Shown here in pieces: positions 1 through 37,135 of a stretch of DNA of 37,135 nt. Location: assembly GCA_902624785.1 (NCBI GenBank), contig CACNYU010000011.1, positions 1-37,135 on the forward strand, in the 5' to 3' direction. The DNA comes from an uncultured Prochlorococcus sp. (lineage in GTDB: Bacteria > Cyanobacteriota > Cyanobacteriia > PCC-6307 > Cyanobiaceae). The notes under the pieces are model-generated. The model ran no database searches and had not been told where the DNA came from. It saw only the letters and a program-made list of their open reading frames with translations. Position 1 is the stretch's first letter, and the number at the start of each line of letters is the position of its first letter. The position numbers and the translations under genes are program-made.

Positions 1-24
1 TTCATAATTTAATTAATTAAGAAA

Positions 25-213
25 ATGAATTCAGGAATATCAAATAAAGTATTTATATACTTACATACAAAATTAGGTTTAAGTTACCCTACAATCCATT
101 TGGGAATTAAATTATCTATTAGAAACAATATATCATTACCATTGGCATTATGGAGTTATAACTTAATAACAACTGATGAACTCAGTAAATTCTATGATTT
201 TTTATGGAGCTAA
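25..213 (+). CDS. DUF2949 family small protein
   Basis: A 62-aa protein of unknown function. The C-terminal half (LPLALWSYNLITTDELSKFY, followed by a DFLW end) matches the core I know from the cyanobacterial DUF2949 family, where a Leu-Pro-x-x-Leu-Trp-x-Tyr-Gly/Asn-Leu-Ile stretch is followed by a short acidic helix ending in Asp-Trp/Leu. The length is normal for the family. There is no signal peptide or membrane segment, so it is probably cytosolic. It is followed on the same strand by DUF3038 and DUF4335 genes, all cyanobacteria-restricted families, but an extended -10 promoter in the gap suggests those two are transcribed separately. The upstream end lies almost at the window edge, so its own promoter cannot be seen. 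Confidence 0.8.
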   Translation: MNSGISNKVFIYLHTKLGLSYPTIHLGIKLSIRNNISLPLALWSYNLITTDELSKFYDFLWS

Positions 214-224
214 TTATATTTTTC

Positions 225-233
225 TGTTATAAT
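225..233 (+). promoter_or_regulatory. Extended -10 promoter before the DUF3038 gene
   Basis: TG-T-TATAAT is a perfect extended -10 element (TGnTATAAT). Transcription would start near position 240, only about 11-17 nt before the ATA/ATC/ATT codons that open the DUF3038 reading frame and about 120 nt before its first ATG. No convincing -35 box is visible. The short spacing favours the upstream non-standard start for that gene. Seen in sequence; promoter activity is inferred. Confidence 0.55.
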
Positions 234-256
234 AAGTTTAATTAATTTAAATAATC

Positions 257-781
257 ATTTCTTTAATTTACTTTAATAAATCAATATCTAAAGCATCTAT
301 TGAAAGGTTAGATTTACTCTTATTAGCTTTAGAAACAATAGATTTAAATGGCTCTGAATCAATGTTAGCAATATCAAATAAACTTAATTTGCAGCATTTA
401 TTTCCCTCAAAAGTTTCAATATGGAAATTAAGATCTAATAATCCTATGAGGAAATCACATAGTGGTAATAAAATTAATATTGAGCAATTTGATGGTTTAA
501 TTAGAATTACTTCTGAAATGTCTAAATATCTATACCCATATATAAGAGCTATAGTTTCTTCCAAAGATAATCAAATAAATAAACCAGAACTTTGGAATGA
601 TTTTCAATATAGATTTATTGAATTAATTGAGGAGAGATTCAACACAGAAAGTATCATTGTTAAAAATCTTTTAAACTATAAATATAGTCAAGAATACTAC
701 AAGAAAATACTACTTACTTTATCTCTAGCTTCTTCTGATGAAGGATATAATAGATTAAAGTTTGTAATGGCTAATTTATAA
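257..781 (+). CDS. DUF3038 domain protein with a non-canonical start
   Basis: Unknown function; member of the cyanobacterial DUF3038 family. From the first ATG at 362 the protein would have 139 aa, but the frame stays open upstream to a stop at 248-250. The translated extension (ASIERLDLLLLALETIDLNG, just before the ATG) is exactly the conserved N-terminal helix of DUF3038, so the real protein should begin near 251-257 and have about 174 aa. No ATG, GTG or TTG exists there, only ATA, ATC and ATT codons; I chose ATT 257 as the most plausible. The rest of the family signature follows: a Phe-Pro-Ser-x-Val-x-x-Trp-x-Leu-Arg-x-x-Asn-Pro-x-Arg segment and a C-terminal helical region. The stop is one base before the DUF4335 ATG, indicating translational coupling. 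A sequencing indel is the main alternative explanation. Confidence 0.75.
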   Translation: MSLIYFNKSISKASIERLDLLLLALETIDLNGSESMLAISNKLNLQHLFPSKVSIWKLRSNNPMRKSHSGNKINIEQFDGLIRITSEMSKYLYPYIRAIVSSKDNQINKPELWNDFQYRFIELIEERFNTESIIVKNLLNYKYSQEYYKKILLTLSLASSDEGYNRLKFVMANL

Positions 782-782
782 A

Positions 783-1397
783 ATGTTTCAGAATAAATAT
801 TCTTTTAATCAGTCTTCTACAGAGCTTGTAATATCTGGATTGCCAGATTATTCCAATAATGATAAAAAAGACAATATCTCTATAATTTCTAGCTGGAAAC
901 TTTCAATAATAAATCAACCTGAAATAGAAGGTAGTATTGATCATTTAAGGTGTGTAATTAGAGCTTTTTACAAATGTGCAGCATTGTCTTTGTTAGATCG
1001 AGAAGAAAAGGTTGAGTCTGAACTGATTAATTTAAATCTTGATAAGAGTGGAAACTATAGAATTATTCTTAAAAGTACTAAACCAAATGTAAAACCCCTC
1101 AAATTAAATATAGGCTACGCGGAATTTTCAGACATAATTAATTGTTTTGATCAATTAAAAAACTTTAATAAAATTAAAATTGATTTCAATGAATTGTTGC
1201 CTAATATAAAAAAGAAAAGTTTTTTTTCTTTTGATATAAACAAATTTTCTAATACTATTATTCCTCCTTTTTTAGCCTTATTTACCATATCCATATTTAC
1301 ATTTATAAGCGTTTATTTTTATGAAAACAAAGACTCTCGAAATAAAAATATCTCCATAATTAGCAATATCCCAAATATTATGATAAAAATAAAATAA
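783..1397 (+). CDS. DUF4335 domain protein
   Basis: A 204-aa protein matching the cyanobacterial DUF4335 pattern: an N-terminal beta segment (YSFNQSSTELVISGLPDYS), a central region with Ile-Ser-Ile-Ile-Ser-Ser-Trp-Lys-Leu-Ser-Ile, a helix carrying IEGSIDHLRCVIRAFYKCAA, then a beta-rich part and an Asp-Gln-Leu ending near residue 125. A hydrophobic segment at about residues 160-180 (FSNTIIPPFLALFTISIFTF) predicts one C-terminal membrane anchor, followed by a short basic tail. It starts one base after the DUF3038 stop; the DUF3038-DUF4335 pairing is a recurrent cyanobacterial neighbourhood, which suggests the two act together. The biochemical role is unknown. Confidence 0.75.
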   Translation: MFQNKYSFNQSSTELVISGLPDYSNNDKKDNISIISSWKLSIINQPEIEGSIDHLRCVIRAFYKCAALSLLDREEKVESELINLNLDKSGNYRIILKSTKPNVKPLKLNIGYAEFSDIINCFDQLKNFNKIKIDFNELLPNIKKKSFFSFDINKFSNTIIPPFLALFTISIFTFISVYFYENKDSRNKNISIISNIPNIMIKIK

Positions 1398-1464
1398 TTA
1401 ATTATTTTTAAATATTTAATAAAGTTTAAGTTAAATTTTTCATTTCATTAAGGGCTTATTTAAA

Positions 1465-1818
1465 ATGCCATTGTTAAAAAATAAATCAAAACAATATTTA
1501 TTTAAAAATAAGTTAAATACAAGACTTAAATCAAAAAAAGAACTTATAAAAGAATCTTTCTTTATGATGATTTTTGGTTTTTTTTTACTATTTATAAATT
1601 ATTTAATTCCAAAAAAAATATTTTTAATATCCTCTTTCAAAGGGAATTTAATTGGTATACTAAGTAGCTTATTTGAAATGTTAATTTACTCGATAGAAAT
1701 ATTAATAGTATTATTCATTTGTTTTACTCTTTTAATCTCTATATTTTTTATTCTTGGAAGTATTAATCGAATTATTAAAGTAATAAAACCTACATCAAAA
1801 AAACTTAGAGTTCGATAG
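1465..1818 (+). CDS. Hypothetical two-TM membrane protein
   Basis: A 117-aa protein I do not recognise. It has a Lys-rich N-terminus (about 30 residues with 10 Lys/Arg), a first hydrophobic helix at about 31-49 (ESFFMMIFGFFLLFINYLI), a second at about 75-97, and a short basic C-terminus ending LRVR. Both ends being positive predicts a hairpin with both termini in the cytoplasm. The ATG at 1465 lies 67 bp after the DUF4335 stop. It converges on a 53-aa peptide gene with only two bases between the stop codons, so there is no room for a conventional terminator. Probably a Prochlorococcus-lineage protein. Confidence 0.55.
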   Translation: MPLLKNKSKQYLFKNKLNTRLKSKKELIKESFFMMIFGFFLLFINYLIPKKIFLISSFKGNLIGILSSLFEMLIYSIEILIVLFICFTLLISIFFILGSINRIIKVIKPTSKKLRVR

Positions 1819-1820
1819 TA

Positions 1821-1982
1821 CTAAATTGGTTGCATCAAACCTCCGCTGCCAGAATCAGAATCGTCATCATCATTTTCTGTTTCAAAACCTAATAAAGCAA
1901 CAGCACCAACTGCAACTGAGGATATTAATATAATGTAAGCAAATATTGGAGTCTGTGCTCCTATATCGATGTATTCACCCAT
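1821..1982 (-). CDS. 53-aa single-pass membrane peptide with acidic tail
   Basis: Translating the minus strand from the ATG at 1982 gives 53 residues. An N-terminal MGEYIDIGAQTP is followed by one hydrophobic helix at about residues 13-32 (FAYIILISSVAVGAVALLGF), then a strongly acidic segment containing four consecutive Asp, a Ser/Gly linker and a LMQPI end. The design (short lumenal or periplasmic head, one TM helix, charged tail) resembles the low-molecular-mass subunits of thylakoid complexes, but I cannot assign it to a named photosystem, cytochrome b6f or NDH-1 subunit. Codon use and clean domain structure argue that it is a real gene. It lies directly downstream of mfd on the same strand, 70 bp away. 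Confidence 0.6.
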   Translation of the reverse strand: MGEYIDIGAQTPIFAYIILISSVAVGAVALLGFETENDDDDSDSGSGGLMQPI

Positions 1983-2052
1983 GCAATTTAAGATTTGTAT
2001 TAAGCTAACCTAAATAAATCATTTTTGGGTTAATTGAATATTTTTTTAATAA

Positions 2053-5000
2053 TTAGATTTTAATTTCATGTGCCAAAAGCTTTTCAACTGATATAGACAT
2101 AATACTAAACCAATTAATTAGATTTTCTATTTGTATTTGGGTATCGAGCACTCCTAAACCGCGAATAATTATCGTAGAACTTTCACCTTCATTTTCACTT
2201 TGAAATACAAATTTATTTTGAATATTTGTAGGCAATTCTTCTTTAAGGTGTTTAAAAGCATTAATTTTCATTCTCGTAATTAATATTATGTTTGGCTTTT
2301 TAAGTTTTATGCTGTAAAAGCCACATTTCTTTGCTAATAACTTCAATTTCATAATTAGAAGTAAAGACTCAACTGGTTCTGGTATTAATCCATACCTATT
2401 TACCCAATCAGTTGCTAATTCTGTTAATTGTTCATTATTTTGGCAAGTTGTTATGTTTTTATATGCCTCAAGTTTTTCTTCTCTATTTGAAATCCAAGTG
2501 CCGGGAATAAAGGCATTAACTGGTAAATCTACTTGCGTATCTTTCACCTCTGGTATTTCTTTACCATTTAAATCTGATATGGCTTCTTGAAGCATCTCCA
2601 TATATAAGTCATATCCAATATTATTTACTTGTCCACTTTGCGCTTCACCAAGTAGGCTTCCAACTCCTCTAATTTCCATATCCTTCATCGCAAGCTGATA
2701 TCCGCTCCCTAATTCAGAAAAATCCTTTATAGCTTTTAATCTATGTTTCGAGGCTTCATTGATTTTGTTTATATTCGGATAAAATAACCAAGCATGTGCC
2801 TGTACACCGCTTCTTCCTACTCGACCTCTTAACTGATAAAGCTGAGATAAACCAAATTTGTGAGCATCTTCAATAATGATAGTATTTACTTTTGGAATAT
2901 CTAAGCCGCTCTCAATTATTGTGGTGCAAATCATTAAATCTACTTCACCGTTATTAAATTTTATCATCGCATTTTCTAAGTCATTTTCATTCATTTGACC
3001 ATGAGCAATTATAAATTTTAAATCATGGAACATATTTTTTAACTTTTCAATAGCTTGTTCTATGTCTGTTATTCGTGGTAGTACATAAAATATCTGTCCC
3101 CCTCTATCAAGTTCTTGGCTAATTGCAGTTCTAATTACATCAGTATCAATTTCAGATAAATATGTCTTAATAGATCTCCTAGATGGAGGAGGTGTCTCTA
3201 TAAGACTCATTTGTCTAATCCCTGAAAGACTCATGTATAAAGTTCTTGGAATAGGTGTTGCGGTTAGAGTTAATACATCAATATTCCTCTTAATTTTTTT
3301 AATTTTTTCTTTTTGTTTAACTCCAAATCTTTGTTCTTCATCAATAACTAGTAAACCTAAATTCTTTATATTAATTTCTTTACCTAATATTTGATGTGTC
3401 GAAACAAGTAGATCTACCGTATTGTTAATCAATCCTTTAAGAATTTCTTTTCTTTCTGATTCCTTTTTGAATCTATTCAATAGTGATATTTTTATGGGAT
3501 ATGGAGAAAATCTATTACTAATAGTTTTCCAATGTTGCTGTGCGAGAATTGTAGTTGGTGCCAATAATATTACTTGTTTACCTGATGTAATAGCCTTGAA
3601 AATTGCTCTTATGGCAACTTCTGTTTTTCCATATCCAACATCTCCACAAATTAATCTATCCATAGGAATATTTTTTTCCATATCACTCTTGATATCATTT
3701 ACAGCCTTTATTTGATCAGGAGTTGGTTGATGTGGAAATGATTCTTCTAATTCATTTTGCCAAGGCCCATCCTGAGGATATGCATATCCCTTTAATTTTT
3801 CTCTTTCAGCATAAAGTTTTAAAAGATCTATTGCTATTTTCTTAATGGCCTTTTTATTTTTCTCTTTTACTTTTTGCCATTCGATTCCACCTAATTTATT
3901 AATTTTAGGTTTTACATTTCCAGATGATCTATATTTGTTAATACTGCCAAGTTGATCAGCTGCGACACTTATCTTTCCATCCAAATATTGAATAACTAAA
4001 TAATCTCTAGATTCTCCTATAAAATTAATTTTTTCTATTTTAAGAAATTTACCAATTCCATGATTTTTATGAACAATATAATCACCTGGATTTATTTTAT
4101 TTAGATTTATTTTAGATGTAATACTTTTATTTCTTTTTCTGATAAAAAAATTCTTGAAAAGACTTTGCTGGCCATATAATTCTTTGTCTGTAAATACTTT
4201 TAATTTCCATATAGGTAAGTAGAACCCATCAATTTCGTAATCATTTTTCTTTTTTATTATTATCGGTATTAAATCTTTTATTAATTTTTGAGATTTATTT
4301 ATATTAGATGAATTTTCAAGATGAAATGTATTTACTTTATTTTCAAATAAGAGTGATTTTGTTCTTAAAGGTTGGGCTGTAATAATCCAAACTTTGTCAT
4401 TGTTATTAATACAGTTAATTATTTCTTTCGAAATTTTGCTTAGATTCTTTAAAGGTGAAGTAATAATTTTATCTGACAATAAAAACTTATTTTTGCTGTT
4501 TACCTTAGACTCAAACTCATATAAATTAATTTTAAAGAAATTAAGAAATCTTTTATATATCTCTTCTTCTTTTTTATATAAATTTTGCGCTAATTTTTTA
4601 TTTATATGATTATTTTCTAAGATTTTATTAATAATTTTATAGTTATTTTTAAAATTTTGTTCTGAATCATAAAACCAATTTTTCGTAAACTTTTTACATT
4701 CTTCCAATTCATCAAATATTACTAATGATCGATTATCAATAAAATCAATTATGTTTGAAGGCTCTTTTTCAATTAATCCTAAAAATCTATCTAGATTTGA
4801 TCTATTATTATTTGTATCAAGGTTAAAATCATTTTTAATTGATAAATGTTTAAGTTCTTTTATTATCTTTTGAAAAGATCCACAATGAGAAATATTTATA
4901 TTACTAATGGTATCTAATGTCTTTTGTGTAGATGGGTCATATTCTCTTATCTTTTCAATATTATTATCAAAAAATTCTATTCTTATTGGTACTTCATTAT

Positions 5001-5577
5001 TTACTGCAAATATATCAACAATATCTCCTCTTCTACTCCACTGACCTTCAGTAGTTGTAATTTCTTCTTTACTATACCCTAGATCAGTTAACTTTTTTGT
5101 TAGTTCTACTAATTCTAAATTATCCCCTTTTTTTAAATTAAAATTTGAATCGCTAAAGTATTTATTATTCAACAAATGTGGTTGTAATGATCTTTCTGTT
5201 GTAATTAAAATATTTCTTGATGAATTGTGATCTTCATTTTTATTAAGCAATTTACTAATAATATTTAATTGTGAATATTCAACTTCACTTGACTTACTTC
5301 TCTCCTCATAAGGTAAATTTTCGTTTGGTGGATAATATAGAACCTCATTATTATTTATGCTTTCAAAGTATCCATACCATTTATATGCTATTTCTGTATT
5401 TGAACATATCAATAATATATTTTTGTTCTCTTTATTTGCAATACTATTTATTAGCAAGGCTTTTGCATATCTACTCGAACCAATAATATTTATTTCCTTA
5501 TTTTTGTTTAATCTTTCTATTAATTGATTTGTTACTTGAGAATTAGAAATATAATTAACTATTGATTTAAGACTCAT
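2053..5577 (-). CDS. mfd: Transcription-repair coupling factor Mfd
   Basis: An ATP-dependent DNA translocase that removes RNA polymerase stalled at lesions and recruits UvrA. The 1174-aa length is normal. Visible domains in order: an N-terminal UvrB-like module with the RRGDIVDIF segment at about residue 180; the RNA-polymerase-interacting domain (GDYIVHKNHGIGKF, about 495-508); RecG-like helicase domains with Walker A GDVGYGKT (about 643-650) and a DEEQ box (about 744-748); motif VI RGRVGRSGVQ (about 914); and the C-terminal TRCF domain. It stands alone on the minus strand, separated by 72 bp from the divergent TerC-family gene, so that gap must hold both promoters. Start ATG 5577 gives the expected N-terminus. 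No damage to key motifs is seen. Confidence 0.97.
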   Translation of the reverse strand: MSLKSIVNYISNSQVTNQLIERLNKNKEINIIGSSRYAKALLINSIANKENKNILLICSNTEIAYKWYGYFESINNNEVLYYPPNENLPYEERSKSSEVEYSQLNIISKLLNKNEDHNSSRNILITTERSLQPHLLNNKYFSDSNFNLKKGDNLELVELTKKLTDLGYSKEEITTTEGQWSRRGDIVDIFAVNNEVPIRIEFFDNNIEKIREYDPSTQKTLDTISNINISHCGSFQKIIKELKHLSIKNDFNLDTNNNRSNLDRFLGLIEKEPSNIIDFIDNRSLVIFDELEECKKFTKNWFYDSEQNFKNNYKIINKILENNHINKKLAQNLYKKEEEIYKRFLNFFKINLYEFESKVNSKNKFLLSDKIITSPLKNLSKISKEIINCINNNDKVWIITAQPLRTKSLLFENKVNTFHLENSSNINKSQKLIKDLIPIIIKKKNDYEIDGFYLPIWKLKVFTDKELYGQQSLFKNFFIRKRNKSITSKINLNKINPGDYIVHKNHGIGKFLKIEKINFIGESRDYLVIQYLDGKISVAADQLGSINKYRSSGNVKPKINKLGGIEWQKVKEKNKKAIKKIAIDLLKLYAEREKLKGYAYPQDGPWQNELEESFPHQPTPDQIKAVNDIKSDMEKNIPMDRLICGDVGYGKTEVAIRAIFKAITSGKQVILLAPTTILAQQHWKTISNRFSPYPIKISLLNRFKKESERKEILKGLINNTVDLLVSTHQILGKEINIKNLGLLVIDEEQRFGVKQKEKIKKIKRNIDVLTLTATPIPRTLYMSLSGIRQMSLIETPPPSRRSIKTYLSEIDTDVIRTAISQELDRGGQIFYVLPRITDIEQAIEKLKNMFHDLKFIIAHGQMNENDLENAMIKFNNGEVDLMICTTIIESGLDIPKVNTIIIEDAHKFGLSQLYQLRGRVGRSGVQAHAWLFYPNINKINEASKHRLKAIKDFSELGSGYQLAMKDMEIRGVGSLLGEAQSGQVNNIGYDLYMEMLQEAISDLNGKEIPEVKDTQVDLPVNAFIPGTWISNREEKLEAYKNITTCQNNEQLTELATDWVNRYGLIPEPVESLLLIMKLKLLAKKCGFYSIKLKKPNIILITRMKINAFKHLKEELPTNIQNKFVFQSENEGESSTIIIRGLGVLDTQIQIENLINWFSIMSISVEKLLAHEIKI

Positions 5578-5649
5578 AAGTATTTTATTACCTTGATTAG
5601 AAAATAATTTTACATTATATTAGATTTTGATTGACTGTGAAAATATTTA

Positions 5650-6357
5650 ATGGATACGGCTTCGGTAAATTCTTTTATACCTACTCTTGATCAAATTGAT
5701 AGTTGGTCAGAAATTTTAACATTATTACCTATTTTAATAAGTCTAGAAATATTACTCTCAGCTGATAATGCTGTAGCTTTAGCTTCTTTAACAAAGTCAT
5801 TAAAAAATTCAACTGATAGAACTAAAGCTTTAAATATTGGCATAACAATTTCACTTGCATTTAGAATACTTCTTATATTGTTATCGAGTTTTTTATTAAA
5901 ATATTTTTTTATAAGAATATTTGCAGGTTTTTATTTAATATATTTATTTTTCTCTAACGTTACTTTAAAAAATAAGAAAATAGGTACTTCTGATGATGAT
6001 GAGCTCAATACTACAACTAATCGATTCTATTTCTTAAAAGTAGTAGCATTATTATCTATAACTGATTTGGCCTTTTCAATAGATAGCATTACTACCGCAG
6101 TAGCTATAAGTGATCAATATATATTAATTGTAACTGGAGCACTAATAGGTGTTATTGCTTTAAGGTTTACATCAGAGATATTTTTGAGACTTTTAGAATA
6201 TTTCATTAGGTTAGAAATGGCAGGATACATAGCTATCCTGATAATTGGAATAAAACTAATATTAAATACATTGGTAAAAGAAAATTTTTTACCAGATTAT
6301 TATTTTTATATACTAATTTTTACATCTTTTGTTTGGGGATTTTCTAAAAGAGAATAA
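5650..6357 (+). CDS. TerC-family integral membrane protein (possible Mn exporter)
   Basis: A 235-aa polytopic protein. The two TerC hallmark segments are present: EILLSADNAVALA at about residues 33-45 and DLAFSIDSITTAVAIS at about 138-153. These contain the acidic residues thought to bind metal in this family. About seven hydrophobic helices are visible. Family knowledge: TerC/Alx members were named for tellurium resistance, but several (E. coli Alx, Bacillus MeeF/MeeY) act in manganese efflux or metalation of exported proteins. A role in Mn homeostasis here is inference, helped by the paired UPF0016 genes 9 kb away. The TAA stop is directly followed by the fmt stop on the other strand, with zero intergenic bases. 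Confidence 0.88.
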   Translation: MDTASVNSFIPTLDQIDSWSEILTLLPILISLEILLSADNAVALASLTKSLKNSTDRTKALNIGITISLAFRILLILLSSFLLKYFFIRIFAGFYLIYLFFSNVTLKNKKIGTSDDDELNTTTNRFYFLKVVALLSITDLAFSIDSITTAVAISDQYILIVTGALIGVIALRFTSEIFLRLLEYFIRLEMAGYIAILIIGIKLILNTLVKENFLPDYYFYILIFTSFVWGFSKRE

Positions 6358-7338
6358 TTATATTTTTTCCCCTAATTTTAGATTTAATTGTTGAATTAAT
6401 TGATTTTTATTTGCTGTGTTCTTCCCTTCTAGTTTAATTTCTTTAATCAATAATGGTTCGGTTTTAGTAGATATAACTAACCCCTCATTTTTGAAAATAA
6501 CTAAAACCCTCCCAATGCCATTTGTGCCATTTTTTGTAAATTTTTTATCTAATTTATTTATTTCTACTTTACTCAATAATCTTACATTTAATATTTTTAG
6601 GATTTTCCCTTTATGAATTATATATGCATTAGGAAAAAATCCTTTCACTTTTCTTTTTATATTTTCAGCAAAGTCATTTAACTCTAATTTATAGTCTTCT
6701 TTATTAATCATTCTTGCATATTTAATTTCTCGATCTTTATTTCTCTGAGGTGATAATTTTAAATTTACAGCTTTAGGTTCCTTCTCAATTATTTCTAGGG
6801 TTTTATAAATTAAATTAGAAGAAAGAATACTTAATTTATGACTTAAAGTAAGTAAATTATCACTTTCATTTATTTCGATTTTTTCTTCTAATAGAAGATC
6901 ACCAGTATCTAATCCTTCATCCATTTTTATTATCCCAATCCCTGTAAAGGTATCACCTTTTAATATTGACCAATGAATTGGTGCAGCACCTCTCCATCTA
7001 GGTAACAGTGATGCATGAGCATTCCAACATCCATATTTTGGAATAGATAGTATTTCACTACTTAGAATCTTTCCATATGCTATCACTATAAAAACATCGC
7101 TTTGAAAAGATTTTAAGGTTTCAATAAAACTAGTATTATTTTTTATATTAATGGGAGTAAATACTGGAATATTATGATTTAGTGCAATCTTTTTAATTGG
7201 TGAGGCCATCATTTTACTACCTCTAGATCTTTTTTTATCTGGTTGAGTAATTACCGCAGATATTTTATGGTGTGAATCTATTAGTACTTTTAAAGATTCA
7301 ACAGAATAATCAGGAGTACCCCAAAAAATTATATTCAC
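6358..7338 (-). CDS. fmt: Methionyl-tRNA formyltransferase
   Basis: Formylates Met-tRNA on the initiator tRNA using 10-formyl-tetrahydrofolate. The 326-aa protein has the catalytic set at N106, H108 and D144 (NAHASLLPRWRG; EGLDTGDLLL), the same numbering as the E. coli enzyme. The N-terminal Rossmann formyltransferase domain starts MNIIFWGTPDYS, and the positively charged loop DKKRSRG at about 34-40 corresponds to the tRNA-contacting loop. The C-terminal OB-like domain (about 210-310) is present. Its ATG overlaps the tldE stop by four bases, so the two are co-translated. Confidence 0.96.
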   Translation of the reverse strand: MNIIFWGTPDYSVESLKVLIDSHHKISAVITQPDKKRSRGSKMMASPIKKIALNHNIPVFTPINIKNNTSFIETLKSFQSDVFIVIAYGKILSSEILSIPKYGCWNAHASLLPRWRGAAPIHWSILKGDTFTGIGIIKMDEGLDTGDLLLEEKIEINESDNLLTLSHKLSILSSNLIYKTLEIIEKEPKAVNLKLSPQRNKDREIKYARMINKEDYKLELNDFAENIKRKVKGFFPNAYIIHKGKILKILNVRLLSKVEINKLDKKFTKNGTNGIGRVLVIFKNEGLVISTKTEPLLIKEIKLEGKNTANKNQLIQQLNLKLGEKI

Positions 7339-8690
7339 GCGTCACCGGTGATTGATAATTCATTAACCCAAACATGTGGTGAAATGCCACTTGTGGTGAG
7401 ATATTGATTCTTTTCAATATTTATAATTTCTTTAAGTAAAGTCTTAAAATCACCAGCAATTGTAGCAGCCTCTATTGAGATTCTTTTGCCTCCTTCACAA
7501 ATCCATCCATCGAAAGGAAGAGAGAATGATCCTTGACTTGCTTTAACTCCCGCATGAATAGCATTAAGTTCTTCTACATAAATGTATTTTCCTAAATAAT
7601 CCTTATGATTTAAATCTATATCCTCTGATAATACATTTTCTGATCTTTCTACTACTATCCAATCTGTGGACACTGAAACTTTTGATCCAAGACCAGCATG
7701 ACCAGTTGGTTTTGTTTTAAATATTCTTGCAGTTGATTCTGAATGTATAAAGTTTTCAAGCTTTCCTTTATTGATAAGACATAACTTCTGAGTTGGAGTA
7801 CCTTCACCATCAAAAGGCGCTGAAGAAATATTTTTTTCATGTAACCCATCATCAAAGACATTTAATAATGGATTAGCAATCATTTCACCAATAGAATCTT
7901 TATTCGAAATACTAACCCCATCAATAATACTTCTTGCATTAAACATTGAACTAAATGCATTTATTAAGGTGAGAAATGATTCAGGAGAAAAACAGATTTT
8001 ATATTTACCTGTTGCTATAGATGAATAGTTTAAATGGGAAATTGTTTTTTCTGCGGCTTCATCAATACAGGAATTAATATCTATATCTTCCAATCCATAT
8101 CCTATTTTCACAGATCCTGAACTTCTTGGTTTCCTATCATTTTCTTCTGCTCTTGCATATAGATATATTGCTGCTTGACTTTTTTCATAACTTCTATGTG
8201 CTCCATCGCTGTTAGCATAAACTCTTTTAAAAAAACTTTCTGATAAACCGTTATATGGAATTGTCTTTATCGCTTCATGTTTATTCAATAATTCTTTCTC
8301 TGCGATTCTTAATGTTTCTAGCAATTTCTTAATACCTACAGGAGTTCTTTTTTCTTCTTTTATATTTTTTATAGGATCTTTTGCTGATGGTGAAAAGTCT
8401 GTTAGTTCATTCTTATTACCATAATCTGAAGCTAAATTTGCTTGAAATAAAGCTTTCTTTAAACCCTTTTTACTTAAATCACTTGTTGTCGTAATACCTA
8501 CTAAATTCTTATTATTCCATACTCTTAATGTTAATACTTGTTTTTGAGAGGCTTTTAATTGTTTCGCAATACCTTTATCAACTTGTACTGAAAAATCATT
8601 TGAAAAACTTGCACCAAAATCCCATTTTTTTATATTTAATGATTCTGCGCTACTGGTTATAAAATTGGTAATTTCCTTTAAATCCCTCAT
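7335..8690 (-). CDS. tldE: TldE/PmbA-type metallopeptidase subunit
   Basis: The 451-aa partner of TldD. TldD-TldE heterodimers degrade or mature small peptides (for example microcin B17 precursor and CcdA in E. coli). Recognisable features are an N-terminal helical part, the NSDGAHRSYEKSQAAIYLYA segment near residue 160, and a C-terminal Gly-rich beta domain with FDGEGTPTQKLCLINKGKLE at about 294-313. As is usual for TldE, there is no HExxxH zinc motif, so catalysis depends on TldD. The gene starts two bases after the tldD stop and overlaps fmt by four bases, forming a tight tldD-tldE-fmt operon. Confidence 0.9.
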   Translation of the reverse strand: MRDLKEITNFITSSAESLNIKKWDFGASFSNDFSVQVDKGIAKQLKASQKQVLTLRVWNNKNLVGITTTSDLSKKGLKKALFQANLASDYGNKNELTDFSPSAKDPIKNIKEEKRTPVGIKKLLETLRIAEKELLNKHEAIKTIPYNGLSESFFKRVYANSDGAHRSYEKSQAAIYLYARAEENDRKPRSSGSVKIGYGLEDIDINSCIDEAAEKTISHLNYSSIATGKYKICFSPESFLTLINAFSSMFNARSIIDGVSISNKDSIGEMIANPLLNVFDDGLHEKNISSAPFDGEGTPTQKLCLINKGKLENFIHSESTARIFKTKPTGHAGLGSKVSVSTDWIVVERSENVLSEDIDLNHKDYLGKYIYVEELNAIHAGVKASQGSFSLPFDGWICEGGKRISIEAATIAGDFKTLLKEIINIEKNQYLTTSGISPHVWVNELSITGDA

Positions 8691-8692
8691 AA

Positions 8693-10114
8693 TTACCTAC
8701 CACCAATTGTTATTGAATCAACTTTTATATGAGGTTGACCGACTGTTACATTGACACTTCCACTTATAGATCCACAAAAACCTGGTGCCAATTCCAGATC
8801 ATTTCCGCACATAGAAATTTTTGGCATAACCTCTGTTGCTTCACCAATTAAGGTCGCTCCTTTTACGGGCTTTGTTAATTTTCCATTTTTAATTAAATAA
8901 CCTTCTTCAACTGCGAAATTAAATTGTCCAGTGGCACCAACACTTCCACCTCCCATGGATTTGCAATACAAGCCATCACTAATACTACTTATTAAATCAT
9001 CTTTAGAAAAATTTCCTTTTGCTATAAAGGTATTTCTCATCCTTGAGGCAGCTGCAAACGAATAATTCTGTCTTCTTCCACTTCCTGTCCTTTTGTGCCC
9101 AGTTCTCATTTCTCCAGCTCTGTCTGAAATAAACTTTTTTAATATCCCATCTTTTATAAGAATTGATTTTTCTGGCTCCATTCCTTCATCATCTACAGAT
9201 AATGATCCAAAAGAACCTGAAGATATACCCTCGTCAACTGCAGTTACGGCTTCATGAGCAATTTTTTTGTCTAATTTATTAGCAAAAGGCGTTGTACCTC
9301 TCTCTATTTGTGTCGTTTCTAATAAATGTCCACATGCTTCATGAAAAATTACACCCCCAAATTTATTAGCTAATATAACTGGTTTTTGGCAGGCATCAAC
9401 ATAATCTGCATAAAGCATACTCATAGAACTATTTAAGACTTCATTTGCAGCTTCTTCATGATTCCAATTCTTAAATTCATTAGGACTGTCAGAGGATCCA
9501 AAACGTCTACTACCAGAAGATCTATATTGTTTATCTAAAGCTATTACATTTAAGCCAACAGTTTGATGTAAGCGGATATCTTTAGCAAATGTTCCATCAC
9601 TAGAAGCAATTATTACCTTTTGCCAATTTCTAGCATAACTTCCTTTTCTCACATTGACTTTTTCCTCTTTTTTTAAGCATTTAGTACTTGATAATAATTT
9701 TTCTCCTATCTCATTAACTGTTGGTATAGATTTTAACCAATTATTCTTATTTATACTATAGTTTCTTACTTTCTCAAGTCCGTCAAAACTTTTTGTTGTG
9801 GTTAAATTTATATCTAACATTTCTATCGCTTGAGTAATTGAACTAATTAAGCCTTTTCTAGATAAATCATTTGTACTTACAAAACCATCTCTTTTATCTT
9901 TAAATATTCTTATACCAGCACCCATTCCAAAAGATGGATTTACACTTGTGATGAAATCATCTTCAACTAAAACTGATAAATTATCTGTATTTTCTAAGAA
10001 AATCTCTACAAAGTCAGCACCTAGTGATAAACCATGAGAAATTATCTCTTCCAATAATTGTTTGTTTTCATCATCAAAATCAATTTCCTTATTTATATAA
10101 GAAGTGAGGACCAT
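8693..10114 (-). CDS. tldD: Zinc metallopeptidase TldD
   Basis: The 473-aa catalytic subunit of the TldD/TldE protease. The zinc-binding motif HEACGH (HExxxH) lies at residues 258-263, and a conserved Cys in ELAPGFCGSISGSV near the C-terminus is the likely third metal ligand. The surrounding family residues (GVIFHEACGHLLETTQIERG) are intact, so it should be active. It starts 33 bp downstream of the acsF stop and is followed by tldE after two bases. In many cyanobacteria the natural substrate is unknown; no small precursor peptide gene is evident directly beside it here. Start ATG 10114 fits the usual length. Confidence 0.94.
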   Translation of the reverse strand: MVLTSYINKEIDFDDENKQLLEEIISHGLSLGADFVEIFLENTDNLSVLVEDDFITSVNPSFGMGAGIRIFKDKRDGFVSTNDLSRKGLISSITQAIEMLDINLTTTKSFDGLEKVRNYSINKNNWLKSIPTVNEIGEKLLSSTKCLKKEEKVNVRKGSYARNWQKVIIASSDGTFAKDIRLHQTVGLNVIALDKQYRSSGSRRFGSSDSPNEFKNWNHEEAANEVLNSSMSMLYADYVDACQKPVILANKFGGVIFHEACGHLLETTQIERGTTPFANKLDKKIAHEAVTAVDEGISSGSFGSLSVDDEGMEPEKSILIKDGILKKFISDRAGEMRTGHKRTGSGRRQNYSFAAASRMRNTFIAKGNFSKDDLISSISDGLYCKSMGGGSVGATGQFNFAVEEGYLIKNGKLTKPVKGATLIGEATEVMPKISMCGNDLELAPGFCGSISGSVNVTVGQPHIKVDSITIGGR

Positions 10115-10147
10115 TTTCTTTTAGATAAATCCTTAAATGATCAGAAG

Positions 10148-11221
10148 TTACCTAATTGCAGGTTGAAAATCATCACTATTTAGAGGTTTTAATAAGTATA
10201 GTCTTAATAATTGATAACCGTTTGAAACAAAGTATGGAATTTTTCTAAATAATTTATTTATTTTACTTCCTTCTTCTCCATCAATCCTTGAAAGATGTTT
10301 ATTATTTTCAACGATTAATTCAAGTCTTTTGTAGAACGATGGATCATTAACATCAAGAACTACTGGAAATACTCTTGCAGCTGTTTCATTTGTCTTCTCA
10401 ATTACATAAACATCATATTCCCTTGCATTTAACCCAAGAGCTTCATAAAACTCTTTCCTTCCAACATCTCTAATATACATAGTTGCAAAAACTGCTAAAA
10501 GAAAGAATCTACACCACAATTTAGCTTGAAAACCTCTGACAGTGGATGGTTGGGCTTTCATTAAAGCATCAAAAAAATCTCCATGCCTATTTTCATCTTG
10601 ACACCAATTTTCAAAGAAATTAAAAATTGGGAATATTTTATTGTCAGGATTTTTTTCAAAATGTCTATATATAGCTATATACCTCCAATAACCTATTTTT
10701 TCTGATAAATATGTTGCATAAAAAATAAATTTGGGCTTAAAAAATGTATAATCTTTATTTGCTGTTAAAAATCCTAAATCTAATTGTAAATTAAAATCAC
10801 TCATAGATTTATTTAAAAATCCAGCATGTCTTGCTTCATCTCTAGCCATATGTGCAAAACATTCAGCTAATAAAGGATTCCTATCTTTAATTCTTCTACT
10901 TAATTCCTTGTAGAGTAAAAAACCTGAGAATTCAGATGTACAACTTTGTTCTAGGAATTCAATAAAAACTTCTCTTGTCTCAGGATCTAACTTATCAGCA
11001 GCTCCTTCAAATTCTCTATTTCTTACGAAGTGATGTCTATTGTAATCTTTTCTAAATTCTTCACAAATAGCTTCTAACTCTTCTTCATTGATGGATAAGT
11101 CCATCTTTGCCATTTCATCAAAATCAGTTGTATAAAATCTCGGAGTAAGAATAGTTTCCTTTGCTGGATCCTTTCCTCTATTAATATTGGTTTTATTTTT
11201 TGTATCAGGAGTTTGAACCAT
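10148..11221 (-). CDS. acsF: Mg-protoporphyrin IX monomethyl ester oxidative cyclase (aerobic)
   Basis: The diiron, oxygen-dependent cyclase (AcsF/ChlE/CHL27) that builds the isocyclic ring of chlorophyll. At 357 aa it has the normal length. Ferritin-like diiron ligands are visible: E97 within [18 protein letters not shown]129 and H132 in [10 protein letters not shown], and E209 and H212 in [14 protein letters not shown]. The N-terminal ~25 residues are polar linker. It sits upstream of tldD on the same strand (33 bp gap), but the functions do not obviously connect. The 81-bp gap behind it probably holds its promoter. Only the aerobic form is present in this window. Confidence 0.97.
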
Positions 11222-11301
11222 TTTTAGTTAATCATTACTACTATTATTTACTATTGTTGTTATTTTTGAGGAAAAAGTTTACTAGGTGTAATTTTAGTAC
11301 A

Positions 11302-12207
11302 TTAATTAGCTCCAATTAACTTCTGGCCATTTAATCTTTGCAGTATTCTTGAAATGATTAATTTTAGAGTGATTTTTTTCTCGTCTATTAAGAAGGATTC
11401 TATAATACTTGGCTTTTCATAATTTTTACATAAAGAAAAACTTTTTAATGAAGTTATATCATCTTTCTCAAATGATAACCAAAAATTACAAGTATCACTA
11501 ATTTCACAATAAATAACCCAACAAATATCGTCAGCTATAGGTCTATTTGTTTTTTGAAGATTAATCTTATTAACTTCTTTACCTTTTAATTTAAATTCAT
11601 TTTTTATTTCCGGTATTAAATAATCATTTACAAATTCAAGAAAAGGTTTCTTTTCTATAGGTGGTTCTTTAACTGGTTTAGTTTTTGCTTTTTCAGGAGT
11701 GGAGTTGGATATAGCTTTAGGATCAATTTTAATTTTTTTATCTACACTTGAATTAGATTTAATGTTTAAATTAAGTTTTTTATTTTCTTCTGATTTTTCT
11801 TTTTTAGCTAATTCTTTATTAACCTTAATAATATTTTCAGTTGAGTTTAAAATATTTGTATCTGAATTAGAATCTAAAATTGCTTTATTTTGCTCTTCGA
11901 ATTTATTTTCTTCATTACTTTTAGTATTGCTTTTCTCAATATTATTACTTTTATCTATATTATTTTTTAATTTAGGTGTTATTTCTGTTTTTTTATTGTC
12001 TTCCAATATTTTTTCTCCATCAGTTTGATCATCCAAGGTGTCAATACTCTTTTCAGTTAAATTAACTTTTAAAACTTTATTTTTAATTAATTCGTCATTT
12101 TTGGTAGATATTGATTCTGGCTTTTTATTATTCATTCCTATTGCTTCCTTATTAATATTTTTATCTGGAATATCTTCGTGTTGATTTAAGTTCTTTCTAT
12201 CTTCCAT
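11302..12207 (-). CDS. DUF2996 protein with long low-complexity N-terminus
   Basis: A 301-aa protein of unknown function. Residues 1 to about 185 are low complexity, rich in Lys, Glu, Asn, Ser and Asp and probably disordered. The C-terminal ~115 residues form the cyanobacterial DUF2996 domain. Its diagnostic end is PSIIESFLIDEKKITLKLII followed by an RILQRLNGQK segment, and a CWVIYCE strand precedes it. The proportion of linker is unusually high for the family, which usually has a shorter Pro/Ala-rich tail before the domain; in this AT-rich genome the linker has drifted to Lys/Asn/Glu. No membrane segment. It is on the same strand as the next gene but 62 bp away. Confidence 0.82.
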   Translation of the reverse strand: MEDRKNLNQHEDIPDKNINKEAIGMNNKKPESISTKNDELIKNKVLKVNLTEKSIDTLDDQTDGEKILEDNKKTEITPKLKNNIDKSNNIEKSNTKSNEENKFEEQNKAILDSNSDTNILNSTENIIKVNKELAKKEKSEENKKLNLNIKSNSSVDKKIKIDPKAISNSTPEKAKTKPVKEPPIEKKPFLEFVNDYLIPEIKNEFKLKGKEVNKINLQKTNRPIADDICWVIYCEISDTCNFWLSFEKDDITSLKSFSLCKNYEKPSIIESFLIDEKKITLKLIISRILQRLNGQKLIGAN

Positions 12208-12269
12208 TTTTTTTATTTTTTAATATTATAAAATATAATATTTGTTTTTATTAATATTTCTTTTAGAAA

Positions 12270-12722
12270 TTACCATTCATTATCGTAATTTACCCAATCA
12301 TTATCATCTTTTTTGAAATTATTTTCGATATTTTTTGAACTATAAGAATTATTATCTTTATCAATAAACCTATAATTAACAGATATTGTTGGTTGAGATT
12401 CTCGAACATCTCTTTCAGGAGGCCTATCGCGTTTTTCTTCTTGATGAAAATTATTATCTTCAGATTTATCAATTTCTTCATTATCAAAACAATTATCCTC
12501 AAATGATTCTTGCGAATAATTTTCAGAAATTAAATTTAATAGCGAACTAAATGCAAACCCAGATATAAATGTAATGGCAATTAAATTTCCTAATGATATT
12601 TCTTCTATTTTTGTAGTAAATAAATAAAATTTTGTTTTTTCAGGATTTTTTATACTAATAATCGATAAAGTAAGAATTGAAAAAAATATAAAAAAAGCTA
12701 AAAATTTTTTTTTAATATTCAT
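12270..12722 (-). CDS. LapA-like two-TM membrane protein
   Basis: A 150-aa protein with two hydrophobic helices, at about 6-24 and 44-64 (ISLGNLIAITFISGFAFSSL), followed by an acidic, Asn-rich soluble tail. The spacing of the two helices and the Leu-Gly-Asn-Leu start of the second resemble LapA/DUF1049 membrane proteins, but similarity is topological rather than by diagnostic residues. A conserved-looking block RPPERDVRESQPTISVNYRF lies at about 100-119 and is probably the functional part of the tail. Cytoplasmic or thylakoid membrane location is likely. It lies between the DUF2996 gene and the RNase-like gene on one strand. Confidence 0.55.
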   Translation of the reverse strand: MNIKKKFLAFFIFFSILTLSIISIKNPEKTKFYLFTTKIEEISLGNLIAITFISGFAFSSLLNLISENYSQESFEDNCFDNEEIDKSEDNNFHQEEKRDRPPERDVRESQPTISVNYRFIDKDNNSYSSKNIENNFKKDDNDWVNYDNEW

Positions 12723-12772
12723 TTTTATGTAATATTTGAAAAAATATTAATAAATAATAACTTATCCATTTT

Positions 12773-14980
12773 TTATGAATGATTTATTAATTCTAGATCA
12801 ATTTGATATTTTAATATATCTACTTTTATGATTTTTATATCAACTAAATCTCCTACTCGATATGTATTTTTTGATTTTCGGCCTATTAAAAGATTTTGCC
12901 TAGATCTGTATTCATACCAATCATCATTCAATGTGCTTACATGCACTAATCCTTCTATATATAATTCAGGTAATTCAACAAACAAACCATAACTTTGTAC
13001 AGTGATTATAAGTCCCTTAAAATCTTTGCCAATTAATTTTTCTGCTTCTCTTATTTTCTTTAGACTTATAATATTTAAAGCATAAGAATTACTTTTGGCT
13101 TTAAATATATTATATTTTTCTACAATTGTGGAATTAAATAATAAATTAGATGTTTTTAGACTACTTGCATTAAATAACTTTGAATTTACTTTTTCCCAAG
13201 AATCCTTTTTGAAAATATTTATATCTTTAAATCTTTTTGCACTTTTGAACATTAAATAGATATTGTATTGATTTGCAAGGTTTATATAATCTTTACTTGG
13301 TAAAGTCCAAGGAGAATTTGCAAATTGATATTTATTTTCTAGTCCTTGTGATTGATAAGTGAATGCTTTATTAGTTTTTAGATTATTAATTAAATATTTA
13401 TTTAGTATTCTTTTTTTAGATTCATCTTTACAATGACTAAATAGTGATTCCAATGTAATATTACCTTCTTCATCTAGTTCAAAATTATTATCAATTAATT
13501 GTGAATGTCTTATTAATTCATTCACATTTAAATAATCTAAATTGTCTGAAAAGAATGAAATATTTTTTAAATTATAATTTTTAGAATGTTGATACCATAT
13601 AGTATCAGCTTCAAATAGGATAGGAGAAATATATGTTTGTGGATCTAACGTATTCAATGGTTCAAAATAATCAATTGAATACTCACATGGTTTATGAATA
13701 TAGAACTCATTTAATTTTTTTATTTTATTTATTTCTCTAGGAATCTCATATTTTCCTTTCTTTAACTGATTGTTGCGAAATTCTTTGGCTATGTTAGTTA
13801 TTAATTTAATTTCTTCTTCATACGTTTTATTAGGTTCTAGTATTTTGGTTGTTAATTTTGACTTCCTTTTATTTAGAGCATCCAAATAATTTTTCTCTAT
13901 AACTGCCACACATTTCACATTAGTTAGGTGAAATGACCAATCTATTATTTCTTTTTCTTTTGATAAATTAATACATAAGCTAATCGCTTTATTTTTCTCA
14001 CCAATTTTAAACTCAGCATTATTTATTAATCCTTTTTCTAGATAATTATGCCAATTATTTGTTAATGGAATTGATTCATAATTCTCATTAAAATATTCAA
14101 TTATATCTTTAGTATTAAAATTTATCCTTTCCGCAATGGAGTTTACATGTATCCAAAGATTACATGTTTTATCTTTATTTATGTTTACTTGAAAAAGTGG
14201 AAGTAATGGAGAATTATTATTTTTCCAACTTTTAAACATAAATGAATGAGCAGACGTCAAATCTAATCTATTCTCAATTTCTGGTTCTTTTATTTCAAGA
14301 TGTTCTTCTCTTTCATTAATATTTATATTGTTTTTTGATAAAACAAATTCATCATCATTATTATCATCAATATTTAATTTTAATTCTTTTATAACATGAC
14401 CTTTCCCTTCTTCTTGAGCTATGGGAAAGATATCAATTTCAACTTTAACAATATTCTTAATTTCAGGATTATATAAATATTTCTTATCTTTATCAGGAAG
14501 GATAATTCTGGCTAATATTCGGTCATCAATTGGGCATGCATAAACCTTTTTATTTACAATTTCAACTTTTGCTAGCAGTATTTTATTTTCTCTCTCTAAG
14601 ATACAATCAACTACTCCCTCTGGAGATCTTCTCTTGATTCCTTCTTTAATTATTCTTACCAGTACTTTATCTCCATTCCAAGCACAATTTAATAAATTTT
14701 CTTTAACGTAAATATCTTCATTTGAATTATCTCTAACTGCGAAACAATATCCTTTACTACTACATCTAATTTTTGCAGATATATGATTATCAGTTTTAAT
14801 ATTTTCAAATTCATTATTATCATTTTTTCTTATTATTTCTAGTTTCTGTAAAGCTTCTAATGCGATATTTAACCTTTCCTTATCAATTTTTTTTGATATT
14901 TTTAACAATTTACATAGTTTTTTATATTCAACAATTTGATCTTTTGTTATATTATCAATTATGGAGGAAGTGCTTAACAT
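12773..14980 (-). CDS. RNase II/R-family protein lacking catalytic residues
   Basis: A 735-aa protein with RNase R architecture: a cold-shock/OB domain at about 67-112 (SSKGYCFAVRDNSNEDIYVK), an RNB-like region from about 238 to 600, and an S1 domain at about 647-731 (FKGLIITVQSYGLFVELPEL). The RNB signature is not intact. Where the family has D-x-x-x-E-D-x-x-D-D-A, this protein has NNNSPLLPLFQV (about 254-265), with no Asp. Where active enzymes have TSPIRRYPD, it has NSPWTLPSKD at about 552-561, losing the catalytic Arg pair. It is therefore probably not a hydrolytic exoribonuclease, although the fold and both RNA-binding ends remain. It may correspond to the second RNB paralogue of cyanobacteria (Zam/VacB-annotated), but I cannot decide which. 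Confidence 0.82.
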   Translation of the reverse strand: MLSTSSIIDNITKDQIVEYKKLCKLLKISKKIDKERLNIALEALQKLEIIRKNDNNEFENIKTDNHISAKIRCSSKGYCFAVRDNSNEDIYVKENLLNCAWNGDKVLVRIIKEGIKRRSPEGVVDCILERENKILLAKVEIVNKKVYACPIDDRILARIILPDKDKKYLYNPEIKNIVKVEIDIFPIAQEEGKGHVIKELKLNIDDNNDDEFVLSKNNININEREEHLEIKEPEIENRLDLTSAHSFMFKSWKNNNSPLLPLFQVNINKDKTCNLWIHVNSIAERINFNTKDIIEYFNENYESIPLTNNWHNYLEKGLINNAEFKIGEKNKAISLCINLSKEKEIIDWSFHLTNVKCVAVIEKNYLDALNKRKSKLTTKILEPNKTYEEEIKLITNIAKEFRNNQLKKGKYEIPREINKIKKLNEFYIHKPCEYSIDYFEPLNTLDPQTYISPILFEADTIWYQHSKNYNLKNISFFSDNLDYLNVNELIRHSQLIDNNFELDEEGNITLESLFSHCKDESKKRILNKYLINNLKTNKAFTYQSQGLENKYQFANSPWTLPSKDYINLANQYNIYLMFKSAKRFKDINIFKKDSWEKVNSKLFNASSLKTSNLLFNSTIVEKYNIFKAKSNSYALNIISLKKIREAEKLIGKDFKGLIITVQSYGLFVELPELYIEGLVHVSTLNDDWYEYRSRQNLLIGRKSKNTYRVGDLVDIKIIKVDILKYQIDLELINHS

Positions 14981-15059
14981 AAAGATTTTATAAATTACTT
15001 TTACTAAGATTATAAATATAATTTTACATCATCTTAATGATAAAATTTAATTGATTTTT

Positions 15060-15338
15060 TTATTTACTCAAGTAATCGAATATTAATCTTGAACCTATTA
15101 TTAAAAAAGTTAAAGATGCAATAAGCTTAAGGTAAATTTCAGGTATGAAGTTTGATATTGAACCACCTGCTAAAACACCTACAAGACTTGCAAGAATTAA
15201 AGCCGAGGCTGAACCTAGAAAAACTGCTAATGGTTTCTTTGATGTTCCACTAAGTGTAAGAGTTGCTAATTGTGTCTTATCTCCAAGTTCAGCAATAAAT
15301 ATAGTTACGAATGAGGAAATTAATAAATTTATAATCAT
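15060..15338 (-). CDS. Half-size UPF0016 (GDT1/Mnx-type) transporter, second copy
   Basis: A membrane protein with the UPF0016 signature ELGDKTQLAT near its start. I place the start at ATG 15338, giving 92 aa (MIINLLISSFVTIFIAELGD); an upstream in-frame start at 15380 would overlap the preceding gene by 41 bp and adds residues without family likeness. About three TM helices are visible. Family knowledge: UPF0016 members (yeast Gdt1, human TMEM165, cyanobacterial Mnx) are Ca/Mn cation exchangers with two copies of the ELGD motif in one chain. Here each gene has one copy, so a heterodimer with the neighbour is expected. It lies one base after the first half gene. Confidence 0.85.
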   Translation of the reverse strand: MIINLLISSFVTIFIAELGDKTQLATLTLSGTSKKPLAVFLGSASALILASLVGVLAGGSISNFIPEIYLKLIASLTFLIIGSRLIFDYLSK

Positions 15339-15339
15339 T

Positions 15340-15657
15340 TCAATAATAAATACTAAAGATAGTATAACCAATCCATGCACTTACTAATGTCATTAATATT
15401 CCTGTAAATAAAGCAAACTTTTCTTTTGAGATCTTTGTAGATAACCATTTTCCTATTAAAACTCCTACGATACTGGAACAAAGTAAGGCGAATGAACTTC
15501 CAAGAAATACAATCATAGGTTTACCTGATTCAGCGGATAACATTAATGTCGCTAACTGTGTTTTATCTCCTAGTTCAGCTATAAAAATTGTTGTGAAACT
15601 TGTTAAAAAGATTGATATAAAACCTTTTTCTATAGTCTTATCATCTTCATTCATCAT
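15340..15657 (-). CDS. Half-size UPF0016 (GDT1/Mnx-type) transporter, first copy
   Basis: A 105-aa membrane protein with one UPF0016 motif (IAELGDKTQLATLML, about residues 25-39) and about three TM helices. The N-terminal 11 residues are acidic and polar, absent from the second copy. The two halves share the motif and overall pattern, so they come from a duplication, but outside the motif they differ clearly, which fits separate roles in a heterodimer. Its ATG overlaps the last base of the upstream YkgJ-like stop (TAATG), and the second half gene follows after one base. Cation, possibly Mn, export is inferred from the family. Confidence 0.85.
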   Translation of the reverse strand: MMNEDDKTIEKGFISIFLTSFTTIFIAELGDKTQLATLMLSAESGKPMIVFLGSSFALLCSSIVGVLIGKWLSTKISKEKFALFTGILMTLVSAWIGYTIFSIYY

Positions 15658-16004
15658 TATTTATTCAAAATCTCCTTCTTAAATCTATTCATTTCATCAC
15701 TTTTTCTACCGTAAATGAAGCTTATATGTTCTTTGCAACAATCAATTAGAAAATCATCTCCCTTTTTTTTATATTCCTTGAAATTTAATGAAAATAGACT
15801 TACTTTACAAAAATGAGGTCTATTGTCATAAATTCTACATTTCATATTTTTTTTATCAAGATGTTTACACCATCCATCTTTTTTTGTCATTGATTTAATA
15901 AGTTCAATATCCTTCTGACTTAGGATGTTTGATAAGTTTTTTCTATATTTTAAATCTATCTGGCAGCATGCTCCACATTTTTCTATACATGTCCATGATT
16001 TCAT
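15657..16004 (-). CDS. YkgJ-type cysteine cluster protein
   Basis: A 115-aa cytosolic protein of the UPF0153/YkgJ family, which is thought to bind zinc or an iron-sulfur cluster. Visible ligands: C5, C9, C12 and C13 in WTCIEKCGACCQIDL; C46 in DGWCKHLD; C55 in MKCRIYDNRPHFCKVS with a further Cys at 66; and two late Cys in DFLIDCCKEHI. The RPxxC arrangement is typical. It is the first gene of a translationally coupled group with the two half UPF0016 genes, so a link to metal handling is suggested by context only. Confidence 0.85.
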   Translation of the reverse strand: MKSWTCIEKCGACCQIDLKYRKNLSNILSQKDIELIKSMTKKDGWCKHLDKKNMKCRIYDNRPHFCKVSLFSLNFKEYKKKGDDFLIDCCKEHISFIYGRKSDEMNRFKKEILNK

Positions 16005-16085
16005 GATTTAATTCAATCTTGTAACTTATTGGTACAGTAGTGTAATTTTTTTGTAAAAATAGTATCACAATATCATTTTACTACC

Positions 16086-16163
16086 ATGGCAACACTTATA
16101 CCATTAGCAGTTGTAGCTATAGCTGGACCAGCTGTTATTGCTTTAATTTTTTATAAAAGATAA
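16086..16163 (+). CDS. psb30: Photosystem II protein Psb30 (Ycf12)
   Basis: A 25-residue peptide. A single TM helix contains LAVVAIAGPAVIALIFYKR, which aligns with the Psb30/Ycf12 core (Leu-Ala-Leu-Ile-x-Leu-Ala-Gly-Pro-Ala-Val-Ile, then a basic end). Psb30 is a small subunit at the periphery of the photosystem II core. The usual length is about 33 aa; the N-terminal lumenal part is reduced to MATLIP here. The ATG at 16086 is the only sensible start. It precedes the HAD phosphatase by 16 bp and may be cotranscribed with it and ycf20. Confidence 0.85.
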   Translation: MATLIPLAVVAIAGPAVIALIFYKR

Positions 16164-16179
16164 AAAATTTAAATCCTAA

Positions 16180-16926
16180 ATGTCTTACTTGGAAGGAGTT
16201 TATTGGGATTTAGATGGTACTATCGCAAATACTGAACTAGAGGCTCACCTACCTGCATTTAATAGATCATTTGAGGCCTTAGGAATAGGTTGGTATTGGA
16301 ATAAAAAAACATATTTAGGCTTATTAAAAATTAATGGTGGAAAGAATAGAATTGCATTTTATGCAAATCTGAATAATCAAAAATTCACTAAAGAATTTAT
16401 TAGTGAAATCCACCTTGAGAAACAAAAACAATATTTATCCCTAGTTAAAAGTGGTGTAGTAAATTTAAAAATTGGTGTTAAGAGGTTAATTAATGAACTA
16501 AAAAATAAAGAAGTTAGGCAATTTATTGTAACTTCTAGTTCGAGAATACAGGTTGATTTATTGGTGGATATACTTTTTGGTGATGAAAACCATTTTGAAT
16601 TTTTTATATCAAGCGAAGATGTTGAACTCCACAAGCCTCATCCATTACCATATTTAAAAGCAATGACTTTAAGTGGAATAAAACATTCAAATTCAATCGT
16701 TTTTGAAGACTCTATCCCTGGAGTAAAATCTTCTTTATCTGCAAATATTCCGACAATTGCTGTTAAATCAAATATTCCGACTTATTTCGATAAGGATATT
16801 CCTTTAAAATGTTTAGTTAATTCAATCGGAGATGATAAAAAAAACACCAAAATAATTACTGGCCCTTTGCTTAATGGAAAATACATAAATCATGAATACC
16901 TAGTTCAATTTTTAAATAATTGTTGA
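16180..16926 (+). CDS. cbbY: CbbY-like HAD-superfamily sugar phosphatase
   Basis: A 248-aa haloacid dehalogenase-type hydrolase. Motif I is WDLDGT with nucleophile D10 and general acid D12; motif II is VTSSS near residue 118; motif III Lys is in HKPHPLPY (about 150); motif IV is FEDSIPG (about 175). The C1 cap between motifs I and II has the length and Gly-Gly-Lys-x-Arg pattern (INGGKNRIAFYA) of the CbbY/xylulose-1,5-bisphosphatase group, which clears inhibitory sugar bisphosphates that block Rubisco. That substrate is inferred from the group and the autotrophic host. The next gene, ycf20, starts three bases after its stop. Confidence 0.85.
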   Translation: MSYLEGVYWDLDGTIANTELEAHLPAFNRSFEALGIGWYWNKKTYLGLLKINGGKNRIAFYANLNNQKFTKEFISEIHLEKQKQYLSLVKSGVVNLKIGVKRLINELKNKEVRQFIVTSSSRIQVDLLVDILFGDENHFEFFISSEDVELHKPHPLPYLKAMTLSGIKHSNSIVFEDSIPGVKSSLSANIPTIAVKSNIPTYFDKDIPLKCLVNSIGDDKKNTKIITGPLLNGKYINHEYLVQFLNNC

Positions 16927-16929
16927 AAA

Positions 16930-17256
16930 ATGCAAAAAACAAGATTTAATATTATTTATGATTCATTAAATTTATTATTTTTGAGTTTCCTAAAGTCTTC
17001 ATGGAAAGATAAAGCCTTAAATCTCTTATCTATATTATTTGGTTATTTTTTATTTGCTAACTTCATAACTAAATTTATCTCAGAAGGAAAAAATGAATTA
17101 CTCATGATTCCAGTTATTATTATCCTTTTTGAAATTATTATAAGATTGAAACCGCTAAGGAAATCGAATTTGTATTTAATATGGATGCTATTAGATAAAA
17201 TAAGAATTGGAGCTGTATATGCATTAATTCTTGAAGCTTTTAAATTAGGCTCTTAA
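16930..17256 (+). CDS. ycf20: Ycf20 / DUF565 membrane protein
   Basis: A 108-aa protein with the Ycf20/DUF565 pattern: a polar helix with MQKTRFNIIYDSLN, two or three hydrophobic segments (about 35-52, 58-73 and a shorter one near 85-100), and the diagnostic C-terminus YALILEAFKLGS, which is nearly invariant in the family. Plant and algal homologues are linked to non-photochemical quenching; the molecular role is unclear. It follows the CbbY-like gene after three bases and converges with rpmF, whose stop lies five bases away. Confidence 0.88.
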   Translation: MQKTRFNIIYDSLNLLFLSFLKSSWKDKALNLLSILFGYFLFANFITKFISEGKNELLMIPVIIILFEIIIRLKPLRKSNLYLIWMLLDKIRIGAVYALILEAFKLGS

Positions 17257-17261
17257 AAGAA

Positions 17262-17435
17262 TTAATCTTCAGATTCTTCTTCATCGATAGGGTAAACGAA
17301 ACCTTGCGCTTTACCTGTTAAAACCGATTTGCCTAGAGAAAGAGCTTTTTGAGCAGCATCTGAAGCTTTTGCTTTCCAGACAGCATGTCTTTGGTTTCTT
17401 TTGCTTTTCGATTTCTTCTTCTTTGGTACAGCCAT
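17262..17435 (-). CDS. rpmF: 50S ribosomal protein L32
   Basis: Translating the minus strand from ATG 17435 gives 57 aa beginning [20 protein letters not shown], the conserved L32 N-terminus with its Lys/Arg block. The acidic C-terminal tail ([10 protein letters not shown]) is typical of cyanobacterial and plastid L32. As in cyanobacteria, it lacks the zinc-binding Cys pairs of some bacterial L32 proteins. It is monocistronic here, divergent from the FtsH-like gene across 135 bp. Confidence 0.95.
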
Positions 17436-17570
17436 ATTTAGATAAACAATAATTTTTAATTATAACCTTTAGTTGGGAATCTCGAAAATATATACTTAAT
17501 TCATTTCATTACTATCAATTTTTAACTAGAACAGATATGCTTTGTATAAAATGTTTTTAAATAACTTATA

Positions 17571-19328
17571 GTGTTTTTAAATTCAAAATTTTCGTATTCA
17601 AAATCTAATAAAAGTTATTCAGATCTTTTATTGGAATTAGATTCTGGAAACATACTATCTATATATTTTTACCCTAGAAGAAGAGAAATAGATGTCATAT
17701 ATAAAGATGGTAGGAAAGAAAAGATCCCAATACTTTATAATGATCAGCTAATTATTGAAAAGTCATCAGAAAATAATGTAGATCTTACTATAAATAACAG
17801 CAGAAAAGACTCTTCCATAGCTAATTCTACAGCAACCTTTTTTCTCTTATTGATTTTTATTTTTGGTTTTGCATTAATACTAAAGAGTACTTCAAAAATA
17901 GCCTCAAAAGCTTTTGGCTTTGGAAAAAGTAAAGCAAAATTTTTCACTATTGAAGATGTAAATACAAGATTTGATGACGTTGCTGGTGTTCCAGAGGCTG
18001 CAGAAGAGTTAAAAGAAATGATAAATTTTCTCAAAAATCCTAAACGACTAAATGATTTAGGAGCGAAAATTCCTAAAGGAGTTCTTTTAATTGGTCCACC
18101 AGGTACAGGTAAAACATTATTAGCAAAAGCAATAGCAGGAGAATCTGGAGTTCCTTTTTTGTCGATATCAGCTTCAGAATTTGTTGAATTATTTGTTGGG
18201 GTTGGAGCTAGTCGAGTTAGAGATTTATTCGAAAAAGCGAAGGAAAATTCGCCGTGTATCATATTTATTGATGAAATTGATTCAATTGGAAGACAAAGAG
18301 GTTCTGGTATTGGTGGTGGTAATGATGAAAGAGAACAAACACTCAATCAACTTTTAACACAGTTGGATGGATTCTCTGAAAATTCTGGAATAATTGTACT
18401 GGCTGCAACAAATAGGCCTGATATTCTTGACTCGGCTTTACTAAGACCTGGTCGTTTTGATAGAAAAATAGAAGTTTTATTACCAGATTTAAAAGGGAGA
18501 AACAAAATACTTTCTGTCCATTCTTTAAGTAAACCACTTTCAGATGATGTTGATCTAAATTTCTGGGCCTCAAGAACTGCAGGTTTCTCTGGTGCTGATC
18601 TTGAAAATTTAATGAATGAAAGTGCAATTCATTGTGCAAGAAATTTTTCTGAAAAGATTAGTAATGAAAATATTGAAAATGCTTTAGAAAAGATAACACT
18701 TGGTTTAAGGTCTTCAAATGTAGTAAGTAATAAGATTAAGAAAATACGCGCATACAATGAAGTAGGGAGAGCAATAGTATCTGCAATTAACAATGGAATT
18801 GATTCCATTGATAAGATAACGATTTTGCCTAGGTCAGGATTTATTGGTGGTTACACAAAAATAGCTCCTGATGATGATGTGATTTCAAGCGGATTAATAT
18901 CGAAGAAATTATTACTTTCAAAAATTGAAATTGCATTAGCAGGAAGAGCAGCAGAAATTGTTGTTTTTGGTATTAATGAGATTACTCAATATGCCGCTGA
19001 TAACATAAATTATTCAACTGCAATAGCGAAAGAAATGGTTACAAAATATGGTTTCTCAATAATAGGACCTGTATGTTTAGATCAAAATAATGATGAAATA
19101 TTTCTGGGCAATAGCCTTCTTAAGAATAAGTCATTAATAGCTGATAAAACATCTACAATCATCGATAATCAAATAATAAAGATATCAAAAGAGGCACTAG
19201 CAAATGCAGTTTTAAAAATAAAAAATAATAGATCTATGTTAGAAAGAATCGTTGAAGTATTAATTGATGAGGAAACAATTGATGGTAACAGATTTAAGGA
19301 ATTGTTATCAAACCTTGTAAAAGTATGA
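17571..19328 (+). CDS. FtsH-family AAA protein without an intact protease site
   Basis: A 585-aa FtsH homologue with an apparently intact AAA ATPase: Walker A GPPGTGKT (175-182), pore motif FVG (208-210), Walker B IIFIDEID (230-237) and a second region of homology [20 protein letters not shown] (279-298). The peptidase domain is degenerate. The zinc site HEAGH is NEVGR (396-400), with both His lost and Glu kept, and the third ligand Asp of the SND-type motif aligns with N478. Only one TM helix is visible (about 88-105); the usual first helix is missing because the GTG start at 17571 is preceded by an in-frame stop at 17562. It should unfold or remodel membrane proteins but not cleave them, like plant FtsHi. 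Where its N-terminus lies relative to the membrane is uncertain. Confidence 0.88.
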
Positions 19329-19352
19329 TTAGATAAAAATTATGAATAACTA

Positions 19353-20111
19353 ATCAAAATTAAGTCTAACTTCTCATTAATTTTTATATTTATCTTTCTT
19401 GTACCATTGTTTCCAATAGTACAGGATCAATGGCTTAATATAATATTATTAAACGAATTAGAATTTTCTTTTTATTCAATTTTATATTTTCTTAGCGGTT
19501 TTTTATTCCCAATACTAGTTATTTTTAATTCATTAATTAATTTCTTTGATTATAAATTTTATCCAAATAAACATCAAAGTAAGAAATTAAACTTTATTGG
19601 TTTATTTATTATTATTAATATTCTAATTCTATCAATATTGATAATTAGATATTTTATCTTATCAATCAACTTAATAATCCCCCTAATAGATTACGAAGCT
19701 TATTTAGATATCAAGTTAAAAATTTTATTATTATTAATAGTAATGATATTTTTATTAATAAATAAAACTAAAAGAATTCTAAAAAAGATATTTCTACTTA
19801 ATTTTTTTATTATTTCATTTATAAATTGGTCAATTTATTTCTCTAATTTGCAAGGGGTAGAGATTTTTATCAATAAATATATTACTAATAACAATAACTA
19901 TGAATTTAATAATCTTAATACTTTAAATATACTTTACTTATTTAGTTTTGAAATATTTTACTATTTATGGTCTTTTATTACTTATCAAAATAATCTCAGT
20001 GATTGGTCTATAACCTATCCAAAAAAGAGAGATATTGTACCGATATCAAAAATTAGTATATTTTATCTTGGAGTACTAATTTACTATTTTATTTTTAATC
20101 GTGTTAGTTAA
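19353..20111 (+). CDS. Hypothetical polytopic membrane protein, start uncertain
   Basis: I do not recognise this protein. The first standard start is TTG 19407 (234 aa, MFPIVQDQWLNII), but the frame is open back to a stop at 19347-19349 and the added residues read IKIKSNFSLIFIFIFLVPLF, a basic end followed by a hydrophobic signal-anchor. I therefore extend the call to ATC 19353 (252 aa), with the reservation that ATC starts are exceptional; an out-of-frame ATG at 19342 is stopped after three codons and could reflect an indel. Beyond the N-terminus there are about five more hydrophobic segments, Ile/Leu/Phe-rich, with few polar motifs. It follows the FtsH-like gene on the same strand and converges with the peroxiredoxin gene 13 bp away. 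Confidence 0.5.
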   Translation: MKIKSNFSLIFIFIFLVPLFPIVQDQWLNIILLNELEFSFYSILYFLSGFLFPILVIFNSLINFFDYKFYPNKHQSKKLNFIGLFIIINILILSILIIRYFILSINLIIPLIDYEAYLDIKLKILLLLIVMIFLLINKTKRILKKIFLLNFFIISFINWSIYFSNLQGVEIFINKYITNNNNYEFNNLNTLNILYLFSFEIFYYLWSFITYQNNLSDWSITYPKKRDIVPISKISIFYLGVLIYYFIFNRVS

Positions 20112-20124
20112 AAGATTTATTTAA

Positions 20125-20721
20125 TTATAATGCTGAAAAATACTCTTTACTTCCCTTTGGATCTTCTAACATAGTTTTTTCTCCTGGAGTCCAATTAGCT
20201 GGACAGACCTCATCAGGATTATCAGCTACATATTGATAACCTTGCAATATTCTTAGGGTCTCGTCAACATTTCTACCAACGGGTGCTTTATTTACTGTTG
20301 TATGCATTACTATACCTTCAGGATTGATAAGAAATAAGCCTCTATCAGCTTCTCCATCATCATTTAATACATTATATGCTTGTGATATTTCTCTTTTTAG
20401 ATCAGATACTAGTGGATAATTAATATCACCAATCCCACCCTCATTTCTAGGAGTTTGAATCCAGGCTAAATGGCAATGTTTACTATCAACGGAAACTCCT
20501 AAAATTTCTGTATTAATAGAAGAGAAATCTGAATATCTGTCACTAAAAGCAGTAATCTCAGTAGGACAAACAAATGTAAAATCTAATGGATAAAAAAATA
20601 AAACAACCCATTTGCCACGAAGATTTGATAAAGTAACATCTTTAAATTCTTGATCAAAAACAGCTGTAGCTGTAAAATCTGGAGCTTCTTGACCTACTCT
20701 TAAACTTCCACTGATTGTCAT
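20125..20721 (-). CDS. 2-Cys peroxiredoxin
   Basis: A thiol peroxidase of 198 aa that reduces hydrogen peroxide using thioredoxin. The peroxidatic Cys is C52 in [12 protein letters not shown]; the resolving Cys is C173 in DEVCPANW. The GGIG loop at 95-98 and the YF pair at 194-195 near the C-terminus are the two elements that slow disulfide formation and make typical 2-Cys peroxiredoxins prone to overoxidation, so this enzyme may be of the sensitive type. Prochlorococcus is known to lack catalase, which would make such an enzyme important. The gene is monocistronic, and the roughly 100-bp region above the start likely contains its promoter. Confidence 0.95.
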
Positions 20722-20826
20722 AGTTTTTTATGTCCTAGATGAATAACGTTCCGTAGTATTAAACTACATTGTATTATTATAATTTTATAATTATTCAAAT
20801 AGCAAGTTATTTAACAGATTTTTTCT

Positions 20827-20943
20827 ATGAAATGGCATCAATCCTTGACAAAAAAATTTACTATTATGAATTATTCCAAATTACTTAGAAACTTAAAGAA
20901 AGAATTAGTTAAATATCCTATTAAGAGAAAAGAAGATAAATAA
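20827..20943 (+). CDS. Possible 38-aa basic peptide
   Basis: An ATG-initiated ORF of 38 codons, Lys/Arg-rich (MKWHQSLTKKFTIMNYSKLL, then Arg/Lys-rich to the end). An internal ATG would give 25 aa. It is divergent from the peroxiredoxin gene, whose promoter region it adjoins. I see no family. At this AT content an ORF of this size can arise by chance, so it is a weak call kept because the whole neighbourhood to 23310 is made of similar tiny ORFs. Confidence 0.3.
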   Translation: MKWHQSLTKKFTIMNYSKLLRNLKKELVKYPIKRKEDK

Positions 20944-21116
20944 CTTTTTCTTTTAAAATAAATTATTGGATTGTATTTAAATAGTTGAAATTTATAATTT
21001 ATTTATATGTTTAAAATGAATATTTAGAAATTTATTCTTTATTATTGAATTATCTTTTGTGGTTTAAAAATTTTTTTTTACAAATAAACAGTTAAGATAT
21101 GCTAATTATTTATAAA

Positions 21117-21335
21117 TTAATTTATTTTCTTTTTAATTGATCTGCAGAAGTTTTCTAATCGTTCAGTTCTGGTGAGATCAGGTAATGTCCAAATTTCTTG
21201 GTTGCCATTAAATGAATCATCAATCCATTCTTTTAATTCGTTTTTAATATGGTCAATTTCATTATTTGAAGAATTAGATCTCCTAGAATAAAATTTCTTA
21301 ATTACTTGTAAATTTGTTTTTATAATCTCTCTCAT
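21117..21335 (-). CDS. Hypothetical 72-aa protein
   Basis: A small soluble, charged protein with an Arg/Ser-rich start (FYSRRSNSSNNEIDHIKNEL) and a more conserved-looking second half with WIDDSFNGNQEIWTLPDLTR and a final Cys-Arg-Ser-Ile-Lys-Lys-Lys helix. Two Trp and the Asn-Gly-Asn-Gln turn in an otherwise AT-biased protein suggest selection. No family recognised. There are 173 bp without a gene before it, in which I see only AT-rich sequence. Confidence 0.5.
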   Translation of the reverse strand: MREIIKTNLQVIKKFYSRRSNSSNNEIDHIKNELKEWIDDSFNGNQEIWTLPDLTRTERLENFCRSIKKKIN

Positions 21336-21397
21336 TATTCATTTTTTACTAATTTCAAATCTAACACTAAGAGTGTTGAATTATCATTTATATTACT

Positions 21398-21568
21398 TTA
21401 AGTATTTTGAACTACATGAAAAAGTCCAAATGAATATCCACCTATTAAAATCCATCCAAGAATACTAGAAATTATAGTTGACCTTCTATTGTGTCTTCTG
21501 AGAGCCTTTTCAATCATTTCTTGAGCAACATCCTTTGATATGTATTGCTCTGGGTTTTCATTCTTCAT
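21398..21568 (-). CDS. Small single-TM protein, 56 aa
   Basis: A 56-residue peptide from ATG 21568. The first 30 residues form a charged helix (PEQYISKDVAQEMIEKALRR), followed by one hydrophobic helix at about 31-51 (TIISSILGWILIGGYSFGLF) and a short HVVQNT end. The positive cluster before the helix predicts a cytosolic N-terminus. Function unknown. Clean amphipathic and TM organisation makes this one of the more credible tiny genes in the region. Confidence 0.6.
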   Translation of the reverse strand: MKNENPEQYISKDVAQEMIEKALRRHNRRSTIISSILGWILIGGYSFGLFHVVQNT

Positions 21569-21737
21569 TTTCTTTATATATATTTTTAAATATTAAGAGA
21601 TTATTTGTTTTTTTGAGGCTCAAAGAAATGAGAGGGTTTTACAAAAGAAAAATATAATTTATGATTTATAAAGAATTTCATAAAAGAATACTATTGTTCG
21701 ATATATTTACTGTAACTTATTTCATAAAGAAAATTTA

Positions 21738-21902
21738 ATGGATATCAACAAGAATCTTGATATTTTAAATACCTATTTTATTTTTGAGAGGTTTACTAAA
21801 AAACAAAGAATCGAGGCTGCAAATATAGCAAAAGTATCAAAAAATCTTGAAGAATTAAAAGATAATTTAAATTGGGACTATAAATACAAGAATATAAAAT
21901 AA
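21738..21902 (+). CDS. Hypothetical 54-aa protein
   Basis: An ATG-initiated ORF of 54 codons. It is helical and charged, with FERFTKKQRIEAANIAKVSK and NLEELKDNLNWDYKYKNIK. No membrane segment and no known family. The regular heptad-like pattern and balanced charge suggest a real short protein, possibly a binding peptide. It is preceded by an AT-rich leader without a clear Shine-Dalgarno sequence, which is common in this lineage. Confidence 0.45.
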   Translation: MDINKNLDILNTYFIFERFTKKQRIEAANIAKVSKNLEELKDNLNWDYKYKNIK

Positions 21903-21964
21903 TCCTTAAAGAAATGAAGTATCCATTTGAGTTGAATAAAATTTAAATAGTTTAAAATTAACTA

Positions 21965-22123
21965 GTGAATTTCAATAATCAAAAAGATTTCAAGTATTTT
22001 GAAAATATTTTCAATAGAAAGATTGACTGTTCTATAAATAAAGCAAGCAATGAAATTATGTTGCATAGGATTAGCGGAGGAAAAGAAATTGAATTTCCTT
22101 TTTGTTCTTTAAAAGAAGAATAG
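21965..22123 (+). CDS. Hypothetical 52-aa protein (GTG start)
   Basis: The ORF opens with GTG and encodes 52 residues with two Cys (KIDCSINKASNEIMLHRISG and GKEIEFPFCSLKEE). The second half looks like two short beta strands around a Gly-Gly turn. No family recognised. The GTG start is the only one that gives the full frame; an internal ATG would leave only 21 residues. Moderate to low confidence. Confidence 0.4.
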   Translation: MNFNNQKDFKYFENIFNRKIDCSINKASNEIMLHRISGGKEIEFPFCSLKEE

Positions 22124-22249
22124 ATAGGTCATTAAGTACATAAATTCATTTAGATTTTTTAAATTATAAAGTAAACTTTAAAATTTTATTAAATTATTCT
22201 AATATCCATTTAAATCATTTATTTTATCTGTAATTCAATATTCAAAAAA

Positions 22250-22420
22250 ATGAGTGGTGATAATTTACATGGTAAACAACCTATAAAATTTTATTCTGAA
22301 GAATTAACCATCACTAAATTACTATTAATTAAAAAACATTTTAACTTTAAATATGAATGTAAATCTCAGGTAAATTCTGAGCAAAAATATTTTGAATTAA
22401 AAAAACTTCTCTCTGAGTAG
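22250..22420 (+). CDS. Hypothetical 56-aa protein
   Basis: A 56-codon ORF from ATG 22250 with a polar N-terminus (MSGDNLHGKQPIKFYSEELT) and an amphipathic helical second half with LKKLLSE at the end. No known family and no membrane segment. It converges with the small TM protein gene 15 bp downstream. Confidence 0.45.
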   Translation: MSGDNLHGKQPIKFYSEELTITKLLLIKKHFNFKYECKSQVNSEQKYFELKKLLSE

Positions 22421-22435
22421 AAATTATTTTCTGAC

Positions 22436-22588
22436 TTAATTATTTTCATTAAAAATATTTGTTATTTTTAATCTTTTTAAAACATTTTCTTCTTCCCAAA
22501 TTAAACCTATCTCATCTTTTCTTATTGGTTTAGCCTCGTAGGCTAAAAACCAAAGTATAAATGCAAATGGTATAACTATAAGTTCCAT
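22436..22588 (-). CDS. Small N-terminal TM protein, 50 aa
   Basis: A 50-residue peptide from ATG 22588. An N-terminal hydrophobic helix (MELIVIPFAFILWFLAYEAK) is followed by a charged tail with IRKDEIGLIWEEENVLKRLK. This is a typical small single-pass protein with the bulk in the cytoplasm. It is divergent from the RHH regulator gene; the 73-bp gap between them contains both palindromes, so the regulator could affect both genes. Function unknown. Confidence 0.5.
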   Translation of the reverse strand: MELIVIPFAFILWFLAYEAKPIRKDEIGLIWEEENVLKRLKITNIFNENN

Positions 22589-22612
22589 AATATTTAATTG
22601 ACATAAACCTAA

Positions 22613-22629
22613 TATAGTGCAACACTATA
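22613..22629. promoter_or_regulatory. Palindromic operator candidate 1
   Basis: TATAGTG-CAA-CACTATA is a perfect inverted repeat with 7-bp arms and a 3-bp spacer. Its right arm runs into a TATAAA that could serve as the -10 box of the RHH gene; a TTGACA lies at 22598-22603, although the spacing to that -10 is long. The location 33 bp before the RHH start codon suggests autoregulation. Symmetry seen in sequence; binding inferred. Confidence 0.5.
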
Positions 22630-22636
22630 AATGTGC

Positions 22637-22649
22637 AAGTGTTACACTT
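22637..22649. promoter_or_regulatory. Palindromic operator candidate 2
   Basis: AAGTG-TTA-CACTT is an inverted repeat with 5-bp arms and the same AGTG...CACT core as the neighbouring site. The two centres are 22 bp apart, about two helical turns, so proteins bound at both would face the same side of the DNA. It lies about 13 bp before the RHH ATG, near the expected transcription start. Confidence 0.48.
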
Positions 22650-22661
22650 TAATTTGTATTT

Positions 22662-22940
22662 ATGCCATCCCAGAGAAAGAGAATTGGCTTTCTACCCACA
22701 GTTGAGGTACAAGAAATTATAAATAAAATCTGTGCTACTGAGAACATAAGTCAGTCAAAAGTAACAGGTATTTTAGTGAATGAAGCAATTAAGGCAAGGG
22801 GTTTAAAAAAAAATTCGGTTAATGCTAACGTAATATGTGAACATTCTAGCGATGATGAATTTAATTTAATTAAGGAATTTCTTGAATATAAAAGATTCAA
22901 AATTATGTTTCAGAAGGCAATCTCTGAAGGCATTAAATAG
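22662..22940 (+). CDS. Ribbon-helix-helix (CopG/Arc-like) regulator
   Basis: A 92-aa protein. The first half has the RHH layout: basic start and short beta strand (RKRIGFLPTVEVQEIINKI), turn, then a second helix with Ser-Gln-Ser-Lys-Val-Thr-Gly-Ile-Leu-Val-Asn-Glu-Ala-Ile. The ENISQSKV turn matches the usual R/S-x-S-E-h-I-R-E-A-I region. The second half is acidic and helical and could mediate oligomerisation or partner binding. No toxin gene is recognisable next to it, so a type II antitoxin role is unsupported. Two palindromes with matching cores sit immediately upstream, as expected for an autorepressor. Family by fold-level pattern only. Confidence 0.6.
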   Translation: MPSQRKRIGFLPTVEVQEIINKICATENISQSKVTGILVNEAIKARGLKKNSVNANVICEHSSDDEFNLIKEFLEYKRFKIMFQKAISEGIK

Positions 22941-23194
22941 TGTTACATATTAATTTTGTTAGTCGTAATTAGTGTGACTCTTTTATCGATTATCAATTAG
23001 CTTAATTTTCATTAATTATGTGTAAGTGAAAAATAATTAATTTCTTTAATAGTTATATATCGCAAAACTAATATTAATAAGAAAGATAAATGTATAAATT
23101 TGATGTGCTCTTCTATACCTAGTTAATTATATTTGGATAATATATTTGCAATTATATAAAAATATATTTATATAAAAATAGTTATTTTTCTATT

Positions 23195-23305
23195 ATGAAA
23201 TTTTTTCTAGATAGTTTCTTATGTTGGTTATTAATACATTCTGTAGAAACATATTATGGAGATTCTTTGAAAGATATTGTCATAACTGATAAATTAAACA
23301 GATAG
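23195..23305 (+). CDS. Possible 36-aa peptide
   Basis: An ATG ORF of 36 codons (MKFFLDSFLCWLLIHSVETY, then a polar end). It begins with a short hydrophobic stretch like a signal anchor. The preceding 254 bp after the RHH gene contain no gene that I can support. Chance occurrence cannot be excluded at this AT content. Confidence 0.3.
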   Translation: MKFFLDSFLCWLLIHSVETYYGDSLKDIVITDKLNR

Positions 23306-23320
23306 TGAATTAATTCTAAA

Positions 23321-23343
23321 AATAATTAATATTATTAATTATT
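23321..23343. repeat. AT-only inverted repeat behind tRNA-Met
   Basis: AATAATTAAT-ATT-ATTAATTATT, a perfect 10-bp dyad made only of A and T. It lies five bases beyond the 3' end of the tRNA gene (minus strand) and could be a weak 3' end or processing signal. It has no GC pairs and no clear U-tract, so a classical terminator is doubtful. Confidence 0.3.
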
Positions 23344-23347
23344 TAAA

Positions 23348-23421
<74 letters not shown>

Positions 23422-23449
23422 CTACTAATAATATAAATCATCGACAGTA

Positions 23450-23932
23450 TTATTTATGAGATATTTTATTTATTTGTTTATGTGCCTCATATAATGCTAT
23501 GCCACATGCTACCGAAAGATTTAAACTTCTTACCCCAATATTGTTATTTAATTCTGACGCTTTATTAGGCATATATATAGATACTAATGCTTGGGTTTTC
23601 TCTATGATTTGATCTGGAAGTCCATTATCCTCTCTCCCAAACAAGAGAATGTCGTTTTTTTGAAATTTAAAGTCGCGAAGATAGATGCCATTTTTTTTAC
23701 TAAATGAAATTATCCTATTATTTTCTTTTGCTTTTTTAAACACATCAAAATCTGGATAATTAATAATTTTCATTAAGTGCCAGTAATCCAAACCTGCTCT
23801 TTTAAGGTATTTATCATTTATCTGAAATCCTAATGGCTCTATCAAATTCAGTGTTATGTCAAATGCTGCACAGGTTCTTGCAATACTCCCGGTGTTTTGA
23901 GGTATTCGTGGTTCAAATAATGATATTTCCAA
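23450..23932 (-). CDS. trmL: tRNA 2'-O-methyltransferase TrmL
   Basis: A SPOUT-class methyltransferase, 160 aa, that methylates the ribose of wobble nucleotide 34 in tRNA-Leu species. SPOUT motifs: PRIPQNTGSIARTCAAF (motif 1, about 8-24), ILLFGREDNGLP (motif 2, about 91-102) and IGVRSLNLSVACGIALYEA (motif 3 knot, about 132-150). Length and motif spacing are normal. It lies three bases after the cobU stop on the same strand. Confidence 0.94.
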   Translation of the reverse strand: MEISLFEPRIPQNTGSIARTCAAFDITLNLIEPLGFQINDKYLKRAGLDYWHLMKIINYPDFDVFKKAKENNRIISFSKKNGIYLRDFKFQKNDILLFGREDNGLPDQIIEKTQALVSIYMPNKASELNNNIGVRSLNLSVACGIALYEAHKQINKISHK

Positions 23933-23935
23933 TAT

Positions 23936-24460
23936 TTATGGGATCTCAAAAAACATATCATCTAATTTTATAGCTTTGCCATTAATAGTAATCCAATTTT
24001 CTTTGGAAATCTTTGTAATTTCCTTCAGACAAATTCCTAATCTATCGGTGTAAAGATTCCCCACCTCATATTCAGAAACTAATCCCCAACCAGTCTGTTC
24101 TCCAACAATAATAATTTTGCTCTTATATGAAGACAAATAATCCAAAAGTTTATTTAAACAATTATTCCACTCATCATCTTTATTCTTTAAGGTATTAACA
24201 ATAAATCCTCCCAATGAATCAACAAGTAGAACACCTTTGTCAACTTTAATCATTGGGATTAAGTTTTCAGTTTCAATTAATTTCCATCTTGTAGGCCTTC
24301 TTAACTGATGAGCTTTAACCTTTTCATTCCATAATTTATCGTTAGGTCGATTTTCAGATAAAGCAATATAAGTTACATTTTTTTCTTTACTTGCTAAATA
24401 TTCTGCAAATTCACTTTTACCACTTTTAGCGCCACCACTGACTAATATTATATGACTCAT
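23936..24460 (-). CDS. cobU: Adenosylcobinamide kinase / guanylyltransferase CobU
   Basis: A 174-aa bifunctional enzyme of the nucleotide loop assembly of cobamides: it phosphorylates adenosylcobinamide and transfers GMP. The P-loop GGAKSGKS is at 9-16, the guanylylated His is H51 in KAHQLRRPTRW, and the VGEQTGWGLV segment (about 119-128) follows. Prochlorococcus is known to make pseudocobalamin, which MetH (also in this window) uses. It is coupled to trmL, probably by transcription only. Start ATG 24460. Confidence 0.93.
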   Translation of the reverse strand: MSHIILVSGGAKSGKSEFAEYLASKEKNVTYIALSENRPNDKLWNEKVKAHQLRRPTRWKLIETENLIPMIKVDKGVLLVDSLGGFIVNTLKNKDDEWNNCLNKLLDYLSSYKSKIIIVGEQTGWGLVSEYEVGNLYTDRLGICLKEITKISKENWITINGKAIKLDDMFFEIP

Positions 24461-24474
24461 TAAAATACTTTTTA

Positions 24475-24792
24475 TTAATTTGTGCTAGATCTTGAAAAAT
24501 ACCAAGTAGCTAAAGGGACTATAGAAGCAATAAGTAACAATGCAATTACTATGTAAGTTGCAGTAGATGAAGATTCCATATCAGTTGTTCTCATAACATT
24601 AAAATTTGGATCTACAACAGGATTATCTATTGCTGATGGTTGACTTTTTTCGTAATTAATTGTTTTTTGTTGTGATACTAAAAAGTTATCAAAAAGGGAT
24701 GTACTACTTATTGCAAAACTCTGAATAGGAGCAAAAGTTAAAAGAATTATTAAAGAAATAGTAGAGAATGTTTTATTAAGGAACTTTTTCAT
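24475..24792 (-). CDS. Secreted or membrane-anchored hypothetical protein
   Basis: From ATG 24792 the protein has 105 aa; an in-frame ATG at 24810 would add six residues (MKLIYE) before the usual Met-Lys-Lys signal start. It has a Sec-type signal peptide (MKKFLNKTFSTISLIILLTF, predicted cleavage after SFA), a polar middle of about 50 residues, and a C-terminal TM helix (about 77-97) ending WYFSRSSTN. This topology gives a lumenal or periplasmic loop anchored at the C-terminus. No family recognised. It precedes cobU by 14 bp on the same strand; no functional connection is evident. Confidence 0.6.
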   Translation of the reverse strand: MKKFLNKTFSTISLIILLTFAPIQSFAISSTSLFDNFLVSQQKTINYEKSQPSAIDNPVVDPNFNVMRTTDMESSSTATYIVIALLLIASIVPLATWYFSRSSTN

Positions 24793-24900
24793 TTCATAAA
24801 TTAATTTCATGTATATATTAAAACTATTATTGTTAGTTTTGTGGCATTTAAATTAAATAAAATGAATTTATAATCTAAAATTTTTACTTTTAAGGATTTT

Positions 24901-25527
24901 ATGAACTTTAATGGCAAAAATTTAATAATCATTGGATCAATTCTTTTTTCATTGCAACTAATTAATTTTGCTTTTATTAATCAAATAAGCCCTGAAATTG
25001 AAAGAGCTCAAGTATTAGCAGCTATATCCTCAATAATCATAATATTGATTGGTTTTTTATTTAAAAGAATTTCTCCTATTAGTGGTGAAAAGGTTTCTTT
25101 AAAAGGAGAAAATGGTTTTATTTATGATTCATCCATTCCTAAAGTGTTACTTGATGAATTAGCTTGGGGTTCTGAAGCAATTTTAACTTCTACTGCTGCA
25201 GCAACAATTTTAATTAACAATAATGGGAAAAATATACTTAAGAGAGGTATAGTTTCAAATAAAAATTTTATTCCAAAAGATATATGTTTAAGATGTTTGA
25301 AAGAAAATAAGTTTATTTCACTTGTAAACACTAAATTTTATCCAGGTAGTGAAGAATTTGATGATTTTTGTAAAGATGTTCCATCAGTATTAGTCATCCC
25401 AATAAATAAAATATGTTTTATTTTAATTGGGGGTTGGTCGACTAGATGTTTTACAAAATCAGATGAAAAATGGATTTTAAATTGGTCAAAGAAACTTCAA
25501 ATAATATTTAAAGAAAATAATTTCTAG
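24901..25527 (+). CDS. CCB2/CCB4-like cofactor assembly protein of complex C (cytochrome b6)
   Basis: A 208-aa protein with two N-terminal TM helices (about 7-27 and 38-56) and a soluble domain. The segments LKGENGFIYDSSIP and LLDELAWGSEAILTSTAAAT, followed by ILKRGI, match the cyanobacterial family annotated as cofactor assembly of complex C subunit B (CCB2/CCB4). In chloroplasts the CCB system attaches the unusual heme c-n covalently to cytochrome b6. The soluble half has a GAF-like alternation of strands. The final TAG lies in a CTAG that also serves as the stop of the opposite lptC-like gene. Confidence 0.8.
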   Translation: MNFNGKNLIIIGSILFSLQLINFAFINQISPEIERAQVLAAISSIIIILIGFLFKRISPISGEKVSLKGENGFIYDSSIPKVLLDELAWGSEAILTSTAAATILINNNGKNILKRGIVSNKNFIPKDICLRCLKENKFISLVNTKFYPGSEEFDDFCKDVPSVLVIPINKICFILIGGWSTRCFTKSDEKWILNWSKKLQIIFKENNF

Positions 25528-26150
25528 AAAATTAATTTTGATTTAACTTTATCATTTTTTGATTCAAATGTAACATCCTTTGTTGAAATATTATAATAAG
25601 CATTTTCTGAACTTATATTATATTTTCTAATACCTTCTTCATCTTTATAATTATATTTAATGGGATTATAAAATAAAATAATATCCTCTTTTTTATCAAA
25701 AATAGCTCTACTAGAACTTAGATTAATAAAATTATTTACTAGTGTCACATTACCTTCTAAAATAAACTCCGATTTGTCAATATTCCAAAATAAGTTATTA
25801 GATTTAATTATAGTTTTATCGTTATTAAAATCATTTATTTCAACATTTCCTTTTAATTCCAAAAATTTATTATTAAGTAATTTTGCACTATCAGAATTAA
25901 CATTAAACTTTACTTTTTCGTCATCAAATAATTTAATATTAGTTTTATTTAATAAATAAGATTGATCTGTCTGATTAAATACTGAATATGGAGTTTCTAG
26001 CATATACAATTTACTTCCATTTTTAGAATAATGATTTAAATTAAATTTTTCAATTATTAGAATCGATTTATCTACTTTCTTTGTACTCACATTACAACTT
26101 GTTATGAACATGGAAGTAAAGATACAAATTAAGTAAAAGAATTTATTCAT
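25524..26150 (-). CDS. lptC: LptC-like LPS export lipoprotein
   Basis: A 208-aa envelope protein with a signal peptide ending in a lipobox-like ITSC (Cys19), so probably a lipoprotein, unlike the TM-anchored LptC of E. coli. The mature part has the repeating beta pattern of LptA/LptC jellyroll proteins (LELKGNVEINDFNNDKTIIK, then FILEGNVTLVN and a DVTFES strand). It should carry lipopolysaccharide from the inner-membrane LptBFG complex. It overlaps the metG end by eight bases. No lptA or lptB gene is near. Confidence 0.8.
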   Translation of the reverse strand: MNKFFYLICIFTSMFITSCNVSTKKVDKSILIIEKFNLNHYSKNGSKLYMLETPYSVFNQTDQSYLLNKTNIKLFDDEKVKFNVNSDSAKLLNNKFLELKGNVEINDFNNDKTIIKSNNLFWNIDKSEFILEGNVTLVNNFINLSSSRAIFDKKEDIILFYNPIKYNYKDEEGIRKYNISSENAYYNISTKDVTFESKNDKVKSKLIF

Positions 26151-27675
26151 AATCTAATTTATTAATAATAGGAATAGGTTTTGGCAAACTTCTTGATTCT
26201 GGTAATAAGCCCCACTTCAAATTTTCTTCCCAATCTTTATTTTCTATATTATTTTCTCCCAATTGATATAAAATTTTTATAGAAAATTCGGGCAATATAG
26301 GCCTTATAAGAGTACCAATAATTCTTGTTGCTTCTAGAACATTATAAATAATTAATTTAACCTCATTTATATTTTTATCATCTTTAATTAATGACCAAGG
26401 TTCTTTTTTATTAAGGTATAGATTTACATTAGTTGCAAATACTAATATTTCATTTGATGCTTTGTCTATTTTAAAATTATCAAAATAAGTTAAAAAATTT
26501 TTTGTAGATTTATTTGCTAATGTAATGAGTTCGTTATTATTCTTTTCGCTCAAAGGTGGTGTTTGATTGTTAAACCACTTGCGGGACATTGAAGTAGTTC
26601 TATTTAATAAATTTCCAATTGTATTCGCTAAATCATTATTAATGATGTCCACAAACCTTCTATCTTGAAAGTCTCCATCACTTCCTAAGGAGATATCTTT
26701 GAGTAGATACCACCTTACCGACTCCTCACCATATTTCTTGAGTAAATTTTCAGGATCTAATACATTACCTAAACTCTTACCCATTTTTTGACCTTCTCTT
26801 GTTAAAAATCCGTGCCCTAATATTTTTTTTGGAGGTTTCATTCCAGCAGAGATAAGCATAGCTGGCCAATAGATTGCATGAAATCTAAGTATATCCTTAC
26901 CAATAATATGAACATTTGCAGGCCATCCCGATTCTATTGATGAGTCTAAGGAATATTTATTATCATCTGATGAAATAGAACTCACATATCCAAGAAGTGC
27001 GTCGAACCATACATAAAATGTGTGATTTATGTAATCAGGAACCCTAATTCCCCAATCTAAATTCGTTCTAGAAATTGAGAAATCTTTTAAACCTTTAGAG
27101 ACAAAATTAATAATTTCATTTCTTCTCTCTTTAGGTTCAATAAATTCTGGGTCTTGAATCAATTCCTCTATAGCCTTCTGATATTTTGATAGACGAAAAA
27201 ACAAATTATTCTCATTTTTCCACTCTAGATTCTTTTTATGAATGGGACACTTATACGATGGCGAATTATCTGGATTATCTTTAAACTCTTCGCAGCCAAC
27301 ACAGTACCAACCTTTCTGCTCCCCCATATAAATATCATTTGATGCTTTTACTTTTTCGTAAAATTCATGAACAACTTTTTCATGCTCTGGAGATGTTGTT
27401 CTAATAAATTTATTGAATGAGATATTCCATTTAAGCCAATTTTTTTTAAAAATTTCAGAAATCTCGTCACAATGTTCCTTTGGAGAGACTCCATTATTAA
27501 ATGCAGTTCTTTGAATTTTTAAACCATGCTCGTCTACCCCTGTTATAAAAAGCACTTTTTCTCCTCTCAATCTTTTGTATCTCGCTATTGAATCACAAAT
27601 TATTGTTGTATAAACACTACCCAAATGAGGTTTATCATTTACATAATATAAAGGTGTAGTGATAATAAAATTCAT
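26143..27675 (-). CDS. metG: Methionyl-tRNA synthetase
   Basis: Class I aminoacyl-tRNA synthetase of 510 aa. I set the start at ATG 27675 (MNFIITTPLYYVNDKPHLGS); the ORF extends nine codons upstream, but those residues are unrelated to the family. The HIGH equivalent is HLGS in KPHLGSVYTTI. The KMSKS loop is GQKMGKSLGNV. A zinc knob is visible at about 130-155 (CVGCEEF ... CPIHKK). The anticodon-binding helices occupy the last 150 residues. There is no C-terminal EMAPII-like dimerisation domain, consistent with the short bacterial form. It lies in an rpmG-rpsR-rnb-metG-lptC transcription direction. Confidence 0.97.
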   Translation of the reverse strand: MNFIITTPLYYVNDKPHLGSVYTTIICDSIARYKRLRGEKVLFITGVDEHGLKIQRTAFNNGVSPKEHCDEISEIFKKNWLKWNISFNKFIRTTSPEHEKVVHEFYEKVKASNDIYMGEQKGWYCVGCEEFKDNPDNSPSYKCPIHKKNLEWKNENNLFFRLSKYQKAIEELIQDPEFIEPKERRNEIINFVSKGLKDFSISRTNLDWGIRVPDYINHTFYVWFDALLGYVSSISSDDNKYSLDSSIESGWPANVHIIGKDILRFHAIYWPAMLISAGMKPPKKILGHGFLTREGQKMGKSLGNVLDPENLLKKYGEESVRWYLLKDISLGSDGDFQDRRFVDIINNDLANTIGNLLNRTTSMSRKWFNNQTPPLSEKNNNELITLANKSTKNFLTYFDNFKIDKASNEILVFATNVNLYLNKKEPWSLIKDDKNINEVKLIIYNVLEATRIIGTLIRPILPEFSIKILYQLGENNIENKDWEENLKWGLLPESRSLPKPIPIINKLDYE

Positions 27676-27728
27676 CAAGTTATTTTTTTTTAATACTAAC
27701 AAATTATTAATTCAAAATTAATCCTGAC

Positions 27729-28916
27729 TTAATTTATAAATTCCAAAAGATTTGAATTGTGATTATGGTTATATTTAATTTTATAAATTTTGTTAGGAAA
27801 TGTATCTATAGATATATACAACTTTATTAATAACTCTAAATTATATGAACTAAAGAAAACTAATGCAATATTTTTTTTATGATTTATCCACCTAATAAAT
27901 ATTATTTTATGTAATATATTATTTGTATTATTAAAATATATTTTAAGATAAAAAAGTTTATTTTCTTTTATTATATTATTATTTTCTTTTTGTTTTATGT
28001 TACTTAACTCTATTTCTTTGTTAACAATTTCCTCATTTAAGATTTCTTTATTATTTATATATAAATATAACTGTCTTTGAACAAGTAGATCAAGATATCT
28101 TCTTAAGGGAGATGTCGTTTGAACATAAGAATCTAATCCAAGAGTTTCATGTTTACCAGCTTTTAATGATATAAAACTTTTGCCAATGAATTGTTTAAGA
28201 ATAATATATTTAATTGGGCTATTAAAGTTTCGCTCCAATATACTTTTGGGATCACAATTTATCTTTTGCGTTCTAAAAGGTGAAGGAATATTATTTTTCC
28301 AAAGATATTCACTGGTAATATTTCCCATCAAAATCATAGCTTCGGATACTAAGTTATGAGCTGGAGTTATTTCAGTTGTTTCAAATGAAATTGTATTATT
28401 ATTATGATGTAAAATTTTTGTATATCTATTATTAAATGTTATCGCACCATTCTTTTTTCTATAATTAAAACTTTTCTTTAATAATTTATTTAATATTATT
28501 AATTCATACTCTTCTTTAGGTTCCAATTCTAAGATTTCATTAGTATCTTCATATGTAAATTCATAGTTTGGTTTAATAAGTGTCTCTAAAATTTTATATT
28601 TTTTAATGGAACCATTTTCATTTAGTTCTATACAAGCACTTAATGTTTCAGATAATTTATTTTTCTTTAAGTTCGATTGCTCAATTATATTTTTTGGGAG
28701 CATTGATATGCATTTATCTACTAGGTACAAACTTGAAGATCTTTTTTTAGCATTAATATCAATCTCTGAATTAAATTCAAATAATTTTGATGGATAGCTT
28801 ACATGTATCCATATATTTCTTACATCATTATTAATTTCTAAGGAAATAGCATCATCTATTTCAATAGGATTTTTAGAGTCAATAATAAAAGTCTTTAAAT
28901 TTGTTAAATCTTTCAA
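27729..28916 (-). CDS. Compact RNase II/R-family exoribonuclease (RNB domain)
   Basis: A 395-aa protein consisting mainly of the RNB catalytic domain. The metal site IDSKNPIEIDDAIS (12-25) keeps D13, D21 and D22, with E19 at the fourth position. The Arg motif TSPLRRYLDLLVQRQ lies at about 265-279, and the intervening NLVSEAMILMGNITSEYL segment is normal. No cold-shock domain precedes it, and the last ~75 residues form at most a degenerate OB fold. It should therefore be hydrolytic, but it lacks the usual RNA-clamping domains (typical RNase II/R is 640-800 aa). It begins 13 bp after the rpsR stop, suggesting transcription together with rpsR and rpmG. Confidence 0.88.
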   Translation of the reverse strand: MKDLTNLKTFIIDSKNPIEIDDAISLEINNDVRNIWIHVSYPSKLFEFNSEIDINAKKRSSSLYLVDKCISMLPKNIIEQSNLKKNKLSETLSACIELNENGSIKKYKILETLIKPNYEFTYEDTNEILELEPKEEYELIILNKLLKKSFNYRKKNGAITFNNRYTKILHHNNNTISFETTEITPAHNLVSEAMILMGNITSEYLWKNNIPSPFRTQKINCDPKSILERNFNSPIKYIILKQFIGKSFISLKAGKHETLGLDSYVQTTSPLRRYLDLLVQRQLYLYINNKEILNEEIVNKEIELSNIKQKENNNIIKENKLFYLKIYFNNTNNILHKIIFIRWINHKKNIALVFFSSYNLELLIKLYISIDTFPNKIYKIKYNHNHNSNLLEFIN

Positions 28917-28929
28917 ATAAGTATTGCTT

Positions 28930-29151
28930 TTAACCTTCAGGATTTACAAACGGGAGTAATGCTACTATTCTCGCTCTCTTAACAGCCAATGTTAGATCTC
29001 TCTGTTGTTTCGCCGTTAAGCCAGTCATTCTCCTCGGAAGTATTTTGCCCCTTTCCGTTATAAATTTCTTTAATAGCTCTACATCTTTATAATCAATAGG
29101 ATCGCCAGGCTTGATTGGAGAAAGTTGTTTTTTAAAAATTGAATTTGACAT
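28930..29151 (-). CDS. rpsR: 30S ribosomal protein S18
   Basis: 73 aa with the S18 core: [20 protein letters not shown], then the [15 protein letters not shown] segment and a basic helix with [13 protein letters not shown]. This binds 16S rRNA next to S6. It follows rpmG by 10 bp; the rpmG-rpsR pairing is standard in cyanobacteria and plastids. Confidence 0.97.
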
Positions 29152-29161
29152 AATCTTTCTT

Positions 29162-29359
29162 TTACTTAATTTCTTTATGAATAGTCATTTTATTTAATTG
29201 AGGACAGAATTTTTTTAATTCTAATCTTTCAGTAGTATTTCTACGATTTTTTTCAGTTGTATACCTTGATACTCCTGGTTTACGCATCTTTGAAGCTGGT
29301 GTACTACGACACTCTGTGCATTCTAGTGTAACTACTATTCTCGTACCCTTTTTCGCCAT
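29162..29359 (-). CDS. rpmG: 50S ribosomal protein L33
   Basis: 65 aa, beginning [20 protein letters not shown], with C15 and C18 of the usual CxxC. The second zinc Cys pair is reduced: the matching C-terminal site has only one Cys ([17 protein letters not shown]), so this is probably the cyanobacterial single-pair variant. The region [20 protein letters not shown] is highly conserved. It is the first gene of the minus-strand rpmG-rpsR-rnb group and divergent from pheT across 100 bp. Confidence 0.96.
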
Positions 29360-29459
29360 TTTTAAATAATACTTTTAATGTATAATTTTCTATTGTACAG
29401 GTTCATCAAACTATTTTGAAAGTACCTACTCAATCTTTTAGAATAAATTAAAAATAAAT

Positions 29460-31910
29460 ATGAAAGTTTCTCAAAATTGGTTAAAAGAGCTAGTCGAGAT
29501 AAATACTACGCCTGAAAAACTATCCGAAAAACTATCAACTGGTGGCTTTGAAGTCGAATCATTAGTTGATACTTCATCTAAATATAAAGGTATAGTATTG
29601 GGAAAAGTATTGTCAGCAGTAAAACATAATAATTCAGATAAATTATCTATATGTAAAGTTGATATTGGTAATGAACAATTACAAATAATTTGCGGAGCAA
29701 AAAATGTTAGAGCAAATATTTATGTATATGTTGCAACTATAGGCACCTATTTAGAAAAAGTTGATTTAACTATAAAAGCAAGTGAAATAAGAGGTGTACA
29801 TAGCGAAGGCATGATTTGTTCACTTGAAGAACTTGGATTTGAAGAGAAAAGTAATGGTATAGCCATAGTTGAAAAATCAGTCGTTCAAAAACATAAATTA
29901 GGTACACCAATTTCAGAATTATTAGATCTTTGTGACTTTATATATGAATTAGCTATTACTGCTAATAGACCAGATGGAATGTCAATGATTGGTATTGCTA
30001 GAGAGGTATCTGCACTTTTACAAACTAAACTAAATAATCCTGAAATCTCAGAAGATTTACCAATAAGTGAATTTCAGCCGAAAATAACAAAGACTAACTC
30101 AATGAATAATGATTCAATTTATTCCATAACAACTATTAATAATGTTAACGGTAAAAAGATATCGCCAAAATGGTTAAGAGATAGATTAGAGAAATCAAAT
30201 ATTAAGTCTATTAATTTAATTGTTGACATAACTAATTACATACTTTTAGAACAGGGGCAACCATTACATGCATTTGATAAAGATAAATTATCAAAGTTAA
30301 TAGGTAAAGCTGTATCACAAAATGATTTTGGAATTAGAGATGCTAAAGATGGTGAAATTCTTAATGGCTTAGATAATAAAATTTATAAATTAAATGAAAA
30401 TATTACTGTAATTACATGTGCAGATGTACCAATTGCAATCGCAGGAGTAATTGGTGGAAATGAAACTTCTGTTACTGATGCGACTACTTCAATATTCTTG
30501 GAAGCCGCTGTATTTAATCCTACTTCCATTAGAAAATCGTCCAAGGAAATTGGTTTAAGAACTGAATCTAGTAGTCGTTTTGAAAAGGGTATTTCAAATA
30601 AAAATACAATACCTTCAGTCAAAAGAGCTATAAAATTGTTTAGTAAATTTTTTAATATATCAAACCAAATGCTGTTTATTTCAGGGGATATTAGTGATAA
30701 TTATAAATTAATAAAATTACGTAGAGATAGGATTCACAAGATATTAGGGCCAATAAAAGATAAGAATACTAATAATTTAATTAAAAGAAATTTAAATGAT
30801 AAAGAAATAACTAATAAGCTTAAATTGATTGGCTGTACTTTAATAAATAAAGATTACGGATGGGATGTTGAAGTAATTCCTAATAGAGCTCAAGATCTCT
30901 TCAGAGAAATAGATTTGATTGAAGAGATAGCAAGATTAATTGGCTATGACATGTTCGATGAGAATATCCCTAATCCACTTATTCCAGGTAAATTAACAAA
31001 CTTACAGAATTCAATAAGAAAAATTAGACAGGGATTTATACATTCAGGTTTTAATGAAGTCTTAACTTATTCCTTGGTACCAAACGATAATAATAAAAGG
31101 ATCAAGATCGCAAATCCTTTGTTAAAAGAGACAAGTTGTCTAAGAAATAATTTATGGGAGGAACATATTAAAATAGTAAATCAAAATATTAACAATGGAA
31201 GTAAAAATTGTTGGATTTTTGAAATAGGTAAAATTTTTAAAGATAATAATAATTTGTTTGTAGAAGAAGAATTTATTAATGGTGCAATTTGTGGTAATAA
31301 TAAATTTGAGTTATGGGATAATTCAGGTAAAGAAAAGGATTTAGATTATTTTGAAGCGAGAGGAAAATTAAGGGAATCTTTAGATTCATTAAAAATTTCA
31401 ATACTTGATAAAACTACAGATAAAGTAGATTTTTTACATCCAGGTAGAACATCATTGTTATTTATAGAGGGTAAAGAATCAGGATATTTTGGTCAAATTC
31501 ATCCAAGGTATCATATGGAGAAAAATAATCATAAAAATATATATATCTTTAGTATTAAACTTAAAACTATCTCAGAAGCTTGCACAAGAAAGAATAAATG
31601 GAATCCAAGTTTTATAAATTATCCAACAGTTCCGAAAATTGAGCGTGATATAAATTTAATTTTTAATAAAAAATATCTAATGAGTGAGATAATTACATCT
31701 ATAAGAAAATCTGGAAAAAAATTATTGGAAAATGTCAATCTTGTAGATATATATTCAGATGAATCATTAGGTAAAGATAATATTAGTTATACTTTTAGAC
31801 TTTCTTACAGGGATCATAATAGGACTCTTAAGGATTCTGAAATTACAGAACTAAATACTAATATCATTTCGAACATTGAAAATAAATATTCTGCAAAAAT
31901 AAGGTATTAA
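29460..31910 (+). CDS. pheT: Phenylalanyl-tRNA synthetase beta subunit
   Basis: 816 aa, full length. Visible domains: an N-terminal EMAPII-like tRNA-binding domain (about 40-150; IICGAKNVRA), a B3/B4 editing domain (about 210-385; DITNYILLEQGQPLHAFD), a B5 domain (about 410-490), the catalytic-like core (about 495-695) and a C-terminal FDX-ACB domain (about 720-815; FINYPTVPKIERDIN ... TFRLSYRDHNRTLKDSEI). pheS is not in the window, as is common in cyanobacteria where the subunits are unlinked. Start ATG 29460 fits the usual MKVSxxWL N-terminus. Confidence 0.97.
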   Translation: MKVSQNWLKELVEINTTPEKLSEKLSTGGFEVESLVDTSSKYKGIVLGKVLSAVKHNNSDKLSICKVDIGNEQLQIICGAKNVRANIYVYVATIGTYLEKVDLTIKASEIRGVHSEGMICSLEELGFEEKSNGIAIVEKSVVQKHKLGTPISELLDLCDFIYELAITANRPDGMSMIGIAREVSALLQTKLNNPEISEDLPISEFQPKITKTNSMNNDSIYSITTINNVNGKKISPKWLRDRLEKSNIKSINLIVDITNYILLEQGQPLHAFDKDKLSKLIGKAVSQNDFGIRDAKDGEILNGLDNKIYKLNENITVITCADVPIAIAGVIGGNETSVTDATTSIFLEAAVFNPTSIRKSSKEIGLRTESSSRFEKGISNKNTIPSVKRAIKLFSKFFNISNQMLFISGDISDNYKLIKLRRDRIHKILGPIKDKNTNNLIKRNLNDKEITNKLKLIGCTLINKDYGWDVEVIPNRAQDLFREIDLIEEIARLIGYDMFDENIPNPLIPGKLTNLQNSIRKIRQGFIHSGFNEVLTYSLVPNDNNKRIKIANPLLKETSCLRNNLWEEHIKIVNQNINNGSKNCWIFEIGKIFKDNNNLFVEEEFINGAICGNNKFELWDNSGKEKDLDYFEARGKLRESLDSLKISILDKTTDKVDFLHPGRTSLLFIEGKESGYFGQIHPRYHMEKNNHKNIYIFSIKLKTISEACTRKNKWNPSFINYPTVPKIERDINLIFNKKYLMSEIITSIRKSGKKLLENVNLVDIYSDESLGKDNISYTFRLSYRDHNRTLKDSEITELNTNIISNIENKYSAKIRY

Positions 31911-31927
31911 GTCTTCTCAAAAGTATT

Positions 31928-31966
31928 AGAATAGACTCATTATTAGTCTTTATATTAGTCTATTCT
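31928..31966. repeat. Dyad repeat copy 1 (AGACT/AGTCT), pheT 3' region
   Basis: AGAATAGACT (31928-31937) and AGTCTATTCT (31957-31966) are perfect inverted 10-bp arms. A further AGTCT (31945-31949) in the loop offers an alternative shorter stem, so the element can switch between two hairpins. It lies 18 bp behind the pheT stop and could end that transcript, although there is no long U-tract. It is the first of four related elements before 32520. Confidence 0.6.
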
Positions 31967-32062
31967 GAGATAAATAATAAGCATAAATTTTAAATTTCTT
32001 GCGGTAATAATTCTTGTACTTGCATCGAATAAAATAACTGCGGAAAATTTAGAATTATTTTA

Positions 32063-32197
32063 ATGGCTAATTTAAGTTTAACCTTGAGTACTGCCATTAA
32101 GACAGTTCTTCTCATGGAAGATCTATTTAATTGCAACTGTTCTAAGCGGGTAAGTATTAATTGGACAAAAACAGGACATATTTATTGCCTCGCTTGA
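32063..32197 (+). CDS. Possible 44-aa Cys-containing peptide
   Basis: An ATG ORF inside the pheT-downstream region. The N-terminal half is hydrophobic (MANLSLTLSTAIKTVLLMED) and the second half has three Cys and one His (LFNCNCSKRVSINWTKTGHI, ending YCLA), an arrangement that could bind a metal. An antisense 35-aa ORF overlaps it, so chance is possible. No family recognised. Between this ORF and 32585 there are about 390 bp without a gene; they contain only the dyad repeats listed separately. Confidence 0.35.
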   Translation: MANLSLTLSTAIKTVLLMEDLFNCNCSKRVSINWTKTGHIYCLA

Positions 32198-32226
32198 GGT
32201 AATGACTATCTACCTTGTCTAATTCA

Positions 32227-32263
32227 GGACTTACTTATAGACTTATATATAGTCTTATATAAG
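32227..32263. repeat. Dyad repeat copy 2
   Basis: Starts GGACTTACTTATAGACTTAT and ends AGTCTTATATAAG. It contains AGACT-TATATAT-AGTCT and the 10-bp palindrome CTTATATAAG. Shares the GACTTA...AGTCTTAT...ATATAAG frame with copy 3. Confidence 0.5.
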
Positions 32264-32404
32264 AATAGTAATACTATTTTGTATTCCAGGAAAACCTTCG
32301 CGTATATTTTATGATTGTTATCAACTAGCTTTGATATTTGTTAGTTGTATTGTTGAGGTTTATACTTTGAAAATTATATTTTATCTTGGATGAGACTTAT
32401 TCCC

Positions 32405-32434
32405 GGACTTATTATTAGTCTTATTCTATATAAG
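32405..32434. repeat. Dyad repeat copy 3
   Basis: Starts GGACTTATTATTAGTCTTAT and ends TCTATATAAG. It matches copy 2 at both ends (GGACTTA and ATATAAG) and copy 1 in the middle (TTATTAGTCTT), which ties the four elements together as one diverged family. Confidence 0.5.
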
Positions 32435-32488
32435 ATCTTAGCAACTATCTTAATTTTTATATTACCTGTCAAATATTAGACCAATTTC

Positions 32489-32519
32489 TAGACTCAGTAT
32501 TAGTCTGATATTAGACTGG
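32489..32519. repeat. Dyad repeat copy 4
   Basis: Starts TAGACTCAGTATTAGTCTGA and ends TATTAGACTGG. The first 17 bases differ from copy 1 (TAGACTCATTATTAGTCT) at only one position. AGACT/AGTCT arms again give a small hairpin. It is the last copy, 145 bp before the likely start of the next small gene. Confidence 0.52.
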
Positions 32520-32663
32520 AAAGAATTATCTCATTCCTAGCAAAATTAATATGGAAATTTTCCACTTTTAAAATTTTTCTTAATTATGATAAGTTTTTAT
32601 ATCATAAAAGTGTTATTCTGTACATCAAAATCTTCAAAGGAATCTAAAAGTTTCTTTCAAAAT

Positions 32664-32777
32664 ATGAAGTTAGAAATGCTTAATAATCTAAAAGATTCTT
32701 TAGAGAGAAAAACCGCTTCAGTTTTAGCTTCAATAGAAGTTCTCGAAAAGCAAATTGAAAGAGACAAACAAGATTAA
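32664..32777 (+). CDS. Small coiled-coil protein, 37 aa
   Basis: From ATG 32664 the peptide is MKLEMLNNLKDSLERKTASV followed by LASIEVLEKQIERDKQD, an uninterrupted amphipathic helix with heptad Leu/Val/Ile spacing. An upstream in-frame ATG at 32586 would give 63 aa but adds a low-quality stretch (Ser/Lys-rich), so I prefer the shorter form. The evident heptads and lack of AT-driven bias suggest a real conserved peptide; the function is unknown. It converges with the Ap4A phosphorylase-like gene four bases away. Confidence 0.55.
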   Translation: MKLEMLNNLKDSLERKTASVLASIEVLEKQIERDKQD

Positions 32778-32781
32778 ATAT

Positions 32782-33612
32782 TCATAAAAAATTTTCTAAT
32801 AATTTTTCTGGGCCATAATTTTTTAAAAACTTAAGGTCAGATTCTTCTGTTACTAATATATAACCGGCAAATCCTAAAGCATTAATACTTATACCGTAAA
32901 AATTATCTAATTTTCTTTTTATTAATATCATCCAATTATTTGTAAAAATCAAGTTATATGGAAATCTAGGTTTTTTATCCATATTAGGCTCTCCTAGACC
33001 TAATTTACTTAATAAGTCATTGTAAATCTCATGAACATTTTCTTCATTTAATGATTTTGAGAATTGTTTTATTATTATATTTTTACAGAATTTTTTATTT
33101 TTATAATTTATATTATTAAAATTTAGAATCCATTCTTCTCTAGGACAGGATAATTCTGACGTATCTCTCCTTAATAATTGAATATGTCGATGAGGTTGAC
33201 TTGCTCCTGCCAAAGGGCCACTATTAAAAAACCACAAGCCTGTGGTATCTTTATTAACTTCTTTTATAGCATCCCAATCATTTATATCTATCCATCCATT
33301 TTGTTCTTTCCATTCATTTGTAATTAAGAGTAAATGTCCTAGCTGAACTGGATATTTATTTAGTATTAAATGGTGGTAATTTCCTATAGCATCTATTTCT
33401 AAGTTATTATCCCACGGTTTGAATGGATTAATTTTGGGTCCTATTAAAGTATTTTTCTTAAATTTAGTGATATCTAATTCACGTATAATAAAATCATTAC
33501 CTTTATAAAGATTTTTTGTAATGTCAGTTGTCTTTAGGGGAAATAAGCTTTTAGAATTTATGGAAAAATTTGTTTTTTTTAAAGCCTTTTCCCAATATAT
33601 TTCTTTCGTCAT
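32782..33612 (-). CDS. ATP adenylyltransferase-like (Ap4A phosphorylase) HIT protein
   Basis: A 276-aa protein of the ATP adenylyltransferase (Apa1/2-type) group in the HIT superfamily, which splits diadenosine tetraphosphate by phosphorolysis into ATP and ADP. The catalytic triad HxHxQ is seen in SQPHRHIQLL at about 137-146, preceded by the substrate strand FNSGPLAGAS. The N-terminal part (NPFKPWDNNLEIDAIGNYHH) and the C-terminal domain (RFPYNLIFTNNWMILIKRK ... GISINALGFAG) fit this family rather than the small HIT hydrolases. Cytosolic. It stands alone on the minus strand. Confidence 0.85.
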   Translation of the reverse strand: MTKEIYWEKALKKTNFSINSKSLFPLKTTDITKNLYKGNDFIIRELDITKFKKNTLIGPKINPFKPWDNNLEIDAIGNYHHLILNKYPVQLGHLLLITNEWKEQNGWIDINDWDAIKEVNKDTTGLWFFNSGPLAGASQPHRHIQLLRRDTSELSCPREEWILNFNNINYKNKKFCKNIIIKQFSKSLNEENVHEIYNDLLSKLGLGEPNMDKKPRFPYNLIFTNNWMILIKRKLDNFYGISINALGFAGYILVTEESDLKFLKNYGPEKLLENFL

Positions 33613-33676
33613 TTAAAAATTATCAAGAAAAATATAAGCAATAATTTATATTGTAAAAAATAAGGATAACAATTTT

Positions 33677-34045
33677 TTATTTGTCAGTAATATATTGATA
33701 TTTTTTTAACTCATTTAATTTCAATGAATTTAAGACAATAATATTTGTGGCCTCTAATATAACTAAAGGTGCTAATCCATCATCTCTAGCTTCTTTCCAT
33801 CGTTCTAAACATATACACCAATGATCTCCACTTTTTAAACCAGGGAATGAAAATTCTGGCATTGGAGTAGTTAAATCATTTCCTTGAGATTTGCTGTAAT
33901 TTAAAAAGTTATCATTCATAACACAACATATTGAATGATTACCACTATCATATAGATCGTATTTACAAAATCCGTCTCTGAACCAACCTGTTAAAGGTTT
34001 ACAGCTACAAATCTTAAGCTTTTCTCCTAAAACATTTTTTTCCAT
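33677..34045 (-). CDS. DUF2237 family protein
   Basis: A 122-aa protein of unknown function. It matches the conserved DUF2237 pattern throughout: CSCKPLTGWFRDGFCKY, SICCVMNDNFLNYSKSQGND, a FSFPGLKSGDHWCICLERWK core and an APLVILEATN end. Six Cys are conserved in part with homologues and could bind metal. The 64-bp gap from the HIT gene shows no coupling. The family is widespread in bacteria and has no established activity. Confidence 0.88.
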   Translation of the reverse strand: MEKNVLGEKLKICSCKPLTGWFRDGFCKYDLYDSGNHSICCVMNDNFLNYSKSQGNDLTTPMPEFSFPGLKSGDHWCICLERWKEARDDGLAPLVILEATNIIVLNSLKLNELKKYQYITDK

Positions 34046-34177
34046 TCTTTAATAAGTATTTAATTTTATTATAAAAAAAAGTAAATAAATAATAAATACT
34101 ACGACATTCTCATTAAATAAGGTTGACGAGTAAGGGGGGTAAAGAGTTAAAAATTCTATAGAAGCATTCTTAAATTT

Positions 34178-34396
34178 ATGGATTGGGAATTTACCGAAGA
34201 TAGTGCTTTTAAAGCGTTATACGAAGCTTTCAAGGAAAATGAAGAGGATTCTGCAATGGAATTTCTGGTAAGTGATGGCGCTAACTTTTATCTCGAATTA
34301 ATTCAGAATGCTGCTGGTGAGGGAATTGATTTAAGCGATAATGAATTAATGGAAGAATTTCAACAAGAGGTTATAGAATCCTTAGAAAGAAATTAA
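34178..34396 (+). CDS. Small acidic hypothetical protein, 72 aa
   Basis: A strongly acidic soluble protein (MDWEFTEDSAFKALYEAFKE ... EEFQQEVIESLERN), about 19 Asp/Glu against 5 Lys/Arg, predicted all-helical. A Gly-rich turn (SDGANF) and a second (AAGEGIDLSDNE) separate three helices. No family recognised, but its composition differs clearly from the Lys/Asn-rich background, which favours a real gene. AAGGGGGG sits 41 bp before the start, too far for a ribosome-binding site. It converges with metH 15 bp away. Confidence 0.65.
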   Translation: MDWEFTEDSAFKALYEAFKENEEDSAMEFLVSDGANFYLELIQNAAGEGIDLSDNELMEEFQQEVIESLERN

Positions 34397-34411
34397 TTTA
34401 AGAATGATTAT

Positions 34412-37135
34412 TTAAGTACTAAAATATTTAGCCTTTGAATGAAGAGACACTATTGCAGTTGTACTTTGTTCTGGGTGTAATTGTTCAGATTCATCCATAG
34501 TAAGATTTATACGATCAGCATTTAGCAATAATAGTTGAGTTTTTGAATCAGAAACCTTTGGACATGCCGGATAACCAAATGAATATCTTGAACCTCGATA
34601 CTTTTGTGAAAGTATTTCTTTATTAGATATATTTTTGAAATCAGGGTAACCACATTCGTTTCTAATTTTTGCATGTATAAATTCAGCTAATGCTTCAGCT
34701 AGTTGTACCGCTAAACCATGAAAAATTAAATAATCACTATATTTATCACTATTAAATAACTCTTGTGCATATTTACTGGCTATTTCTCCCATTGTTACGG
34801 CTTGCATTGGAAAACAATCTGTAGGTTTTCCTTCAATAAGATCACAATAAAAATCTGCTATGCATAATTTACTTCCAGAAACTTGTCTTGGAAATTCAAA
34901 TTTTGTTAATTGTTCAATTTCATTATCTTTAAATAAAATAATACTGTTTCGAATTCTTCCGCATTTAAAATAACCATAAACTGCTTGAGGTCTAATCAAA
35001 TTTTTATCATTAATAATATTGATCCATTTCTTAAGTAAAGATTCTGCGTAAGAATCTAAGTAATTGTTATATTCTTCAACTGTTTGATCTTTATTCTTTT
35101 TAATTTGCCACTGTCCGCTAAAAAGTGCTTTTTTATCAAGATAAAATAAAAGTTCTTCAATTTCAATTTCTTCACTCCTTAATATTTTAGATCCCCAAAA
35201 TGGAGGTTCTATTGGTTTCTCTTCAATTGCATATGAGGATCTATCTGTAGTTATAGTTTTCTTTGATATCTTTTTAATAGTTCTAGTTTTATTTGGTCTT
35301 CCCAAATCATTTTTATTTGATTTTGTTTCTGCTAAGTTTATTGTTACACCTTCTTTATTTATAAAACCTTCGTTATCAGACCAGTTTCCTATTTTTTTAT
35401 TTTTCATATATTCATTCATAAATTTAAGATCAGTAAAAGCATCCTTCCCGTAAAGAATCTTTCCTTCATAAATTTGACTACAATCTTCATTTACAAATTT
35501 TGGCGTCAGGGCAGCCCCTCCAAGAATTACCGGTACTTTAATTTTTGCTTCATTAAATGCTTCTAGATTATCCTTCATAAAAGCGGTTGATTTTACCAAT
35601 AAACCGCTCATAGCAATGCAATCTGCTTTATGTATTTTTTGGGCCTCAATTATGGAATTAACGTCTTGCTTTATTCCTAGGTTTATTACATCATAACCGT
35701 TATTAGTAAGGATAATATCTACTAAGTTTTTTCCAATATCATGAACATCACCTTTTACAGTTGCTATTAAGAATTTCCCTTTTGAGGAAGTATTTTCTGT
35801 AGTTTCCATAAATGGTTCTAGTACTGAAACTGCAAATTTCATGGTTTCAGCGGACTGCAATACAAAAGGTAATTGCATTTGCCCAGATCCAAATAAATCT
35901 CCTACAACTTTCATTCCATCTAGAAGAAAGGTATTTATAATTTCAAGAGGTTTATATTTTTCTAGAGATTTATTTAATAAATCCTTTAATCCTATTTTTT
36001 CTCCGTCAATTATATGGTTTTTTAATTTTTCTTCAATAGATAGATTTTCTTTATTTTCTCCAAGTTTATTTATATCCTTAACGGTTAAATCTTCAAATGC
36101 TTTTGTTAACTCTACTAGTGGGTCGTATATACATATATTATCTTCAAAAATTCTTTTATCGTAAATAAGATCTAAACATACTTTTTTTGTTTCATCACTG
36201 ATTTTTGATAAGGGCAATATTTTATTTGGAGCAAGTATTGCAGAGTCAAGACCGGCTTTTATACATTCATCTAAAAATATGGAATTTAAATTTATCCTTG
36301 CTAGAGGGGATAAACCAAAACTAATATTTGAAATTCCAAGGATTATATGGCAATTATTAATTTTATTTCTAATCATTTTAATTGCCAATATGGTTTCCTT
36401 GGCATTTAACCTATCTTCTTCAATTCCCGTGGAAATTGGTAAGGCTAGGGGATCAAAGAATATTTCATGATCAGATATCCCATAACTTCTAATATTATTT
36501 ATAGCTCTTTCAGCAATAGTAAATTTTTTTTCCGAAGTTCTTGCCATTCCATCTTCATCTATAGTCCCTATTACTAAACCTGCTCCGTAATTAATTGCTA
36601 AATTCATAACACTGTTAAATCTTTCCTCACCATCTTCATAATTAGTAGAATTTATAATACATTTTCCTCCAGCAGTCTTTAATCCACTTTCCATTTTGTC
36701 GGCTTCAGTTGAATCAATCATTAAAGGTAAATTAATATTAGTTACTAATCTTGAAGTAATCTCTTTCATATCTCTTACCCCATCACGGCCAACATAATCA
36801 ACATTTACATCTAGTACATGTGCATTTTCTTTCTGTTGTTGTTTAGCAATGGAAATAAGACCATCCCAATCATCTTTATTCAATAAGTCTCTTACTTTTT
36901 TTGACCCACTTGCATTTAATCTTTCTCCCACAATTAATATTGAATTGTCTTGCTTATAAGGTACTGAATTATAGATAGAAGAAGATGAGGGTATAAATGA
37001 ATTAACTTTTTCTTTGTTTTTTAATAAATTGTTATTTTTTAGTTCAGAAATAATTGAAGATAAATATTTTATGTGTTCAGGTGTTGTCCCACAACATCCA
37101 CCAATTATTTGTACATCATAATCATGAATAAAATT
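34412..37135 (-). CDS. metH: Cobalamin-dependent methionine synthase MetH (partial, 5' end outside)
   Basis: Transfers methyl from methyl-tetrahydrofolate to homocysteine through cobalamin. About 907 codons are present; the frame runs through the right edge, so the first ~280 residues are missing. An apparent GTG start at 36931 is internal (the frame continues ILIVGERLNASGSKKV). Visible in order: the end of the homocysteine domain with zinc ligands GGCCGTTPEHI near 37100; the folate-binding pterin domain; the cobalamin cap and binding domains with KGDVHDIGKNLV (DxHxxG base-off His) and VILGGAAL; and the AdoMet reactivation domain with SFGYPACP. The B12 motifs are intact. CobU elsewhere in the window belongs to the corrinoid supply pathway. 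Confidence 0.97.
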   Translation of the reverse strand, partial: NFIHDYDVQIIGGCCGTTPEHIKYLSSIISELKNNNLLKNKEKVNSFIPSSSSIYNSVPYKQDNSILIVGERLNASGSKKVRDLLNKDDWDGLISIAKQQQKENAHVLDVNVDYVGRDGVRDMKEITSRLVTNINLPLMIDSTEADKMESGLKTAGGKCIINSTNYEDGEERFNSVMNLAINYGAGLVIGTIDEDGMARTSEKKFTIAERAINNIRSYGISDHEIFFDPLALPISTGIEEDRLNAKETILAIKMIRNKINNCHIILGISNISFGLSPLARINLNSIFLDECIKAGLDSAILAPNKILPLSKISDETKKVCLDLIYDKRIFEDNICIYDPLVELTKAFEDLTVKDINKLGENKENLSIEEKLKNHIIDGEKIGLKDLLNKSLEKYKPLEIINTFLLDGMKVVGDLFGSGQMQLPFVLQSAETMKFAVSVLEPFMETTENTSSKGKFLIATVKGDVHDIGKNLVDIILTNNGYDVINLGIKQDVNSIIEAQKIHKADCIAMSGLLVKSTAFMKDNLEAFNEAKIKVPVILGGAALTPKFVNEDCSQIYEGKILYGKDAFTDLKFMNEYMKNKKIGNWSDNEGFINKEGVTINLAETKSNKNDLGRPNKTRTIKKISKKTITTDRSSYAIEEKPIEPPFWGSKILRSEEIEIEELLFYLDKKALFSGQWQIKKNKDQTVEEYNNYLDSYAESLLKKWINIINDKNLIRPQAVYGYFKCGRIRNSIILFKDNEIEQLTKFEFPRQVSGSKLCIADFYCDLIEGKPTDCFPMQAVTMGEIASKYAQELFNSDKYSDYLIFHGLAVQLAEALAEFIHAKIRNECGYPDFKNISNKEILSQKYRGSRYSFGYPACPKVSDSKTQLLLLNADRINLTMDESEQLHPEQSTTAIVSLHSKAKYFST

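Follow-up and report, generated by a model that had tools for sequence, protein, structure and literature searches.

The window analysed here, a stretch of 37,135 nucleotides, carries on its minus strand an intact reading frame of 735 codons (12773..14980; ATG start, TAA stop) whose product is almost certainly the Prochlorococcus orthologue of Zam, an RNase II/R-family protein with a degenerate active site. The protein has lost the catalytic residues of the family and is maintained under purifying selection that is strongest in its RNA-binding folds. The second RNB protein of cyanobacteria, Zam has been described as a clade whose active site has degenerated (Thomas et al., 2022; PMC9145284). 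The dead active site is thus already published, and the protein of the window is a member of a known family; the first-pass annotation, which rightly reported 735 residues free of stop codons and frameshifts, did not recognise it as Zam itself. The source genome is that of an HNLC-like Prochlorococcus (1.12 Mb, 55.6% complete), and among named genomes it is closest to those of uncultured Prochlorococcus isolates and to HNLC1 and HNLC2. The features discussed below are, by position in the window:

12773..14980, minus strand: zam orthologue, catalytically degenerate RNase II/R-family protein, 735 aa (ORF, Pfam, NCBIfam, alignment, model, fold match)
14792..14980, minus strand: N-terminal helical (RNase R HTH-like) segment, residues 1-63 (model helices 4-10, 19-25 and 31-46; aligned with the RNase R N-terminus)
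14585..14791, minus strand: cold-shock domain 1 (CSD1), residues 64-132, dN/dS ~0.06 (Pfam OB_RNB; selection)
14744..14764, minus strand: CSD1 loop with the redox cysteine pair C73-SSKGY-C79, a Zam hallmark (alignments; PMC9145284)
14369..14584, minus strand: cold-shock domain 2, residues 133-204 (boundaries from model strands; dN/dS)
13046..14278, minus strand: degenerate RNB domain, residues 235-645, dN/dS ~0.20 (Pfam RNB, 56.7 bits; fold match)
14198..14233, minus strand: site of the lost Asp cluster, K250..P261 (alignment)
13280..13306, minus strand: site of the lost TSPIRRYPD motif, T559-LPSKDYI-N567 (alignment)
12776..13045, minus strand: S1 domain, residues 646-735, a very conserved block (Pfam, alignment, selection)
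27729..28916, minus strand: Rnb, the paralogue with an intact active-site motif (IIDSKNPIEIDDA, TSPLRRYLD), ~395 aa (ORF, Pfam, homologue lengths)

A profile search, comparison with Rnb and a tree all placed the protein with the Zam of the class and apart from the Rnb paralogue, and the alignment gave it the degenerate RNB active site of the Zam clade. Two invariant, redox-active cysteines in CSD1, C73 and C79 in the numbering of Synechococcus PCC 7002, were reported for Zam (PMC9145284); in the window protein they stand at exactly 73 and 79. The pair was found in every class-wide sequence tabulated except L152, which has C and G, and the divergent L148. In family f18, to which L148 belongs, Zam has diverged: the CSD1 cysteines are missing from L148, and the L149 copy is divided over two frames. 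Prochlorococcus is not mentioned in the main text of Thomas et al. (2022; PMC9145284), and a literature search for functional data on Prochlorococcus Zam found none; a match to 'RNase R' in a thermal-acclimation paper was rejected, as the phrase there reads 'RNase rne gene'. In many genomes Zam proteins are annotated as exonucleases although the residues that cut RNA are missing.

The active-site columns were read from an alignment of E. coli RNase II/R with a graded series of cyanobacterial homologues. The columns of the metal-binding aspartates D201, D209 and D210 (RNase II numbering) are occupied in the window protein by K250, L260 and P261, and that of D207 aligns with P258, such that the four Asp metal ligands of the RNase II/RNase R exoribonucleases are absent; the catalytic R500 of the TSPIR(R/K)Y motif is likewise replaced, by K563. 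These column assignments were made by sequence alignment through intermediates that anchor the register: some lineages read IDDA, others VENA or IENA, LDAA also occurs, and picocyanobacteria have LLPA or LLPL. TSPIRRYPD corresponds to T559-L-P-S-K-D-Y-I-N567 in the window protein; the Pro and Tyr of the motif are kept, Lys replaces the first Arg and Asp the second. The first-pass annotation was therefore right that both catalytic motifs of a large RNase II/R homologue had gone; for the second motif, however, the sequence that it quoted, NSPWTLPSKD, lies a few residues out of register, the true stretch being TLPSKDYIN. Asp209 is the most critical residue for the activity of RNase II (PMC3293843), and with leucine in its place classical catalysis is very unlikely. 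We consider it highly probable that the window protein lacks RNB-type catalysis. As read from its residues, the protein cannot be a classical 3'-5' exonuclease, the loss being seen directly in the sequence and the lack of activity predicted from it. The loss is common to the full-length picocyanobacterial orthologues aligned (57 sequences) and is therefore not a sequencing accident; a frameshift or misassembly artefact was rejected on the same ground. No acid was found at the D201, D209 or D210 column in any picocyanobacterial orthologue tabulated. A loss specific to the HL/HNLC clade of Prochlorococcus was also rejected, since the site is missing in marine Synechococcus too.

The domain organisation is that of the Zam clade, CSD1-CSD2-RNB-S1, as seen with Pfam and in a predicted structure. 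The cold-shock and S1 domains noted in the first pass were recovered as Pfam OB_RNB, CSD2 and S1 matches, together with a weak RNB match (56.7 bits; cut-off 29.3), and the NCBIfam equivalog model for RNase R scored 160 bits, far below its cut-off of 597.85. The Pfam CSD2 match covers residues 86-132, inside the first barrel. The structure prediction, fed by an alignment of 44 orthologues, was confident (pLDDT 85.7, pTM 0.88), and the model showed the fold of RNase II/R, matching RNase R structures with Z ~32 over ~600 residues and the yeast pseudonuclease Ssd1 with Z 27.7 over 601 residues. Thus, the fold of the window protein is whole although its catalytic residues are absent.

Across cyanobacteria the loss of the Zam active site, as read from aligned sequences, is graded, a point that goes beyond Thomas et al. 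(2022). Three sampled lineages (L119, L120 and L126) have a Zam with D201, D209 and D210 and the TSP-RRYPD arginine motif; the D207 column is the sole loss in L120 and is ambiguous in L119 and L126 owing to insertions. Two acids and the arginine remain in the Zam proteins of L150, L127 and L131, E-E-N stands at the Asp columns of many others, and those of picocyanobacteria have no acid there. Possibly, the Zam of L119, L120 and L126 is still active. The published view that no Zam has the site is right for the complete site, but some members keep most of it. With E. coli RNase R as the root, a tree that included the active-site columns put the site-bearing forms nearest the root and the picocyanobacteria on a long stem. 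A tree of the OB domains only gave too little resolution to show the site-bearing lineages to be basal (p-AU 0.55, one clade of degenerate forms). It had been suggested in the first pass that the same columns be inspected in cyanobacterial Zam/VacB orthologues; these orthologues have no value as active controls, because they are one protein caught at different points of active-site decay. Such a graded loss in living lineages offers a series of intermediates in which the change from enzyme to regulator can be studied.

Conservation of the gene was assessed by selection analysis, synteny and distribution. Over 407 pairs of related genes, median dN/dS was 0.155 for the whole of zam, 0.056 for CSD1, 0.061 for S1 and 0.195 for RNB. 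Purifying selection acts on the gene, above all on its RNA-binding folds, and the selection analysis called for in the first pass gave no sign of neutral decay. With its catalytic residues lost, its fold preserved and an overall dN/dS of ~0.16, the protein fits the earlier description of a maintained pseudo-enzyme. A search of 51 near-complete Prochlorococcus genomes gave a zam match in 49. In a phylum-wide sample the Zam profile matched 141 Cyanobacteriia genomes and, outside the class, only two, both weakly; among the non-matching genomes listed (20, with 128 further non-matching) all lie outside Cyanobacteriia. Zam is near-universal in the class Cyanobacteriia.

Within picocyanobacteria the order of neighbours is kept: two presumably GDT1-type genes, then zam, a presumably DUF2996-like gene, and genes provisionally named acsF (where present) and tldD. 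This order is lost outside picocyanobacteria. The synteny supports orthology within picocyanobacteria but gives no hint of a functional partner that is conserved. Upstream of zam in the window lie two adjacent, overlapping genes (15060-15657, minus strand) that we likewise assume to be of GDT1/TMEM165 type; the pair recurs at nearly every picocyanobacterial locus that has enough flanking sequence.

The Rnb gene of the window adjoins rps18. In the four genera with small genomes that were measured its frame has 398-441 aa, against ~665-735 aa in the majority of other cyanobacteria. When the N-terminal module of a marine Synechococcus Rnb was used as the query, 40 of the 61 family genomes matched; the 21 without a match, for which divergence could also be the explanation, are all small (1.1 to 2.2 Mb). 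It appears, then, that Prochlorococcus Rnb is without the N-terminal module, a feature not covered by Thomas et al. (2022). A split of RNase II/R function between the two Prochlorococcus proteins could be imagined, with Rnb, short of its N-terminal module, as the catalytic core and Zam, its catalysis gone, supplying OB folds that capture RNA in trans to Rnb or RNase E; we regard this as improbable.

On balance, we favour a Zam that is a non-catalytic, RNA-binding OB-fold protein and a redox-tuned partner of RNase E. Zam would be kept for its RNA-binding OB folds, CSD1 and S1, would dock both with RNA and with the RNase E degradosome, thereby tuning RNA turnover, and the C73/C79 pair of CSD1 may serve as a redox switch linked to the photosynthetic state. 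We infer from work on other species that Zam would bind RNA, work with RNase E and be switched by redox state. In PCC 7002, Zam is reported to show redox-dependent mobility and an in vivo function that depends on the cysteines; conservation is concentrated in the OB folds, and in other species cysteine mutants phenocopy the deletion (PMC9145284). That purifying selection is strongest in CSD1 and S1 counts in favour of this reading, as it is there that Zam is thought to act. Purified Zam from another species showed no nuclease activity, aggregation being a caution, and the same protein did not bind RNA (PMC9145284). The Anabaena RNB protein Alr1240 is reported to bind and stimulate RNase E; Thomas et al. 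assign it to Zam (PMC9145284), in conflict with a review in which it figures as an active, RNase II-like enzyme. Of 40 near-complete relatives of the genus, 39 have RNase E; it was not found in the source genome, which at 55.6% completeness is uninformative. That the tuning of RNase E and the degradosome is the core role of Zam is a tentative proposal, to which we give a little under even weight. zam mutants of other cyanobacteria show reduced phycocyanin synthesis. Phycobiliprotein-domain genes are down to a single gene in 39 of 41 genomes of the genus and to none in the other two. Because Zam is retained with only one such gene, phycocyanin synthesis cannot be its conserved core function in Prochlorococcus; the phycocyanin defects of the mutants would then be downstream effects, and the core role would lie elsewhere, probably in RNA metabolism. 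The gene at G000:C3:70766-71224 and those of genus relatives, at most one of the phycobilisome family per genome, fit a remnant phycobiliprotein.

Of the other readings, the one to be taken most seriously is a stand-alone regulator that binds mRNA and acts on translation or mRNA stability in the manner of Ssd1, with RNase E not an essential partner. The resemblance of the whole fold to that of Ssd1 (Z 27.7 over 601 residues) speaks for it, as does conservation in the OB folds, which parallels that of the cold-shock domains in fungal pseudonucleases (PMC8097288). In cyanobacteria, however, the partner proposed is RNase E, and our literature search found no report of mRNA targets of Zam; we consider this reading possible but rather unlikely. 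It is far less probable that Zam is still a nuclease, by means of residual or relocated catalytic residues. Such a view could draw on the Zam of L119, L120 and L126, with D201/D209/D210 and the arginine motif retained, and on the RNase II-like activity that the review reports for Alr1240, identified as Zam by Thomas et al. In the window protein, by contrast, the critical Asp209 is Leu260 and D201, D210 and R500 are gone as well, and the tabulated picocyanobacterial orthologues have no acid in the D201/D209/D210 columns.

The reading that we hold least probable, and to which we give almost no weight, is that zam is a decaying gene under little constraint. The faster evolution of the RNB domain and the long stems on the tree would fit decay, as would the zam copy on an HNLC1 scaffold (L005:6001-8205), which is broken after 229 codons. 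In that copy the tblastn match spans residues 1-733, and the break may stem from a sequencing or assembly error. Against decay, no stop interrupts the frame along the match in nearly all relatives, synteny is kept within picocyanobacteria, and dN/dS, at 0.155 overall and ~0.06 in CSD1 and S1 (407 pairs), is well below 1, by which this reading is refuted for the Zam family.

By published description, the Zam proteins of Synechocystis PCC 6803 (Sll1910) and Synechococcus PCC 7002 (A1543) share with the window copy the RNase R-like architecture, the degenerate RNB site, C73/C79 in CSD1 and the conservation in the OB folds. The window copy differs from them in having no acid at the three scored Asp columns and in coming from a genus with only one remaining phycobiliprotein gene. 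With RNase R and RNase II of E. coli it has in common the whole fold and the domain order, whereas the catalytic Asp cluster and Arg500 are absent from Zam and the CSD1 cysteine pair is absent from those enzymes. Yeast Ssd1, like Zam, is a non-catalytic protein of the RNase II family with conserved cold-shock domains, and the two match over the whole fold. Ssd1 derives from Dis3L2 (PMC8097288) and Zam is cyanobacterial, and we infer that the catalytic losses in the two proteins were separate events.
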